Shown here piece after piece: positions 1 through 64,000 of a stretch of 64,000 nucleotides of DNA. The DNA is from Xanthobacteraceae bacterium 501b (GTDB taxonomy: Bacteria; Pseudomonadota; Alphaproteobacteria; Rhizobiales; Xanthobacteraceae). The translations under genes were made by a program, and so were the position numbers. Location: assembly GCA_000378025.1 (NCBI GenBank), contig KB899087.1:1488001-1552000 (forward strand), written 5' to 3'. The notes below the pieces were generated by a model. That model saw nothing but the letters and a program-made list of their open reading frames with translations. It was not told where the DNA came from and ran no database searches. Numbering within the stretch: position 1 is the stretch's first letter; every line of letters begins with the position of its first letter.

Positions 1-2190
1 ACCGCCCTGTCCCGGCGCAGCTTTCTCGTCACGCTCGGCGGGGCCGGCATCGCCGTGGCCTTTGGCGGCCTCGTCCCCGTCGCGCACGCCGCCACCGAGA
101 CAGGCGCCGCCGAAGGCCTCACGCTCAATGTCTGGGTGACGATCGCCCCGGATGGCATCGTCACCCTCGTCTCGCCCGCCGCCGAAATGGGCCAGGGGGT
201 GAAGACCGCCCTTCCCCTGCTGATCGCCGAGGACATGGATGCCGACTGGGACAAGGTGCGGGTCGTGCAGGCGCCCTCCGACGCCGAAACCTACGGCAAT
301 CCCGGATTTTACGGCATCCAGCTGACCGGCGGCAGCGAGACGGTGCGCGGCTATTACCAATTGCTGCGCCTTGCCGGCGCGCAGACGCGCAAGATCCTCC
401 TCGCCATCGCCGCGACGCATCTCGACGTGCCGGTGGGCGAACTCACGACCGAGCCCGGCCTTGTCGTGCATGCCGGCAGCGGGCGCACGCTCTCCTATGG
501 CGCGATCGCCGCTCATGGCGTGCTGCCCGACCCGCTGCCGCAGGCGAGCGAGGCGGACCTGAAGCCGGCCGACCAATGGCGCTATATCGGCCGCCGCGAT
601 GTGGACCGCGTCGACGTGCCCTCCAAGGTCAACGGTACCGCGCAGTTCGGCATCGACATCAATCTGCCCGACATGCTGCATGGCGCCGTGCTGCGCCCAC
701 CCGTGCCGGGTGAGCGGCCGGAGCGCATCGACGACGCAGCGGCGAAGGCGGTAAAGGGCATCACCCGCATCGTGCCGCTGGCCTATGGCATCGGCATCAT
801 CGGCGAGAGCACCGACGCGGTGCGACGGGCGAAGGAGGCGCTGGTCGTCACCTGGAGCACCGACTCCCGGGCGCGGACCTATGACAGCGCGGCGCTGGCA
901 CAGGCTTATCGGGACATTGGCCGCGATCTCGCCCGGCAGGGCGTGCCCGCCCGTGCCGAGGGCGATGCCCCCGCCGCCATCGTCGGCGCCGCGCGGGTTG
1001 TCGTCGCCGACTATGTGACGGACCTCGTCTATCACGCGCCGATGGAGCCGATGAACGCCACGGCGCGTGTGATCGGCGACCGGGTCGAGGTGTGGGCGCC
1101 GACGCAGGGCCCCACGGGAACGCAGGGCTTCGCAGCCGCCGCCGCCGGCACGACCCCGGACAAGGTGACGGTGCACACCACCCTGCTTGGCGGCGCTTTC
1201 GGCCGCAAGGCCGAGGCCGATTTCATCACCGATGCCGTGCTGCTCGCCAGGGAGGTCGAGGGCCGTCCGGTCAAGATGATCTGGAGCCGCGAGGACGATG
1301 TGCGGCACGGCAAATATCGGCCGCTCGCCACCCAGCATGTCGAAGTGGGCCTCGATCGCGCCGGCGCCATCACCGGCTGGCGCCACCGTGTCGTCGCCGA
1401 CTCCATCTTCGCCCGCACCCTGCCGGAGATGTTCAAAAGCGATGGCGGGCTCGACACCGTCGTCACCGATGGGACGATCTTCAACTACCGCGTTCCCGCC
1501 CATCTGGTGGAGTACATCCGGCAGGACAGCGGGCGCGATGTCGGCTTCTGGCGCGCCGTCGGCTATGGCCAGAACGCTTTCGGCGTGGAGTGCATGATCG
1601 ACGAGGTGGCGGCCGCCAGCGGCGTCGATCCGGTCGCGCTGCGGCTGCACCTGCTGAGCGATCAGCCCCGCGCGCGCAAGGTGATCGAGGCGGTCGCGCG
1701 AAAAGCGGACTGGCCGCGTCCGCGTGAAGGCCGGGCGCTCGGCCTCGCCTATACCGACGCCTTTGGCGGGCATTGCGCCGAGGTGGCGGAGGTCTCGCTC
1801 GATCGCGACAGCGGCGAGATCCGCCTGCACGAGGTGTGGTGCGTGATCGATCCTGGCGTCGCGCTGCAGCCGCGCAATATCGAGGCGCAGATCACAGGCG
1901 CCATCGTCTTCGGCGTCAGCCACGCGCTCTATGAGCAGATCAACATCGTCGCCGGCGAGGTGCAGGAAAGCAATTTCGACAGCTACCGCATCCTGCGCCT
2001 GTCGGAGATGCCGCGCATCCATGTCGAGGTGACGCCGACGCCGGAGAACAAGCCGGCCGGCATTGGCGAAATCGGCCTGCCGCCGATCGGCCCGGCCATC
2101 GCCAATGCCGTGGCCCGCCTCACCGGCGGCGTGCGGCTGCGCCATTACCCCTTCCTGCCCGACCGGGTGAAGGCGGCGCTCGCCGGCTGA
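1..2190 (+). CDS. Molybdopterin-binding oxidoreductase, aldehyde oxidase/isoquinoline 1-oxidoreductase beta type (5' truncated by window)
   Basis: The frame is open from base 1 and the first visible codons read a twin-arginine signal (SRRSFLV followed by a hydrophobic stretch), so the start lies just upstream of the window and the GTG at 55 is internal. About 730 residues are visible, with the xanthine dehydrogenase-family hallmarks: AEMGQGVKTALP near the N-terminus, HAPMEPMNATA and GGAFGRKAEADF in the middle, and GEIGLPPIGPAIANAV near the C-terminus. This subfamily is the large subunit of periplasmic hydroxylases that work with a small 2Fe-2S subunit, which should lie upstream of the window. 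The substrate cannot be read from the sequence. The XdhC-type maturation gene follows after 46 bases, probably in the same operon. A paralogue lies at 6735-8927. Confidence 0.88.
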   Translation, partial: TALSRRSFLVTLGGAGIAVAFGGLVPVAHAATETGAAEGLTLNVWVTIAPDGIVTLVSPAAEMGQGVKTALPLLIAEDMDADWDKVRVVQAPSDAETYGNPGFYGIQLTGGSETVRGYYQLLRLAGAQTRKILLAIAATHLDVPVGELTTEPGLVVHAGSGRTLSYGAIAAHGVLPDPLPQASEADLKPADQWRYIGRRDVDRVDVPSKVNGTAQFGIDINLPDMLHGAVLRPPVPGERPERIDDAAAKAVKGITRIVPLAYGIGIIGESTDAVRRAKEALVVTWSTDSRARTYDSAALAQAYRDIGRDLARQGVPARAEGDAPAAIVGAARVVVADYVTDLVYHAPMEPMNATARVIGDRVEVWAPTQGPTGTQGFAAAAAGTTPDKVTVHTTLLGGAFGRKAEADFITDAVLLAREVEGRPVKMIWSREDDVRHGKYRPLATQHVEVGLDRAGAITGWRHRVVADSIFARTLPEMFKSDGGLDTVVTDGTIFNYRVPAHLVEYIRQDSGRDVGFWRAVGYGQNAFGVECMIDEVAAASGVDPVALRLHLLSDQPRARKVIEAVARKADWPRPREGRALGLAYTDAFGGHCAEVAEVSLDRDSGEIRLHEVWCVIDPGVALQPRNIEAQITGAIVFGVSHALYEQINIVAGEVQESNFDSYRILRLSEMPRIHVEVTPTPENKPAGIGEIGLPPIGPAIANAVARLTGGVRLRHYPFLPDRVKAALAG

Positions 2191-2236
2191 ATGGGCCGGG
2201 GCTGGGGGGCCTCGCTCACACCTAGGGAAACACCAC

Positions 2237-3235
2237 ATGCAGAGGCCCGACGGCAGCTGGGACCCTTTCGACGACCACGTCATCGACTTCGCCCTTGCCC
2301 GGCTGCGGCAGGGCGAGCGGGTGGCGCTGGTCACGCTGTTTGCCATCGATGGCGCCTCCCCGAGCCCGCTCGGCGCCCAGATGGCGGTTACGGCCGGCGG
2401 CGAGAGCGTCGGCTACCTCTCCGGCGGCTGCCTGGAGCGCGCCGTGATCGCCGAGGCGCAGGAAGCGATGCAAGCGGGCGCCAACCGCCTGGTTCGCTAC
2501 GGCAAGGGCTCGCGCTATCTCGATATCCAGCTGCCCTGCGGCAGCGCGATCGACCTCTATTTCGACGTGTCGGTCACGAGCGCCGCTCTGGCGCGGATCG
2601 AGCGTCCGTATCGCGCCCGCAGGGAGAGCACGGTCGAGATCGGCCCGGCACCGGGGGAAAAGGGCCCGGTGCTGCGGCGCCATTACCGCCCGCAAACCCG
2701 GCTGCTCGTCGCCGGCACCGGCGCGGCGGCGGTTCAGCTCCTGCTGCTGGGCCGGGTCAGCGGCTTCGAGCCCCAGTTGCTCTCGCCGGACGCGCCGACC
2801 CGCGCGGCGTGCGAACGGGAAGGGATAAGCGCGCGGTCGATCCCCAGCACCGGTGCGGCCCGGGATTTCGTGGCGGATGCCTACACCGCCTTCGTGCTGA
2901 TGTTCCACGATCACGACTGGGAACACGATTTTCTCACCGCCGCGCTGGCGAGCGAGGCGTTCTATCTGGGCGCGCAGGGCAGCAGGAGCGTGCATGCGGC
3001 CCGCCGCCAGCGCTTGCTCGCGGCGGGCCACAGCGCGGCGCAGGTGGCGCGGCTGCGTGGGCCGGCGGGGCTGTTCCATGGCGGCAAGAGCGCCTATGCC
3101 ATCGCCGCCTCGATCCTTGCGGAGATCATGGAGGCGGAGCAGCGGCGCTTTCCCTCGCTCGTCTCGCTGGCGTCGTCGCCGGTGGCGCGGCGCTACTCCG
3201 CCGCCCGGGCGGCCGACGGCGCCGTGCGCCCATAG
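2237..3235 (+). CDS. XdhC/CoxI family molybdoenzyme maturation protein
   Basis: A 332-residue XdhC/CoxI protein. Members bind molybdenum cofactor, help insert the catalytic sulfur and load it into xanthine dehydrogenase-family enzymes in the cytoplasm before Tat export. Visible features are the N-terminal XdhC signature (DGASPSPLGAQMAV, then YLSGGCLERAV with the conserved Cys), a second Cys in DIQLPCGSAID, and a C-terminal Rossmann-like part (LLVAGTGAAAVQLL) ending in the conserved GPAGLFHGGKS region. It follows the truncated molybdopterin oxidase closely and is probably dedicated to it and perhaps to the paralogue at 6735. Its last 43 bases overlap the 3' end of the convergent AraC gene. Confidence 0.85.
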   Translation: MQRPDGSWDPFDDHVIDFALARLRQGERVALVTLFAIDGASPSPLGAQMAVTAGGESVGYLSGGCLERAVIAEAQEAMQAGANRLVRYGKGSRYLDIQLPCGSAIDLYFDVSVTSAALARIERPYRARRESTVEIGPAPGEKGPVLRRHYRPQTRLLVAGTGAAAVQLLLLGRVSGFEPQLLSPDAPTRAACEREGISARSIPSTGAARDFVADAYTAFVLMFHDHDWEHDFLTAALASEAFYLGAQGSRSVHAARRQRLLAAGHSAAQVARLRGPAGLFHGGKSAYAIAASILAEIMEAEQRRFPSLVSLASSPVARRYSAARAADGAVRP

Positions 3236-4119
3236 TGGCGGGGCGAGCAGCCCATCATCCGCTTGAACGCCGTGCTGAACGCGCTTTCCGATTCATAGCC
3301 CACCGCCAGGGCGACCGTCCCGACCGGGTCGCCGCTGTTCTCCAGCCGGTCGCAGGCCAGCAGCATGCGCCAGCGGGCGACATATTGCATCGGCGGTTCG
3401 CCCACGCTCTCGCGGAAGCGCAGGGCGAAGGTCGTGCGCGACATGCCGGCCTGCTCGGCCAGTAGCTGCAAGGTCCAGCCATGGGCGGGATCGGCATGGA
3501 TCGCCCGGATCGCCGCCCCCAGCTGCCGGTCCGCCAGCGCGGAGAGCCAGCCGACGCCGGCGCCGGCCTCCAGATGCACCCGCAGCGCCTGCACCAGCAT
3601 CATGTGGGCGAGATGCTGCAGCACCAGCGCGTTGCCGGCCTGGCGCTCGCGCAGTTCCTTCATCATCTCCTCAACCGACCAGCGCAGCGCCGCCTGTCCG
3701 GCCTGGCCGGTGATATGGACGATGGGTGGCAGCAGTCCCAGCAGCATGTCGGCATGGTGGCCGCGCACGCCGAAGCGGCTGCCGACAAGGGCAAATCCGC
3801 CGCCGCCATTCAGCCGCACCACCCCGCCCCGCTGGGCGGGCGGAAAGATCTGGCCGGAGGGCGTGGCCGGCAGGTCGAGAGCGCTGCCCATGCGAAACGG
3901 CCGGCCCCTCGGCAGCACGAAGCATTCGCCGGCCTCCAGCCGCACCGGCGCGCTCACCCCCTCGACGGCGAGCCAGCCGCCGCCCGCGACGACCGCGTAG
4001 CATTTGATCAGCGTGCTCTGGTCGCCGAACTGCACCGCCCAGTCGCCCCCGGCCTCGAAGCCGGACGACACATAGGCATGCGGCTTCAGCAAGGAGAGGA
4101 CGTCGGAGAGCGGATCCAT
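3193..4119 (-). CDS. AraC family transcriptional regulator with N-terminal cupin domain
   Basis: A 308-residue protein with an N-terminal cupin-like sensing domain (about residues 1-190, containing GECFVLPRGRPF) and a C-terminal pair of AraC helix-turn-helix motifs (about 205-300: LAEQAGMSRTTFALRFRE, then VALAVGYESESAFSTAFKR). The start at 4119 is preferred over an upstream in-frame start because it opens with the typical MDPLSDVLSLLKP of AraC cupin_6 proteins. It converges on the xdhC gene with a 43-base tail overlap. Such regulators often control neighbouring oxidoreductases or dehydrogenases; the target here is unknown. Confidence 0.85.
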   Translation of the reverse strand: MDPLSDVLSLLKPHAYVSSGFEAGGDWAVQFGDQSTLIKCYAVVAGGGWLAVEGVSAPVRLEAGECFVLPRGRPFRMGSALDLPATPSGQIFPPAQRGGVVRLNGGGGFALVGSRFGVRGHHADMLLGLLPPIVHITGQAGQAALRWSVEEMMKELRERQAGNALVLQHLAHMMLVQALRVHLEAGAGVGWLSALADRQLGAAIRAIHADPAHGWTLQLLAEQAGMSRTTFALRFRESVGEPPMQYVARWRMLLACDRLENSGDPVGTVALAVGYESESAFSTAFKRMMGCSPRHYGRTAPSAARAAE

Positions 4120-4212
4120 GAAATCCCCGGGGTCAGAGCGATTGAATGAAAGCCGGCAAATGACCATTTCATCGCCGCCATTGCGTGCACTTTGGCGAGT
4201 TTGGCGGCGCGC

Positions 4213-5049
4213 CTAGGCGCCATTACAAAGCCGACTTATCTTCTCGCTATCGGCAGCACGCGCCGGCACATAGGCCATCAACCGCAGGTCCGGCCGTCCA
4301 TCGATGGCAAAGGAGGAGAATTCCAGCCTCAGCTCGCCCACCACCGGGTGGCGGATGGTCTTGGCGCCCTCCCCGGTCATCTGCACGTCGTTCTCGCCCC
4401 ACAGCCGGGCGAAGTCGGCGCTTTGGGCTGACAGTTCGGCGACGAGTGCGCCCGCCCGCTCATCCTCGCCCACCCGGGCGGTCTCGGCACGAAACGTCGC
4501 CACCAGGAACCGCGCCACCGCCTCCCAGTCGCCCTGCGCCGCGCGCGTGGCGGGGTCGAGAAACATCCGCCGCAGGATGTTGCGCGCCTCGGGCGCCATC
4601 GCCTCATAATCGGCCAGCACGAGCCGCGCCGCCCGGTTCCAGCCGATAATGTCCCAGGTCGCGGTGGCGACGGTGGCGGGAATCGTCGGCATCGCGTCGA
4701 GAAAGCGCTGCAGCCGGCCGGAAATGCCCTGCTGCGAAGGGGCGCTCGCCTTGGGGCGATGGCCGATGCCGACCAGGAACAGGTGCTCGCGCTCCGCTTC
4801 CGTCATCATCAGCGCCCGGGCGAGGCTGTCGAGCACGCGCGGGGAAGGTGCCCCGCCCCGCCCCTGCTCCAGCCATGTGTACCAGGTGGTGCTGATATGG
4901 GCCCGCTGCGCCACTTCCTCGCGCCGCAGGCCCGGCGTGCGCCGTCGCCCGCCAAAGCCGAGCGCGGCGGCGTCAAGCCGCTGCCGGCGATCCCTCAGGA
5001 ACGCGCCGAGCCGGTGCTGGTCGCTCTCATCGTGCAACATGGTAGTCAT
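4213..5049 (-). CDS. XRE-type helix-turn-helix regulator with MmyB-like ligand-binding domain
   Basis: A 278-residue protein. Residues about 12-85 form an XRE DNA-binding domain with the LRREEVAQRAHISTTWYTWL signature of the MmyB-like group. Residues about 105-265 form the PAS-like MmyB ligand-binding domain (ATWDIIGWNRAARLV, LRRMFLDPATR, HPVVGELRLEF). In this family the C-terminal domain is thought to bind fatty-acid-like or other hydrophobic ligands. The gene is divergent from the SDR epimerase at 5129, and the 79-base gap holds two related TATACCC sites. This is the classic arrangement of a regulator controlling its divergent partner and itself. Confidence 0.85.
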   Translation of the reverse strand: MTTMLHDESDQHRLGAFLRDRRQRLDAAALGFGGRRRTPGLRREEVAQRAHISTTWYTWLEQGRGGAPSPRVLDSLARALMMTEAEREHLFLVGIGHRPKASAPSQQGISGRLQRFLDAMPTIPATVATATWDIIGWNRAARLVLADYEAMAPEARNILRRMFLDPATRAAQGDWEAVARFLVATFRAETARVGEDERAGALVAELSAQSADFARLWGENDVQMTGEGAKTIRHPVVGELRLEFSSFAIDGRPDLRLMAYVPARAADSEKISRLCNGA

Positions 5050-5089
5050 TATACCCGTATAACGTCACTTCTTTAACTGGGTATAGTTT
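5049..5089. promoter_or_regulatory. Paired operator-like sites between the XRE regulator and SDR genes
   Basis: A 14-base palindrome TTATAC-CC-GTATAA occupies 5049-5062. A second related site at 5074-5089 (on the reverse strand CTATACCCAGTTAA) shares the TATACCC core and the trailing TAA. Both lie in the short divergent intergenic region, and the first touches the regulator's start codon. They are the likely binding sites of the XRE regulator; binding is inferred. Confidence 0.6.
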
Positions 5090-5128
5090 GGCTGTCATTC
5101 TCCTCGCCGACAAGAAGGAGAAGTTGTC

Positions 5129-6034
5129 ATGCAAGTATTTGTGACCGGCGCGACCGGGTTTGTCGGTTCGGCCGTAACCGCCGAACTTCTGGCCCATGGG
5201 CACCAGGTTATGGGTCTGGCCCGCTCGAACAAAAGCGCGGACGAACTCGTCCGCAGCGGCGCGCAGGTGCTGCGCGGCGATCTCGAAGCGCCGGAAACGC
5301 TGCGCGAGGGCGCGCAGTCTTGCGACGCGGTCCTCCATGCCGGCTTCATCCACGACTTCGCCGACTATGCCCGATGCTGCGCCATAGACAGTGCCGCCAT
5401 TGAGACGCTGGGCGCCGCCATCGAGGGCACGGGCAAGCCGTTCATCGTCACGGCGGGCCTCGCCGGTCTCGCCGTCACCGGCAACGCCGTGACCGAGGAC
5501 GATGTCGCCCCGCCGCCTTCCGAGATCTACCCCCGCGCCTCCGACAGCGCGGCGCGGGCGCTCACCGCGCGCGGCATCCCCACCATGATCCTGCGCCTGC
5601 CGCCCTCCGTGCACGGCAAAGGCGACCATGGTTTCGTGCCGATGCTGATCCAGCGGGCAAGGGAAAAGGGCCGCTCGGCCTATGTCGGCGCCGGCGACAA
5701 TGCCTGGCCGGCGGTGCATGTGACCGATGCAGCCCGCGCCTATCGCGTCGCGCTGGAGCGCGGCCCGAGCGCTGACACGTTCCACGCGGTAGGCGAACAG
5801 GGCGTGCCGTTCCGGGCGATCGCGCAGGCCATTGCTGTCGGTCTCAACCTGACCTGCGTGTCGCTGAGCCCGGAGGAGGCGCGCGAGCACTTCGGCTGGA
5901 TGGCCCGCTTCACCACGCTGGACCAGCCCACCGCCAGCGAACGGACCCGGCATGTCCTGGGCTGGCACCCCACGGGACCGGGCCTTCTGACCGACATCGC
6001 CGAAGCCGGCTATTTCCCGGTTGCCGCCGGCTGA
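5129..6034 (+). CDS. NAD(P)-dependent SDR/epimerase family oxidoreductase
   Basis: A 301-residue extended/atypical short-chain dehydrogenase. The N-terminus carries the nucleotide-binding motif [12 protein letters not shown] (residues 4-15), followed by [11 protein letters not shown] and a hydrophobic Rossmann core. The C-terminal half ([28 protein letters not shown]) matches NAD-dependent epimerase/dehydratase-like proteins commonly found next to HTH regulators. An AAGGAG ribosome site lies about 9 bases before the ATG. It is divergent from the XRE regulator and is the probable target of that regulator. The substrate is unknown. Confidence 0.82.
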
Positions 6035-6110
6035 GAGCGGCGGCGCGCCCGACGCCAAGAAGGCCGTCGGGCGCCTCACTTTGTATCAATTCTTATCAGG
6101 GTCTGCCCTT

Positions 6111-6170
6111 GCGACAGGTCGCGACAATCCAGCACGCGGGCGGCACGCTTCTGCGACACCGCGTGCCTAG
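6111..6170 (+). promoter_or_regulatory. Composite direct-repeat regulatory motif upstream of the oxidase-sox operon
   Basis: Two GCGACA repeats on a 10-base period (6111-6116 and 6121-6126) are followed by TTCTGCGACA (6149-6158), seven bases, then CCTAG (6166-6170). Nearly the same arrangement with the same final spacing occurs at 14904-14964 beside the OmpR-family regulator gene. OmpR-type regulators bind direct repeats with 10-11 base periodicity, so this is a plausible activator site. It ends 95 bases before the first ATG of the operon. Confidence 0.6.
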
Positions 6171-6264
6171 CCTCTCCCGGTCGACCAATGCCAGCCGCTA
6201 CGCGCCGGGCCCTCATGGCCGAGGCCAGCGCGGCAGGCTCCGTTTCTCCAGCCGGGAGGCCACC

Positions 6265-6723
6265 ATGGTCCAGCTCACCGTCAACGGGCAGACGCACGAC
6301 ATCGAGGCCGAGCCCGATACGCCGCTTCTCTGGGTGCTGCGCGAGCAAATCGGCCTCACCGGCACCAAGTTCGGCTGCGGCATCGCCATGTGCGGCGCCT
6401 GCACGGTGCACATTGACGGGGTGGCGACGCGCTCCTGCGTGATGCCGCTCTCTGCCATCGAGGCCAGCCAGAAGATCGTCACCATTGAGGGCCTGTCGCC
6501 GGATGGTTCGCACCCGGTGCAGAAGGCCTGGCTGGCGCTGGACGTGCCGCAATGCGGCTATTGCCAGACCGGCATGATCATGGCGGTAGCCAGCCTGTTG
6601 GAGAGCAATCCCACGCCGAGCGACGACGACATCAACGCCGAGATCACCAACATCTGCCGCTGCGGCACCTATAACCGCGTCCGCGCCGCCATCCACATGG
6701 CGGCCGACGGCAAGGCCGGCTGA
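6265..6723 (+). CDS. 2Fe-2S subunit of molybdenum hydroxylase (isoquinoline 1-oxidoreductase alpha type)
   Basis: A 152-residue ferredoxin-like small subunit of an aldehyde oxidase/isoquinoline oxidoreductase. The plant-type 2Fe-2S Cys set is visible in [13 protein letters not shown] and a following Cys (TRSCVMPL). The second cluster-binding domain shows CGYCQTGM and ICRCGTYNR. It passes electrons from the molybdopterin subunit to an external acceptor. The start at 6265 is chosen because a GGGAGG site precedes it and MVQLTVNGQ is the usual family N-terminus; a longer in-frame reading from 6109 runs through the regulatory repeats. It is the first gene of the run to 12537, and its large subunit follows 11 bases later. 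Confidence 0.92.
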
Positions 6724-6734
6724 GGGAGAGCGCC

Positions 6735-8927
6735 ATGAGCATTGTTCAGTCGGTCTCGCGCCGCAATTTCATCGTCGGCTCCGGCGCCACCGTGGCCGGC
6801 CTGTCGCTCGGCTTCCATGTGCCCTTCCTGGCCTCGGCCTCGGCGCAGGAGGCGGCCGCGACGCTGCCGCCGGAGATCAATGCCTGGGTGGTGGTGAAGC
6901 CTGATGACACCATCGTGGTCCGCATCGCCCGCTCCGAAATGGGCCAGGGCACGCTCACCGGCCTCGCCCAGCTGGTCGTCGAGGAGCTGGAAGGCGACTG
7001 GTCGAAAGTGACGACCGAATATCCCCCGCCGGGCGAGAACCTGAAGCGCGACCGCGTCTGGGGCAGCTATTCCACCGGCGGATCGCGCGGCGTCCGCGAT
7101 TCGCATGACTATGTCCGCAAGGGTGGCGCCGCCGCCCGCCACATGCTGGTCGCGGCGGCGGCGGCGCAATGGGGCGTGCCGTCAAGCGAATGCGCGGCGG
7201 CCAACAGCGTCATCACCCACGGCCCCAGCGGGCGCACGCTGCGCTTCGGCGAAGTCGCGGAAGCCGCCGGCCGCCAGACGCCGCCGGCCGAAGTCGCTCT
7301 GAAGGACCCGAAGGACTGGAAAATCGCCGGCAAGCCATTGGCGCGCCTCGACACGGTAGAGAAGCTCACCGGCAAGCAGGTCTATGGCGCCGATCTCAAG
7401 CTTCCCGGCATGCTGAGCGCCGCGATCAAGGCCTGCCCGGTCTTCGGCGGCACGCTGGTGAGCTTCGATGCGGCGGCCGTTGAAAAGATGTCCGGCGTGA
7501 AGAAGGTGATGAAGGTGGATGAGCGCTCCGTCGCCGTCGTCGCCGACACCTGGTGGCGCGCCAAGACGGCGCTGGATGCGCTCCCCATCATTTGGGACGA
7601 AGGCCCCAACAAAAGCCTCTCCAGCGCCGATATCAGCGCCATGCTGGCGGAAGGGCTGGAGGCGGAAGAGGCCTTCATCGGCAACAGCCAGGGCGATGCG
7701 AAGGCCGAACTCGCCCGCGTCGCGGCCGCCGGCGGCAAGGTCATCACCGCGACCTATGCCTTCCCCTACCAGAACCACGCCACCATGGAGCCGATGAATT
7801 CCACCGCGCTCTGGACGGCGGAAAAATGCGAGGTGTGGGTGCCAACCCAGAATGGCGAGGCCAGCCTTGCCGCCGCAGCGGAGGCCGCCGGGCTGCCGGT
7901 CGGCCAGTGCGAGGTCTACAAGATCCATCTCGGCGGCGGCTTCGGCCGGCGCGGCAATTTCCAGGACTATGTCCGCCAGTCGGTCAGCATCGCCAGGCAG
8001 ATGCCGGGCACGCCGGTAAAGCTGCTCTGGACCCGCGAGGAGGACATGCTGCACGGCGCCTATCACCCCACCACCCAGGCCAAGCTTACCGGGGCGCTGG
8101 ATGCCGACGGCAACCTCACCGCGCTGCACCTGCGCATTTCCGGACAGTCGATCCTGGCGGCGGTGCGGCCGCAGGGCATGCAGGGCGGCATGGACCCGGT
8201 GGTGTTCCAGGGGCTGACGGCGAGCCTGCCGGAGGGCCACCTCGCCTACACCGTGCCGAACCTGCTGATCGACCACGCCATGCGCAACCCGCCGGTGCCG
8301 CCCGGCTTTTGGCGCGGGGTCAACCTCAACCAGAACGCCATCTATGTGGAGTGCTTCATCGACGAGCTGGCCCATGCTGCCGGCACCGAGCCGCTGGCCT
8401 TCCGCCGCAAGCTGATGGCGAACCACCCCAAGCACCTCGCGGTGCTGGAGGCGGCGGCCAACGGCATCGGCTGGGATACGCCGCCCGCGCCCGGGCGCCA
8501 TCGCGGCCTCGGCCAGATCATGGGCTTCGGCTCCTATGTCGCCGCCGCCGCCGAAGTGTCGGTGGAGAATGGCGCGCTGAAGATCCACCGCATCGTCGCC
8601 GCCACCGATCCCGGCCATGTGGTGAACCCGGCGCAGGTGGAGCGGCAGGTCGAGGGTTCCTTCGTTTATGGCCTCTCCGCCTGCCTCTATGGCGAATGCA
8701 CCTTGGCCGGCGGGCGGATGCAGGAGGAGAATTTCGACACTTATGAGGTGCTGCGCATGGCTGAGATGCCTGCGGTGGAGACCATCATGCTGCCCTCCGG
8801 CGGCTTCTGGGGCGGGGTGGGCGAGCCGACCATTGCGGTCGCCGCGCCGGCGGTGCTGAATGCGCTGTTCGCCGCCACCGGCAAGCGCTACCGCACCATG
8901 CCCTTGAAGAATCACGAGCTTGCCTGA
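6735..8927 (+). CDS. Molybdopterin-binding subunit of molybdenum hydroxylase, Tat-exported
   Basis: A 730-residue large subunit with an N-terminal Tat signal (SRRNFIVGSG plus hydrophobic core, ending near ASASAQ). Family motifs include ARSEMGQGTLTGL, YQNHATMEPMNSTA, HLGGGFGRRGNFQD and GVGEPTIAVAAPAVLNAL, which surround the cofactor. It pairs with the 2Fe-2S protein upstream and is predicted to be a periplasmic hydroxylase of aldehydes or N-heterocycles. Its stop overlaps the start of a cytochrome c gene (TGATG at 8925-8929), suggesting that the cytochrome accepts its electrons or those of the flavoprotein further on. It is a paralogue of the truncated gene at position 1. Confidence 0.9.
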   Translation: MSIVQSVSRRNFIVGSGATVAGLSLGFHVPFLASASAQEAAATLPPEINAWVVVKPDDTIVVRIARSEMGQGTLTGLAQLVVEELEGDWSKVTTEYPPPGENLKRDRVWGSYSTGGSRGVRDSHDYVRKGGAAARHMLVAAAAAQWGVPSSECAAANSVITHGPSGRTLRFGEVAEAAGRQTPPAEVALKDPKDWKIAGKPLARLDTVEKLTGKQVYGADLKLPGMLSAAIKACPVFGGTLVSFDAAAVEKMSGVKKVMKVDERSVAVVADTWWRAKTALDALPIIWDEGPNKSLSSADISAMLAEGLEAEEAFIGNSQGDAKAELARVAAAGGKVITATYAFPYQNHATMEPMNSTALWTAEKCEVWVPTQNGEASLAAAAEAAGLPVGQCEVYKIHLGGGFGRRGNFQDYVRQSVSIARQMPGTPVKLLWTREEDMLHGAYHPTTQAKLTGALDADGNLTALHLRISGQSILAAVRPQGMQGGMDPVVFQGLTASLPEGHLAYTVPNLLIDHAMRNPPVPPGFWRGVNLNQNAIYVECFIDELAHAAGTEPLAFRRKLMANHPKHLAVLEAAANGIGWDTPPAPGRHRGLGQIMGFGSYVAAAAEVSVENGALKIHRIVAATDPGHVVNPAQVERQVEGSFVYGLSACLYGECTLAGGRMQEENFDTYEVLRMAEMPAVETIMLPSGGFWGGVGEPTIAVAAPAVLNALFAATGKRYRTMPLKNHELA

Positions 8928-9232
8928 TGCGCCTGTTTCCTCTCATGCTGCCGGCGCTGGCGCTGTTGATCTCAGCCGCGCCGGCAAACGCCGCGCCGCC
9001 ACGCGGGGCGGCCTCCTGCTCCGGCTGTCATCCGCGCACCGACACCAACGGGCCGGTGCCGAGCCTGAACGGCCAACCGGCCGAACAGATCGTGGCGGCC
9101 ATGGCCGCCTTCCGCTCGGGCGAGCGCCGCTCGACCGTGATGACGCGCATTGCCAAGGGTTTCACCGATGAGGAAACACAGGCCATCGCCGCGTATTTCG
9201 CTGCGGGAGGCAACGCGCCCGCTCAGCCGTAG
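8927..9232 (+). CDS. Small exported monoheme cytochrome c (FccA/SoxE-like)
   Basis: A 101-residue protein with a signal peptide (residues 1-22, ending ANA) and one heme c site, CSGCH, at about residues 32-36. A downstream Met in STVMTRIAKG is a good candidate for the sixth ligand, as in cytochrome c4/c553-type domains. It starts inside the stop of the molybdopterin subunit gene, and the flavoprotein gene at 9168 begins within its 3' end. In flavocytochrome c sulfide dehydrogenases a small heme subunit (FccA/SoxE) pairs with FccB/SoxF, so that role is likely. Service to the molybdenum hydroxylase is also possible. Confidence 0.82.
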   Translation: MRLFPLMLPALALLISAAPANAAPPRGAASCSGCHPRTDTNGPVPSLNGQPAEQIVAAMAAFRSGERRSTVMTRIAKGFTDEETQAIAAYFAAGGNAPAQP

Positions 9233-10484
9233 GCGCGTGCTCGGCGCCTTCGCGGCGGGGGCCTGTGCCGCGCTCGCAGGCCCTGCCGTGCTGGCGCAGG
9301 CGGCGCCGCGCGTGGTGGTGATCGGCGGCGGCTTCGGCGGGGCGAGCCTCGCCCGTGCGCTGAAGCGCGAAGACCCCGGCATCGCGGTGGCGCTGGTCGA
9401 GCCCAACGCCCATTACACCGCCTGCCCGCTCAGCAATGCGGTGATTGCCGGGTTGCGCGACATGAAGGCCCAGCATTTCGGCTATGCCGGGATCGAAGCC
9501 GACGGCATCACCCATGTGCCGCAGAAGGCCGTGCGCGTCGAGGCGGACCAGCGCCGCGTCGTGCTCGCCGACGAGGTGCGGCTCAGCTATGACCGGCTCG
9601 TCATCGCCCCGGGCATTGACCTCAACTTCGACGCCCTCCCCGGCTATGACGCGGCCGCGAGCCAGCTGATGCCGCACGCCTGGAAGGCGGGCGAGCAGAC
9701 CCTGCTGCTGCGCCGCCAGCTGGAGGCGATGGAGGATGGCGGGCTGGTGGTCATCTCAGCGCCGACCAATCCGTTCCGCTGCCCGCCCGGGCCCTATGAG
9801 CGGGCGAGCCTGATCGCGCATTACCTCAAGGCGCACAAGCCGCGCTCGAAGATCCTCATCCTCGACGCCAAGGACGGCTTTTCCAAGCAGCGCCTGTTCG
9901 AGGCTGGCTGGGCCGCGCTCTATCCCGGCATGATCGAATGGGTCGGGTTGTCGTTCGGCGGCGCCGTCACCGGGGTCGACGCCGCGACACGGACGCTGCG
10001 CACCGATTTCGGCGAACACCGCGCGGCGGTGGCCAATGTCATTCCCCCCCAGCGCGCCGGCGCCATCGCGGCGCTGGCCGGCGTCGCGGACCGCACCGGC
10101 TGGTGCCCGATCGATCCTGTCAGCTTCGAATCGCGGCTGGTGCCCAACATCCATGTCATCGGCGACGCCGCCATTGGCGGGGCGATGCCGAAATCCGCCT
10201 TCACCGCCAACGCCCAGGCCAAGGCCTGCGCCAGCGCCGTCATCGCCCTGCTGCGCGAGCGAAATCCCGCCGAGCCGAAGCTGATCAACACCTGCTACAG
10301 CCTGCTGGCGCCGGATTACGGCATCTCCATCGCTGGCGTCTACGCCCCGCAGAACGGGCTGCTGGCGGAGGTCGAGGGCGCCGGCGGCACCTCCCCGCTC
10401 GACGCCCCGGCCTCTGTCCGGGCCGAGGAGGCCGCCTATGGCGAGGCCTGGTTCCAGACCATCACCACCGAGGCCTTCGCGTGA
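9168..10484 (+). CDS. Flavocytochrome c sulfide dehydrogenase flavoprotein (FccB/SoxF type)
   Basis: A 438-residue FAD protein with a Tat signal (LSRRRVLGAFAAG) and the dinucleotide fold VVVIGGGFGGASLARAL. The redox Cys positions typical of FccB are present: ACPLSN, FRCPPGPYERAS and NTCYSLLAPDYG. FccB oxidises sulfide or a sulfur intermediate in the periplasm and passes electrons to a c-type cytochrome. The ATG at 9168 is preferred (a longer reading starts at 9150); it overlaps the cytochrome gene by 65 bases in another frame. The last codons overlap the GTG start of soxX. Sulfur-compound oxidation is the best-supported role of this half of the operon. Confidence 0.87.
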   Translation: MRKHRPSPRISLREATRPLSRRRVLGAFAAGACAALAGPAVLAQAAPRVVVIGGGFGGASLARALKREDPGIAVALVEPNAHYTACPLSNAVIAGLRDMKAQHFGYAGIEADGITHVPQKAVRVEADQRRVVLADEVRLSYDRLVIAPGIDLNFDALPGYDAAASQLMPHAWKAGEQTLLLRRQLEAMEDGGLVVISAPTNPFRCPPGPYERASLIAHYLKAHKPRSKILILDAKDGFSKQRLFEAGWAALYPGMIEWVGLSFGGAVTGVDAATRTLRTDFGEHRAAVANVIPPQRAGAIAALAGVADRTGWCPIDPVSFESRLVPNIHVIGDAAIGGAMPKSAFTANAQAKACASAVIALLRERNPAEPKLINTCYSLLAPDYGISIAGVYAPQNGLLAEVEGAGGTSPLDAPASVRAEEAAYGEAWFQTITTEAFA

Positions 10485-10942
10485 GGCAGGCGCTCGTGGG
10501 CGCCGCCTTAGCCCTCGCCTGCGGCGGAACGGGGAATGCCGCGCGGGCGGAGGAACCGGCCGGGCCGGAGCGCTATGTCGTCACGGGTGACGCGATAATT
10601 GAGCCGCTGGCGGGCAGGCGCGGCGATGCCGCCCTCGGGCAGGCGCTGATCGGCGAGCGGCACCGCAGCCTGTGCATCCTGTGCCACGCCGTCCCGGGCG
10701 GCGCGGCGCAGCTGCAGGGCACGCTGGCACCGAGCCTTACCGGCATCGGTTCACGGCTTGACGAGGGCCAGATCCGGCTCAGGATCGTCGACATGAAGCG
10801 GCTCAACCCGGAGAGCCTCATGCCCACCTATCATGCGCCGCCTGATGGCGCACGGATCGCGCCGGCCTGGCAGGGAAAGCCGGTGCTCGGCGCCGCAGAG
10901 ATCGAGCACCTGGTCGCCTATCTCGTGACGCTAAAGGAGTGA
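10481..10942 (+). CDS. soxX: SoxX-like monoheme cytochrome c
   Basis: A 153-residue exported cytochrome starting at GTG 10481, overlapping the fccB stop as GTGA. A signal peptide ends near ARAEE. The heme site is CILCH in SLCILCHAVPGG, and the axial Met is probably in NPESLMPTYHA, the usual SoxX arrangement. SoxX partners SoxA to couple thiosulfate oxidatively to the SoxY carrier Cys. SoxY follows after 4 bases and soxA closes the operon, so the soxXYZA set is complete. soxB and soxCD are not in this window. Confidence 0.87.
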   Translation: MRQALVGAALALACGGTGNAARAEEPAGPERYVVTGDAIIEPLAGRRGDAALGQALIGERHRSLCILCHAVPGGAAQLQGTLAPSLTGIGSRLDEGQIRLRIVDMKRLNPESLMPTYHAPPDGARIAPAWQGKPVLGAAEIEHLVAYLVTLKE

Positions 10943-10946
10943 GCCG

Positions 10947-11432
10947 ATGACAGAACCCATCGCACTGGAACCCGCCGGCGGCCCCTCGCTCGGCCGGCGC
11001 GCCGTGCTGGCGGGCGGGGTCGGCATTCTCGTCATGGCGCTGCCGCTGCGCGCGCTGGCGCGGCCCTCGCTGGAGCAGGCGGTGGCCGGCTTCACCGGCG
11101 GCGTGCCGGTCACGGCCGGCCGGGTGAAGCTCACCGTGCCGCCGCTGGTGGAAAACGGCAATGCGGTCGGCGTCACCGTCGAGGTCGAAAGCCCGATGAC
11201 GGACGCCGCCCATGTCCGCCGCATCGGCCTGTTCAATGAGAAGAACCCGCAGGCGGATGTCGCGATCTTCCGCCTCGGCCCCCACAATGGCCGGGCGCGG
11301 ATTTCCACCCGCATAAGGCTGGCGACCTCGCAGACCGTGCTCGCCGTCGCCGAGCTCAGCGACGGCACCTATTGGTCGAGCGAGGCGAATGTCATCGTCA
11401 CCCTCGCCGCCTGTATCGAGGATTTGTCATGA
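10947..11432 (+). CDS. soxY: SoxY sulfur carrier protein with atypical C-terminus
   Basis: A 161-residue protein with a Tat-like leader (GRRAVLAGGVGILVMALP) and an immunoglobulin-like SoxY fold (VEVESPMTDAAHVRRIGLFNEKNP). SoxY carries sulfur intermediates on a Cys in a flexible C-terminal arm that normally ends GGCGG. Here the protein ends VTLAACIEDLS: the Cys is kept, but both flanking Gly pairs are replaced and the chain runs on past the Cys. This may mark a non-canonical SoxYZ carrier. The stop overlaps the soxZ start (ATGA). Confidence 0.85.
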   Translation: MTEPIALEPAGGPSLGRRAVLAGGVGILVMALPLRALARPSLEQAVAGFTGGVPVTAGRVKLTVPPLVENGNAVGVTVEVESPMTDAAHVRRIGLFNEKNPQADVAIFRLGPHNGRARISTRIRLATSQTVLAVAELSDGTYWSSEANVIVTLAACIEDLS

Positions 11433-11749
11433 CCCGCGCGCTCGTCAGTGTGCCGCCGGAAGCCAAGCGCGGCGAGATTGTCGACGTCAGGGCGATGATC
11501 GCCCACCCGATGGAGACCGGCTACCGCATGGGGCCCAATGGGGCCGAGATCCCCCGCGACATCATCACTCGCCTCACATGCACCTATGGCGGCGCGGAAG
11601 TGTTCTCGGCCGAGTTCTTCCCGGCCGTCTCCGCCAATCCCTTCGTGTCGTTCAGCCTCATCGCGACGGAGAGCGGCACGGTGGCGTTTGAATGGACCGA
11701 CGACAAGGGGCAGACAGAGACCGCCAGCGCCGAGATCGTGGTCAGCTGA
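11429..11749 (+). CDS. soxZ: SoxZ, partner of the SoxY sulfur carrier
   Basis: A 106-residue protein of usual SoxZ length with no signal peptide, as expected because SoxZ is exported together with SoxY. Motifs include EIVDVRAMIAHPMETGYR, PRDIITRLTCTYGG and the NPFVSFSL strand. It forms the SoxYZ heterodimer. The ATG overlaps the soxY stop and the TGA overlaps the soxA start (TGATG), so the trio is translationally coupled. Confidence 0.9.
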   Translation: MTRALVSVPPEAKRGEIVDVRAMIAHPMETGYRMGPNGAEIPRDIITRLTCTYGGAEVFSAEFFPAVSANPFVSFSLIATESGTVAFEWTDDKGQTETASAEIVVS

Positions 11750-12537
11750 TGCGCCGGCCGGCCGCGCGCCTGCCCGTCTTTGCCGCTCTGGCGCTGGCGC
11801 TGCTGGGCGGCGACGCGTCGGCGGGCGAGATCGCCCCGGGAGAGCGGCGCTCAGGCCGCGCCTTCATGGCGCCGCAGACGCAGGCGATGCAGGCGGATGA
11901 CACCAGTAATCCCGGCATGCTCTGGGTGCTGCAGGGCGCCAGCCTGTGGGAAGAGAAGGCCGGCGCGTCCGGCCGCTCCTGCGCCGGCTGCCATGGCGCG
12001 GCGGAGGCGATGCGCGGCGTCGCCACCCGCTTTCCCGCCTTTGACGCCGCCAGCGGAAAACTCATCGACCTCACGGGACGCATCCGCCAGTGCCGCAGCG
12101 AGCGGCAGGGCGCGCCGGACCTGCCGCGCGACAGCGACGCGCTGCTGGCGCTCACCACCTTGGTGGCGCATCAATCGCGCGGCCTGCCGATCGCGCCGCC
12201 GAAGGAGCCCCGGCTCGCCCCCTATCGCGAGACCGGCCGACAGATCTTCACCACCCGCATGGGCCAGCTCGACCTTTCCTGCGCCAATTGCCACGACGAC
12301 CATTGGAACCAGCGCCTTGCCGGCAGCGCGGTCACGCAGGCGCACCCCACCGGCTATCCCCTCTATCGGCTGGAATGGCAGGGCATCGGCTCGCTGCAGC
12401 GCCGGCTGCGCAACTGCATGATCGGCGTGCGCGCCGAACCCTTCGCGGCGGGCTCCGAGGAGTTCATCGCGCTGGAGCTCTATCTCATGCAGCGCGCCGC
12501 GGGCATGGAGATCGAGACGCCGGCTGTGCGGCCGTAG
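11749..12537 (+). CDS. soxA: SoxA-like c-type cytochrome
   Basis: A 262-residue exported cytochrome with a signal peptide (cut near DASAGE). Two heme sites are visible: CAGCH in the N-terminal half and CANCH in the C-terminal half. The C-terminal RNCMIGVRAEPF supplies the Cys that in SoxA is a persulfide heme ligand and active-site residue. SoxAX attaches thiosulfate to SoxY. It is the last gene of the operon and converges on the sensor kinase with 20 bases between stops. Confidence 0.9.
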   Translation: MRRPAARLPVFAALALALLGGDASAGEIAPGERRSGRAFMAPQTQAMQADDTSNPGMLWVLQGASLWEEKAGASGRSCAGCHGAAEAMRGVATRFPAFDAASGKLIDLTGRIRQCRSERQGAPDLPRDSDALLALTTLVAHQSRGLPIAPPKEPRLAPYRETGRQIFTTRMGQLDLSCANCHDDHWNQRLAGSAVTQAHPTGYPLYRLEWQGIGSLQRRLRNCMIGVRAEPFAAGSEEFIALELYLMQRAAGMEIETPAVRP

Positions 12538-12557
12538 TCAGAAGCGGGCGGGCAACA

Positions 12558-14102
12558 TCACTCCGCCGGCGTGCGGGCGCCGAGGACAAGGCCGGGCCGA
12601 CGCGACGCGCGCACCGGGCCTTTCGCTTCCGGCCCGGCGATGGCGGCATGGGGCAGGCTGATGGTGGCGCGCAGCCCCTGCCCGGTATTGGCCAGCGTGA
12701 TGTCGCCGCCATGATGGCGCACCATGTTGCGCGAGATCGACAGGCCGAGGCCGATCCCGCCGGTTTCGCGGTTGCGCGAATGCTCCATGCGGAAGAACGG
12801 CTCGAACACCTTCTCGGCGATGTCGGCGGGAATGCCCGGACCGTCATCCTCGATCTCGATCTCGATCGCCTGCGGCGTTGTGCGCAAGGTGACGCGGGCG
12901 CGCTCGCCATAGCGCACAGCGTTCTCCACCAGATTGCGCACCGCCCGCTTCAGCGCGTCCGGCCGGCAGCGATAGCTGATCTTCGGCCCTTCGACGCAGG
13001 TGATCTCATAGCCAAGCTCGATCAGGTCGTCGCACAGGCTGCCCACCAGCGCGGTGAGGTCGACATTGCGCGTGACCTCCTCGGTCGCCTGCTCGCGCGA
13101 GAAGGCCAGCGTCGCCTCGGTCATGGCGCGCAGCTCGTCCAGCGTGTCGAGCATCTTCTCGCGGGTCTCGTCCTCGGAGACGAATTCCGCCCGCAGCCGC
13201 AGCGAGGTGATCGGCGTGCGCAGATCATGCCCGATCGCCGCCAGCATGCGGGTGCGGTCCTCGACGAAGCGCTGCAGCCGCGACTGCATCAGGTTGAACG
13301 CCACCGCCGTGTGGCGCAGATCGTCCGGCCCCTTTTCCTGCAGCGGCGCCACGCTCTCGCCCCGGCCCAGCGCTTCCGCCGCCGCCGCCAGCCGCCGCAT
13401 CGGCTTGGTCATGGTGCGGGCGATGAAGGCCGCGCACAGCGACAGGATGAACGCCGTCACCCCCAGCGAGATCAGCGAGCGGGCGGAGAGCATGCTGTTC
13501 GACATCTTCTTGGAGAAGGCGCTGTTGAGCCAGGAGCCGTCCTTCAGCTGCACGGCAAGGCCCATGCCGGTGGCATCGCCCCAATACATGAACTTGGCCG
13601 CCCGCGAGAGCGGCCAGGCATGCGCCGGCAGGTCGAGCCAGGTCGAATAGGGCGCGCCGCTGGCAGGGGTCGGCGAGGCGACGGTGACGCTCACCGGCTG
13701 CGGCGCGAGCGCCGGCGCCGCCGCCCTCTCCACCACCGTTTCCGGCCCCCCCTGTTCGGTGCCCGCCAGATTGGCCAGCGTCGGCAGCGGCTCGGCGAGC
13801 TTGTCCTTCGCCTCCACCCGCCAGCTCTCGACATTGCCGGGGAAGGTCGGCGTCACCCAGAAGCGGGTGTAGCTGGTGCCGCTGGCCTGCAGAATATCGT
13901 GCTGCACGGCGGGCGGGGTGGTTTCCAGCACCTGCGCCACCGAGGCGCTGCGGCTGAGGAATTCGGCCTTGGCCGCGCGCAGCAGCACGCCGCCCATCTC
14001 ATCGGTGAACAAAAGGAAGCTGATGCCCTGCGAAACCGCGAGCGCCAGCAGCATCACGGCGACGAAGCGGGCGGTCAGGCTGCGGTTCCACATGGCGATC
14101 AT
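12558..14102 (-). CDS. Sensor histidine kinase of an OmpR-type two-component system
   Basis: About 514 residues from the ATG at 14102, which overlaps the stop of the response regulator gene as ATGA. Order: a transmembrane helix at about 10-30, a roughly 175-residue periplasmic sensor region rich in Ala/Pro, a second transmembrane helix (about 210-230), HAMP (MTKPMRRLAAAAEALGRGES), HisKA with the phospho-acceptor in AAIGHDLRTPITSL, then HATPase with NLVENAVRYG, DDGPGIP and GGIGLGLSISR. It resembles the EnvZ/RstB kinase group. Position next to the sox operon, plus the motif shared by the two promoters, suggests that it senses a sulfur or redox-related periplasmic cue; the stimulus is unknown. 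Confidence 0.88.
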   Translation of the reverse strand: MIAMWNRSLTARFVAVMLLALAVSQGISFLLFTDEMGGVLLRAAKAEFLSRSASVAQVLETTPPAVQHDILQASGTSYTRFWVTPTFPGNVESWRVEAKDKLAEPLPTLANLAGTEQGGPETVVERAAAPALAPQPVSVTVASPTPASGAPYSTWLDLPAHAWPLSRAAKFMYWGDATGMGLAVQLKDGSWLNSAFSKKMSNSMLSARSLISLGVTAFILSLCAAFIARTMTKPMRRLAAAAEALGRGESVAPLQEKGPDDLRHTAVAFNLMQSRLQRFVEDRTRMLAAIGHDLRTPITSLRLRAEFVSEDETREKMLDTLDELRAMTEATLAFSREQATEEVTRNVDLTALVGSLCDDLIELGYEITCVEGPKISYRCRPDALKRAVRNLVENAVRYGERARVTLRTTPQAIEIEIEDDGPGIPADIAEKVFEPFFRMEHSRNRETGGIGLGLSISRNMVRHHGGDITLANTGQGLRATISLPHAAIAGPEAKGPVRASRRPGLVLGARTPAE

Positions 14103-14818
14103 TGGCCTTCCACCTCGGCCGAGAAGCTGTAGCCGCCGCCCCAATGCGTCTTGATGAGCGCGGGCGATTTCGGGTCGGTCTCGATCTTTTTGCGCAGCCG
14201 GCTCACCTGATTGTCGATCGCCCGGTCAAACGGCTCGGCGCTGCGCCCCACGGTGAGGTCAAGCAGCTGGTCGCGGCTCAGCACCAGCCCGGCATGGTCG
14301 AGAAAAACGCTCAGCAGCCGGAATTCCGCCGTGCTCAGCGGCACGGTCAGCCCGTCCTGGTCGATCAGCTCGCGCCGCCCGACATTGAGCGCCCACCGGT
14401 CGAAGCGCAGTTCCTTCGCCTTCAGCTGACCGCGCTGCGGCGGCAGGCTCTGCACCCGGCGCAGCACCGCCTTGATGCGGGCGAGCAGTTCGCGCGGGTT
14501 GAACGGCTTGGAAAGATAGTCATCGGCGCCCAGCTCCAGCCCGACAATGCGGTCGGTCTCCTCCGCCATGGCGGTGAGCATGATGACCGGCAGGCTGGTG
14601 GATTCTCGGAGATAGCGGCACAGCGAGAGCCCGTCCTCGCCCGGCATCATCACGTCGAGCACCACGAGGTCGAAGGCATTGCGCTCCATCAGCCGGCGGA
14701 ACGCGCTCGCGTTCTCGGCCAGCGAGGTGCGGTAGCCGTGCCGGTGCAGATATTTGCCGACCAGATCGCGAATGTCGCGATGGTCGTCGACGATGGCGAT
14801 GTGCGGTACGGCGTCCAT
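14099..14818 (-). CDS. OmpR-family response regulator
   Basis: A 239-residue regulator with a receiver domain (DDH at 11-13, phospho-acceptor Asp about 55 in VVLDVMMPGEDG, Lys in YLSKPFNPREL) and a winged-helix output domain (LSTAEFRLLSVFLDHAGLVLSRDQLLDL; SRLRKKIETDPK). It is the first gene of a regulator-kinase operon. The intergenic region in front of it contains the composite GCGACA motif also present before the oxidase-sox operon, so autoregulation and control of that operon are likely. Confidence 0.9.
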   Translation of the reverse strand: MDAVPHIAIVDDHRDIRDLVGKYLHRHGYRTSLAENASAFRRLMERNAFDLVVLDVMMPGEDGLSLCRYLRESTSLPVIMLTAMAEETDRIVGLELGADDYLSKPFNPRELLARIKAVLRRVQSLPPQRGQLKAKELRFDRWALNVGRRELIDQDGLTVPLSTAEFRLLSVFLDHAGLVLSRDQLLDLTVGRSAEPFDRAIDNQVSRLRKKIETDPKSPALIKTHWGGGYSFSAEVEGQ

Positions 14819-14903
14819 GCGAAAACTCCACGCCTTTTACATACTGCCATCGCCCTTTGCCCGCTGGGAAAAATTGTAACAAAGCGTATAGCGCCGATCG
14901 GCT

Positions 14904-14964
14904 GCGACAGGCCGAGACAATTGGCGGCTCTTTCGCAAGAAGTTCTGCGACATCTCTCCCCTAG
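14904..14964 (+). promoter_or_regulatory. Composite direct-repeat regulatory motif beside the OmpR-type regulator gene
   Basis: GCGACA and GAGACA on a 10-base period (14904-14919) are followed by TTCTGCGACA (14943-14952), seven bases, and CCTAG (14960-14964). The arrangement copies 6111-6170, oriented the same way and pointing at the small exported protein gene at 15100. The rest of the 281-base divergent gap holds no gene that I can see; a TTGTAAC stretch near 14875 could belong to the regulator's own promoter. Confidence 0.6.
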
Positions 14965-15099
14965 ATTGGCTTCATCGGACGACGGCAAGCCGATGCCGCG
15001 CCGGACACCCGAGTAAACGCAATTACTCGCTTCACCTATACGCATTCTCCTGCGCACCGAAAATTCGGAACAGGAGATAACCAAAATGGAGAGAAGATT

Positions 15100-15375
15100 A
15101 TGACCACGTTCAACTGGAAGATGACCCTCACCGCCGCCGTTCTTTCCCTTTCCGCCGCCGGCCTCGTCAACACGGCGCTGGCGGAAGGACGCGACCCGGT
15201 GGAAAAGGCCGGCTATGACGCCGCCGTCCGCAGCGCCAGCGAGGCGCGGGCCAATGGCGGTGCCGGCGCGCCTGTTATCGAGGGCCGCAACACCTATGTG
15301 CAGCAGCCCGCCACCCAGAATGTCGAGCCCTACATCCAGCGCCAGATCGAGCAGAACGCCCGCTCCACCCGCTGA
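15100..15375 (+). CDS. Small exported protein of unknown function
   Basis: A 91-residue protein with a clear signal peptide (hydrophobic core about residues 9-26, cleavage near ALA-EG). The mature part of about 63 residues is polar, contains no Cys, and ends in a Gln/Arg-rich segment (VEPYIQRQIEQNARSTR). I do not recognise a family. It is divergent from the OmpR-type regulator, and the shared GCGACA motif lies upstream on its own strand, so it is probably a target of that two-component system. It could be a periplasmic accessory or sensing partner. Confidence 0.65.
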   Translation: MTTFNWKMTLTAAVLSLSAAGLVNTALAEGRDPVEKAGYDAAVRSASEARANGGAGAPVIEGRNTYVQQPATQNVEPYIQRQIEQNARSTR

Positions 15376-15397
15376 GAGCTTCGTCAACGGCAAACGC

Positions 15398-15427
15398 AAG
15401 GGCGCGGTCCGCGAGGTCCGCGCCCTT
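15398..15427 (+). terminator. Hairpin after the small exported protein
   Basis: A perfect 10-base inverted repeat, AAGGGCGCGG at 15398-15407 and CCGCGCCCTT at 15418-15427, starts 23 bases after the stop codon. There is no strong T-run, so it may be a weak intrinsic terminator or a stabilising 3' hairpin. Confidence 0.55.
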
Positions 15428-15518
15428 CGCACGTGCGGCAATGTCACTCCCCTTGCCGGCGAGTCCGGAGTCCCTACATCACCCGCGCAGGCCGCAAATG
15501 GCCGCATGGGGAATGAGT

Positions 15519-15860
15519 ATGTCGTCGCGTTACGTCCGCCTTGATCCGGAAACCGTCCGCCTTCTCGACCGATGCATCGCCCAGGCGCAGGACGCCGCCA
15601 CGCGGCTCAATCGCGACGGGGTCGACGAGGTGATGCGGATGCGGCTGGCCTCCGCCCTGATGGAAGCCCTCCGCCTTGGCGAAAGGGATGAGGAGCGGCT
15701 GGTCGCCTTCGCCCTGCAGGTGCTGCCGGCCTATCGCGAGCAACTGGCCAAGCCCGCTCATTCGCCCGCTCACGCGCCCGCTCATGCGCCTGATCCTTCG
15801 CCGGTTCCCGGGGCGGCGGGCGCTGCACGGCGCCAGGTCGCCGTCGCGCCCGGCCGGTGA
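15519..15860 (+). CDS. Hypothetical protein with HAPA-repeat tail
   Basis: About 113 residues. The first 75 are helical and charged (VRLDPETVRLLDRCIAQAQ, MRLASALMEALRLGERDEERL). The tail has short Pro/His/Ala repeats (AHSPAHAPAHAPDPSP). The start at 15519 is chosen because GGGGA lies about six bases upstream; 15513 is an alternative. I do not recognise the family. It lies alone between the exported-protein gene and the amidase, with no sign of co-transcription. Confidence 0.5.
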   Translation: MSSRYVRLDPETVRLLDRCIAQAQDAATRLNRDGVDEVMRMRLASALMEALRLGERDEERLVAFALQVLPAYREQLAKPAHSPAHAPAHAPDPSPVPGAAGAARRQVAVAPGR

Positions 15861-15950
15861 ACGGGAGAGGTTGCGCAACCAGACAGCCCTTGCGCCCCAG
15901 CCTGCCGGGAGGCGATACATCGCTACCCCCTCGGTAGCGGACCCACCCCC

Positions 15951-17417
15951 ATGGATATCAGCGAGCTTTACGATCAGAGCGACGCCGTCGCCCTTGCCGA
16001 GCATGTCGCCAAGCGCGACGTCACCCCCGGTGAGCTGCTGGACGAGGCGCTGGCCCGCGTCGCCGCGCTCAACCCGCAGCTGAACGCGGTGACGCTGCTG
16101 CAGGAAAAGGTGGCGCGGCGGCTGATCGAGGAAGGCCTGCCCGAGGGGCCGCTGCGGGGCGTGCCGTTCCTGCTCAAGGACCTTGGCGCCGAGGCGATCG
16201 ATTTTCCCAGCAACAACGGCTCACGCCTGTTCGCCGACACCCGCTATGCCAAGGATTCGGCGATCTATGCCCGGCTCCGGGCGGCCGGCCTCGTCACATT
16301 CGGCCGCACCACCTCGCCCGAGGGCGGCGTTGGCCCGACCACCGAGTCGGCGGTCTATGGCGGGCCGACCCGCAACCCGTGGAATCTCGACCACACGCCG
16401 GGCGGCTCGTCCGGTGGCGCCGCCGCCGCCGTCGCGGCCGGCATCCTCCCCGCCGCGCATGGCTCGGATGGCGGCGGCTCGGTGCGGATTCCCGCCTCCT
16501 CCTGCGGGCTGTTCGGCTTCAAGGCCACCCGCGCCCGCACCCCGGATGGGCCCTATGTCGGCGAGGGCTGGGCCGGTATGGCGATCGACGGCTTTCTGAC
16601 ACGCTCGGTGCGCGACAGCGCGGTGCTGCTCGACGTGACGCAGGGCCCCGACCTCGGCGCACCCTATGTCGCGCCGCCGCTGGAAGCCTCGTTCGGCGCG
16701 GCGCTGGCGCGGCGCGACGGGCCGTTCACCATCGCCTTCACCACCACGACCCTGACCGGCGATCCCATCGCGCCGGACTGCAAGGCGGCGGTAGAATCAG
16801 CGGCGAAGCTGCTGGAGAGCCTCGGCCACCGTCTGGTCGAAGCCCGGCCGGAGGCCGATACGGCGGGCATGATGGCGGCCTGGACCAAGATTGTCGGCTG
16901 CGGCACCGCCCTGACGGTGGAAGGCGCGGTGCGGCGGCGCGGCCGGCCGCTGGAGGACGGCGAGATCGAGAGCGTCGCCCGCTCGGCGGTCGAGTATGCG
17001 CGCGGCATCAGCGGCGCCGACTATCTCGAAGCCGTCAACAAGGTGCACGCCTATGGGCGGGAGATGGCGGCGTTCTTCCAGCGCGCCGATTTTTTCCTGA
17101 CCGCCACGCTGGCCGAGCCGCCGGCGAAGCTCGGGCGTTTCGACCATGTCGGCCGGAATTATCTCGATTACCGGATGGGGCCGGACGGGGTGTTCGCCTA
17201 TTCGCCCTTCACCGCCGCCTTCAACGCCTCCGGCCAGCCGGCCGCCTCGCTGCCGCTGCACTGGACGGCGGAAGGGCTTCCCGTCGGCATTCACCTCGCC
17301 GCGCCCTTCGGCCATGACGAGGCGCTGCTCGGCCTGTGCGCCCGCATCGAGGAAGCCGCGCCCTGGGCCGGACGCCGCCCGCCGATTGCCTGCAAACAGG
17401 ACGAGCCAAAAATATGA
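15951..17417 (+). CDS. Amidase signature family hydrolase
   Basis: A 488-residue amidase signature enzyme. The Ser-cisSer-Lys triad is visible: Lys at about 76 in [10 protein letters not shown], the Ser pair at 153-154 in PGGSSGG, and the nucleophile Ser about 177 in [10 protein letters not shown]. These enzymes hydrolyse carboxamides; the substrate is not deducible. It lies 121 bases before a PotABCD-like importer on the same strand, so it may act on an imported amide or polyamine conjugate. Confidence 0.87.
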
Positions 17418-17538
17418 TCACATTCGGCGCCACCCCGCTTGCCGGATGAAGAGGGCTCACATACGCTGCTTCACGATAGCGCCGTGAGCGGTGTGTTCGC
17501 CTTCCCTGAGAAGGCTCGTGTCTAGCAACGGGTGAATA

Positions 17539-18645
17539 ATGCCGGAGCCTGCCGCTGTACCGGACGCCCGCATCGCTGTCGAATGCAGGGGTATCGTCAA
17601 GCAATTTGGCGAAGGACCGCGCGCCTTGCGCGCGCTGGACAATGTTTCCGTCGCCATTCGCGAGAATGAATTCTTCACGTTGCTGGGTCCTTCCGGCTGC
17701 GGCAAGACCACGCTGCTGCGGATGATCGCGGGATTTGAGTATCCCACCGAAGGCTCCATTCGCCTGCATGGCGAGGACATTGCCGGCCTGCCGCCTTTCA
17801 AGCGGCCGATCAACACCGTGTTCCAGAGCTACGCGCTGTTTCCCCACCTCACCGTTTGGGAGAATGTGGCGTTCGGCCTGCAGATGCTCGGCCGGCCGAA
17901 GGGTGAGATCGCCTCCCGCGTCGCCGAGATGCTGAAGCTGGTGCATATGGAGGAGCTGGCGCAGCGCCGCACCGACCAGATTTCCGGCGGCCAGGGCCAG
18001 CGCGTCGCCCTCGCCCGGGCGCTGGCACCGGCGCCGAAGGTGCTGCTGCTGGACGAGCCGCTCTCCGCGCTCGACTACAAGCTGCGCAAGGAGATGCAGA
18101 TCGAGCTCAAGCGCATGCAGAGCGAGACCGGCATCACCTTCATCTTCGTCACCCACGACCAGGAAGAAGCGCTCACCATGTCCGACCGCATCGCGGTCAT
18201 GTCCAAGGGCAAGGTGCTGCAGATCGGCACGCCCTGGGACATTTACGACAAGCCGGCCGAGCGCTTCGTCGCCGACTTCATCGGCGAGACCAATTTCCTC
18301 CCCGCCGCCATGGTCGGCATCGAGGCCGGCATGGCGCGGGTGCGGCTGCCTTCCGGCGTCGAGATGTCCGCCACCCTCGCCGATGGCTATGTGCCCTCAG
18401 GCGAGGCGACGCTGGTGGTGCGGCCCGAACATGCCCGCGTGGTCGCAAGCGGCGGGCAACTCTCCGGCCTGGTGGAGAACGTCGTTTATTTCGGCACCGA
18501 TACCCACATCCATGTGAAGCTGGACGAGGGGATCACCTTCATGGTGCGCCAGCAGAATTCGCGCAGCCAGTCCTGTGGCGCCGAAGTCGGCGCGCGCGTC
18601 GGCATCGAGATCGCGCCCGATGCCGCGCAAGTGCTGCGGGACTGA
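17539..18645 (+). CDS. ABC importer ATPase, spermidine/putrescine (PotA) type
   Basis: A 368-residue ATPase with Walker [11 protein letters not shown]-loop [10 protein letters not shown], signature [14 protein letters not shown], Walker [12 protein letters not shown], and a C-terminal TOBE domain (about 270-360: [26 protein letters not shown]). The TOBE layout is that of PotA/PotG-type importers of polyamines and related cations. The permease gene starts 3 bases after its stop. It is the first gene of a four-gene transport operon ending in a strong terminator. Confidence 0.9.
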
Positions 18646-18648
18646 GCC

Positions 18649-19572
18649 ATGGCCAGCGCCGCAGAGATCGCCCGCCGGGACGAACAGGGCAAGATCCGCT
18701 CGCGCTGGCTGCTCTCGGCGCCCGCGCTGCTCATCGTCTTCATCGCCTCCATCGGCCCGCTCTTCGTCATGTTGGCCTATTCCTTCATGGCCAAGGGCGA
18801 TTATGGCGACGTGAAGCCGGGCGAGTTCTCGCTCGACGGCTGGTTCTCGGTCTTCTTCCAGCGCGACATCTTCGACGACACCCTGTCCCTCGCCGACGCG
18901 CATCTGTCGATCCTGTGGCGCTCGGTGCGGCTGTCGGTCATCACCACCGTGCTGACCCTCGCGCTGGGGTTCCCGACCGCCTATTTCATCGCCACCCGGC
19001 CGCGCCACAGCCGCGAGATCTGGGTGTTCCTGGTGACGATCCCGTTCTGGACCAATCTGCTCATTCGCACCTTCGCGATGCAGCAGGTGATCCGCAATGA
19101 GGGCGTGCTGAACACGCTGCTCATGTGGCTCGGGGTGATCCAGGAGCCGATCCCGATCATGTACACCGACTGGGCGATCCTGTTCGGCATGGTCTATGTC
19201 TATCTGCCGCTGATGGTGCTGCCGCTCTATGCCAGCCTCGAAAAGCTGGATTTCCGGCTGATCGAGGCGGGGTACGACCTCTATGCCGGCCGGCTCGCCG
19301 TGCTGCGGCGGATCATCATCCCGCTGGTGAAGCCCGGCATCGTCGCCGGCTCGATCCTCGTCTTCATCCCCTCGCTCGGCGCCTATGTCATTCCGCGCGT
19401 GCTCGGTGGTGGCAAGAACCTGATGCTCGGCAATCTGATCGAGCTGCAATTCGGCGCCGGCCGTAACTGGCCGCTCGGCGCGGCACTGTCGATCACGCTG
19501 ATGGTGCTGGTGATGGTGGCCATGCTGTTCTATGTGCGCAACGCCGCGCGGTCGGGAGGCGGGCATGGCTAG
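18649..19572 (+). CDS. ABC importer permease, PotB type
   Basis: A 307-residue inner-membrane protein with about six hydrophobic segments, the first being LLSAPALLIVFIASIGPLFV. The EAA-like loop is recognisable around LIEAGYDLYAGRLAVLRRIIIPLVKPGI. It pairs with the PotC-type permease, whose start overlaps its last 8 bases. Substrate class follows from the operon: a polyamine-type cation or a related small amine. Confidence 0.88.
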   Translation: MASAAEIARRDEQGKIRSRWLLSAPALLIVFIASIGPLFVMLAYSFMAKGDYGDVKPGEFSLDGWFSVFFQRDIFDDTLSLADAHLSILWRSVRLSVITTVLTLALGFPTAYFIATRPRHSREIWVFLVTIPFWTNLLIRTFAMQQVIRNEGVLNTLLMWLGVIQEPIPIMYTDWAILFGMVYVYLPLMVLPLYASLEKLDFRLIEAGYDLYAGRLAVLRRIIIPLVKPGIVAGSILVFIPSLGAYVIPRVLGGGKNLMLGNLIELQFGAGRNWPLGAALSITLMVLVMVAMLFYVRNAARSGGGHG

Positions 19573-20392
19573 GGCGCTGTTTGATTTCCGCACCCGGGGG
19601 CGGTTCGACATCCGCTCCCAGCCCGGCTTCGGCGCCATCGCGCTGTTCACCTTCGTGCTGCTCTATCTGCCGATCATCACCCTGGTCGTCTACGCCTTCA
19701 ACGCCAGCGACTCGCTGTCCTCCTGGGGCGGGTTCTCGCTGCACTGGTTCGCCGCCGCCGCGCAGAACCAGTCGGTGCAGGACGCGGCGTGGCGCTCGCT
19801 GATCATCGCGGCGAGCGCGGCAAGCATGGCGACCATCGCCGCCACCATGGCGGCGCTCGCCACCACCCGCACCCCGCCCTATCCCGGCCTGTCGTTCAAA
19901 TACGCCTTCATCAACCTGCCGCTGATGGTGCCGGAAATCGTCACCGCCGTGGCGCTGCTGATCGTGTTCGCGAAGGTGAAGGTGTGGACCGGCTATACGG
20001 GCCTGGGCTACCTCATCCTCGCGCACACCGCCTTCTGTATCCCCTTCGCCTATCTGCCGATCCGCGCCCGGCTGGAGGGGATGGACCAGTCGCTGGAGCG
20101 CGCGGCGGCGGACCTCTACGCCCCGCCCTGGCAGGTGTTTCGCCGGGTGACGCTGCCGCTGCTGCGGCCCGGCATCATCGCCGGCTTCATGCTGGCCTTC
20201 GTCATCTCGCTGGACGACGTGGTGATCTCCGAATTCGTCAAGTCGGGCGGGCAGGACACGCTGCCCACCTATATGCTCGGCCAGCTGCGCCGGGCGGTGA
20301 CGCCCGAGATCAACGCCATCGCCGCCGCCTTCCTCGTGCTGTCGGTGGCGCTGGTAACGATGTTCTTCTTCATCAACCGCAAAAAAGCCTGA
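19565..20392 (+). CDS. ABC importer permease, PotC type
   Basis: A 275-residue permease with six predicted membrane helices, the first being GAIALFTFVLLYLPIITLVVYAF. The EAA-like loop is LERAAADLYAPPWQVFRRVTLPLLRPGI, and ISLDDVVISEFV is typical of PotC. The ATG at 19565 overlaps the end of the previous permease gene and fits the family N-terminus better than an upstream in-frame start. Confidence 0.88.
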   Translation: MARALFDFRTRGRFDIRSQPGFGAIALFTFVLLYLPIITLVVYAFNASDSLSSWGGFSLHWFAAAAQNQSVQDAAWRSLIIAASAASMATIAATMAALATTRTPPYPGLSFKYAFINLPLMVPEIVTAVALLIVFAKVKVWTGYTGLGYLILAHTAFCIPFAYLPIRARLEGMDQSLERAAADLYAPPWQVFRRVTLPLLRPGIIAGFMLAFVISLDDVVISEFVKSGGQDTLPTYMLGQLRRAVTPEINAIAAAFLVLSVALVTMFFFINRKKA

Positions 20393-20416
20393 ACCAACAC
20401 AGGACGGAGTGGGACC

Positions 20417-21451
20417 ATGAGCTTGAAATCGACGACGCTGGCGGCGGCGCTCGCCCTTCTCGTCAGCGCGGGCGCGGCCAGCGCCGAGGGGCAGCTGAAC
20501 ATCTACAACTGGGGCGACTACACCAGCCCCGAGTTGATCAAGAAGTTCGAGGAGACGCACAAGGTCAAGGTGACCGTCACCGACTACGATTCCAACGATA
20601 CCGCGCTGGCCAAGATCCGCGCCGGCGGCCATGGCTTCGACATCGTGGTTCCCTCGGCCAATTACCTCCCGATCTGGATCAAGGAGGGCCTGCTGCTGGA
20701 GGCCAGGCCCGACCAGATGCCGAACTTCAAGAATGTGGACGCGCGCTGGGTGAATGTCGCCTGGGATCCGGGCCGGCACTATTCGGTGCCGTGGCAGTGG
20801 GGCCTGAGCGGCATCGGCGTCAACAAGAAGGTCTATGGCGGCGACATCAACACCTCCGCGATCTTCCTCGATCCGCCGAAGGAACTGGTCGGCAAGATCA
20901 ATGTCGAGCCGGAAATGAACGACGTGCTCTACGCCACCATCCGCTATCTCGGCGGCGAGTGGTGCACCACTGACAAGGCGCTGCTGAAGCAGGTGCGCGA
21001 CAAGCTGCTGGAAGCCAAGCCGAAATGGCTGGCGATGGATTATTCCGTCACCGAGAAGCTGCCCTCGGGCGACTATGCCGGGGTGTATTACTGGAACGGC
21101 GCCATCCTGCGCGCGCGCCTGAAGAACCCCGATGTCGCCTTCGGCTATCCCAAGGAAGGCTATCCGCTGTTCATGGACAGCGTGACCATCCTCAAGGACG
21201 CCAAGAATGTTGAGAACGCCAAGGCGTTCATGAACTTCATCATGGAGCCGGAAAACGCGGCGATGATCTCGGCCTTCGCCAAATATGCCAACGGCATCAA
21301 GGGTTCGGAAGCCTTCTTCCCCGCCGACATGAAGGGCGCGCCGGAGCTGAACGTGCCGCCGGAATTCGAGAAGGCCGGCCAGTTCCTGGAAACCTGCTCG
21401 CCGGAAGTTTCCCAGCTCTATGCCCGGATCTGGACCGACATCAACAAGTGA
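20417..21451 (+). CDS. Periplasmic polyamine-type substrate-binding protein (PotD/PotF family)
   Basis: A 344-residue binding protein with a signal peptide (residues 1-24, ending ASA-EG). The mature N-terminus GQLNIYNWGDYTSPELIKKFEE is the PotD/PotF signature, followed by YDSNDTALAKIRAGGHGFDIVVPSANY. This family binds spermidine, putrescine or related amino compounds. It ends the importer operon and is followed by a strong intrinsic terminator. Confidence 0.9.
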   Translation: MSLKSTTLAAALALLVSAGAASAEGQLNIYNWGDYTSPELIKKFEETHKVKVTVTDYDSNDTALAKIRAGGHGFDIVVPSANYLPIWIKEGLLLEARPDQMPNFKNVDARWVNVAWDPGRHYSVPWQWGLSGIGVNKKVYGGDINTSAIFLDPPKELVGKINVEPEMNDVLYATIRYLGGEWCTTDKALLKQVRDKLLEAKPKWLAMDYSVTEKLPSGDYAGVYYWNGAILRARLKNPDVAFGYPKEGYPLFMDSVTILKDAKNVENAKAFMNFIMEPENAAMISAFAKYANGIKGSEAFFPADMKGAPELNVPPEFEKAGQFLETCSPEVSQLYARIWTDINK

Positions 21452-21471
21452 CGCCTCAGGGCATCGGACAG

Positions 21472-21500
21472 GGGGAGGGCCAAACGGCCCTCCCCTTTTT
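21472..21500 (+). terminator. Strong rho-independent terminator of the PotABCD-like operon
   Basis: GGGGAGGGCC (21472-21481), a four-base loop AAAC, GGCCCTCCCC (21486-21495), then TTTTT. A perfect 10-base GC stem plus a T-run 20 bases after the stop is a textbook terminator. Confidence 0.93.
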
Positions 21501-21551
21501 GTGTCCGGCGAGGGGCGGAGAGAGCAACCGGACGTGGAATGCGTCCAGCGG

Positions 21552-21647
21552 CGTCATCCCGGAAGGACTGCAGGTCCTGTCCGGGATGCTGGCCTTTCCT
21601 GGCGGACGATCCCGGCGCGCCGCCTTGCGGCGGCGGCCGGGATGACG
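21552..21647. repeat. Palindromic intergenic repeat element, copy 1
   Basis: A 96-base element bounded by a perfect 11-base inverted repeat (CGTCATCCCGG at 21552-21562, CCGGGATGACG at 21637-21647). Inside are two hairpin-forming halves, each bounded by TCCGGGAT/ATCCCGG-type sequence. A similar element lies at 62654-62742 between kdpC and kdpB. It lies in the 333-base gap between convergent transporter operons. Confidence 0.7.
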
Positions 21648-21707
21648 GAGGCCCGAGGCCCCCGGCTTGACGACAGAATGAGCGGCCGGCAAGAGCGCCC
21701 GCAGGAG

Positions 21708-21772
21708 CGGCAGTCAGCAGGCGGCAGTCAGCAGGCCGCAGTCAGCAGCGGCCGGCATTTGGCACCGGCCGC
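21708..21772. repeat. 14-base tandem repeat (three units) followed by a hairpin
   Basis: Units CGGCAGTCAGCAGG at 21708 and 21722, and a variant at 21736, are followed by an 8-base inverted repeat GCGGCCGG (21748-21755) / CCGGCCGC (21765-21772). The hairpin sits 13 bases after the stop of the reverse-strand binding-protein gene and could end that transcript. The function of the tandem units is unknown. Confidence 0.6.
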
Positions 21773-21784
21773 CCCGCTCGCGCT

Positions 21785-23299
21785 TCAGTTCTTCACCGTC
21801 TCTTCAAGGAAGAAGCGGCCCAGCGGGTTCTGGTGGAAGTTCTCGATATTCTTGGCGGTGACGTTGATATAGGGGCTGTAATAGAGGTCGATCCAGTTGA
21901 CGTCGCCCTTGGCCAGCTTCTGCAGCGTCACATACATCGCTTCGCGCTTGGCCGGGTCGGTTTCCAGCCGGGCGGCTTCCACCAGCGCCTTCACCTCGTC
22001 ATTCTTGTAGCGGGTCATGTAGTTCATGTTGGTGTCGTGGCCGAGCACGAAGGTGGTCTTCTGGTCGACATCGAGAATGTCGTTGGTCCAGTACATCACC
22101 GAGATGTCGTAGTCGCCGTTCACCAGCATGTCCCAGCTCTGGCTGGGGTCGACCTTCTGCAGCGTCACGCCGACGCCGGCCTTGGCCAGCTGCTGCTGCA
22201 CGAGAACGGCGATCTGCTCGTCCGTCTCCTTACCGGCATTGACGACGTAGTTCAGCGTGAGGCCGGAGGCGCCGGCATCGGCCAGCATCTTCTTGGCCTT
22301 TTCCGGGTCATAGGGCCGGCGCAGATTGTCGGCATAGTGATAGAGCGCGCCCTTGGGCACATAGGAATAGGCGACCTCGCCCAGCCCGAAAGTGGCGGCC
22401 TCGACGATCGCCTGCTTGTCGATCGCCATATCAAGCGCCTCGCGCACCTCCTTCTTCGCCAGCGCGCCATGCTCATGGTTGATGAGCATGTGGTCCTCGC
22501 GGGTCGAGGGATCGCTGATGACCTTGAGGTCCGGATTGGTCTTCAGCTCGGCGACGCGGGAGAACGGCACGGTGATGGCGGCATCCACCTCGCCGGCCTG
22601 GATCTTCAGCATGCGGGTGTTGTCGTCGGGAATGACCAGCCATTCCACGCCGTCGAGGCTCACCTTGGCGGCGTCCCAGTAATTGGGGTTCTTCTTCAGG
22701 ATGATGCGGTCGCCGCGGCGCCACTCCACCAGGCTGAAGGCACCCGAGCCGACCGGCTTCTCGGCGAAGGCGTCGGCGGCGGCGCCGTCCACCAGCTTCT
22801 TCGGCAGCACCGAAGCGTTGGGCAGCGCCATCATCGACAGGAACGGCACCGACTTGCCCTTCAGCTTCACCACCAGCGTCTTGGGGTCGGTGGCGGTGGC
22901 GGTGTCGATCACCTTGAAGCTGTCGCCCCAGAGCGAGCCCTTGTCGTCGCGGATGCGGATCAGCGAGAAGGCGGCGTCCTCGGCGGTGACGGGGGCGCCA
23001 TCGGAGAACTTCGCGTCGCGCAGCTTGAAAGTGTAGGTCAGGCCGTCATCGGAAATCGTCCAGCTCTCGGCAAGGCCCGGCACCAGCTTGGTGCCGCTGG
23101 CGTCCACCCGCACCAGAACGTCGAACACGTTCGAGAACACCCAATTGTCGACATTCTGCGCCGACTTGATCGGGTCGAACGTGGTGGAATCCTCGTTGCG
23201 GGCGATGGTGAGCACGCCGGCGGCGTGGGCATAGCTGGTCGACAGCGAAAGAAGCGCGGCAAAGGCCGCGAGGCGGGATTTGCGGAAGGCGGTTTTCAC
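21785..23299 (-). CDS. Peptide-type ABC substrate-binding protein (family 5)
   Basis: A 504-residue periplasmic binding protein with a signal peptide (cut near AHA-AG). The family-5 motif TFDPIKSAQNVDNWVFSNVFDVLV is near the N-terminus, then LVPGLAESWTISDDGLTYTF. It is the last gene of the operon that begins with the proline iminopeptidase at 27668, through two permeases and a double ATPase. In the PipR-type loci of plant-associated bacteria an equivalent peptide importer is needed for the response to the plant signal, so this protein may bind a peptide-like cue. Confidence 0.88.
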   Translation of the reverse strand: MKTAFRKSRLAAFAALLSLSTSYAHAAGVLTIARNEDSTTFDPIKSAQNVDNWVFSNVFDVLVRVDASGTKLVPGLAESWTISDDGLTYTFKLRDAKFSDGAPVTAEDAAFSLIRIRDDKGSLWGDSFKVIDTATATDPKTLVVKLKGKSVPFLSMMALPNASVLPKKLVDGAAADAFAEKPVGSGAFSLVEWRRGDRIILKKNPNYWDAAKVSLDGVEWLVIPDDNTRMLKIQAGEVDAAITVPFSRVAELKTNPDLKVISDPSTREDHMLINHEHGALAKKEVREALDMAIDKQAIVEAATFGLGEVAYSYVPKGALYHYADNLRRPYDPEKAKKMLADAGASGLTLNYVVNAGKETDEQIAVLVQQQLAKAGVGVTLQKVDPSQSWDMLVNGDYDISVMYWTNDILDVDQKTTFVLGHDTNMNYMTRYKNDEVKALVEAARLETDPAKREAMYVTLQKLAKGDVNWIDLYYSPYINVTAKNIENFHQNPLGRFFLEETVKN

Positions 23300-23318
23300 G
23301 TGTTTCTTCCTCTGGTGG

Positions 23319-25022
23319 TTAGCTGGCTAACTTCTCCACCGGCGGCGCCAGCAGGCGCCGGTCCGGATCGATGTCGGGAATGGCGGCGATGAGCGCGGCG
23401 GTGTAGGCCTCGCGCGGCCGCTCGAACACCTCGGCGCAGGGCCCCTCCTCCACGATGCGGCCGTGATGCATCACCACCACCCGCGCGCAGAGATGGCGCA
23501 CGATGGCGAGGTCGTGGGCGATGAACACCAGCGTCAGTTCCATGGTCTTCACCAGCCGCTGGAACAGCGCGACGATCTGCGCCTGGATGGTGACGTCGAG
23601 CGCGGCGACGCATTCATCGGCGACGATCAGCCGGGGATCGACCGCCAGCGCCCGGGCGATGCCGGCGCGTTGGCACTGGCCGCCGGAGAGCTGGCGCGGC
23701 CGGCGGCCGGCGAGTTCGGGGTCGAGTTCCACCAGCGCCAGCAGTTCCGCCACCCGTGCCGGAATAGCGGCCGAAGGCACCTTGCCCTGCACGCGCAGCA
23801 CCTCGGTCAACGTCTGGCCGATGGTCAGGCGCGGGTTGAGCGAGTTGAACGGGTCCTGGAACACCATGGCGGCCTGGTGCCGGATCTTCGCCAGCGCCAC
23901 CCCCGGCTGCCCCCGCAGGGTGGTGCCATCGAAGCTGATGTGCCCGTCGGAGATCGGGGTGAGGCCGAGCATCGCCCGCGCCAGCGTCGACTTTCCCGAG
24001 CCGCTCTCGCCGACAATGCCGACCGTCTCGCCGGGCCGGATCTGCAGTGACACCCCGTCCACGGCGCTGAAGCTGCGGCGGCGGCCGAACAGGCCGCCGG
24101 GGAGCGGGAATCGGATGTGAAGATCGTCGATCTCCACCAGCGGGCGTGCCGGCACGGCGGAGGAGGTCGGCAGGTTGGCCTCTTTGGCCTCATCGGCCTG
24201 ATCGTCCACCTCACTGCACTCATTGGTCACGGGCATTGAGGGGTGGCTGGCGATCAGCGCCCGCGTATAGGCATGGGCGGGCCGGGCGAGCAGCGCGCGC
24301 TTGTCGCCCGCCTCGACCACCCGCCCCTGCCGCATCACCGCGATGCGGTCGCAGGTCTGCGCGACCACGCCGAGATCATGGGTGATCAGGATGATGGAAA
24401 GGCCGCGCGCCTCCCGCAACTCCATGAGAAGACGCAGGATTTGCGCCTGGATGGTGACGTCGAGCGCGGTTGTCGGCTCGTCCGCGATGAGGATTTTCGG
24501 GTCGCAGGCCAGCGCCACCGCAATCATGGCGCGCTGGCGCATGCCGCCGGAAAACTCGTGCGGATAGGCGGCGAACTGGCGCGGCGGATCAGTGAATCCC
24601 ACCTGCCGCATCAGCGCGATCGCCTCCGCCTGCGCCGCCGCCCGATCCAGCCGACGGTGAAAGCGCAGCCCCTCGGCAATCTGGTCGCCGACCCGCATGA
24701 CAGGGTCGAGATGGCTGCTAGGGTTCTGAAATATCATGCCTATTTCGGCGCCGCGCACCTGCTGCATCTGCGCTTCGCTGAGCGCCAGCAGGTCGCGCCC
24801 GCCCATTCTCACCTCGCCCTGGGTGACGGAGATGGCGCGCGATGGCAGCAACTGCACCAGCGACCGGCACAGCAAGCTCTTGCCCGACCCGCTCTCGCCG
24901 ACAAGCCCGAGAATCTCGCCGGGCTGAAGGTCGAGCGAGACGCGGTCGAGCAGGGTGCGCGGGCCTTGTTCGCCGCGCACCCTGACGGAGAGATCGCGGA
25001 TCGACAGCAGCGGGGTGCTCAT
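23319..25022 (-). CDS. Fused double ATPase of a peptide-type ABC importer (DppD-DppF like)
   Basis: About 567 residues with two complete nucleotide-binding domains. The first has Walker [11 protein letters not shown] and signature SGGMRQRAM with [11 protein letters not shown]. The second has [15 protein letters not shown] and [14 protein letters not shown] with [10 protein letters not shown]; the usual Pro of the Walker B segment is replaced there (DECVAALD). The linker around 260-300 is acidic. The start at 25022 overlaps the stop of the upstream permease gene (ATGA). It powers the importer whose binding-protein gene follows 19 bases later. Confidence 0.88.
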
Positions 25023-25843
25023 TCGTGCACTCCCATCGCTTCGCCGAGCGCGTCGCCGATCATCGAAAAACCGAAGGCCAGCAGGACGATAGACAGGCCG
25101 GGGAACAGGGTGATCCACCAGGCCTGGGAGAGAAAGGCCTGCCCCTCCGCCACCATGATGCCCCACTCCGCCGTCGGCGGCTGGACGCCAAGGCCGAGAT
25201 AGGAGATCGCCGCCCCCGACAGCAGCACCAGCACCGAATCCGACATGCAGAACACCAGCGAGCCCGCCACCGAATTGGGCAGCAGGTGCCGGAACAGCAC
25301 GCGGGTGCGCGAAAAACCAAGGCTCACCGCCGCCACGGCGTAATCCGCATTCTTCAGAACGAGAATCTGCGCCCGGATGAGGCGCGCATAAGACACCCAG
25401 CCGACCAGCGCCATCGCGATGTAGAAGCTGGAAAGCCCCGGCCCGAGAATGGCGATAATGGAGAGCATCAGCACCAGGAAGGGGAAGGCGAGGATGATGT
25501 CGATCAGCCGCATCAGCACCGCATCAACGAGGCCACCGAAAAAGCCAGCAATCGCGCCGATCACGGTGCCGATGACCAGCGGGAAAAACACGCCAATCAC
25601 GGCCATCTGCAGGTCGACCCGGGCGCCAAAAATGATGCGCGAGAGGATGTCGCGGCCGAAATTGTCGGTGCCGAACGGGTGCGCCAGCGACGGCGGCTGG
25701 ATGCGCGCCGCGCCATCCTGGAAGATCGGGTCATAGGGAGCGATCAGCGGCGCGGCGAGAGCGGCCAGGGCAAAGCCCCCGACAATCACAAGTCCGGCGA
25801 GAAGCGTGCGGTTCATCCGCGTGGCGGAGACGGGCGCGCTCAC
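25019..25843 (-). CDS. Peptide-type ABC importer permease, DppC like
   Basis: About 274 residues from a GTG at 25843 that overlaps the upstream permease stop as GTGA; an ATG at 25816 is an alternative. It shows the DppC N-terminus (APLIAPYDPIFQDG..HPFGTDNFGRDILSR) and several membrane helices, with the EAA-type loop near AAVSLGFSRTRVLFRHLLPNS. It forms the channel with the DppB-like protein. Confidence 0.88.
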   Translation of the reverse strand: MSAPVSATRMNRTLLAGLVIVGGFALAALAAPLIAPYDPIFQDGAARIQPPSLAHPFGTDNFGRDILSRIIFGARVDLQMAVIGVFFPLVIGTVIGAIAGFFGGLVDAVLMRLIDIILAFPFLVLMLSIIAILGPGLSSFYIAMALVGWVSYARLIRAQILVLKNADYAVAAVSLGFSRTRVLFRHLLPNSVAGSLVFCMSDSVLVLLSGAAISYLGLGVQPPTAEWGIMVAEGQAFLSQAWWITLFPGLSIVLLAFGFSMIGDALGEAMGVHE

Positions 25844-26778
25844 AGCTTCACCCGTGGATCGGCGGCGACGGTGGCGATGTCGGCGAGGAAGTTCACCAGC
25901 ACGGTGGCGCAGGCGAACACCATGGCGACGCCCTGCACCACCATGTAATCGCGCGAGAAAATGGCGCGCACCAGCAATTGCCCCATGCCAGGCAGGGCGA
26001 AGATGCTCTCGATCACCACCGTGCCGCCGATCAGCCAGCCGATGTTCACCGCCAGCAGGTTGATGGTGGGCGCGATGGAATTGGGCAGCACATGGCGCCA
26101 GAACACGATGGACTCGGGCATGCCCCGCGCCCGGGCGGCGGTGGCAACGTCCGATTTCAGCCAGTCCACCATCGCCGCGCGCAGCGAGCGCAGCAGCACG
26201 GTGGACAGCGACAACGCGATGGTGAGCGCGGGCAGCGCCAGATGCGCCAGCTTGTCGCCCAGCGTCTCGCCATAGCCGGAGACGGGGAAAATCGGGAACC
26301 TCACCGCCAGCAGCATGATCAGCATCAGCCCCAACCAGAAGGGTGGAAAGCCGATGCCGAAAGTGGAGACGACGCGGATCGCGTGGTCGACCGGCCTGCC
26401 CTGGTTGCGGGCGGCGAGCGCCGCCAGCGGCACGGCGATGAGGATGGAAAGCAGCACGCTGCACAGGATGAGCGCAAAGGTCGGCTCGATGCGGGTGCCG
26501 ATCAGCCGCAGCACGTCGATCCGATAGACGATCGACATGCCCATCTCGCCATTGGCGAGATTGCGCAGGAAATACAGATATTGCAGCCACAAAGGCTCGT
26601 CGAGGCCGAATTGCGCGCGGATATTGGCGATGGCGGTCGGCGTGGCGCGCGCGCCCAGCAGGACCCGCGCCGGATCGCCGGGGATCATCCGCACCAGGAT
26701 GAAGGTGATGAGGCTGACGCCGAACACGACCGGCACGAATTGCAGCGGCCGCATCAGGATGAAGGAATAGCGGCGCAT
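25840..26778 (-). CDS. Peptide-type ABC importer permease, DppB like
   Basis: A 312-residue permease with a typical DppB start (a hydrophobic helix, then FILVRMIPGDPARVLLG) and an EAA loop in ARARGMPESIVFWRHVLPNS. Six or so membrane helices. The start at 26778 lies 2 bases after the stop of the proline iminopeptidase gene, so the peptidase and importer genes form one operon. Confidence 0.88.
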   Translation of the reverse strand: MRRYSFILMRPLQFVPVVFGVSLITFILVRMIPGDPARVLLGARATPTAIANIRAQFGLDEPLWLQYLYFLRNLANGEMGMSIVYRIDVLRLIGTRIEPTFALILCSVLLSILIAVPLAALAARNQGRPVDHAIRVVSTFGIGFPPFWLGLMLIMLLAVRFPIFPVSGYGETLGDKLAHLALPALTIALSLSTVLLRSLRAAMVDWLKSDVATAARARGMPESIVFWRHVLPNSIAPTINLLAVNIGWLIGGTVVIESIFALPGMGQLLVRAIFSRDYMVVQGVAMVFACATVLVNFLADIATVAADPRVKL

Positions 26779-26780
26779 CT

Positions 26781-27668
26781 CTATCGCGATACGCTGGCGA
26801 GGAAGTCGAGCAGAGGCGGGTAATAGCCGGCTGGGTTCTCGTAGAACGGCATGTGGCTGGCATTGGCGACGACATTGATCCGCGCCTGCGGCAGAGCGTG
26901 CTTCATCTTCATGGCGCAGGCCGGGGTCAGTTCGTCGCGCTCGCCCACCACGATCAGCGTCGGCACGGTGATGCGAGGCAGATCCGGGATGCGGTTCCAG
27001 TCCTTCAGATTGCCGGTGTAGAGAAACTCGTTCGGCCCCTGCATGGTGCCATAGGGGCCCATGTTCCAGTCGGCCAGCGAGCGCTGTACCGGCGCCGGCC
27101 ATTCCGGCAGGCGGCAGACATGGCGGTAGTTCAGCAGCGTGATGGCGGCCTGGTATTCGGGATGGTCGAAGCTGCCGGCCGCCTCGTGCTTCTGCATCAT
27201 TGCCACCGTCTCCGGCCCGAGCGCGGCGCGCAGCTTCTCCAACTCACTCACCAGATGCGGCATGTCGGCCACCGTGTCGGCGAGGATCAGGCTTTTCAGC
27301 GCCTGCGGGTAGGCCAGCGCGTAGTCGATGGCGAGCCACCCGCCCCAGCTATGGCCGAGCAGATGCACCTTTCCGAGGCCAAGCGCGGCGCGCACGGTCT
27401 CGGTCTCTTCGACATAGCGCGCGATCGTCCACAGCGCAGGGTCTGTCGGCCGGTCGGCGGCGCCGGTGCCGAGCTGGTCGAACGCCACCACCCGGTAGCC
27501 CTGATCGATCAGGCAGGAATGCGCCTCGCGCAGATAGTCGCAGGCCAGCCCCGGCCCGCCATTGAGGAGAAAGACGGTTTCCGCGCCGGTGCCGAATGAA
27601 TAGGCCACCACCCGGTGCTCACCGACCCTCACCTCATGCCGCTCATGCGGCTCAATCTCCCGCCACAT
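26781..27668 (-). CDS. Proline iminopeptidase-family alpha/beta hydrolase (first copy)
   Basis: A 295-residue serine peptidase of the prolyl aminopeptidase group. The oxyanion motif is LLNGGPGLACDYL, the nucleophile elbow GHSWGGW, and the catalytic His is in NASHMPFYENP. It would remove N-terminal Pro or similar residues from small peptides. It is the first gene of the peptide-importer operon and is divergent from the LuxR solo gene. A 20-base box lies about 69 bases upstream of its start and is repeated before the second copy at 28650. This pairing of iminopeptidase and LuxR solo is the hallmark of OryR/PsoR/PipR loci. Confidence 0.88.
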   Translation of the reverse strand: MWREIEPHERHEVRVGEHRVVAYSFGTGAETVFLLNGGPGLACDYLREAHSCLIDQGYRVVAFDQLGTGAADRPTDPALWTIARYVEETETVRAALGLGKVHLLGHSWGGWLAIDYALAYPQALKSLILADTVADMPHLVSELEKLRAALGPETVAMMQKHEAAGSFDHPEYQAAITLLNYRHVCRLPEWPAPVQRSLADWNMGPYGTMQGPNEFLYTGNLKDWNRIPDLPRITVPTLIVVGERDELTPACAMKMKHALPQARINVVANASHMPFYENPAGYYPPLLDFLASVSR

Positions 27669-27733
27669 CGTCCGGCCCGTCCCTGCTCAACAAAAAGGCA
27701 TGCTCAATTCGTAGAGAAAACGGGAGTCCAAAC

Positions 27734-27753
27734 CAGCTATCAGAAGTGATAGG
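27734..27753. promoter_or_regulatory. lux-box-like palindrome between iminopeptidase and LuxR solo genes
   Basis: A 16-base palindrome CTATCA-GAAG-TGATAG (27737-27752) within a 20-base block. The same 20 bases occur inverted at 28568-28587. The centre is about 76 bases before the iminopeptidase start and 41 before the luxR start. It is very likely the binding site of the LuxR solo. Confidence 0.8.
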
Positions 27754-27784
27754 TTTGCCCCTAGAGGCGGGGGACGCTCGGGCG

Positions 27785-28546
27785 ATGGGTGCCGATATCG
27801 GAATGATCGAACAGCGGCTGGACGCGGCCACGACGCTGGGCGCGCAGGTCGATCTCCTGTTTGAAGCCATGCACGGTTTCGGCTTCGACGCGCTGATCTA
27901 TGACTACACCCCGGCGCGCTTTGACCTCGATGGCGCACAGATGATGCCCTCCGTGCTGGAGCTGCGCAATGTCGACGAATCCATGCGCGACTACTGGGTC
28001 GGCCAGGGTTATTTCCGCCTCGACCCGGTGCAGAAGGTGGCGCTCGGCACCACACGGCCTTTCGTCTGGAACTACGACGCACGCGCCGAGACTCTGATCC
28101 GGGCCTTCATGAACGAGGACAGCGCCCCGGTGGCCGACTTCCTCGCCGCGCGCGGCATGAGCGCCGGCGTCACCGTGCCGGTGCACATGCCCGGCGGCGA
28201 CTACGCCACCATCACCGGCATACGCTGCGGCGATGGGCGTTTTGCCGAGCGCGAGGCCAAGCACTGCCTGGGCGAATTCGGCCTGCTGGCGCACCTGTTC
28301 CAGCACGCGGCGGCCGGCGCGCTGCGGGAGGACCGCCGGCTCGACGGTCTTCCCCGCCTGACCGCCCGTGAGCGCGAATGCCTGCGCCATGCTGCCGAGG
28401 GACTATCCGCGAAGGAGATCTCGCGCGCGCTCGGCCGCTCCGTCCCCACCGTGGTGATGCATCTCAACGCCGCCATGCGCAAATTGCAGGCGAAGAACCG
28501 CACACAGGCGGCGGTGCGTGCGGCGCGCCTGCGCCTGCTCGATTGA
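27785..28546 (+). CDS. LuxR-family solo regulator of the plant-responsive OryR/PipR type
   Basis: About 253 residues from the ATG at 27785, which places the palindromic box upstream rather than inside the gene. Residues about 20-170 are an autoinducer-binding domain, and 185-250 a GerE/LuxR helix-turn-helix ([25 protein letters not shown]). Aligning on the conserved DPV and FVW motifs, the position of TraR Trp57 is Met and that of Tyr61 is Trp (MRDYW), while Asp70, Pro71 and Trp85 are kept. Those two changes define the OryR/PsoR/XccR/PipR subfamily, which answers plant compounds rather than acyl-homoserine lactones. No luxI gene is present nearby. Confidence 0.88.
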
Positions 28547-28567
28547 CCCTGCGCCCTCCCCTTCCCG

Positions 28568-28587
28568 CCTATCACTTCTGATAGCTG
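28568..28587. promoter_or_regulatory. Second, inverted copy of the lux-box-like palindrome
   Basis: CTATCA-CTTC-TGATAG at 28569-28584, the exact reverse complement of the box at 27737-27752, with identity extending over 20 bases. It lies 66 bases before the start of the second iminopeptidase gene, almost the same distance as at the first. Confidence 0.8.
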
Positions 28588-28649
28588 CCGCACGCTTCGC
28601 CGACTGCCTATTTTCCTCGCCATCGACACGGGCGGCAGGGAGATCAGGC

Positions 28650-29552
28650 ATGAACGCAGTGGGCAGCGTGGAGGGGTTTCTGTCCTTCCGAGGATACCAA
28701 ACCTGGTACCGCGTGACCGGCGCCCTCGACAGCCCGCGCCTGCCGCTTGTTGTGGCGCATGGCGGCCCCGGCTGCACCCACGACTATGTCGATTCCTTCA
28801 AGGATATCGCCGCCCTCGATGGCCGCGCCGTCATCCATTACGACCAGCTCGGCAATGGCAAGTCGACCCACCTGCCCGAGAAGGGTCCTGACTTTTGGAC
28901 CGTGGAGCTGTTCCTCGCCGAGCTCGACGCGCTGCTGGCGCATCTGGGCATCGCGCAGCGCTACGCCTTTCTCGGCCAGTCCTGGGGCGGCATGCTGGGG
29001 GCCGAGCACGCGGTGCGCCGGCCGCAGGGGCTGAAAGCGCTCGTCATCGCCAATTCCCCCGCCAACATGCACACCTGGGTCGCCGAGGCGAACCGCCTGC
29101 GCCGCGAACTTCCCGCCGAGGTGCAGGCGACGCTGCTCGCCCACGAGGCGGCCGGCACGCTCACCCATCCCGATTACATCAAGGCCTCGATGGCGTTCTA
29201 CGACCGCCATGTGTGCCGGGTCACGCCCTGGCCGGCGGAGGTCGCCCGCACCTTCGCGGCAATAGATGCGGACAACACGGTTTATCGCCACATGAACGGG
29301 CCGACTGAGTTCCACGTCATCGGCACGATGAAGGACTGGACCATCGAGAGCCGGCTGCCGCAGATCGCCGCGCCGACCCTGCTGATCTCAGGCGCCCATG
29401 ACGAGGCCACGCCCGAGGTGGTGCGTCCCTATCGCGAGAAGGTACCCGATATACGCTGGGTGTTGTTTCCCGAGTCCAGCCACATGCCGCATGTCGAGGA
29501 AAAGGAGGCCTGCCTGACGGTGGTCTCCGACTTCCTCCAGCAGCACGATTAA
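28650..29552 (+). CDS. Proline iminopeptidase-family alpha/beta hydrolase (second copy)
   Basis: A 300-residue paralogue of the gene at 26781. The oxyanion motif is [13 protein letters not shown], the nucleophile elbow GQSWGGM (Gln replacing the usual His), the acid probably in [11 protein letters not shown], and the His in [12 protein letters not shown]. An AGGGAG-like ribosome site precedes the ATG at 28650. The lux-box-like copy upstream marks it as part of the LuxR regulon. The two enzymes differ enough to suggest different substrate peptides or amides. Confidence 0.87.
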
Positions 29553-29657
29553 AGCGAGCCGGCCAACCCGGCACACTTGAGGGCATAGCCTCCCGGTCGC
29601 TGCGCCGGAACCGCGGGTCGCTGCCGCTACTTGTCCCCGGCCAAAGGGGACACGTAC

Positions 29658-30788
29658 ATGCTCGACATCGCGGCCAACCGCACCAGGGGACATGAATCGC
29701 TGCTTGGCGATCTGCGCCGCCTTGCCCGCCACACGGCGGTGCTGGACGAAGACGGCAGCTTTCCCTCGCAGGACATCGCACGCCTCGCCGCCATCGGCGC
29801 CCTCACCGCTCCTTTCGGCACGAAGGAGGCGGCCGGCATCGCCATCGGCGCGCCGGACGAACTGTCGGAGGTGCTGCGCCTCATCGGCCATGGCGGCCTG
29901 CCGCTCGGGCGACTTTACGAAGGCCACGTCAATGCCGCGGCGCTGATTATCCGCTACGGCACCCGCGCGCAAATCCTTCGCGCCCGAAGCCGGGCGGCCG
30001 AGGGGGCTCTGTTCGGCGTCTGGAACACCGAGGGCGCGGATGGGGTGCGGCTGGTGCGCGAGGGCGACGCACACCGTCTTGTCGGCAGCAAGACCTTTGC
30101 CTCCGGAGCCGGCCATATCGCATGCCCGCTGATTACCGCCCGTGACGTGGATGGCGCATGGCGGATGGTGCTGCCCCGGCTGGACGACGCCGAGCGCGCC
30201 GACCTGTCGGACTGGCGGGCCCATGGCATGCGCGCCTCGGCCACCGGCAGCTTCCGCTTCACCGGGCTGGCCGTGCCGGATGAGGATCTTCTCGGCGGCG
30301 CCGGTGACTATCACCGGCAGCCGCATTTCTCTGCCGGCGCCTGGCGCTTCTGCGCCGTCCAGCTCGGCGGCATTGAGCGGCTGATCGACGAGGCAAAGGA
30401 CTTCCTGCATGCCAACGGGCGGCACGAGGACCCGCATCAGCTCGCGCGCATGGGCGAGGCGCTGATTGCTGCCGAAACCGCCCGGCTCTGGGTCGGGCAG
30501 GCCGCCCGCCTGGCCGAGGCGACGGAGGTGGCCGATACGCCCGAAGCGGCGGAGCGCGCCGTCGCTTATGTGAACCTGGCTCGTTCGGCGGTGGAGCGCA
30601 GCGGGCTGGAGACGCTGGAGCGGGTGCAGCGTTCAGTCGGACTCGCCGGGTTTCTGCGCACCCACCCGCTTGAGCGCCTGTGCCGGGATCTTGCCACCTA
30701 TCTGCGCCAGCCGGCGCCAGACCGCGCCTTGTGCGCTGGCGCCGCCCATGCGTTCCGCGACGAGTGGACCGGAGACCTCTGGCGATGA
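29658..30788 (+). CDS. Acyl-CoA dehydrogenase-family protein
   Basis: A 376-residue flavoprotein of the acyl-CoA dehydrogenase superfamily. Visible are the N-terminal helical domain, a middle beta domain (GVWNTEGADGVRLVREGDAHRL; GMRASATGSFRFTGLAVPDED) and a C-terminal helical bundle. The catalytic Glu of classical enzymes cannot be placed with confidence. The start at 29658 has AAAGGGGA seven bases upstream. It opens a tightly overlapping set with a PIG-L deacetylase and a NodS-like methyltransferase, so it probably acts on an acyl or amino-sugar conjugate rather than in beta-oxidation. Confidence 0.78.
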   Translation: MLDIAANRTRGHESLLGDLRRLARHTAVLDEDGSFPSQDIARLAAIGALTAPFGTKEAAGIAIGAPDELSEVLRLIGHGGLPLGRLYEGHVNAAALIIRYGTRAQILRARSRAAEGALFGVWNTEGADGVRLVREGDAHRLVGSKTFASGAGHIACPLITARDVDGAWRMVLPRLDDAERADLSDWRAHGMRASATGSFRFTGLAVPDEDLLGGAGDYHRQPHFSAGAWRFCAVQLGGIERLIDEAKDFLHANGRHEDPHQLARMGEALIAAETARLWVGQAARLAEATEVADTPEAAERAVAYVNLARSAVERSGLETLERVQRSVGLAGFLRTHPLERLCRDLATYLRQPAPDRALCAGAAHAFRDEWTGDLWR

Positions 30789-31522
30789 GCCCGACCCTCG
30801 GCGATGCGCTGGAGGCCATGGCCGGCTTCCCCGAAATGGAACCGAGCGATTTCGTCCGGCGCGGCCTCCTCGTCATCGCGCCCCATCCCGACGATGAAAG
30901 CCTGGGCTGCGGCGGCCTCATTTCCGACTGCCGCGCGGCCGGCCTGCCGGTGTCCATCCTCATCATCAGCGATGGCGCCGGCTCGCATCCGGGTTCGGTA
31001 CTGTTTCCGCCCCCGGTTCTTGCCAAGCTGCGCCAGCAGGAGGCGATCGAGGCAGCGGCGGCTCTCAGTGTCGGGCCATCGCATGTGCATTTCGCCGGAC
31101 TGCCGGATCGCCATGTGCCGATGACGGGGCGCGAGGCGGAACAGGCCTGCGACCGTATCGCCACCCTCGCCGCCGCTGCGGACGTGGTCGCCGTCACTTG
31201 GCGGCACGACCCGCATGGCGACCACAAGGCCAGCTTCGCGCTGGCGCGCGCGGCGGCGCGGCGCGTACCCGGCGCGACGCTTTGGGAATACCCGATCTGG
31301 GGCCTTACCCTGCCGCCGCAATTGCCGCTGCCGGGCGCGCGGCCGCACGGCGTGAGAGTCCGTGTCGCCAATCACCTGCCGGCGAAGCGGCGCGCCATCG
31401 CCGCCCATGCCTCACAGACCACGGCGCTCATCGTCGACGATCCCAAGGGCTTCCGGCTCACGCCGGATATGCTGGCGCGTTTCGACACGGATTGGGAAAC
31501 CTTCATGGAGTGCCCGCTATGA
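30785..31522 (+). CDS. PIG-L family (LmbE-like) deacetylase
   Basis: A 245-residue zinc-dependent N-deacetylase. The N-terminal metal motif is APHPDDESLGCGG (residues about 32-44), and the second metal site is in WRHDPHGDHKASF. The family removes acetyl groups from GlcNAc-containing substrates. It overlaps the acyl-CoA dehydrogenase-like gene and the methyltransferase gene by 4 bases each, so the three proteins are made together. Product probably a small glycolipid or glycoconjugate (inference). Confidence 0.85.
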   Translation: MSPTLGDALEAMAGFPEMEPSDFVRRGLLVIAPHPDDESLGCGGLISDCRAAGLPVSILIISDGAGSHPGSVLFPPPVLAKLRQQEAIEAAAALSVGPSHVHFAGLPDRHVPMTGREAEQACDRIATLAAAADVVAVTWRHDPHGDHKASFALARAAARRVPGATLWEYPIWGLTLPPQLPLPGARPHGVRVRVANHLPAKRRAIAAHASQTTALIVDDPKGFRLTPDMLARFDTDWETFMECPL

Positions 31523-32094
31523 ACCCTTCCCTGCCCACTACCTATTTCGACACCCTCTATGAACGCTCGCCCGACCCCTGGTCGTTCGAGACCAGCCCCT
31601 ACGAGCAGGCGAAATATACCGCGACGCTGTCCGCTCTGCCCCGGCCACGCTATGCGCGGGCGCTGGAAATCGGCTGTTCGATCGGCGTGCTGACCGAGCG
31701 ACTGGCATCCCGTTGCGATGAGCTGATCGCGATGGAGCCGGCAGCCATCGCATTGGGGCGGGCGCGCCAGCGCTGTCGAGGCCTCAGCCAGATCGCCTTT
31801 CTGGAAGGCAGCGCTCCGGCCACCTGGCCAACGGGCACGTTCGACCTCATCCTGCTGTCGGAGGTTGTTTACTACCTTGACCCAACCGACGTGTCCCGGC
31901 TCGCGGCGCGCGTGACGGATTCGCTCCGTCCCGGCGCCCATGTCGAGCTCGTCCATTGGGTGCGGGAGACGGATTATCCGCTCTCAGGCGACGACGCTGC
32001 CGAGCTCTTCATCGCGGCCACTGCCGGAACCTTGGCGCCGATAACTCAGCAGCGCACCGAGGATTATCGCCTGGACCTGCTTGTCGTCGCCTGA
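31519..32094 (+). CDS. NodS-like SAM-dependent methyltransferase
   Basis: A 191-residue methyltransferase. It has the NodS-type N-terminus (YFDTLYERSPDPWSFETSPYE) and SAM-binding motif ALEIGCSIGVLTERLA, then LILLSEVVYYL. Rhizobial NodS N-methylates the deacetylated amino sugar of Nod factors, which fits the deacetylase next to it. The last 111 bases overlap, in antisense, the end of the convergent glycosyltransferase gene. Confidence 0.85.
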   Translation: MNPSLPTTYFDTLYERSPDPWSFETSPYEQAKYTATLSALPRPRYARALEIGCSIGVLTERLASRCDELIAMEPAAIALGRARQRCRGLSQIAFLEGSAPATWPTGTFDLILLSEVVYYLDPTDVSRLAARVTDSLRPGAHVELVHWVRETDYPLSGDDAAELFIAATAGTLAPITQQRTEDYRLDLLVVA

Positions 32095-33276
32095 GGCGCT
32101 ATCGAGTGCCCGCAGCAGCTGGCGGGCGGCGACGAGATGGCGCTCCATTTGCGAGGGCCGTAACGGGCGCCGCGCGAGATGAGGGCTGTGAGCCTCCACT
32201 CTCGCCCACGCCTCGCCGAATTGAAGGCGCGCCGGGCTCTCCAGCGTGCCGGCCTGCAAGGCCAGTCGGTGCTCCCACGCCGGCGCGTCGAGACCTTCGG
32301 CGACGGCCCGCCGCAGGCGAAGCCGTAGCACCATGCGGCGCAGGGCGACGGGAAGCGCCTCCAGTCTGTCGTCGCCGGGCATATCGTGGTGTTCGAGCCG
32401 CTGGCGCAGCGTCGCGGCGCACCCGCCGCTCGCTCGCCCCTCCAGCCGCGCGGAGGTGGTGACAAGGATGTCGGGGTCGTGCCGGATCGGGATGTCATGG
32501 CGCGCCAACGCCGCCGCCAGCGCCTGGTCCTCGCCGACCTCCACCTCCGGCTGGCCGCCAATTCGGCGATAGGCGGCAAGGCTCACGGCGAAGCTGGCGC
32601 CGGACGCGGTCCAGTGATTCGGCCAGGGATCGTGCGGCAGCGGGTCGAGCCGTCCCGCCAGCGCCAGCAGCGCCGCCTCATAAGCGGCCTCAATCCGGCG
32701 ACGCCTCCGCAGCGCCGATGGCAGCGCCGATGGCAGCGCCGCCGCTTCGACGGGATCGAGCTCGAACCGGCCAGCCACCGCGCCGCACCCGGCCGAAAGC
32801 CCGGCGAGATTGCGCGCCAGCCAGTCCGGCGCCACCACCGTATCGGCATCCGTGGTCAGCAATGCCCCCTGCGCCCCGCCGCGCTCGACCCAGGCGCCGG
32901 CAAGGTCGAGCGCCAGCCCGCGTGCAAAGCCGGCATTGGCATGGGTGGGCGGCACATCGAGGCTAAGGACCCGATGCGGCAGTCCGGCAGCGGCAAGCAC
33001 GTTCCGCGCCCGAGGCACCGTATGGTCACGGCAATTATTCGCCAGAACCAGCACCCCGAAGGCGCCGAAATCACCCTCCGCCCGGCGCTGTCCGGCGAGC
33101 GCGGCAAGGCAGCGCTCGATGCGCCCCTCCTCGTCGCGGGCAGGCACCGCGACCACCACGCGCGGCGCAAAGCGCGAGAAGCCGGCCTGTCGTTCGAGCA
33201 GGCGGGCGAGACCGAGACGGAGCGGCGAGATGGATGGGGACACGGAAGACCTCTGGAGCACAGCGCGAACGCTCAT
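31984..33276 (-). CDS. Family 2 glycosyltransferase
   Basis: A 430-residue GT2 enzyme. The nucleotide-sugar fold begins VVVAVPARDEEGRIERCLAAL, the metal-binding DxD is in LLTTDADTVVAPDW, and the acceptor region shows GEDQALAAALARHD. The C-terminal 150 residues are Arg/Leu-rich and less family-like. It faces the deacetylase-methyltransferase pair, with a 111-base tail-to-tail overlap, and probably supplies the sugar they modify. Confidence 0.82.
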   Translation of the reverse strand: MSVRAVLQRSSVSPSISPLRLGLARLLERQAGFSRFAPRVVVAVPARDEEGRIERCLAALAGQRRAEGDFGAFGVLVLANNCRDHTVPRARNVLAAAGLPHRVLSLDVPPTHANAGFARGLALDLAGAWVERGGAQGALLTTDADTVVAPDWLARNLAGLSAGCGAVAGRFELDPVEAAALPSALPSALRRRRRIEAAYEAALLALAGRLDPLPHDPWPNHWTASGASFAVSLAAYRRIGGQPEVEVGEDQALAAALARHDIPIRHDPDILVTTSARLEGRASGGCAATLRQRLEHHDMPGDDRLEALPVALRRMVLRLRLRRAVAEGLDAPAWEHRLALQAGTLESPARLQFGEAWARVEAHSPHLARRPLRPSQMERHLVAARQLLRALDSASGDDKQVQAIILGALLSYRRQGSGSGRDEELGSVVA

Positions 33277-33332
33277 GCGGGCCTTCCGGTTCCGTCAGCC
33301 CCCTCTCCGGAGGGGTGCGGGCTCCGTGACGC

Positions 33333-34151
33333 TCAGGGGCGCTCACCTCGGGCGAGACGGCCATTGATGGCGGCGAGCACCGGCAGCAGGTCGGCGACGC
33401 CATCGATCACGTAATGCGCCCCGGCGGACGCCAGCTTGCCCACCGCCTGCGCCCGGCGCGCGGCGAAGTCGTGCGCCGAGAGGGCGTCGGTGTCGGCCCG
33501 CGACAGGCCGAAGACATTGCCGGTGACGGCGACGCCGACGGTCCAGGCCCCGCAATTGAGCCCCTCGCTGATACCCACTTCGGTATCGTCGATCTTGACC
33601 ACGGCCCACGGCGGATAGATTTCAAGCTCGGTCAGCACCTTCCACATCAGGAAGGGCGTCGGACGCCCGTCCGGAACGTCGCCGGTGCAGGCCATGGCAT
33701 CGGCGGAAAAGCCCTGCGCGGCGGCGATCGGGGTGATCCGCGCCATGATCTCGCGGGTATAGCCGGTGGTGCTGCCGATCTTCAGCCCCTCGGCCCGCAC
33801 GGCGGCTGCCGTCTCCGCCGCGCCGGGAATAAGATCGGCGTAGCTTGCCGCCACGGCGATGTTCTTCGGCACGAACACAGCGTAGACCGCATCGATGTCC
33901 GCCTCGGTGGGGGCGTGGCCATGCACGCGCTGCCATTCGCCTGTGATGCGCGGCATGGCAAGCAGTGCCGCCACATGCGGGCGCTTGGCCATGCCCATCG
34001 GCACACGCGCCTCGTCAATGCTGATCGCGACATTGAACTCGGCGAAGGCATCGACAAAGGCGCCCATCGGGGCGAGCGACCCGAAATCGACGACAGTGCC
34101 GGCCCAGTCGAAGACGACGGCCTTTAGGCGAGACAGTGACATGGCGTTCAT
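33333..34151 (-). CDS. phnX: Phosphonoacetaldehyde hydrolase
   Basis: A 272-residue HAD-family enzyme. The nucleophile Asp about 15 is in VVFDWAGTVVDFGS, the Schiff-base Lys about 56 in MGMAKRPHVAALL, and Asp ligands are in KIDDTEVGISEG. It cleaves phosphonoacetaldehyde to acetaldehyde and phosphate in 2-aminoethylphosphonate use. No transaminase (phnW) is next to it here. The start at 34151 is chosen (34142 is an alternative); the longer upstream reading has unrelated Arg-rich sequence. Confidence 0.88.
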   Translation of the reverse strand: MNAMSLSRLKAVVFDWAGTVVDFGSLAPMGAFVDAFAEFNVAISIDEARVPMGMAKRPHVAALLAMPRITGEWQRVHGHAPTEADIDAVYAVFVPKNIAVAASYADLIPGAAETAAAVRAEGLKIGSTTGYTREIMARITPIAAAQGFSADAMACTGDVPDGRPTPFLMWKVLTELEIYPPWAVVKIDDTEVGISEGLNCGAWTVGVAVTGNVFGLSRADTDALSAHDFAARRAQAVGKLASAGAHYVIDGVADLLPVLAAINGRLARGERP

Positions 34152-34326
34152 CCGGTTGAAGGCATGTGCTCCGGCGCCCGACGACCCGGGCCGAACGCAC
34201 GGCGCTAGGCTATCCCGCTGTTTCATGTCACGTGCAAGGGCTAGGCGGCCTTGCCTGACTGTCCTTTTTCGCCAGCGCCTCACCGTCGCCGCCGGCGCCG
34301 GGAAACGATGCCGGCGGCCGGCACAG

Positions 34327-35019
34327 CTAACGCGGCTTGCGCAATATGGGGCAGCCATAGTCCGCTCCACCCCGGCCGCCCGCGTCCCGTGAGCAGCGCA
34401 TCGGGTTGTGCGCCGCCTTGGGGCAGCTGCTGACCATGCGAACCAGCTCGACGGGCGACTGCACGCCCATCTTGTGCAGCAGATTGATGCGATGCCCCTC
34501 GACCGCCTTGACGCTGAGATTCAACGCATGCGCCGCCACCTTGTTGGGCTGGCCGCGCAGCATGCATTGCAGCACCGATTGCTCGCGCTCGGTCAGCGTC
34601 GCCAGCTTGGCGCGAATGTCGTCGCAGATCAGCTCGCAGGCATAGTTCTGCGAATCCCAGCGTATCCAGTGCTGCACCAGCTGGAGGAGGACGGTATCGT
34701 TGACCGGCTTCTCCAGAAAGTCGCGCGCCCCCGCATGCAGCGCCCGCACCGCCATCACCACATCGGCATGGCCGCTGATCATCAGCACCGGCATGGTCCA
34801 GCCGATCCGCCCCACCTGCTCCAACACCTCGATACCGTTGATGCCAGGCAGGCGAACGTCGAGCAACAGGCAGGACGGCCGGCTGATATGGGTGAGTTCC
34901 AGAAAGGGCTGGGGATGCTGGAACATCTCGGTCTTCAGGCCTACAGACCGAAACAGCGCTGCGAGAGAAGCATTTAGACCGGGATCGTCATCGACAATGT
35001 AGACCGCCGGCTCACGCAT
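34327..35019 (-). CDS. FixJ-family response regulator
   Basis: About 230 residues from the ATG at 35019, which has GAGG six bases upstream; 35031 is an alternative. Receiver domain: YIVDDDP, phospho-acceptor Asp about 54 in CLLLDVRLPG, Lys in DFLEKPVND. Output: LuxR-type helix-turn-helix (LTEREQSVLQCMLRGQPNKVAAHALNLS). The C-terminal tail of about 35 residues is Cys/Arg/Gly-rich and unusual. It overlaps the end of the kinase gene and acts with it. The kinase gene is divergent from the gas-vesicle operon, a possible target. Confidence 0.88.
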   Translation of the reverse strand: MREPAVYIVDDDPGLNASLAALFRSVGLKTEMFQHPQPFLELTHISRPSCLLLDVRLPGINGIEVLEQVGRIGWTMPVLMISGHADVVMAVRALHAGARDFLEKPVNDTVLLQLVQHWIRWDSQNYACELICDDIRAKLATLTEREQSVLQCMLRGQPNKVAAHALNLSVKAVEGHRINLLHKMGVQSPVELVRMVSSCPKAAHNPMRCSRDAGGRGGADYGCPILRKPR

Positions 35020-36205
35020 CGTGCGCCTCATCTTCGCCGCGGCAAGGCAGGCGAATGGTGAAACGACTGCCTTCGCCCGACTCCGCCGCCGCTTCGATGC
35101 TGCCGCCCAGCCGCTGGGCCAGCGTGCGGGCGATGGACAGGCCGAGCCCGGAGCCGTTCACCTTGGTGGTGATGAAGGGCTCGAATATCCGCTCGCCAAG
35201 CTCTGCCGGCAGGCCGATTCCCGTGTCGCGCACATCGACCCGAACCTTCGAGGCGCCCTCGCGCGTGGTGCGAATGTCGAGATGGCGCCGACCGACGGGC
35301 TGCGGCCCCATGGCCTGGATGGCGTTCGTCACCAGGTTGAGGATGATCTGCTGGAGAATGATCTGGTCGCCCTGCACCGGCGGCAGCTCTGGGGCCAGTT
35401 GCAGCCGGAAATCGATGGATTGCTCGCGCATAGCCGGCTCGGCAAATCCAAGAACCACCTTCACCGCAGCGTTCAGGCAGGCATCGGTCGAGGGCTGCGG
35501 TGCGCCCTTGAGAAAGGAGCGCAGGCTCTTGACCACATCGCCGGCCCGGGCGGCCTCGGCGCCGATATTGATCAGCACCTCGTCCAGTTCGCCGGCCCGC
35601 ACGGCCCGCCCGGTGAGCGAGCGGCGGGCGGCACCGGCGAAATTGACGATGGCGCCCAGCGGCTGATTGATCTCATGCGCCAGCGCCATGGCCATCTCGC
35701 CCAGCGCCGCCTGACGGTCAGCGCGCAGAAGCTCTTCCACCAGCACCTCGGTGGAGCGCTGGGTGGCCCGCCACGACGTCTCGTCGATGAAGGACAGCGC
35801 CCGCAACGCCCCCGCGCCCTCCCCCTGAATGGCGAAACGTCGGACCCGCAGATCCTGAGGCAGCTGACCGGCGGCGGTCCGTACCAGATCGATGTCCTCG
35901 ACCTGCTCCGCCGCCTCCGAGAGCAGCGCCTCGATATCGCTGGGGGCGAAAGCCAGGCGGGCGAGAACCCCCTGCACGGGACGTCCGACGAGCTGGGCGC
36001 GCGTCAACCCGAACAGCCTGGAGAATGCGGTATTGGCCGACCGTATCGTGCCGCGCCTGAAGCTGATCACGCCCTCGGGGAAATTGGCCAGCACGGCATC
36101 GACAGACTCCCCCAAAGGCAGCTTCCTGGAGCGCGCCCTGGCGACAGATTTCGACGGATGTACCGGAGACTTTGGCTCAGCATCAAATATTATCGGCGAT
36201 TTCAT
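35012..36205 (-). CDS. FixL/TtrS-like PAS sensor histidine kinase
   Basis: A 397-residue soluble kinase with one PAS domain (about 32-140: VLANFPEGVISFRRGTIRSANTAFSRLFG) and no membrane helices. The HisKA phospho-acceptor is His about 177 in ALAHEINQPLGAIVNF, followed by HATPase motifs NLVTNAIQAMG, DTGIGLP and GSGLGLSI. The heme-binding His typical of oxygen-sensing FixL is not evident, so the cue is unknown. It is divergent from gvpA with a 533-base gap. Confidence 0.86.
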   Translation of the reverse strand: MKSPIIFDAEPKSPVHPSKSVARARSRKLPLGESVDAVLANFPEGVISFRRGTIRSANTAFSRLFGLTRAQLVGRPVQGVLARLAFAPSDIEALLSEAAEQVEDIDLVRTAAGQLPQDLRVRRFAIQGEGAGALRALSFIDETSWRATQRSTEVLVEELLRADRQAALGEMAMALAHEINQPLGAIVNFAGAARRSLTGRAVRAGELDEVLINIGAEAARAGDVVKSLRSFLKGAPQPSTDACLNAAVKVVLGFAEPAMREQSIDFRLQLAPELPPVQGDQIILQQIILNLVTNAIQAMGPQPVGRRHLDIRTTREGASKVRVDVRDTGIGLPAELGERIFEPFITTKVNGSGLGLSIARTLAQRLGGSIEAAAESGEGSRFTIRLPCRGEDEAHDA

Positions 36206-36738
36206 TTCAATTTTCCCAATAAACTCTCGCCCCCGAGACCGTTTATCGCAAGACGTTTGGGCTATGAATATGATCGATCGGCTGCTTCGGTACAGCTGTA
36301 TTCGGAATTATGCAAATGATTATTTCATTTAAGCGACATGGTCACGGCCACGTCTTTCGAGCGCTGGGCGCGACTCGTCGCATCGCGAGCCCCCGGCTTT
36401 CGCCTGCCGGCATCGCGCACCGGTTGAATGACCCACCGTCGCCCCCCGATAATACCACCCCTTGATGTGGTGGGAAGCGGTTCTTGAGCAATCCAGCCGC
36501 CCCGCGCCCGGAGCACCCTCGGGTTTTCCCTAGTCCGGTGGGGGATTACCCCCTGTTGGTGCCATGTTCCTCCGCCACCATGGCGGGTTTCCATACCGCC
36601 AAGGGGGGATCATGTGCCTTTCGCTCCGGGGTGGGTCCATCGCAGTGTTGCGTCGCTCGAAGGCTCCGTCGGAGGCTCTGTCGGAGCTCGTTCGGTGACA
36701 TTCGGGAATTATCCAGCTTTCATTCTGAGGAGGTTCAA
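36206..36738. promoter_or_regulatory. Large divergent intergenic region upstream of gvpA
   Basis: 533 bases with no credible gene. It holds several symmetric sequences: ACCAC-N8-GTGGT near 36455-36473, GGGGG-ATTA-CCCCC at 36540-36553, and CCGCCA-CCA-TGGCGG at 36572-36586. These are candidate regulator sites for gvpA or for the divergent FixLJ-like pair. A strong AGGAGG (36728-36733) lies five bases before the gvpA ATG, fitting a very abundant structural protein. I could not place a convincing -35/-10 or sigma-54 promoter. Confidence 0.5.
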
Positions 36739-36951
36739 ATGGCCGTAGAGAAGATCAACGCCTCGAGCAGCCTCGCCGAAGTCGTGGATCGTATCCTCGA
36801 CAAGGGCGTGGTGGTCGATGCCTGGGTTCGCGTTTCGCTCGTTGGTATCGAGCTGCTGGCCGTCGAGGCCCGCGTGGTCGTCGCCGGCGTCGACACCTAC
36901 CTGAAGTATGCCGAGGCCGTCGGGCTCACCGCGAGCGCCCAGGCCGCGTGA
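36739..36951 (+). CDS. gvpA: Gas vesicle structural protein GvpA
   Basis: A 70-residue protein with the near-invariant GvpA core: [32 protein letters not shown], then [22 protein letters not shown]. It polymerises into the ribs of the gas vesicle shell. An ideal AGGAGG ribosome site precedes it, and strong hairpins follow it, consistent with much higher expression than downstream genes. First gene of the cluster. Confidence 0.96.
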
Positions 36952-36962
36952 GGCCGGGCCGG

Positions 36963-37081
36963 GCGGATCGCCTGATCCGCTCAGCTCGACCTCCCGGAAC
37001 GAACCCTGCGGCACGACATGAGTCACTGCGTGCAGGGTTTGGAAGCCGGCACCGATCGGTCTGCGTGCAGACTGATCGGTG
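36963..37081 (+). terminator. Two hairpins between gvpA and the gvpC-like gene
   Basis: GCGGATC (36963-36969) / GATCCGC (36974-36980) is followed by a long near-perfect stem at 37050-37081 (CACCGATC...GATCGGTG enclosing GTCTGC/GCAGAC). There is no T-run. The pair probably acts as a partial terminator or as an RNA-stabilising element that keeps gvpA transcript in excess. The 232-base gap holds no gene. Confidence 0.6.
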
Positions 37082-37183
37082 ACTTCGGCACGTGGTCCGC
37101 CAGCCTGGATGGCTGCAGTGCCCTTTCGGGCATCCAGCGGCGACGTCAAGAACCCCGTCAACTTGGGCAAGGAGCATCCGAGC

Positions 37184-38047
37184 ATGTCTTTGGCCGGCCA
37201 GATTTCGAACACCGTCGCGACCCTTGCCTCCACGCGCGAGGCGCGCCACGGGGCGCTTGGTCGCATCCGCAAGGATACTGCCCGTCATCTCAGCGATGCG
37301 CAGGCTTCCCGGCGCCGAATGGCTTCGGAGCAGCAGCATCGCCTCGGCGAGGCATTGCGCACTATCAAGCTTGGAACCGCGATCCTCCTCGGCGAGGCGG
37401 ATGAGCGGATCGATCGTTACCGCAAGGAGCGCGTCCAGCAGGCCGCCCGCCTCGACCGCGCGCTCGCCGAGGGCTTGGCGTCCCTGCGCGGCAACACCCG
37501 CAAATGGCTCGGCACGCAATCGGCGGCGCGGAGTACGGAAGCCGCCAGGTCGCTTCGCCAGCGACAGCAGGACCGCAAGGACCTCGGCACGACGGTGCAG
37601 GAATTGACGGCGGACAACCTCGCCTTCCTTGCCGCGCTGACCAAGGACCGGCAGCAGGCCGCCAGCCTGTGGCATGGGCGCGCGACGTCGGTTTCCAAGA
37701 CCCCGTCGGCTTCAAAGACCCACGCCAGCGCGCCGGTCGCCAAGGCCGAACCTGCCAAATCGGAACCTGCCAAATCGGAGCCTGCCACGCCCGAGCCGGT
37801 CAAGGCAGCGGCGGTCGAGGAGCCGGCCAAGCTCGCTCCCGCCCCGGTGGAAGCCGCGCCCGCCGAACCGACCAAGGTGGAAGTCGCCAAGGTCGAGCCG
37901 GCCAAGACCGAGTCCGCGAAGCCGGAAGCGTTCAAGGCCGACGCGCCCGACAGCGCGGCCGCCAAGCCCGCCACGACCATGGCCGACAACAAGCCCACCG
38001 GCTCCAAGCCGGCAGGCGACAAGATGTCGTCCGGAAAGTCCGCGTGA
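37184..38047 (+). CDS. gvpC: GvpC-like coiled-coil gas vesicle protein with low-complexity tail
   Basis: About 287 residues from the ATG at 37184 (AAGGAG upstream). Residues 1-165 are highly helical and charged with loose repeats about 36 residues apart (RLGEALRTIKLG near 53, RLDRALAEGLAS near 89), compatible with a GvpC-type shell-strengthening protein. Residues 170-287 are Pro/Ala/Lys/Glu-rich with repeated AK-x-EPAK-like units. The call rests on position after gvpA and before gvpN and on overall character; sequence similarity to cyanobacterial GvpC is weak by eye. The tail is unusual. Confidence 0.65.
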   Translation: MSLAGQISNTVATLASTREARHGALGRIRKDTARHLSDAQASRRRMASEQQHRLGEALRTIKLGTAILLGEADERIDRYRKERVQQAARLDRALAEGLASLRGNTRKWLGTQSAARSTEAARSLRQRQQDRKDLGTTVQELTADNLAFLAALTKDRQQAASLWHGRATSVSKTPSASKTHASAPVAKAEPAKSEPAKSEPATPEPVKAAAVEEPAKLAPAPVEAAPAEPTKVEVAKVEPAKTESAKPEAFKADAPDSAAAKPATTMADNKPTGSKPAGDKMSSGKSA

Positions 38048-38074
38048 CTTTCGACGACGTCTCCATCGACCACG

Positions 38075-38103
38075 AGCGCCGGCGTCTTCGCTACGCCGGC
38101 GCT
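38075..38103 (+). terminator. Hairpin between gvpC-like gene and gvpN
   Basis: A perfect 11-base inverted repeat, AGCGCCGGCGT (38075-38085) and ACGCCGGCGCT (38093-38103), with a 7-base loop and no T-run. Probably attenuates or protects the transcript. Confidence 0.55.
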
Positions 38104-38152
38104 TGGCAGCTAGCGGCAACCACGTGTTCGGGCAACGACGAGGAGTTTCGGC

Positions 38153-39223
38153 ATGACCAGTGAGGCCGCATCAAAGGACCCGATTTCGGTTCTGTCCGGG
38201 TTTGGCAGCGGATCGTCGACGAGCGCGTCGAAGACCGGCGGGCGTTCCGCCCCGTCCGCGCTGACACCGCGTCCGCGCACCGGCTTTGTCGAAACCGAGC
38301 AGGTCCGCGACCTGACGCGGCGTGGTCTCGGTTTCCTCCATGCTGGCTACCCCCTGCATTTCCGGGGCCCGGCGGGAACCGGCAAGACCACGCTGGCACT
38401 GCATGTGGCGGCGCAACTCGGACGGCCGGTCATCATCATTACCGGCGACAATGAACTGGGCACGGCCGACCTCGTCGGCTCGCAGCGCGGTTATCATTAT
38501 CGCAAGGTGGTGGACCAGTTCATCCACAACGTCACCAAGCTGGAAGAAACCGCCAACCAGCACTGGACCGACCATCGGCTGACCACGGCCTGCCGCGAGG
38601 GCTTTACCCTCGTCTATGACGAGTTCACCCGTTCCCGGCCCGAGACGCACAATGTGCTGCTCGGCGTGTTCGAGGAGAGGATGCTGTTCCTGCCGGCGCA
38701 GGCGCGCGAGGAATGCTACATCAAGGTCCATCCTGAATTCCGGGCGATCTTCACCAGCAACCCGCAGGAATATGCCGGCGTTCATGCCAGCCAGGACGCT
38801 CTCGCCGACCGGCTCGCCACCATCGACGTCGACTATCCCGACCGGGCGATGGAACTGGCGGTGGCGTCCGCCCGTACTGGCATGCCGGAAGCCAGCGCCG
38901 CGCGGATCATCGATCTGGTGCGGGCCTTCCGCGCTTCCGGCGACTACCAGCAGACCCCGACCATGCGCGCCAGCCTGATGATCGCCCGCGTGGCGGCGCA
39001 GGAAGGCCTAGAGGTGTCGGTCGACGATCCGCGCTTCGTGCAGCTGTGTTCCGATGCGCTGGAATCGCGGATCTTCTCCGGTCAGCGCGCCGAGGCTGTC
39101 GCTCGCGAACAGCGTCGCGCGGCGCTTTACGCGCTCATCGAAACCCATTGCCCGTCGGCAGCCAAGCCGCGCGCGCGCCGCGCCGCCGGCGGCCGCCCCG
39201 GAGTGGAGGGTGCGCTGCCATGA
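38153..39223 (+). CDS. gvpN: Gas vesicle ATPase GvpN
   Basis: A 356-residue MoxR-type AAA+ protein. Walker A is GPAGTGKTT at about 72-80, followed by GDNELGTADLVGSQRGY, the Walker B-like TLVYDEFTRSRPE and the sensor segment AIFTSNPQEYAGVH. Typical GvpN. It is needed for vesicles to grow to full size. The first 45 residues are Ser/Lys-rich and variable. The stop overlaps the next gene's start (ATGA). Confidence 0.95.
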   Translation: MTSEAASKDPISVLSGFGSGSSTSASKTGGRSAPSALTPRPRTGFVETEQVRDLTRRGLGFLHAGYPLHFRGPAGTGKTTLALHVAAQLGRPVIIITGDNELGTADLVGSQRGYHYRKVVDQFIHNVTKLEETANQHWTDHRLTTACREGFTLVYDEFTRSRPETHNVLLGVFEERMLFLPAQAREECYIKVHPEFRAIFTSNPQEYAGVHASQDALADRLATIDVDYPDRAMELAVASARTGMPEASAARIIDLVRAFRASGDYQQTPTMRASLMIARVAAQEGLEVSVDDPRFVQLCSDALESRIFSGQRAEAVAREQRRAALYALIETHCPSAAKPRARRAAGGRPGVEGALP

Positions 39224-39573
39224 GCACCGACAGCAAGACGGCGCGCACGCGAGGGCTGCGGGACGTCGCCACGGTGCAGACCCGGCTTACCCGCGCCACA
39301 CCTTCCAATCGCACGCAGGCGGTCAGCCGCTTCGCGCGGCTGGAGAATGAACGCACCCGCCTCCTGCGCGAGTTGGAGGCGTGGAACGCCCGACGGACGG
39401 AAGCGGAGCGGATGCTGGCCAAGGTCGACGAGGAACTCGCCACGATGCGGGCGATACTTCTCGATGCCCCCGCCTCGCCGCCGCGCGAGGCCCCGGCACC
39501 GCGCCGGCGGCGGGAACGCGACGAACCCGCCGCCGCGCCGACCACCCATTCACACGCACTCATCGAATACTAG
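39220..39573 (+). CDS. Gas vesicle cluster coiled-coil protein (GvpV position)
   Basis: A 117-residue basic protein. A coiled coil spans about 35-80 (FARLENERTRLLRELEAWNARRTEAERMLAKVDEEL is the visible stretch). The tail is Pro/Arg/Ala-rich. It follows gvpN with a 4-base overlap, the place where Serratia-type clusters carry gvpV, but I cannot confirm homology by sequence. Possibly an assembly or shell-binding protein. Confidence 0.6.
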   Translation: MSTDSKTARTRGLRDVATVQTRLTRATPSNRTQAVSRFARLENERTRLLRELEAWNARRTEAERMLAKVDEELATMRAILLDAPASPPREAPAPRRRRERDEPAAAPTTHSHALIEY

Positions 39574-39603
39574 ACCTCCAGTTCCGCGAAGGGGATTGGC
39601 ACC

Positions 39604-40167
39604 ATGACCCGCAAGGACGACACCAAGGACAAGGACGAGGGCCCCCGCAAGAAGGCGGGCGCCCGGCCGGACAGCGACCCGAAAGCCGAGGCCATGGCCG
39701 ATCTCGGCGCCGCGTTTCGCGGCCTTGGCGGGCTGGTCGAGATGCTTGGCTCGCTGGTGGAGAAGGCCGAGGACGTGCAGCGCGAGGGCGAGTTCAAGGT
39801 CAAGGGTCTCGGCGACCAGGCCCGGGGCGTCTATGGCTTCAGCCTGCGCACGGGCATTGGCGGCGTGCCGCAGGTCCGGCGTTTCGGCAACATCAATCCC
39901 ACCGCCAAGGGCCCGGCGGTCGACGATGTGCGTGAGCCGCTGGTCGATGTGTTCGACGAGGACGATGAAGTGATCGTCACCGCCGAGATCCCCGGCGTGG
40001 CAGAAAGCGAAATATCGCTCTCGCTGGAGGAGAACCGCCTCTCCCTCTCCACCACGGGCCGCCACCTCTACGCCAAGACGGTGACGCTGCCGGGCACGAT
40101 CGACCCGGCCTCGCTGGAGCGCAGCCATCGCAACGGCATCCTTCAGGTCAAGCTGCGAAAGGTCTGA
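39604..40167 (+). CDS. gvpH: GvpH, Hsp20-like gas vesicle protein
   Basis: A 187-residue protein. The N-terminal 100 residues are charged and contain an amphipathic segment (LGAAFRGLGGLVEMLGSLVEKAEDV). The C-terminal 80 residues are an alpha-crystallin/Hsp20 domain: PLVDVFDEDDEVIVTAEIPGVAESEISLSL and HRNGILQVKLRKV. GvpH is a small chaperone associated with vesicle formation. It lies 30 bases after the coiled-coil gene. Confidence 0.88.
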   Translation: MTRKDDTKDKDEGPRKKAGARPDSDPKAEAMADLGAAFRGLGGLVEMLGSLVEKAEDVQREGEFKVKGLGDQARGVYGFSLRTGIGGVPQVRRFGNINPTAKGPAVDDVREPLVDVFDEDDEVIVTAEIPGVAESEISLSLEENRLSLSTTGRHLYAKTVTLPGTIDPASLERSHRNGILQVKLRKV

Positions 40168-40171
40168 CCCG

Positions 40172-41188
40172 ATGACCGGCATGGCGGAGGGAGTCGGCGC
40201 GTTCAACGTCGGTGCGGCCCAGGTCCGGGTTGTGACCGACTGCGCGGCCGACATCTCGGCCATCGTGCAGGCGGAAGAGCGCGTCGTGCGCAAGCTGGTG
40301 GACCAGGGCGTTTGGCCACACGAGACTGTGACGCTGTTCGTCCTCGACGATCTGGCACCCCTGGTCGGCCAGCTGGCCCGCACCCACCGGCTGCTGGCGG
40401 ATGATCTCGTGCGCCTGCCCCAGCGTCCCATGGTCAATCTCTACGATCCACGCCACGCCATGGAGTGCTTCGTCTTCGTCAACCGTCACATCATGGAGGC
40501 AGAGGGCTTCTGGGGCGACGGCCTCGCCGCAGAGGCCCTGCTCGCGCATGAGCACGCGCACCCGCTGTCGGAAGCACCGGCAACAACGGCCGCACGCGCC
40601 CTGCAGGTGGAAGCGGACGGCCCGGCCGCGCTCGCCCCCCTCGCCGCCGAACTCGGGCGCACGCTCTCCACCGGCGCGGTGACGGAGTTGCTCGCCAATG
40701 CCTATTGCATCGCCCATGGCTTCGCCGACGCCCTGCGCCATCTCGACCGCACCACCCTGGCGCGGGCGGTGAACAACTTGGCCCAGCGCGACGAGCTGGA
40801 GCGCCGCGCCGGCGCGGCGGTGGCGGCTGGCACACTGCCTACCGAACATCTGCGTCCCTTGCTGCGGCTCGCCGATGCGCAGATCGCCCTGCCCTTCGCG
40901 CTGGAAGTGGTTCCGTTTGTCCAGGCGGGTCGGTCCGCCGAGGCCGCCGAACTGGAGGCGCTGCTGGTCGAGGGGCTGATGCCGCGCATGGCGGCCGAGG
41001 TAGCGGGCATCTACCGCGACCTGCGTGAGTGCTTCCTTCACCTGCGGCCGGAATGGGGGGCCGAGGCGATCGCCGCCTGGTGCACGCGCATTCTCCGGCG
41101 CCTCTCCGATTTTCTCTCCGCTGGCGGCGAGCGCCTCAGCCTGCGCCTGGCCGGGTCGCCGCCCCCCAATGCTGAAGGCCTGCCATGA
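40172..41188 (+). CDS. Gas-vesicle-cluster protein with HEHAH zincin motif, putative metallopeptidase
   Basis: A 338-residue protein with no signal peptide. An HExxH motif reads HEHAH at residues 126-130 in ALLAHEHAHPLSEAP. A Glu at about 172 in AVTELLANAYCIAHGF, 42 residues on, could be the third zinc ligand, as in gluzincins. The rest is mostly helical and I do not recognise a known Gvp family. It begins 4 bases after gvpH, and its stop overlaps the gvpF start (ATGA), so it is coupled to vesicle production. A role in processing or turnover of Gvp proteins is inferred. Confidence 0.65.
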   Translation: MTGMAEGVGAFNVGAAQVRVVTDCAADISAIVQAEERVVRKLVDQGVWPHETVTLFVLDDLAPLVGQLARTHRLLADDLVRLPQRPMVNLYDPRHAMECFVFVNRHIMEAEGFWGDGLAAEALLAHEHAHPLSEAPATTAARALQVEADGPAALAPLAAELGRTLSTGAVTELLANAYCIAHGFADALRHLDRTTLARAVNNLAQRDELERRAGAAVAAGTLPTEHLRPLLRLADAQIALPFALEVVPFVQAGRSAEAAELEALLVEGLMPRMAAEVAGIYRDLRECFLHLRPEWGAEAIAAWCTRILRRLSDFLSAGGERLSLRLAGSPPPNAEGLP

Positions 41189-41985
41189 GCGCCACAATCA
41201 CCGCCCCCGGCACCGCCAACGCCGAGGTCAACGCAGCGGCCGAAGGCAAGTATCTCTACGGCATCATCGAGGCACCGGCCCCCGCCACCTTCGACGTCCC
41301 GGCGATCGGTGGGCGGGGCGACGAGGTGCACACAATCACGCTCGGACGGCTCGCGGCGGTGGTGAGCAATTCGCCCCGCATCGACTACGACAACAGCCGC
41401 CGCAACATGCTGGCCCACACGAAGGTGCTGGAAGCGGTGATGGCGCGCCACACGCTGCTGCCGGTGTGCTTCGGCACGGTCGGCTCGGACGCCGAGGTCA
41501 TCGTCGAGAAGATCCTGCGCGAGCGCCGTGACGAACTCGCCGGCCTGTTGGGCCAGATGCACGGGCGGATGGAGCTCGGGCTCAAGGCGTCCTGGCGCGA
41601 AGAGGTCATCTTCGAGGAGGTGCTGGCGGAGAACCCGGCCATCCGCAAGCTGCGCGATTCACTGGTCGGCCGCTCGCCGGACAAGAGCCATTACGAGCGC
41701 ATCCAGCTCGGCGAGCTGATCGGCCAGGCGCTGCAGCGCAAGCGCCAGGACGATGAGGAGCGCATCCTGGAGCGGGTGCGCCCCTTCGTGCACAAGACAC
41801 GGCTCAACAAGGTCATCGGCGACCGCATGGTGATCAACGCCGCGTTCCTCGTGGATGCGGCCGTCGAATCCCGGCTCGATGCCAGCATTCGCGCCATGGA
41901 TGAAGAATGGGGCGGGAGGCTGACCTTCAAATATGTCGGCCCGGTGCCGCCCTACAACTTCGTCACCATCACCATTCACTGGTAG
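41185..41985 (+). CDS. gvpF: Gas vesicle protein GvpF (GvpF/L family, copy 1)
   Basis: A 266-residue GvpF/L family protein. It shows KYLYGIIEAPAP, the HTKVLEAVMARHTLLPVCFGTV block, and the C-terminal TFKYVGPVPPYNFVTI that ends the family domain. GvpF is a minor component that binds GvpA and is thought to help nucleate or guide assembly. It starts inside the stop of the HEHAH protein gene and is followed by gvpG after 11 bases. Confidence 0.93.
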   Translation: MSATITAPGTANAEVNAAAEGKYLYGIIEAPAPATFDVPAIGGRGDEVHTITLGRLAAVVSNSPRIDYDNSRRNMLAHTKVLEAVMARHTLLPVCFGTVGSDAEVIVEKILRERRDELAGLLGQMHGRMELGLKASWREEVIFEEVLAENPAIRKLRDSLVGRSPDKSHYERIQLGELIGQALQRKRQDDEERILERVRPFVHKTRLNKVIGDRMVINAAFLVDAAVESRLDASIRAMDEEWGGRLTFKYVGPVPPYNFVTITIHW

Positions 41986-41996
41986 GAGGAGGCACC

Positions 41997-42248
41997 ATGA
42001 GCATGCTGACAGATGTCGTCTTCGCGCCAGCCGTGGGTCCCCTCAAGGGTGTGCTTTGGCTGGCCCGCATCATCGCCGAGCAGGCCGAGCGAACGCTTTA
42101 CGACGAGGGCGTCATCCGCGCCGCACTGTTGGATCTGGAGCAGCAGCTTGAGGCGGGCGAGATCGACGAGGACGCCTATGAGACGCAGGAAACGGTTCTG
42201 CTGGAGCGCTTGAAAATCGCCCGCGAACGCATGCGCAGCGGCCTCTAG
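41997..42248 (+). CDS. gvpG: Gas vesicle protein GvpG
   Basis: An 83-residue protein with the GvpG pattern: an N-terminal hydrophobic stretch (VVFAPAVGPLKGVLWLARIIAEQA) and a charged helical C-terminus (LEQQLEAGEIDEDAYETQE). Essential minor assembly protein in other systems. A strong AGGAGGAGG ribosome site precedes it. Confidence 0.92.
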   Translation: MSMLTDVVFAPAVGPLKGVLWLARIIAEQAERTLYDEGVIRAALLDLEQQLEAGEIDEDAYETQETVLLERLKIARERMRSGL

Positions 42249-42260
42249 CGAAACCGGCGA

Positions 42261-42286
42261 CTGAGCGGAGCCCCGGCTTCGCTCAG
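42261..42286 (+). other. Hairpin between gvpG and gvpO
   Basis: CTGAGCGGAGCC (42261-42272) pairs with the sequence to 42286 (GGCTTCGCTCAG), a 12-base stem with one wobble. It has no T-run. Likely transcript processing or partial termination within the cluster. Confidence 0.5.
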
Positions 42287-42354
42287 CACGCGGACAATCC
42301 TCGGCACAGGTGAAAGGCCCCACGGCACGGCCGCGCGGAGCCAGGAGACTAGGC

Positions 42355-42618
42355 ATGGCAACGACACTGGAACTGATCCGCAATGTGAAGACACAGGTGC
42401 AGGAACTGACGGGTTTCTCTGCAGACAGCGTTTCCGAATTCAATGCCACCGACGGCGGGTGGGAAATGACCGTCAATCTGCTGGAGCTGAAGCGCATCCC
42501 GTCTTCGACCGACCTGCTGGCGGCCTATCGCATCACGCTCGATCCCGTCGGCAATGTCACCAGCTATCACCGCACGCGCCGCTATCTGCGCGACCAGGTG
42601 ATGGAGGACGCACCGTGA
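42355..42618 (+). CDS. gvpO: Gas vesicle protein GvpO
   Basis: An 87-residue GvpO family protein with the diagnostic block GWEMTVNLLELKRIPSSTDLLA followed by YRITLDPVGNVTSYHRTRRYLRDQ. GvpO is a minor protein required for vesicle formation in haloarchaea. AGGAG eight bases upstream supports the start at 42355. The stop overlaps the next start (GTGA). Confidence 0.9.
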   Translation: MATTLELIRNVKTQVQELTGFSADSVSEFNATDGGWEMTVNLLELKRIPSSTDLLAAYRITLDPVGNVTSYHRTRRYLRDQVMEDAP

Positions 42619-42884
42619 GCGCAGCGGCGCGCATCGTCGGTCCTGCCGGCATCTTCGCGCCGCGGGAGGCCGAGATGCGCCGCCACACCGAGGCCCTCAC
42701 CCCTGCGTCCGGCGCTTCGGCGCGGGCGGGGTTGGCGCGCCAGCTGCAAAGCGTGGCGGAGGCTCTTCTCGGCTACGCCGGCCAGCGGCTGGGCAACGTC
42801 AATGACCGCCTATGCCAGCACGTTTCGCGCCTGCGGGAGAACGCCGCCGGTCTCATCCGGCGCGCGGCACGGCTGGCGTCCTGA
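42615..42884 (+). CDS. Small helical gas-vesicle-cluster protein of unknown function
   Basis: An 89-residue protein from GTG 42615, overlapping the gvpO stop. Mostly Ala/Leu/Arg-rich helix (RAGLARQLQSVAEALLGYAG, then HVSRLRENAAGLIRRAARLAS). No recognised family, no signal peptide. Position and coupling imply a cluster-specific role. Confidence 0.5.
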   Translation: MSAAARIVGPAGIFAPREAEMRRHTEALTPASGASARAGLARQLQSVAEALLGYAGQRLGNVNDRLCQHVSRLRENAAGLIRRAARLAS

Positions 42885-42930
42885 AATACGCCATGCGCCG
42901 CTGCGGCGTGTGGAAGCGGAGTGGACCGAG

Positions 42931-43293
42931 ATGAACGAACAGCGGATGGAGCATTCCCTTCAGGCCGTGGGGCTGGCGGACATTCTCGAGCGCGTGCTGG
43001 ACAAGGGCATCGTGATCGCCGGCGACATCACCATTTCGCTGGTCGAGGTGGAACTGCTGAACATACGCCTGCGCCTCGTGGTGGCGTCGGTCGACAGGGC
43101 GATGTCGATGGGCATCAACTGGTGGCAGAGCGACCCTCACCTCAATTCCCATGCCCGGGAACTGGCGGATGAAAACAAGCTGCTGCGCGAGCGGCTGGAT
43201 CGGCTGGAGGCGGCCGTCGTCCCGCCCGTGCTGCCTGCGGACGCGGCACGGGAACCATCCCTCACCGGCGAGGAGGCGTGTCATGGTGGATGA
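42931..43293 (+). CDS. gvpJ: GvpJ-like minor structural protein (GvpA family)
   Basis: A 120-residue GvpA/J/M/S family protein. The GvpA-like core is GLADILERVLDKGIVIAGDITISLVEVELLNIRLRL (seen in parts), then INWWQSDPH, typical of GvpJ. A C-terminal charged extension of about 45 residues (LADENKLLRERLDRLEAAV) is likely coiled coil. It is thought to cap or shape vesicle tips. Its end overlaps the AAA ATPase start. Confidence 0.88.
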   Translation: MNEQRMEHSLQAVGLADILERVLDKGIVIAGDITISLVEVELLNIRLRLVVASVDRAMSMGINWWQSDPHLNSHARELADENKLLRERLDRLEAAVVPPVLPADAAREPSLTGEEACHGG

Positions 43294-45415
43294 ACCCGCC
43301 CCGGCCAGCTTCCGTGTCTGCGAAGCGCCCACACGCGATGTCGGCCGCGGGCTGATCCGCCTCGATCCCGAGGACATGGCACGGCTCGGCGTGGAGGTGG
43401 GCGACGTGGTGTCCATCATCGGCCGCCGCACCACCGTGGCGCGGGTGATGCCTGCCCATGCCGGCATGCGGCGCCAGAGCCTGGTGCAGATGGACGGCCT
43501 CGCCCGGGTCAATTCCGGCGCCAGCCTCGACGAGCAGGTGACGCTCCACCCCGCGACGGTGGCGCAGGCGCGCGCCGTCACCCTGAGCCAGGTGGGCGCG
43601 CGGACCCGTCCCCCGGATGCGCGCACCCTGACGCGGCTGCTGGACGGCATCCCCATGCTGGCCGGCGACCGGGTTCGCACCTCGCTGGTCGGCGCCCAGA
43701 CCCGCGAATTCACCGTCGACAGCTCCGACCCGCCGGGGCCGGTGATGATCGGCCCGGACACCCAGCTGCGCTGTCTCGACGGCACCGCCGAGGGCAATGC
43801 CGTCACCTATGAGGATGTGGGCGGCCTGTCCAAGGAAGTGCGCCGCATCCGCGAGATGATCGAGCTGCCGCTCAAGCATCCCGAGGTTTTCCAGCATCTG
43901 GGCATCGACCCGCCAAAGGGCGTGCTGCTGTGCGGGCCTCCGGGCACCGGCAAGACGCTGATCGCCCGCGCCGTGGCTCGCGAGGCCAATGTCCATTTCA
44001 TCCATGTCAACGGCCCCGAGATCATCGACAAGATGTATGGGGCAAGCGAGGCGCAGCTGCGCCGCATGTTCGACGAGGCGGAGAAGAACGCCCCGTCCAT
44101 TATCTTCATCGACGAGCTGGACGCGATCGCCCCCAAGCGCGAGGAGATGAGCGGCGACCGCCAGGTCGAGCGCCGGGTGGTGGCGCAGCTTCTAGGTCTG
44201 ATGGACGGCCTGCAGTCGCGCGGGCAGGTCATCGTCATCGCCGCGACCAACATTCCCAATGCCATCGACCCCGCCCTGCGCCGGCCGGGACGTTTCGACC
44301 GCGAGATCATCGTCGGCGTGCCTGATGAGAACGGGCGCCGCGAGATTCTGGAGATCCACACGCGCGGCATGCCGCTGGCCGGCGATGTAGATCTCGGCCG
44401 GCTGGCTTTCCGCACGCCCGGCTTTGTCGGCGCGGATCTGGCGGCCCTGTGCCGCGAGGCGGCGATGAGCGCGCTGCGGCGGCTGATCCCCGACATCAAC
44501 TTCGCCGATGGCCGGGTGTCGGACGAAAAGCTCGCCGCCCTCGTGGTGACGGCGGACGATTTCGTCGCTGCCCAGGCTGGCACCCAGCCGAGCGCGCTGC
44601 GCGAGATCGTCACCCAGGCCTCGCACAAGCGGTGGTCCGATGTCGGCGGGCTCGACGACATCAAGCAGTTGCTGGTGGAGGCGGTGGAGTGGCCGACCCG
44701 CCACGCCGCCCTCTATGCCGCGGCCGGCATCCAGCCGCCCAAGGGCATCCTGTTCTATGGCGGCCCGGGCACCGGAAAGACCTTGCTGGCAAAGGCGCTG
44801 GCGGGCGAGAGCGGCGCCAATTTCATCGCTGTGAAGGGCCCGCAGCTGCTGTCCATGTGGGCCGGAGAATCCGAGCGCGGTGTGCGCGAGGTGTTCCGCA
44901 AGGCCCGCCAGACCGCGCCCTGCATCATCTTCTTCGACGAGATCGACACCCTCACGCCCAATCGCGGCGGCACAGGCGGCGCCCTCACCGACCGGGTGGT
45001 GGCGCAACTGCTCACCGAGATCGACGGTATCGAGGATCTGCGGGGGGTCACCGTGCTGGCCGCCACCAACCGTCTCGACCAGATCGACGCCGCCTTGCTG
45101 CGCCCCGGCCGCTTCGATTTTCTCGTCGAGTTCCACGCGCCGGACCTGCCCGGCCGCCGCGCGATTCTGGATGTCCATGCCGGCCGGATGCCGCTGGCAC
45201 CAGAGGTCGATCTCGCCGCACTGGCCGAGGCGACCGAAGGCATGGTGGGGGCGGAAATCGAAGCACTGTGCCGCCATGCCGGCGTGGCCGCCATCCGCGA
45301 TGTGGTGACGCGCGATGTCCCGGTCGAGGGCGACACCGGTGCCACCACTCTCCGGGTGACACCCCGCGACTTCACCGAAGCCCTGATCGCCATGAAGAGG
45401 GAACGTGCCGCATGA
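43283..45415 (+). CDS. CDC48/VAT-type double AAA ATPase in the gas vesicle cluster
   Basis: A 710-residue unfoldase. Residues about 8-170 form a CDC48 N-domain (double-psi barrel: GRGLIRLDPEDMARLGVEVGDVV). D1 has Walker A GPPGTGKT at 218-225, Walker B IIFIDELD 273-280 and pore residues KMYG 250-253. D2 has GGPGTGKT 493-500, IIFFDEID 548-555 and pore SMWAGES. Arg fingers RRPGRFDR and RPGRFD are present. CDC48 proteins thread and unfold proteins or take complexes apart. It overlaps gvpJ upstream and the GvpF/L-J fusion downstream, so it is part of the operon rather than a passer-by. Confidence 0.9.
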   Translation: MVDEPAPASFRVCEAPTRDVGRGLIRLDPEDMARLGVEVGDVVSIIGRRTTVARVMPAHAGMRRQSLVQMDGLARVNSGASLDEQVTLHPATVAQARAVTLSQVGARTRPPDARTLTRLLDGIPMLAGDRVRTSLVGAQTREFTVDSSDPPGPVMIGPDTQLRCLDGTAEGNAVTYEDVGGLSKEVRRIREMIELPLKHPEVFQHLGIDPPKGVLLCGPPGTGKTLIARAVAREANVHFIHVNGPEIIDKMYGASEAQLRRMFDEAEKNAPSIIFIDELDAIAPKREEMSGDRQVERRVVAQLLGLMDGLQSRGQVIVIAATNIPNAIDPALRRPGRFDREIIVGVPDENGRREILEIHTRGMPLAGDVDLGRLAFRTPGFVGADLAALCREAAMSALRRLIPDINFADGRVSDEKLAALVVTADDFVAAQAGTQPSALREIVTQASHKRWSDVGGLDDIKQLLVEAVEWPTRHAALYAAAGIQPPKGILFYGGPGTGKTLLAKALAGESGANFIAVKGPQLLSMWAGESERGVREVFRKARQTAPCIIFFDEIDTLTPNRGGTGGALTDRVVAQLLTEIDGIEDLRGVTVLAATNRLDQIDAALLRPGRFDFLVEFHAPDLPGRRAILDVHAGRMPLAPEVDLAALAEATEGMVGAEIEALCRHAGVAAIRDVVTRDVPVEGDTGATTLRVTPRDFTEALIAMKRERAA

Positions 45416-46422
45416 CCGACCTTCTCGTCTTCGCCGTGGTGCCGGCCGACAGGTTCGATCCCGCGATCCTCGCCGCGGGGGAAGGACTACTGCCGGGGCT
45501 GCGATCGATCGCCGCCGGCCCACTCGCGGCCGTCGTCGGCGCGGCGCCGGAAGGCGGGCTCAAGGGCCGGGAGCGCAGCGCTCTGCTGCCCTGGTTGCTC
45601 GCCAGCCAGAAGGTGATGGAGCGTCTTCTGGTCAGCGCCCCGGTTCTGCCGGTCGCCCTGGGCACGGTGGTGGAGGATGAGGGCCGCGTCCGCCATATGC
45701 TGGACGCCGGCGCGGCCGTTCTCGGCCAGGGTTTTCAGGCGGTCGGCGAGGGCATCGAGATGAACCTCGCCGTCCTGTGGCACCTCGACACGGTGGTGGC
45801 CCGGCTGCTCCCCAGTGTCGCCCCGGAGTTACGGCAAGCCGCCGCCGGCGGCGACGAGATTGAACGGCGGGTGCTCGGTACGGTGCTTGCCGGCCTGGTC
45901 GCGGCCGAGCGGCGCCGCGTGCGGGCAAAGGTCGTCGAGGAGCTGCAGGCGGTAACACGGGATTTCGCCATCAGCGAACCGACCGAGCCCGGCGGCGTCG
46001 TCAGTCTGGCGCTGCTGGTCGATCGCGCGGCGGAGACGGCGCTGGGGGCGGCGCTGGAGGCGCTCGACGCCGAATTCGACGGCGCCCTGACCTTCCGACT
46101 TGTCGGCCCGCTGCCGCCCTACAGCTTCGCCTCGGTGCAGGTCCATCTAGCGCCAGCGACGAAAGTCTGCGGAGCGCGCACCGCCCTTGGGGTTGAGCCG
46201 GGCGCCAGCCCCGCGGCGGTCAAGGCGGCCTATCACCGGGCGGCACGGGACAGTCATCCCGATCTCGTACCGATGAATGGCGACGAGCACGACGAGGGCG
46301 GCGTCGCGGCGATGGCCGACGAGACGGCCCGCTTCGTCACGCTTTCCGATGCCTACCGGGTGCTGGAAGCCGAGTACGCGCCGGTGTCGCTGCGCCGGCT
46401 GGATTCGATCCTGACAGAGTGA
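45412..46422 (+). CDS. GvpF/L protein fused to a C-terminal DnaJ J-domain
   Basis: A 336-residue fusion. Residues 1-245 are a GvpF/L domain (LLPWLLASQKVMERLLVSAPVLPVALGTVV and the closing TFRLVGPLPPYSFASVQVHL). Residues about 256-323 form a J-domain: ARTALGVEPGASPAAVKAAYHRAARD, the HPD tripeptide at 282-284, and AYRVLEAEY. The J-domain would stimulate an Hsp70. The start overlaps the AAA ATPase stop (ATGA). It implies that Hsp70 is brought to Gvp substrates. Confidence 0.87.
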   Translation: MTDLLVFAVVPADRFDPAILAAGEGLLPGLRSIAAGPLAAVVGAAPEGGLKGRERSALLPWLLASQKVMERLLVSAPVLPVALGTVVEDEGRVRHMLDAGAAVLGQGFQAVGEGIEMNLAVLWHLDTVVARLLPSVAPELRQAAAGGDEIERRVLGTVLAGLVAAERRRVRAKVVEELQAVTRDFAISEPTEPGGVVSLALLVDRAAETALGAALEALDAEFDGALTFRLVGPLPPYSFASVQVHLAPATKVCGARTALGVEPGASPAAVKAAYHRAARDSHPDLVPMNGDEHDEGGVAAMADETARFVTLSDAYRVLEAEYAPVSLRRLDSILTE

Positions 46423-46549
46423 AAAGCGTGCGGCACCGCTGGCGGCAGACCGTGCTGCACGTGGTGAAAGAAGAACCGCCGCAAGCGGTCGTGAGGGGCA
46501 CATGGCCCCGGGGGAACGGGTCTGCGCGGCGCGCAGGCGGGAGGTGAGC

Positions 46550-47317
46550 ATGCTGTATGTCTATGCCATCACGGCCCACCACGCCGCAGGAGCGGAACCG
46601 CGCCTGCCGGAGGAAGGCATTCTTCCCGGCGTGGCGGTTCAGCATTTCGCGGCGGGTCCGCTCGGCGCTGTGGCAAGCACGGTGCCGGACAGCATCTTCG
46701 GCAAGGAGGTGCTGCAGGCCCTGCTCAACGACGCCGACTGGACACGCGCCCGCATTCTCGACCATCAGCGCGTGGTCTCGTCCCTCCTGCCGGTGGCCAC
46801 CGTGCTGCCGCTGAAATTCGGCACCCTGTTCGCCGGGGAAACCTCCCTTATCAGCGCCCTCGCCTCGCAGCGCGAAGTGTTGGAAGCCACGGTCACCCGT
46901 TTGCGCGGCACGCGGGAATGGGGCGTGAAACTGTTCTTCGAGGCCCCCACCCGACCCGTCCGAACCGCCGAACCTGTCGGCGCCGGCTCGGGCCTGGCGT
47001 TCTTCCGTCGCAAGAAGGAGGAGCAGGAAGCCCGCGCCGCCGCCGAGGTCGCCCTCGACCACTGCGTGGCGGGCAGCCATCGCCGTCTCGCCGCTCTTGC
47101 ACGCGCGGCGGTGGCCAACCCGCTGCAGCCGCCGGAACTGCACGGGCACGCCGGCACGATGGGGCTGAACGGCGCCTATCTCGTCGCGTCGGAAACTGAG
47201 GCGGCGTGGCGGGCGTGCCTGTCGGAACTTGAGACGACCTATGCGGCCGATGGCGCCCGCTACGTGCTGACCGGCCCATGGGCCGCGTATAATTTCACTG
47301 GAGGCGGGCTTGTCTGA
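46550..47317 (+). CDS. GvpF/L family gas vesicle protein (copy 3)
   Basis: A 255-residue protein with the family features MLYVYAITAHHAAG, HQRVVSSLLPVATVLPLKFGTLF and the closing YVLTGPWAAYNF. An insertion of charged residues (FFRRKKEEQEARA) sits in the middle. The start at 46550 has GGAGGTG upstream; the 127-base gap before it contains a small hairpin. Four GvpF/L-family members in one cluster suggests specialised partners. Confidence 0.9.
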   Translation: MLYVYAITAHHAAGAEPRLPEEGILPGVAVQHFAAGPLGAVASTVPDSIFGKEVLQALLNDADWTRARILDHQRVVSSLLPVATVLPLKFGTLFAGETSLISALASQREVLEATVTRLRGTREWGVKLFFEAPTRPVRTAEPVGAGSGLAFFRRKKEEQEARAAAEVALDHCVAGSHRRLAALARAAVANPLQPPELHGHAGTMGLNGAYLVASETEAAWRACLSELETTYAADGARYVLTGPWAAYNFTGGGLV

Positions 47318-47546
47318 ACTTCCCCCCATGCCATCGCGCCATTCCGGCGAGATTGCCGTTGCCGATCTTCTCGACCGCGCCCTGCACAAGGGACTCGTGG
47401 TCTGGGGCGAGGCGACGATCTCGGTGGCCGGCGTCGACCTGGTCTATCTCGGCCTCAAGCTCCTTCTAACCTCGACTGACACCGTCAATCGGATGCGCGA
47501 GGCGGCCAACGCCACGCCGGACGAGCGGCACCTTCACGCCGACTAG
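47310..47546 (+). CDS. GvpA-family minor structural protein (GvpS/M-like)
   Basis: 78 residues from a TTG start at 47310 that overlaps the preceding stop (GGAGG six bases upstream); an ATG at 47328 is the alternative. The GvpA-type core is IAVADLLDRALHKGLVVWGEATISVAGVDLVYLGLK (seen in parts). Third GvpA-family gene in the cluster. Confidence 0.85.
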   Translation: MSELPPMPSRHSGEIAVADLLDRALHKGLVVWGEATISVAGVDLVYLGLKLLLTSTDTVNRMREAANATPDERHLHAD

Positions 47547-47556
47547 GGCTACGCCC

Positions 47557-48246
47557 ATGCTGTACCTCTACGCCATCCTGGAATCACCGCCGCCGCAGAA
47601 GCGGCTACCGCCCGGCATTGGCGGGGCGGCGCCGCTCTTCGTGGAATCGCACGGGCTCGTTAGCGCAGTCAGCGAGGCGGCCGATGCGGCGATCGCGCCC
47701 GAGCCGTCGCAGATCTGGCGCCATCAGGAGGTGGTTGCCGCGCTCATGGAGGGCCGGCCGGTGCTTCCGCTGCGGTTCGGAACCGTGGTGGAGGACAGCG
47801 CCGCCTGCCTGCGGCTGCTGGCGCGGCACCATGCCGAGCTCAGCGCCCAGCTCGACCGGGTGCGCCATTGCGTCGAGTTCGCGCTGCGGGTGGCGGGCCT
47901 GCCCGAACTGCCCGATCCCGACCCAAGCTCGAACCTTGCGGGACCGGGTCCCGGCACGTCGCATCTTCGCACGCTGGTCCGTCGCGAGCGCGGCTGGCCC
48001 ACCTCCAGCGCCGCATTCCCCCATGACATGCTCAGCGCCCATGCGGCGTCCCGGCTGCTGTGGGCGCGCTCGCCCTCGCAGCCGGATCTGCGGGCCTCCT
48101 TCCTGGTCCAGCGCCGCAGCGCCTCGGCCTTTCTCGACGATGTTGGCACGCTCCAGCGCCTGCGGCCGGATCTCGGCATCACCGTCACCGGCCCCTGGCC
48201 GCCCTATTCCTTCTCCGACCCCGACCTGTCTGGAGGCCGCGAATGA
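47557..48246 (+). CDS. GvpF/L family gas vesicle protein (copy 4)
   Basis: A 229-residue protein with MLYLYAILESPPPQ, HQEVVAALMEGRPVLPLRFGTVV and the closing TVTGPWPPYSF. Shorter than copy 1, with a Pro/Ser-rich middle (LPDPDPSSNLAGPGPG). The stop overlaps gvpK by 4 bases. Confidence 0.9.
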   Translation: MLYLYAILESPPPQKRLPPGIGGAAPLFVESHGLVSAVSEAADAAIAPEPSQIWRHQEVVAALMEGRPVLPLRFGTVVEDSAACLRLLARHHAELSAQLDRVRHCVEFALRVAGLPELPDPDPSSNLAGPGPGTSHLRTLVRRERGWPTSSAAFPHDMLSAHAASRLLWARSPSQPDLRASFLVQRRSASAFLDDVGTLQRLRPDLGITVTGPWPPYSFSDPDLSGGRE

Positions 48247-48548
48247 ACGCGCCATGCACGGCCGAAACCCTCGAAAACGCCCTGCGTGGTCGTATCGACA
48301 TCGACCCGGAAAAGGTGGAGCAGGGCCTCGTCAAGCTGGTGCTGATGCTGGTGGAAACGGTGCGACAGGTGGTGGAGCGTCAGGCGATCCGCCGGGTGGA
48401 AGGTGGCACGCTGACCGAGGACGAGACCGAGCGCCTCGGCCTCGCTCTGATGCGGTTGGAAGAAAAGATGGCCGAGCTTCGCCTGCATTTCGGCCTGGAA
48501 GAGGGCGATCTCGACCTCAAGCTGAAGCTTCCGCTGGGCGAACTCTGA
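48243..48548 (+). CDS. gvpK: Gas vesicle protein GvpK
   Basis: A 101-residue GvpK family protein (DIDPEKVEQGLVKLVLMLVETVRQVVERQAIRRVE, seen in parts; then LTEDETERLGLALMRLEEKMAEL). Essential for vesicle formation in several systems, acting early in assembly. Last gene of the cluster. Confidence 0.93.
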   Translation: MNAPCTAETLENALRGRIDIDPEKVEQGLVKLVLMLVETVRQVVERQAIRRVEGGTLTEDETERLGLALMRLEEKMAELRLHFGLEEGDLDLKLKLPLGEL

Positions 48549-48639
48549 ATCTCCCGGTCGGCAGCTCCGTGCTCCTGTAGCGCGACATCAGCGGCGACCC
48601 AGCACCTGAAGGGCGCCCGGCGTTCCTCGCTCGACCGGC

Positions 48640-48656
48640 GGGGCGTGAGCCGCCCC
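48640..48656 (+). terminator. Hairpin after gvpK
   Basis: GGGGCG (48640-48645), loop TGAGC, CGCCCC (48651-48656), followed by TTGC. A possible weak end point for the gas vesicle operon. Confidence 0.45.
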
Positions 48657-48673
48657 TTGCACACACCCGCCGT

Positions 48674-48690
48674 ATAGGGTACCCCCCTAT
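48674..48690. promoter_or_regulatory. RcnR/DmeR-type operator before dmeR
   Basis: ATAGGG-TACCC-CCCTAT, which on the reverse strand gives TATA-type sequence around a G6 tract followed by TA. RcnR/FrmR-family repressors bind G-tract sites flanked by AT-rich arms. It ends four bases before the dmeR ATG, leaving no ordinary ribosome site, so translation may be leaderless. Confidence 0.65.
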
Positions 48691-48693
48691 CCT

Positions 48694-48969
48694 ATGTCCC
48701 ATCTCTCCACGCCCAACCCCGCCTTGCTTGCCCGTGTCCAGCGCATCGCCGGGCAGGTGGCGGCGATCGAACGCGGCCTCGCCAGCGGCGCGGACTGTAC
48801 AGCCCTGCTGCACCTCGTCGCCGCCACCAAGGGCGCCATCAGCGGCCTGATGGAGAAGATCGTCGAGGAGCATTTGCACTCGCATGTCGCCGATCCCGAC
48901 CTCTCGCCCGACGCACGGGCCGAGGGCGCGCGCGAACTGATGGACGCCATCCGCCGCTACTCCAAATAG
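48694..48969 (+). CDS. dmeR: Metal-sensing repressor of the RcnR/DmeR family
   Basis: A 91-residue all-helical CsoR/RcnR-family protein. The cobalt/nickel ligand set is visible: His3, Cys35 (GADCTALLH), His60 and His64 (VEEHLHSH). It would repress the efflux gene that follows until Co or Ni binds. The transporter gene starts 3 bases after its stop. Confidence 0.9.
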   Translation: MSHLSTPNPALLARVQRIAGQVAAIERGLASGADCTALLHLVAATKGAISGLMEKIVEEHLHSHVADPDLSPDARAEGARELMDAIRRYSK

Positions 48970-48972
48970 GTC

Positions 48973-50007
48973 ATGCTCATGAACCCGCTACCGGACACGC
49001 AGGCCTTCACCCATCCGCACCTGTTCCTCAGTGCCAGCCATGACGAGAGTTCGCGGCGGACCCTCCTCGTTGCGATCCTGACCGCCGTCATGATGGTCGG
49101 CGAGATTGCCGCGGGCTTCTACACCGGCTCGATGGCGCTGCTGGCCGATGGCTTCCACATGGCCACCCATGCCGGCGCGCTCGGCATCGCCGCCCTCGCC
49201 TATGGCTATGCCCGCCGGCACGCCGGGGATGCCCGGTTCAGCTTCGGCACCGGCAAGGTGGGCGATCTCGCCGGCTTCGCCTCGGCCGCCATCCTCGCGA
49301 TCGTCGCCGCCGTCATGGCCTTCGAATCGGTGCTGCGGCTGTATGACCCGGTGGAAGTGGCGTTCGGCGACGCCACCTTGGTCGCCGTGCTCGGCCTCGG
49401 GGTCAATCTGGTCAGCGCGTTCCTGCTGGGGGGCGGCCATTCGCATGGAAATGGCCATGGCCATGGACATTCCCATGGCCACAAGGCTCACGCGCACACG
49501 CCGCATGATCACGACCATCCACATCACGATCATCCGCACAACGATCATCCCCACCATGGCGAGGCCCAGCCGGCCGCGGCACGCGGCCAGGACAACAATC
49601 TGCGTGGCGCCTATCTGCATGTGCTGGCCGATGCGCTCACCTCCGTGCTCGCCATCGTCGCTCTGCTTGCCGGGGGCGCGCTCGGCTGGGTGTGGCTCGA
49701 CCCTCTCATGGGCATTGTCGGCGGCCTCGTCATCGCCCGCTGGGCCTGGAGCCTGATGCGCGACACCTCGGCCGTCCTGCTCGACCAGACCGACAGCCAG
49801 CTCGCCGGCGAGGTGACGGAAGTCGTCGAGGGGCCGGGCGATGTGCGCATCGCCGATCTTCATGTTTGGCGTATCGGGCCCGATTCGCACGCCGCCATCA
49901 TCAGCGTGGTGGCCCCGCTGGGCCTAACCTGCGACGCCATCCGCGCCCGTCTGGCGCCCGTGCACGAGCTGAAACACGTCACCGTCGAGTGCCGCCACGC
50001 CGCATGA
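48973..50007 (+). CDS. dmeF: Cation diffusion facilitator, Co/Ni efflux DmeF
   Basis: A 344-residue CDF transporter with six membrane helices. The transport site pairs are LLADGFHMATHAG in helix 2 and HVLADALTSVLA in helix 5. A long His/Asp-rich cytoplasmic loop lies between helices 4 and 5 (residues about 155-200, HSHGNGHGHGHSHGH and following). The C-terminal cytoplasmic domain is present. DmeF exports Co and Ni; control by DmeR fits the operator and the gene order. Confidence 0.92.
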   Translation: MLMNPLPDTQAFTHPHLFLSASHDESSRRTLLVAILTAVMMVGEIAAGFYTGSMALLADGFHMATHAGALGIAALAYGYARRHAGDARFSFGTGKVGDLAGFASAAILAIVAAVMAFESVLRLYDPVEVAFGDATLVAVLGLGVNLVSAFLLGGGHSHGNGHGHGHSHGHKAHAHTPHDHDHPHHDHPHNDHPHHGEAQPAAARGQDNNLRGAYLHVLADALTSVLAIVALLAGGALGWVWLDPLMGIVGGLVIARWAWSLMRDTSAVLLDQTDSQLAGEVTEVVEGPGDVRIADLHVWRIGPDSHAAIISVVAPLGLTCDAIRARLAPVHELKHVTVECRHAA

Positions 50008-50156
50008 GGCGTGGGGCGATCACAGCCTCGCGAAGGCGTCCCGTCCTAACGGTCTGGAAACCATGACGGCATTAATCGGGGGTGTCCGGCGGCCCGGGCG
50101 CCCCTCGCCGCGCGCGCGCCGTCGATCCGCCTTGTTGCGACGCTAGCCGAGCTGAC

Positions 50157-51185
50157 ATGAACCTGTTGCGCACCGCCTTGCTGCTCTGCCTCGCCGTCCT
50201 CCTCGCCGGTTGCGCGTCGATGGATGGCGATGATCGCGGCTCGATTCCCATTCCGCAGAAGCTGATGCAGGAGATGGCGGCGAAGGGCATGAGCCCCGAC
50301 GACCCGATCATGGTGCGGATTTACAAGCAGGAGAGCGAGCTGGAGGTGTGGAAGCGCACCCGTTCCGGGCGCTATGCCCTGCTCAAGACCTATCCGCTCT
50401 GCCGTTGGTCGGGCAAGCTTGGCCCCAAGACCCGCGAGGGCGACCGGCAGGCGCCAGAAGGCTTCTACACCATCACGCGCGGCCAGTTGAACCCGCGCTC
50501 GCAATACTATCTCTCCTTCAATCTCGGCTATCCCAACGAGCTGGAAGAGGCGCTTGGCTATACCGGCAGTGCGCTCATGGTGCATGGCGCCTGCACCTCC
50601 GCCGGCTGCTATGCCATGACCAATGACGGCGTCGGGGAGGTTTATGCGCTGGCGCGCGAGGCGCTGGCCGCCGGCCAGCCGGGCTTCCAGGTGCAGTCCC
50701 TGCCCTTCCGGATGACTCCTGCCAACATGGCTGAGCACCGCGCCAACCCGAACATGCCTTATTGGCGCAACCTGAAGGAAGGCACCGACCTGTTCGCCGT
50801 CACCCGCGTGCCGCCGAATGTGTCGGCCTGTGGCGGGCGCTATCGATTCACATCTGGCACCCAGCCGGCGCAGCCGATGGCCGATCCGCTCGCCCCCTGC
50901 CCGCTGCCGGTTGCCGATGCCGCGCTGATGGCGGCGACGAACAAGCAGATGCAGGACGAGCAGAGCATCGCCGTCCTGGCGGCCGCGCGTCCGCCCGCCA
51001 ACGCCACCTATATCGATGGCGGCATGCATATGAGCTTCCGCGACATTCTGCGCCGCTCCGGCCCGCAGAAGCTGGCGGCCATGACATCGGGCGGCAAGAT
51101 CCCGGTCAGCGAGCCCAATGCCGCCCTCGCCGATCCCTACAAGGGCGCCGAACAGCACTATGAGGAGGGCGACACCGCCAATTAG
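50157..51185 (+). CDS. L,D-transpeptidase (YkuD family) lipoprotein
   Basis: About 342 residues with a lipoprotein signal (LLLCLAVLLAGC, lipobox LAGC). The YkuD catalytic motif is MVHGACTSAGCYAMTN, with the nucleophile Cys following Gly and the His upstream. It crosslinks or anchors peptidoglycan in the periplasm. The start at 50157 is set by the signal; an upstream start at 50082 adds unrelated Arg-rich residues. A long C-terminal region after the catalytic domain (about 130 residues) lacks recognised motifs. Confidence 0.85.
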   Translation: MNLLRTALLLCLAVLLAGCASMDGDDRGSIPIPQKLMQEMAAKGMSPDDPIMVRIYKQESELEVWKRTRSGRYALLKTYPLCRWSGKLGPKTREGDRQAPEGFYTITRGQLNPRSQYYLSFNLGYPNELEEALGYTGSALMVHGACTSAGCYAMTNDGVGEVYALAREALAAGQPGFQVQSLPFRMTPANMAEHRANPNMPYWRNLKEGTDLFAVTRVPPNVSACGGRYRFTSGTQPAQPMADPLAPCPLPVADAALMAATNKQMQDEQSIAVLAAARPPANATYIDGGMHMSFRDILRRSGPQKLAAMTSGGKIPVSEPNAALADPYKGAEQHYEEGDTAN

Positions 51186-51287
51186 CGCGGTCGCGGGCAC
51201 TTCCCCCTGACGCCGCTTTGCGGCAGATAGGCGTCTCATCCCTTCGTATGAGGCGACGATGCACGAGGCAAAGATGCACGAGGCGAT

Positions 51288-51671
51288 ATGGCGACCCGAA
51301 TGACCCCGAACGAGATGCTGGCCACGGCCCGCGATCTCCCGCGCCTGTCCTTCACGGAAGCCGACCTCGCCCTCATCCGCTCCGGCACGCCGGCGGTGGC
51401 TCCGAAGCTGTCAGCGAAGTACGAGCCCTCCGAAGGCCTCTATTATCTCGCCGCCCCCTCGCTCCACATGGAGTTCGTGGTGGTGAAATCGGAACGGATG
51501 CGCCTGCCCTTCCTGACGTTGCCGCGCTACACCATCATGATGGGGTTCGAGCATGGCGATGTCTGGGAGAAGGGGCCGGTGGTCAACCGGCTTCGCGCCG
51601 TGCCGTTCATCTTCAAGCGGATGGCGGCAGCCGATAACTGGCTCGACGACGAGTTCGGTCGCAAGAAATAA
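51288..51671 (+). CDS. Hypothetical protein, DUF-like
   Basis: A 127-residue soluble protein with no signal peptide and no Cys. It has a beta-rich middle (GLYYLAAPSLHMEFVVVKSE; FLTLPRYTIMMGFE) and a charged C-terminus. I do not recognise the family. It lies alone between the L,D-transpeptidase gene and convergent eutC. Confidence 0.6.
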   Translation: MATRMTPNEMLATARDLPRLSFTEADLALIRSGTPAVAPKLSAKYEPSEGLYYLAAPSLHMEFVVVKSERMRLPFLTLPRYTIMMGFEHGDVWEKGPVVNRLRAVPFIFKRMAAADNWLDDEFGRKK

Positions 51672-51693
51672 TGCCGCGCGCCGCGCCTTTGGC

Positions 51694-52608
51694 TCAACCT
51701 GCCGGAAAGGATCGGCGCGTAACGGATTGATCCCGCTCGCCGATTCGCGCCGTCGGCGGCCGGCCGCCGACCAGCAGCAGGTCGCTCTCATCCTTCAGGC
51801 TCACGCCGGTGAGCTGCCGCGCCAGCGCCTCCTTCAGCAGCCAGGCGAGCTTGAAGGCGGCGAGCTCGTGCGAAAGCCCCTCGCCGCGCACATTGGAAAT
51901 GCAGTTGCGCTCGGCGTCCGAGCGCCCGGCGCGCGGGGCGAAGGTGAGATAGAGACCGAGGCTGTCCGGCGAGGACAGGCCGGGCCGCTCGCCGATCAGC
52001 ACCACGCAGGCGCTGGCCTTAAGTCGCTCGCCGACTTCGTCCCCAAGCGCCACCCGCGCCTGACTTGCCACGCACACGGGCCCGACACTCCAGCCCGCCT
52101 CGGCGATCCGGGCCTTGAAGGCGGTGAGGAACGGCACCGCCTGTGCATGGATGGCGGTGGAGGACAGACCGTCGGCGACGACGAGGGCGACATCCACCGG
52201 TGCCCCCGCCCGCGCCTCCAGCAGCGCCCGGCTCTCCTCCGACAGCCGGCGCCCGAGATCGGGCCGGCGCAGATAGGCGTCGCGCGCCGGGGCGGCGGAG
52301 GTCAGTTCCAGCGTCTCGAAGCCGAGCGCCGCGATATCGCCCGCCATGCGGGCGGACTCGAAGGGCAGATGCACCGCATCGCGCGCCTGCGCATGGGCGA
52401 GTGCAAACCGCAGCACCTCGCGGGTCGGCATTCCGGTCCCGGCCCGCCCCAAGGCGATGCGCGCGGGGGTAACGCCGGCCAGCCGGCGCCAGCTATCCTC
52501 GATCACCGCCCCCTCGATAGCCGCCCCCTCGATAGCCGCCCCCTCGCTCGCCGGGGCCTCGCTCACCGAGTCGGCCGTGAGATCGCCTTCACCCGCCGGC
52601 TCGCTCAT
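51694..52608 (-). CDS. eutC: Ethanolamine ammonia-lyase small subunit
   Basis: A 304-residue EutC. The family core begins at about residue 45 (RIALGRAGTGMPTREVLRFALAHAQARDAVH in part), followed by VVADGLSSTAIHAQ and RNCISNVRGEGLS. The first 40 residues are an acidic extension with three tandem EGAxIEGA-like repeats, encoded by 15-base repeats. With EutB it is the adenosylcobalamin-dependent lyase making acetaldehyde and ammonia. It overlaps the eutB stop (ATGA). No microcompartment genes nearby. Confidence 0.92.
   Translation of the reverse strand: MSEPAGEGDLTADSVSEAPASEGAAIEGAAIEGAVIEDSWRRLAGVTPARIALGRAGTGMPTREVLRFALAHAQARDAVHLPFESARMAGDIAALGFETLELTSAAPARDAYLRRPDLGRRLSEESRALLEARAGAPVDVALVVADGLSSTAIHAQAVPFLTAFKARIAEAGWSVGPVCVASQARVALGDEVGERLKASACVVLIGERPGLSSPDSLGLYLTFAPRAGRSDAERNCISNVRGEGLSHELAAFKLAWLLKEALARQLTGVSLKDESDLLLVGGRPPTARIGERDQSVTRRSFPAG
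52506..52550. repeat. 15-base tandem repeat within eutC
   Basis: Two perfect units of CCGCCCCCTCGATAG and a third partial unit. They encode repeated residues in the variable N-terminal extension of EutC. Probably a slippage-prone in-frame repeat of no catalytic consequence. Confidence 0.75.
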
Positions 52609-53993
52609 GCCGCCAGCTCCGGCGCGGCGGCGAGCAGCGGGTGGCTTCCGCGCTGCGTCTTCAGCCGGCCATCCGGCTCGGTGATGCCCATGCGCTGCAG
52701 CCACGCCTCGAATTCCGGCGCCCGCTTCAGGCCCAGCACCTCGCGCAGATAGAGCTGGTCGTGGAACGAGGTGGACTGGTAGTTCAGCATCACGTCGTCC
52801 GAGCCGGGAATGCCCATGATGTAGGTCACGCCCGCCGCGCCGAGCAGCGTCATCAGCGTGTCCATGTCGTCCTGGTCAGCCTCGGCGTGGTTGGTGTAGC
52901 AAACGTCGCAACCGAGCGGCACGCCCATCAGCTTGCCGCAGAAATGGTCCTCGAGGCCGGCGCGGATGATCTGCTTGCCGTCATAGAGATATTCCGGCCC
53001 GATGAAGCCGACGACCGTGTTCACCAGCAGCGGCTTGAACGGCCGGCACACCGCGTAGGCGCGCGCTTCCAGCGTCTGCTGATCGACGCCGTAATGGGCG
53101 TTGGCGGAGAGCGCCGAACCCTGCCCGGTCTCGAAATACATCACATTGTCGCCAAGCGTGCCGCGATTGAGCGACAGCGCCGCCTCACGGCCCTCGCGCA
53201 GCGTGGCGAGGTCGATGCCAAAGGAGGCGTTCGCCTTCTGCGTGCCCGCAACCGATTGGAACACGAGATCAACCGGCACGCCGCGATTGATCACCTCGGT
53301 GGAGGTGGTGACATGGGTTAGCACGCAGGCCTGCGTCGGAATGTCGAAACGCTGGATGATGCCGTCGATCAGCTTGAGCAGTTCGCTCAGCACCGGCACG
53401 CTGTCGGAGGCCGGGTTGATGCCGATCACCGCGTCGCCGCAGCCATAGAGCAGCCCGTCGAGGATAGAGGCGGTAACACCCGCCGGGTCGTCGGTGGGAT
53501 GGTTGGGCTGAAGCCGCACCGCCATGGTGCCGGGCAGGCCGATCGTGTTGCGGAACCGCGTCACCACCCGGCACTTCTTGGCGACGGCGATCAGGTCCTG
53601 GTTGCGCATCAGCTTGGACACCGCCGCAGCCATCTCAGGCGTCACGCCGGGGGCAATGGTGGCCAGAACCTCGCTGGTGGCACTGCCAGACAGCAGAAAA
53701 TCGCGAAAATCGCCGACCGTCATGTGCGAGAGCGTCCGGAAGGCCAGCGCGTCATGGCTGTCGATGATGAGGCGCGTGACCTCGTCTTCCTCATAGGGCA
53801 CCAGCGCCTCGTTGAGGAAGGTTCTCAGTGGCACGTCGGCGAGGCACATGCGCGCCGCCACATTCTCCTCGGCCGTGGCGGCGGCGACGCCGGCCAGCAT
53901 GTCGCCGGAGCGCAGCGGCGTCGCCTTCGCCATCAAATCCTTCAGGTCGGCGAAGGCGTAAGTCTGCGATCCAGCGACGGTGCGATAGGCCAT
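52605..53993 (-). CDS. eutB: Ethanolamine ammonia-lyase large subunit
   Basis: A 462-residue EutB of usual length. Motifs include RFRNTIGLPGTMAVRLQPNHPTDD (in part), DGLLYGCGDAVIGINP, GFIGPEYLYDGKQIIRAGLEDHFCGK and MGIPGSDDVMLNYQSTSFHD. It carries the active site. The start at 53993 is set by the family N-terminus. Only eutBC is present, as in many alphaproteobacteria that use ethanolamine without a microcompartment. Confidence 0.94.
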   Translation of the reverse strand: MAYRTVAGSQTYAFADLKDLMAKATPLRSGDMLAGVAAATAEENVAARMCLADVPLRTFLNEALVPYEEDEVTRLIIDSHDALAFRTLSHMTVGDFRDFLLSGSATSEVLATIAPGVTPEMAAAVSKLMRNQDLIAVAKKCRVVTRFRNTIGLPGTMAVRLQPNHPTDDPAGVTASILDGLLYGCGDAVIGINPASDSVPVLSELLKLIDGIIQRFDIPTQACVLTHVTTSTEVINRGVPVDLVFQSVAGTQKANASFGIDLATLREGREAALSLNRGTLGDNVMYFETGQGSALSANAHYGVDQQTLEARAYAVCRPFKPLLVNTVVGFIGPEYLYDGKQIIRAGLEDHFCGKLMGVPLGCDVCYTNHAEADQDDMDTLMTLLGAAGVTYIMGIPGSDDVMLNYQSTSFHDQLYLREVLGLKRAPEFEAWLQRMGITEPDGRLKTQRGSHPLLAAAPELAA

Positions 53994-54168
53994 GGTGCGG
54001 TCCCTGCGGCGCCCTGTGCTCAACGCGGCGCCATGGGCAAAATGTACCCTGCCGCCACGCGCCGGCAAAGCGCAACTTCGGTCCAGTGAGCGCGACTTCT
54101 GGCATGCCACGCTGGACGCGGCACGTCCCGGCCGCTACCACGCGCCACGGATTTTCGGAGGAAACGCC

Positions 54169-54912
54169 ATGGCCACCTTCATTCTCATCCACGGTTCCTG
54201 GCACTGGGGCGGCTGCTTCCAGAAGGTAGCGAACCTTCTGGGCGCCGCCGGCCATGCGGTGATAGCCCCGGACCTCGCCAGCCATGGCTTCGACCCCACC
54301 CCCACCGCCTCCGTCACCGACATTGCCATCTATGCCGCCCCGGTGCGCACCGCACTGGAAGCGATCGAGGGCAAGGCGATTCTCGTCGGCCACTCCGTGG
54401 GCGGGGCGACCTGCACCTGGCTGGGCGAGGAAATGCCGGAGCGCGTTGAGGCGCTGGTCTACCTCACCGGCTTCATGGCGCCGCACGGCAAGAGCGCCCG
54501 CGATTTCGTCATGACGCCGACCTATCTCAAGGACCCCGCCATCGTCGAAACGCAGGGCATGCTGCGGCTCGGCAAGGAAGGGCTCGGGCTCGATCTTTCC
54601 CGCCGCGACCTCATCGCCCGCTCGCTCTATTCCGACTGCACCGCGCACGACATCGACCGCGCGCTGCCCAATCTCGTGCGCCTCACCCCGCACGCGCCCT
54701 TCGCCGCCGTCTCGGCCATCACCCCGCACCGCTTCGGCAAGCTGCGCCGGCACTATATCGAGTGCCTGCAGGATCGTGGCCTGCCGCTCGCGGTGCAGCG
54801 GGAAATGCAGGTGGCCGTGCCGGGCGCGAAGGTGCATGCGCTCGACACCGGCCATTCGCCCTTCCTCAGCGCCCCGGAAGCGGTCGCCGAGATCTTATTG
54901 AACATTTGCTGA
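54169..54912 (+). CDS. Alpha/beta hydrolase of the methylesterase/EstC group
   Basis: A 247-residue esterase. The oxyanion motif is LIHGSWHWGGC, the nucleophile elbow GHSVGGATC, and the catalytic His is in LDTGHSPFLSAPE. The compact form and motif set match the hydroxynitrile lyase/methylesterase-like group that acts on small esters. A GGAGG-like site precedes the ATG at 54169. It is divergent from eutB. Confidence 0.84.
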   Translation: MATFILIHGSWHWGGCFQKVANLLGAAGHAVIAPDLASHGFDPTPTASVTDIAIYAAPVRTALEAIEGKAILVGHSVGGATCTWLGEEMPERVEALVYLTGFMAPHGKSARDFVMTPTYLKDPAIVETQGMLRLGKEGLGLDLSRRDLIARSLYSDCTAHDIDRALPNLVRLTPHAPFAAVSAITPHRFGKLRRHYIECLQDRGLPLAVQREMQVAVPGAKVHALDTGHSPFLSAPEAVAEILLNIC

Positions 54913-54946
54913 GCTCGCGGCGCCACACCTTGCTCTATCCGACGAA

Positions 54947-54967
54947 GGAGGGGCCCGTGCCCCCTCC
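54947..54967 (+). terminator. Hairpin after the esterase gene
   Basis: GGAGGGG (54947-54953) and CCCCTCC (54961-54967) form a GC-rich stem with a seven-base loop. It lies 34 bases after the esterase stop and has no T-run. Probable terminator. Confidence 0.5.
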
Positions 54968-55035
54968 CCGGCCGCGCCGGCACAGGCTAGCCTGACCGAA
55001 CTTCCAGAAGCCGCTAGGCTCACCAAGAGGCACGA

Positions 55036-56091
55036 ATGTCCGATCAGGAAAAGCTCGCCGCGCTGCGGGCGAAATATGCCGGCGTCGGCGGTGGCGTCGT
55101 CTATGACGAAACCTTCAAGCGCGTCGCCGAAATGCAGTTCAAGGACGGCGAGAAGCGTGTCTGGCCGTGGGCCGGCGCCGCCACCCTGCTTGACGCCCCC
55201 TATCGCCCCGATGTGCAGGAACAGGCCGATTTCGGCGGGCTCGACATGGCGCTGATCGGCGTGCCGATGGACCTCGGCGTCACCAACCGCGCCGGCGCCC
55301 GCCTCGGCCCGCGGGCCGTGCGCGCCATCGAGCGCGTCGGGCCCTATGAGCATGTGCTCGGCATGGTCCCCGCGGCCGAGGCGAAGGTGGCCGATATTGG
55401 CGACGTGCCGTTCCGCTCGCGCTTCAGCCTCGATTCCTGCCATGAGGACATCGAGGCCTTCTACAAGAAGATCGTGGCGGCAGGCGTCATCCCGCTCTCC
55501 TGCGGCGGCGATCATTCCATCACCGGCTCCATCCTCAAGGCGGTGGGCGAGAAGCGGCCGGTGGGCATGCTGCACATCGACGCCCATTGCGACACCTCAG
55601 GCACCTATGAGGGCGCGAAGTTCCACCATGGCGGACCGTTCCGCAACGCGGTGCTCGACGGCGTGCTCGATCCCACCCGCACCATCCAGATCGGCATTCG
55701 CGGCGGCGCGGAATTCCTGTGGGAGTTCTCCTATGAGAGCGGCATGACCGTGATCCACGCCGAGGAGGTCACTGGCCTCGGCATGCCCGCCATCATCGCC
55801 AGGGCGAAAGAGGTGCTGGGCGACGGGCCGGTCTACGTCTCTTTCGATGTCGACAGCCTCGACCCCGCCTTCGCGCCGGGGACCGGCACGCCTGAGATCG
55901 GCGGCCTCACCTCGCGCGAGGTGCTGGAACTGCTACGCGGGCTGAACGGGCTCGACGTGATCGGCGGCGACGTGGTGGAGGTGGCCCCGCAATATGACGC
56001 CACGTCCAACACCGCCCATGCGGCGGCGCAGGTGCTGTTCGAGATCTCCTGCATGGCGGTGACGGCGCACAAGACGCGGAAGGGCTCGTGA
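55036..56091 (+). CDS. Agmatinase-family ureohydrolase
   Basis: A 351-residue ureohydrolase. The manganese motifs are SCGGDHSITG, HIDAHCDTSG and SFDVDSLDPAFAPGTGTPE. It would hydrolyse a guanidino compound (agmatine, guanidinobutyrate or guanidinopropionate) to urea and an amine. The active-site loop cannot be assigned by eye. It overlaps the amidase gene that follows (TGATG). Confidence 0.88.
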   Translation: MSDQEKLAALRAKYAGVGGGVVYDETFKRVAEMQFKDGEKRVWPWAGAATLLDAPYRPDVQEQADFGGLDMALIGVPMDLGVTNRAGARLGPRAVRAIERVGPYEHVLGMVPAAEAKVADIGDVPFRSRFSLDSCHEDIEAFYKKIVAAGVIPLSCGGDHSITGSILKAVGEKRPVGMLHIDAHCDTSGTYEGAKFHHGGPFRNAVLDGVLDPTRTIQIGIRGGAEFLWEFSYESGMTVIHAEEVTGLGMPAIIARAKEVLGDGPVYVSFDVDSLDPAFAPGTGTPEIGGLTSREVLELLRGLNGLDVIGGDVVEVAPQYDATSNTAHAAAQVLFEISCMAVTAHKTRKGS

Positions 56092-56891
56092 TGCGGCTTG
56101 CCCTTTTGCAGACGGCGGGCGATCCTGGCAACGACCCCGCCGCCAATCTCGACCGGCTGGACGCGGCAGCCGCGACGGCGGCGGCCGGCGGCGCCGACCT
56201 CTTGCTGGCGCCGGAAATGTTCCTCACCGGCTACAATATCGGCCGGGAGGCGGCGCTGGCGAAGGCGGAGCCGGCGGAGGGCCCGAGCGCCCGGCGCGCC
56301 GGCGAGATCGCACGCGCGCATGGGATAGGGCTTTGCTACGGCTATCCCGAATTGGGCGAGGGCGGCGCGATCTATAATTCCTGCCTGCTGATCGGCAAGG
56401 ATGGCGTGCCGCTGCTGAACTTCCGCAAGACCCATCTGTTCGGCGATCTCGACCGGGCGATGTTCGCGCCCGGCGAGGGCTCGGCGGAGGTCGTGTCCTT
56501 CGCGGGATACAGGGTCGGCATGCTCATCTGCTACGACGTGGAGTTCCCGGAGGCGGTGCGGGCGCTGGCGCTCGCCGGGGCCGACCTCGTTCTGGTACCG
56601 ACCGCCAACATGAAGCCCTACGACGCCGTCTCGCATGTCGTCGTGCCGGCGCGGGCCTTCGAGAACGAGCTTTTCGTCGCTTATGCCAATCGCTGCGGGG
56701 TTGAAGGCGAGCTCGACTATATGGGGCTAAGCTGCATCGGCGATCCCCACGGCCTCAATCTGGCGATGGCCGGCGATGGCGAGGAACTTCTCGTCGTCGA
56801 TCTCGACCCCGCGCGGCTGAAGGCGGCGCGGGCGATCAACACCCATGTTCCGGACCGGCGCCCCGAGGTCTATCGCCGGCTGATTCCCTGA
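56091..56891 (+). CDS. Carbon-nitrogen hydrolase (nitrilase superfamily amidase)
   Basis: A 266-residue amidase. The Glu-Lys-Cys triad is visible: Glu in LLAPEMFLTG, Lys in FRKTHLFGD, Cys in LICYDVEFPEAV. The ATG at 56091 lies inside the upstream stop. The pairing with a ureohydrolase suggests a pathway for guanidino or carbamoyl/acyl amine breakdown. Confidence 0.87.
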   Translation: MRLALLQTAGDPGNDPAANLDRLDAAAATAAAGGADLLLAPEMFLTGYNIGREAALAKAEPAEGPSARRAGEIARAHGIGLCYGYPELGEGGAIYNSCLLIGKDGVPLLNFRKTHLFGDLDRAMFAPGEGSAEVVSFAGYRVGMLICYDVEFPEAVRALALAGADLVLVPTANMKPYDAVSHVVVPARAFENELFVAYANRCGVEGELDYMGLSCIGDPHGLNLAMAGDGEELLVVDLDPARLKAARAINTHVPDRRPEVYRRLIP

Positions 56892-57002
56892 GGCCCCGCA
56901 CTGTGGGCGCGGCATGGGCGGAACCCGATCCACCTATGCCGCGTTCAGTTACCGCTTGGCCTTTCCGCGCGTGGTGGGTGGCCGAGGCAAACGGGGAAAA
57001 CC

Positions 57003-57146
57003 ATGAATCGTAATATCCTGATCGTCGCCGTCATCGTGCTTGCGGGCGTGGCCGGCTTCTTCGCCTACCAAGCCTATGAGCGGGACCAGAACTCGCTGCA
57101 GATCGACGTCGGGCCGGAGGGCGTGAAGGTCGATCCGCCGGGCTGA
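57003..57146 (+). CDS. Short single-pass membrane protein of unknown function
   Basis: A 47-residue protein with a membrane helix at about residues 5-22 (ILIVAVIVLAGVAGFFAY), then a polar tail DQNSLQIDVGPEGVKVDPPG. A GGGGA-type ribosome site lies 5-6 bases before the ATG. The form (N-terminal anchor and short polar tail) resembles small membrane proteins common in Hyphomicrobiales, but the function is unknown. Confidence 0.6.
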   Translation: MNRNILIVAVIVLAGVAGFFAYQAYERDQNSLQIDVGPEGVKVDPPG

Positions 57147-57293
57147 CCGGGCGCACGGCACGGGGGCAGCCAGTGCCACGAAACTCTGGCGCCCCCGGCT
57201 GCTTTTCCGGGCCCGATGCTCTAAAAGCGCCTCCAACACCCACCCGGCCGCGCCATGAGGGCGCGCAACCGGCTGCCGTTGCGGAGTGCCTTT

Positions 57294-58643
57294 ATGTCAT
57301 CCACCCTCGCCGCCGGGCATGCCGGTGCCGTCGCCAATCCCCGCTCGCGCGTCCTGTTGGCGAGCCTGATCGGCACCACCATCGAGTTCTACGACTTCTA
57401 CGTCTACGCCACGGCGGCGGTGCTGGTGTTTCCGCATCTGTTCTTCCCGCCCGGCAATGACACGACGGCGCTGCTGGCCTCGTTTGCCATCTTCGGCGCC
57501 GCCATGGTGGCGCGCCCGCTCGGCGCCATTTTCTTCGGCCATCTCGGCGACAAGCGCGGGCGCAAGGTGACGCTGGTCGGCGCCCTGCTCACCATGGGCA
57601 TCGCCACCTTCCTCATCGGTCTGCTGCCGACCTTCCACCAGGCGGGCTGGTTCGCCCCGGCCCTCTTGGTGGTGATGCGCCTCGCGCAGGGATTCGCGCT
57701 CGGCGGCGAATGGAGCGGCGCGGCGCTGGTGGCGACCGAGAACGCCCCGCCCGGCAAGCGCGCCGTCTACGGCACCTTCCCCCAGCTCGGTGCGCCGCTT
57801 GGCTTCATCCTCGCCAATGGCCTGTTCCTCGTCATTGCGGCGCTGCTGCCCTCGGAAGACCCGACGCGCCCCTCCGACGCCTTCCTCGAATGGGGTTGGC
57901 GCATTCCCTTCCTGTTCTCCATCGTCATGGTGGCGGTCGGCCTGTGGGTGCGCCTGCACCTCGTGGAAAGCACGGCCTTCAAGAAGACGGTGACGGACGG
58001 CAAGGTACACAAGCTGCCGCTCGCCTCGGTGTTCCGCACCCATTTCCGCCAGCTGGTGCTCGGCACCTTCTACATGCTGGCGACCTATGTGCTGTTCTAC
58101 CTGATGACCACCTTCTCGCTCAGCTATGGCCGCGCCGGCACCGGTGCCGCCCTGCCCGGGCTCGGCTATGACTACACGACCTTCGTGCTGATGATGATTA
58201 TCGGCGTCGTGTTCTTCGGCATCTTCACCTTGCTTTCGGGCCCCTGGGCGGAGCGCTGGGGCCGCCGCCGGACGCTGATCGCGGTGACGCTGGCCATCAT
58301 CGCCTTCGGCCTGACCTGGGTGCCGATGCTCGCCGCCGGCCCGGTCGGGGTGATGGCCTGGCTCATTCTTGGCTTCAGCCTGATGGGCATGACCTTCGGC
58401 CCGATGGGCGCGCTGCTGCCGGAGCTGTTCCCGGCGAATGTGCGCTACACCGGCTCGGGCATCGCCTACAACGTCTCGTCGATTCTCGGCGCGGCGGTCG
58501 CCCCCTTCATCGCCATCGCGCTGTGGGCGTGGGGCGGCGGCAGCCCGTTCTGGGTCGGCATCTACCTCTCGGCGATGGCGGGCCTCACCCTGATCGCGCT
58601 GCTGCTCGGCAGCGAAACCCGCGACATCGACATCGAGGCGTAA
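57294..58643 (+). CDS. Major facilitator transporter, metabolite:H+ symporter (MHS) group
   Basis: A 449-residue transporter with about 12 membrane helices. It has the MHS features TTIEFYDFYVYATAAVLVF in the first helix, RPLGAIFFGHLGDKRGRK, and MRLAQGFALGGEWSGAAL. This group carries organic acids, proline/betaine or shikimate with protons. The start at 57294 fits the family; the upstream 57255 start adds Arg-rich residues. It stands alone before the kdp genes. Confidence 0.88.
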   Translation: MSSTLAAGHAGAVANPRSRVLLASLIGTTIEFYDFYVYATAAVLVFPHLFFPPGNDTTALLASFAIFGAAMVARPLGAIFFGHLGDKRGRKVTLVGALLTMGIATFLIGLLPTFHQAGWFAPALLVVMRLAQGFALGGEWSGAALVATENAPPGKRAVYGTFPQLGAPLGFILANGLFLVIAALLPSEDPTRPSDAFLEWGWRIPFLFSIVMVAVGLWVRLHLVESTAFKKTVTDGKVHKLPLASVFRTHFRQLVLGTFYMLATYVLFYLMTTFSLSYGRAGTGAALPGLGYDYTTFVLMMIIGVVFFGIFTLLSGPWAERWGRRRTLIAVTLAIIAFGLTWVPMLAAGPVGVMAWLILGFSLMGMTFGPMGALLPELFPANVRYTGSGIAYNVSSILGAAVAPFIAIALWAWGGGSPFWVGIYLSAMAGLTLIALLLGSETRDIDIEA

Positions 58644-58658
58644 CAACCGCCGGGCAGG

Positions 58659-59342
58659 TTACTCCCCTGCCCGGTAGCCCACCCCCGGCTCGGTGATAAT
58701 CAGCGTGGGATTGGCGGGGTCGGCCTCCAGCTTGGCGCGGAGCTGGCCGACATAGACGCGCAGATATTGCGTGTCGTGCTCATGCGCCGGGCCCCACACC
58801 GCGCGCAGAATGTGGCGGTGGGTCAGCACCTTGCCGGCATGGCGCGAGAGAAAGGCGACCAGCTCGAACTCCTTGGGGGTGAGCTTGATCTCCTCGCCCC
58901 CGCGCAGCACCCGATGGCGGGGAATGTCGATTTCCACCCCTCCCAGCCGCAGCACCGGCGTCTCGCCCTTGTCCTGCATCCGGTGCCGCAGCGCGGCCCG
59001 CAGGCGCGCCATCAACTCGCCCATGCCGAAGGGCTTGTTGATGAAATCGTCGGCGCCGAGATCGAGCGCCTCGATCTTCTCCACTTCGCGATCGCGGGCG
59101 GAGAGCACGAGGATGGGAACGGGCGACCACTCGCGCAGGCGGCGGATCACCTCCTTGCCGTCCATATCGGGCAGACCGAGATCGAGTATCACCACGTCCG
59201 GCTGGCGATTGGCCACCAGCGCCAGCGCCTGCGCGCCCGTGTCGGCCCGCAGCGCCTCATAGCCATTGGCCGCCAGCGCTGGGGCCATGAAACGGTGGAT
59301 CGCCGGCTCGTCATCGACCACCAGCACGGTGCCCGCGCTCAT
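58659..59342 (-). CDS. kdpE: Response regulator KdpE
   Basis: A 227-residue OmpR-family regulator. Receiver: VVDDEPAIHRFM, phospho-acceptor Asp about 54 in VVILDLGLPDMDG, and INKPFGMGEL. Output: LTPKEFELVAFLSRHAGKVLTHRHIL and RVYVGQLRAKLE, the KdpE pattern. The start overlaps the kdpD stop (ATGA). It activates kdp genes when K+ is limiting. Confidence 0.93.
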   Translation of the reverse strand: MSAGTVLVVDDEPAIHRFMAPALAANGYEALRADTGAQALALVANRQPDVVILDLGLPDMDGKEVIRRLREWSPVPILVLSARDREVEKIEALDLGADDFINKPFGMGELMARLRAALRHRMQDKGETPVLRLGGVEIDIPRHRVLRGGEEIKLTPKEFELVAFLSRHAGKVLTHRHILRAVWGPAHEHDTQYLRVYVGQLRAKLEADPANPTLIITEPGVGYRAGE

Positions 59343-62035
59343 GCCTCATCCTCCGGCGTCGCGGCCTGCGGGGAAAGCGGCAGCCGCAGCGCGATGCGGG
59401 CACCGTTGGTCTGGCCGGGCGCGGGGCTGCGCGCCGCGACCGAGCCACCATGGGCCTCGACGATACCGCGGGTGATGGCAAGCCCAAGCCCCGAGCCGTC
59501 GCCGCCATCGCCCGCCCCGCGTGGGGCGCGCACGAACTTCTCGAACACATGCGGCAGCGTCTCGGCCGGAATGCCCGGCCCGTCATCGGTGACCGCAATC
59601 ACCATCTGACCGTCGATCACGGTGGCGGAGAGGCGGATGCGCGCGCTGGCGCCGGCATAGCGCACGGCATTGGCGACCACATTGCCGAGCGCCTGGTCCA
59701 TCAGGCTCGGATCGGCTTCGATCAGCGGCAAGCCGGGAGCGCTGGTGACGACGAAGCGCTGGGTGGCGCCGCGCTTCTTCACCGTCGCAACGGCCCGGTT
59801 CATCAGTTCCACAACGTCCACCCAGTCGCGCCGCATGTCGAGCGCCCCGGCCTCCAGTCGAGTCATGGAGAGCAGGTTGCGCACCATCAGGTCGAGATTC
59901 TCGGCCTCCTCGCGCATCTGAACCAGCAGGTCGTGGCGCGCCTCCTCCGGGATGCCGGGTCCGTAGTCGAGCAGGCTGGTCGCCGCGCCGAGAATGGAGG
60001 CGAGCGGCGTGCGAAAATCATGGCTGATGGACGCCAGCAGGATGTTGCGCACCCGCTCGGTTTCGGCGGCGGTCCGCACCCGCGTCACCTCGGCTGAGAG
60101 CAGGGTGCGCAGCAGCGCGGCGGCCGTCTGCTCGGCCAGCGTGCCGAGAAGGCCCGCGCTTTCGGTGTCGAGCGGCGCCGTGCCGTCATGCTCGATGCCG
60201 ACCACGCCGATCCGCCCGCCGCGCTCGCCCCCGCCCAAAGGCAGGAAAAGCCAGGGCGCGCGCGGCAGGGTGCCGGTGCCCGCGCCCGCCGCCTCGCCAT
60301 GGTCGAACGCCCAGCCGGCCGCCGTCATCGAGGCGGTATCGAGCCGGTCTTCCGGTGGCCAGGCGGCCGTCAGCGCGAGAGCGCCCTCCTGCGCCAGCAG
60401 AATGACGCTGGCCCGCCCGAGCGCAGCGTGCAGTTCCACCACGGCCGCTTCCGCCACTGAGCTCCGGTCCGGCAGTGCCGCGAGTTTGCGGGTGAAATCA
60501 TAGAGCCGCCGTGTCGCCCGCATGCGCTGGGCGGCGAGCCGCGCCTGCTCGCGGGCCCGGCCGGCTATGGCGGAGATGATCACTGCCACGATGAGGAACA
60601 CCAGCAGCGCCAGCAATTCGTGCGGCCGGGCGATGGTGAAGGTTTCCACCGGGTCGATGAAGAAAAAATTATAAGCGAGGAAAGACAGCCCGGAAGCGAG
60701 GATCGCCGGCCACACGCCATGCAGCAGCGCCGGCAGCAGCACGGCGAGCAGATAGAGCATCGAGACGTTCGGCAAGGCGACGAAACGGGTCAGAACCAGG
60801 CCGAGCAGCGTCGCCGCCGCCACGCCGAGCCCGGCGGTGACATAGCCGGCCAGCGGGCCGGCCGGCGCCAGCCTGGAGCGCCAGCCGGCACGCGCCTCCC
60901 CCGCCTCGGCGGTGACGACATGGATGGCGATGCCAGCGGAGCCGCGCACCAGCGCGTCCGACAGCGGCCGGCGCAGCGCACTGAGCGGCCAGCGGCGCCG
61001 GGCCTTGCCGATGATGATCTGGGTGACGTTCTCGAACCGGGCGAAGCGCAGTACTTCGGCCGCCACATCCGCCGCCACCAGCGAGCGCACTTCGGCGCCG
61101 AGACTTTCGGCGAGACGCAGACCGGCATCCAGCTTCTGCCGGTCAAGGCTGGCCATCACATGGCCGGGACGCTCCACCGTCACCGCGAACCAGGCGGCGT
61201 CCATGAGGTCGGCGAGCCGCTTGGCCTCGCGCACCACCCTCTCCGCCGCCATGTCAGGCCCGACACAGACCAGCAGTCGCTCGCCCGCCGCCCACGGCCC
61301 CTCGATCGCCGCGCCCTGCATGCGCTCGACGAGATCGCTGTCGACCTGGGCGGCGACACGGCGCAAGGCGAGTTCGCGCAGGGCGGTCAGGTTGCTGGGC
61401 TTGAAGAAGCTTTGCACCGCGCGGGTGGCGGTGTCCTCGACATAGACCTTGCCGTCCGCCAGTCGCTTGAGAAGTTCGTCGGAGGGCAGGTCGACGAGGA
61501 TGATCTCGTCCGCCTTGCTCAGCGCCGCGTCGGGCACCGTCTCGCGCACCCGCACGCCGGTGATGCGCTGCACCACGTCGTTGAGGCTCTCGACATGCTG
61601 GATGTTGAGCGTCGTCCATACGTCGATGCCGGCGGCGAGCAGGTCCTGGACGTCCTGCCAGCGTTTGGGATGGCGCGAGCCTTCGACATTCGAGTGGGCG
61701 TATTCGTCGACCAGCAGCAGCGCCGGCCGGCGGGTCAGCGCCGCTTCGAGGTCGAATTCCGGCACCAGCCGGCCGCGATAGGCCATGCCCTTGCGCGGCA
61801 GCAGCTCCAGCCCGGCGATCAGCGCCTCGGTCTCGGCCCGGCCATGGGTCTCGACTAGGCCCACGACGACGTCGCGGCCACCCGCCTGGGCGGCGCGGGC
61901 GGCGGAAAGCATCGCATAGGTCTTGCCGACCCCCGGAGCGGCGCCAAGGAAAATGCGCAGCTTGCCGCGCGCCTCACGTTCGGCGGCGGCAAGCAGGGCG
62001 TCCGGATCGGCGCGAGGGGCCTCCTCACCGCTCAT
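59339..62035 (-). CDS. kdpD: Sensor kinase KdpD
   Basis: An 898-residue kinase. Order: KdpD N-domain with Walker A GAAPGVGKTYAML (about 31-43) and LLVDEYAHSN, a Usp-type domain (about 230-360), four membrane helices (about 385-490), a GAF-like domain, then HisKA (ASISHDFRTPLASILG) and HATPase (NAVRYAG, DDGPGIP, GSGLGLAI). Start 62035 has GGAG six bases upstream; 62041 and 62065 are alternatives. It senses K+ limitation. Confidence 0.93.
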   Translation of the reverse strand: MSGEEAPRADPDALLAAAEREARGKLRIFLGAAPGVGKTYAMLSAARAAQAGGRDVVVGLVETHGRAETEALIAGLELLPRKGMAYRGRLVPEFDLEAALTRRPALLLVDEYAHSNVEGSRHPKRWQDVQDLLAAGIDVWTTLNIQHVESLNDVVQRITGVRVRETVPDAALSKADEIILVDLPSDELLKRLADGKVYVEDTATRAVQSFFKPSNLTALRELALRRVAAQVDSDLVERMQGAAIEGPWAAGERLLVCVGPDMAAERVVREAKRLADLMDAAWFAVTVERPGHVMASLDRQKLDAGLRLAESLGAEVRSLVAADVAAEVLRFARFENVTQIIIGKARRRWPLSALRRPLSDALVRGSAGIAIHVVTAEAGEARAGWRSRLAPAGPLAGYVTAGLGVAAATLLGLVLTRFVALPNVSMLYLLAVLLPALLHGVWPAILASGLSFLAYNFFFIDPVETFTIARPHELLALLVFLIVAVIISAIAGRAREQARLAAQRMRATRRLYDFTRKLAALPDRSSVAEAAVVELHAALGRASVILLAQEGALALTAAWPPEDRLDTASMTAAGWAFDHGEAAGAGTGTLPRAPWLFLPLGGGERGGRIGVVGIEHDGTAPLDTESAGLLGTLAEQTAAALLRTLLSAEVTRVRTAAETERVRNILLASISHDFRTPLASILGAATSLLDYGPGIPEEARHDLLVQMREEAENLDLMVRNLLSMTRLEAGALDMRRDWVDVVELMNRAVATVKKRGATQRFVVTSAPGLPLIEADPSLMDQALGNVVANAVRYAGASARIRLSATVIDGQMVIAVTDDGPGIPAETLPHVFEKFVRAPRGAGDGGDGSGLGLAITRGIVEAHGGSVAARSPAPGQTNGARIALRLPLSPQAATPEDEA

Positions 62036-62048
62036 TCTCATCTCCGTC

Positions 62049-62630
62049 TCACGCGCGCGGCGCATCCTTGGCGAGCGCGTCGAGCGCCAGGTTCAGCGCC
62101 AGCACATTGACGCGCGGCTCGCCGAACACGCCGAGCTGCGGGCGCTCTATGTGCGCTTCGACGAGGGCGCGCACAACGCCCACGTCGAGCGCGCGCGCAC
62201 TGGCGACCCGCGCCACCTGCGCCAGCGCGTTGGCGGGCGTCACGTGCGGGTCGAGTCCGCTGCCGGAAGTCGTCACCGCATCGGCGGGAACCGGGCCGGC
62301 GAGGCCTGCCGCGCGAAGGGCGTCGGCATCGGCCTTGAGCCGTTCCGCGAGCTTGGCACTTGTGGGGCCGAGATTGCTGCCGGAGGAGGCAGCGGCATCA
62401 TAGCCATTGCCCGCCACGGAGGGGCGCGGATGGAAATAGCCGGCAGCGGTGGTGGCTTGGCCGATCAGCGCCGAGCCGACGACCACGCCGTCGCGGACCA
62501 CGAGCGAGCCATTGGCCTGTCGCGGAAACAGCGCCTGCGCGGCCTCGGTCATCGCCAGCGGATAGGCAAGGCCAGTGAGCAGGGTGAAGGCGATGAGCAG
62601 CGTCACCGCCGGGCGGAGATAGATGAGCAT
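62049..62630 (-). CDS. kdpC: K+-transporting ATPase subunit KdpC
   Basis: A 193-residue subunit with one membrane helix near the N-terminus ([17 protein letters not shown]), the motif [14 protein letters not shown]-like in its variant form, [21 protein letters not shown], and [17 protein letters not shown]. It supports assembly and ATP binding of KdpFABC. kdpD follows 13 bases later; 122 bases separate it from kdpB. Confidence 0.94.
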
Positions 62631-62653
62631 GGAACACTCCTTGAGGGGGGCGC

Positions 62654-62742
62654 GTCACCCCGGACGGCCGAAGGCCGATCCGGGATCGCGGGAAGCAGGC
62701 GAACGATCCCGGCGCTTCGGCTTCGCCTTCGGCCGGGATGAC
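62654..62742. repeat. Palindromic intergenic repeat element, copy 2 (between kdpC and kdpB)
   Basis: An 89-base element bounded by GTCACCCCGG (62654-62663) and CCGGGATGAC (62733-62742), a 10-base inverted repeat with one mismatch, and containing hairpin halves like those at 21552-21647. It fills most of the 122-base kdpB-kdpC gap and may modulate transcript stability within the operon. Confidence 0.7.
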
Positions 62743-62752
62743 AGGCGTTGCC

Positions 62753-64000
<1,248 letters not shown>

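Follow-up and report, generated by a model that had tools for sequence, protein, structure and literature searches.

A LuxR solo between two peptidase genes

The 64,000-nucleotide stretch of DNA analysed here (the window) encodes a LuxR solo flanked by two proline iminopeptidase-family hydrolases, with ABC importer genes behind pip1 and one copy of an inverted-repeat box ahead of each peptidase gene (Table 1).

Table 1. Genes and candidate regulatory features of the locus, in window coordinates.
Feature	Position	Strand	Basis or remark
Importer substrate-binding protein, family 5, AapF counterpart	21785..23299	-	PF00496
Importer ATPase, two ABC domains in a single protein	23319..25022	-	PF00005, two stretches; oligo_HPY
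Importer permease 2	25019..25816	-	PF00528 and OppC_N
Importer permease 1	25840..26778	-	PF00528
pip1, proline iminopeptidase-family hydrolase, probable AapA counterpart, first in importer operon	26781..27668	-	TIGR01250, 265.8 bits; synteny
CTG immediately 3' of box 1, pip1 side	27734..27736	-	candidate -35 position
Box 1 core, CTATCACTTCTGATAG read toward pip1	27737..27752	-	shared 20-mer 27734-27753; pip1 ATG 76.5 from centre
luxR, LuxR solo, 253 aa, OryR/PipR/NesR subfamily	27785..28546	+	Autoind_bind and GerE
Box 2 core, CTATCACTTCTGATAG read toward pip2	28569..28584	+	shared 20-mer 28568-28587; pip2 ATG 73.5 from centre
CTG immediately 3' of box 2, pip2 side	28585..28587	+	candidate -35 position
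-10-like TATTTT, +25 to +30 from box 2 end	28609..28614	+	
pip2, proline iminopeptidase-family hydrolase, probable PipA counterpart	28650..29552	+	TIGR01250, 261.6 bits

The initial annotation had called both luxR neighbours iminopeptidases, a family assignment that holds in so far as both exceed the TIGR01250 cut-off, while by synteny pip1 is likelier an AapA-type (alanine) aminopeptidase; because the gene order equals that described around PipR in Pseudomonas sp. GM79, pip1 is probably AapA-like and pip2 PipA-like. The genes from pip1 onwards are arranged head to tail on the reverse strand, separated by 2, 23 and 19 bases and in one case overlapping by 4, a spacing from which pip1 and the four importer genes are predicted to form one transcript. 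The importer binding protein matches AapF (PDB 7kz8/7kz9) at E 4.2e-236 and is 72% identical to this crystallised protein (346 of 482 aligned residues).

Beyond pip2, positions 29631-33276 of the window hold a protein that matches acyl-CoA dehydrogenase weakly, a PIG-L deacetylase-family protein and two ORFs, one methyltransferase-like (named by reading only) and the other glycosyltransferase-like, and positions 33333-36205 hold a HAD-family hydrolase, then a response regulator, then a PAS histidine kinase, the ORFs of the last two overlapping by 20 bases. We take the hydrolase to resemble phosphonoacetaldehyde hydrolase and the response regulator to be FixJ-like.

The LuxR protein has an autoinducer-binding domain (PF03472, 90.8 bits) and a helix-turn-helix domain (PF00196, 57 bits), and has the residues M67, W71, D80, P81, W95 and G128. 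In the alignment with QscR, M67 and W71 fall in the columns of its conserved W and Y, equivalent to W57M and Y61W in TraR numbering, and are invariant in all 12 rows of both the close and the diverse alignment, its own row included. One or both of these substitutions, with the other pocket residues kept, have been described as the mark of plant-associated LuxR solos (PMC3821632). No luxI is adjacent: the single Autoind_synth match in the genome lies 3.55 Mb further along the same contig, or approximately 1.5 Mb away in the other direction if the contig is circular. The locus combines autoinducer-binding and helix-turn-helix domains, the residue substitutions, the lack of a neighbouring luxI, an adjacent pip gene and a lux-type inverted repeat before pip with a dipeptide-type ABC importer and AapF-like binding protein in the peptidase operon, and these sequence features place it among the LuxR-solo clusters of the PipR/OryR/NesR type, carried here by a relative of Ancylobacter. 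Among named LuxR records, those of Ancylobacter species come closest (up to 98%). Of the literature matches listed on this genus with LuxR, iminopeptidase or quorum sensing (15 of 3,166), none mentioned Ancylobacter, which is weak evidence of absence.

The two boxes share an exact 20-mer, consisting of CAG, CTATCAGAAGTGATAG and G, in which positions 27734-27753 are the reverse complement of positions 28568-28587, confirming the earlier report of identical inverted copies before pip1 and pip2; the copies diverge at the next base at both ends. The 16-mer CTATCAGAAGTGATAG is read on the forward strand at 27737-27752 and on the reverse strand at 28569-28584. It had been described as a palindrome with two further identical bases on either side: the 6-base arms (CTATCA/TGATAG) do pair and the 20 bases are exact, but the GAAG spacer is non-palindromic and the flanking identity is split three and one (CAG/G) around the core. 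The reported distances to the two start codons agree with the coordinates, from which the first base of the ATG is 69 positions from the box edge for pip1 and 66 for pip2.

The earlier judgement that such identity exceeds chance also stands, as shuffled windows gave a mean of 0.08 matches to the 16-mer and only one of 100 shuffles contained two. No third copy of the core with up to three mismatches occurs in the 64-kb window, and across the whole genome (5,108,628 bases in two contigs) the core is present at up to two mismatches only as these two copies. The initial annotation had called for this genome scan and named many unrelated copies as grounds for rejection; the scan gave 10 further matches at three mismatches, fewer than the 16 of a reversed-pattern control and thus at chance level, and on the same counts a repeat element was rejected. 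A strong sigma-70 promoter at the boxes was likewise rejected, a consensus scan giving no promoter-like site, and the pip1 flank of the window itself has, by eye, only a poor -10 match.

Distribution and conservation of the box

Full-length LuxR homologues of at least 59% identity were present in 12 of 61 relatives, the next best reaching 33% with all candidates scored. Eleven of these 12 belong to the 30 genomes examined from the same genus; the LuxR is absent at this threshold from the other 19, and the system is therefore dispensable. The degenerate 19-mer CTATNACTTNTNATAGCTG was found in all 12 LuxR genomes and in none of the other 49, with no control matches. Among 397 genomes of the order it occurred in 17, comprising every one of the 16 whose LuxR is close (E <= 9e-119) and one of the 381 others, in which (genome G288) the match overlaps the end of an unrelated-looking ORF named by reading as outer-membrane-protein-like; by our own arithmetic, approximately one match to 16 fixed bases is expected by chance across the DNA of the 397 genomes. 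Eight further order genomes encode a more distant LuxR (E 9.1e-90 to 8.7e-54) without the exact 19-mer pattern. This division into 16 close and 8 distant genomes was set after the scores had been seen, and the undivided figure for order genomes with a LuxR at E <= 1e-40 is 16 of 24 with the pattern and 8 of 24 without it, from a scoring of at most six candidates per genome in which a LuxR could be missed. The corresponding Fisher values of 5.7e-13 (61 genomes) and 1.3e-27 (397 genomes) overstate significance, as the genomes are related and the samples overlap. The box tracks the adjacent LuxR across genomes. A larger regulon was considered and rejected, the G288 match being the only one outside luxR loci among the 397 genomes with an exact pattern that would miss weaker sites.

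The conserved footprint was derived from 80 loci of named relatives, kept from 148 confirmed loci and all used, which had been sampled by luxR via two helix-turn-helix peptide patterns, a choice that favours a conserved DNA reader. In this set pip2 lies downstream of luxR in 80/80 loci and pip1 upstream in 79/80, and CTAT-N8-ATAG stands ahead of both operons in 80/80, while CTATNACTTNTNATAG is present in the pip1 box of all 80 and in the pip2 box of 64. Taking the best match to the 19-mer per segment, 0-3 mismatches were found in the 160 segments versus 4-11 in 3,200 shuffles. The conservation continues on the pip side of the box, with CTG in 157 of 160 cases (77/80 for pip1, the other three having CTA, and 80/80 for pip2), TATNNT at +25 after the pip2 box in 76/80 and, on the pip1 side, A26 in 70/80 and T30 in 68/80. 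Weighted information without gaps is 1.92 bits per box column for pip1 and 1.73 for pip2, and 0.73-0.96 bits per column over the first 40 bases on the pip side (0.85-0.96 for pip1), falling on the far side to 0.20 for the luxR-facing flank of the pip1 box and 0.34 for the pip2 box.

Since the pip-side flank is conserved and the far side is not, each box points at its pip operon. Judged from the alignment, the element is asymmetric, with CTG at the place of a -35 element and a -10-like hexamer at a fixed distance, and its putative promoter elements would give it the layout of a LuxR class II activated promoter. In the published description of that class the lux box is centred near -42.5 from the transcription start (PMC4471428); the centre of box 2 would fall at about -44.5, given the +25 spacing, if six bases part the TATNNT hexamer from the start.

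The cores at own-genus loci are identical to each other in 7 of 11 genomes and differ in 4, and many rhizobia have CTATCACTTCTTATAG as the pip1 box and CTATAACTTGTGATAG or a near variant as the pip2 box. As the identity of the cores varies among relatives, exact identity is thus a lineage trait and the dyad a family trait. In many rhizobia (L039-L118) the two half-sites of a box are CTATCA and CTATAA, and their polarity at one promoter is the opposite of that at the other.

A more diverged set comprised the eight distant order loci and seven further loci from a sample of the phylum, in which 12 of 398 genomes gave a match and five of the 12 had been found already. Their boxes were first read by eye and later counted by pattern: of 25 segments next to luxR, 19 contained a single CTA-N10-TAG, versus 171 of 5,000 shuffled segments, a count that omits five luxR-upstream segments of L157-L161 where there is no pip gene. 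The pattern is missing from the other 6 of the 25 segments, including both sides of L175. This last locus (G747:C15, LuxR at 1483-2241, E 1.9e-92, same subfamily) has no pip-like gene within 1.5 kb on each side, an apparent exception to the rule that such regulators always neighbour pip.

In Ancylobacter lacus (L051/L164) pip1 has gone from the locus, concomitant with the retention of the importer and of box 1 before the first permease gene, which suggests that box 1 serves the importer operon. The other full-length pip1 homologue of this species (70%, G006:C38) has a different neighbourhood and adjoins a regulator gene, presumably DeoR-like. Relocation of pip1 together with its box was rejected, as this homologue in its different neighbourhood has no box (best match six mismatches).

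Regulatory interpretation

The two boxes are, with high probability, operators of the LuxR encoded between them, whose liganded dimer would activate the pip1-importer operon and pip2 in an import-sensing feedback circuit. The five-gene operon headed by pip1 would import a small peptide-like or ethanolamine-derived compound, which itself or as a product would bind LuxR inside the cell. The liganded dimer would then bind each CTAT-N8-ATAG just 5' of a weak -35 element (CTG) and, with the box approximately 24 bases ahead of the -10-like hexamer, would recruit RNA polymerase. Both the pip1-importer operon and pip2 would be switched on, extra importer providing positive feedback, and the two peptidases may exert negative feedback by degrading the signal, as in the published model of PipR from GM79. 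The observed basis of this circuit comprises the sites, their genome uniqueness, conservation and orientation, LuxR co-occurrence, gene content and subfamily residues, from which we infer direct binding, activation rather than repression, the promoter elements, a ligand and the plant origin of that ligand.

The initial annotation had proposed a small regulon of pip1 with the importer and of pip2 under LuxR, and this fits a site that tracks LuxR, precedes both operons in all 80 footprint loci and sits in a PipR-like layout as in GM79; as a sequence-level prediction it is well supported by the comparative tests. Several observations count against the circuit. The aapA reporter of GM79, the counterpart of the pip1 promoter, is described as responding weakly, by approximately 1.5-fold with peptone (PMC4981722), and in the published account plant extract did not induce pip through the Kosakonia subfamily members PsrR and PsaR2. 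The poor -10 match of the pip1 flank, the negative sigma-70 scan, the LuxR loci that lack the box patterns and the dispensability of the system weigh on the same side.

The signal could instead be a non-plant compound, such as a microbial peptide or an ethanolamine derivative, which would make 'plant signalling' the wrong name for it in this genus. The LuxR is present in six named Ancylobacter species, the GM79 system is described as also responding to peptone and Ser-His-Ser (PMC4981722), and HEHEAA is reported not to be bound by a protein closely homologous to that of its transporter, all of which agree with this theory; the subfamily residues and synteny, however, are those of plant-responsive members, and a non-plant ligand is a serious possibility that we do not favour. 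Of similar standing is the tentative extension of the proposed circuit in which the box is a directional promoter module, a lux-type dyad joined to a -35-like CTG with constant spacing to the -10, and the whole direct LuxR regulon in these genomes consists of two promoters, forming a closed import-sense-degrade circuit that was kept across alphaproteobacteria including Ancylobacter and whose signal may be a compound that also occurs outside plants.

Control of luxR itself from box 1, by autoactivation or repression and either in addition to or instead of the pip operons, is unlikely. Autoregulation is common among LuxR systems, and box 1 lies in the divergent pip1-luxR gap with its centre 40.5 bases ahead of the luxR ATG. 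A possible site before psrR has been noted in Kosakonia, and the ungapped conservation test could miss luxR-side elements at variable distance. Against this stand the low information of the luxR-facing flank relative to the pip1 side and the CTG facing pip1, and the best match in the opposite orientation, CTG included, has 4-8 mismatches in 160/160 segments. The earlier suggestion that the regulon possibly includes luxR itself is accordingly unsupported, its flank not being conserved.

It is very improbable that the box belongs to a different regulator, such as an AHL-type LuxR encoded with luxI elsewhere. The genome does encode a luxI-type synthase, together with a second LuxR that has an autoinducer-binding domain (G000:C1:5068619-5069580), at approximately 5.07 Mb near the end of the main contig, but the stretches around them match the core with no fewer than six mismatches, and box presence tracks the LuxR of the window over both the 61 and the 397 genomes. 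Least probable of all is action of the inverted repeat as RNA (a terminator or hairpin) or as a mobile or intergenic repeat: the 6-base arms could pair around a 4-base loop and 22 bases separate the luxR stop from the box 2 core, but folding z-scores of -0.41 and -1.11 are no better than shuffles, no terminator-like site was found at the boxes, the genome has no further copy at up to two mismatches and the orientation toward pip is fixed in relatives.

Relation to known LuxR-solo systems

The closest described counterpart is the PipR/PipA/AapA-AapF system of GM79, in which a LuxR solo likewise has a peptidase gene on either side and a peptide ABC importer next to these, aapA (alanine aminopeptidase) heading the importer genes and pipR lying upstream of pipA (proline iminopeptidase) (PMC4981722). 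Sites ahead of both peptidase genes are described there as centred -71.5 and -91.5 from the ATGs, the -71.5 site of pipA being close to the box centres here at 76.5 and 73.5 (PMC4981722). According to the same source, mutation of the pipA site abolished PipR-dependent transcription, the importer mutant was unresponsive and the peptidase mutants over-responded (PMC4981722). Compared with the published description of GM79, the present locus differs in having both ATPase domains in one gene and two identical 16-mer cores, and its LuxR has W57M and Y61W whereas that of GM79 keeps W57 (PMC4981722).

In Sinorhizobium meliloti 4H41 (L089) a LuxR 60% identical to that of the window has the same pip1-luxR-pip2 layout and both boxes, which unlike those here are not identical, 3 of their 16 bases being different; from its species, layout and subfamily this LuxR would be NesR. 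The OryR, XccR, XagR and XocR regulators of Xanthomonas are described as sharing an adjacent pip gene, an upstream lux-type inverted repeat ('pip box') and W57/Y61 substitutions (PMC3821632, PMC4981722), the likeness of the pip box, OryR site included, being drawn from published description alone.

Few plant-responsive LuxR solos have a known ligand, and a regulator whose direct regulon apparently has two promoters, with identical operator cores, provides a clean system for a ligand search. Relatives without the locus in the same genus help to test the coupling of import, sensing and peptidase degradation, and the conserved box is a simple genome marker for one alphaproteobacterial family branch. 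Set beside these known systems, the locus is an ordinary but unusually clean example of an already known kind of circuit.
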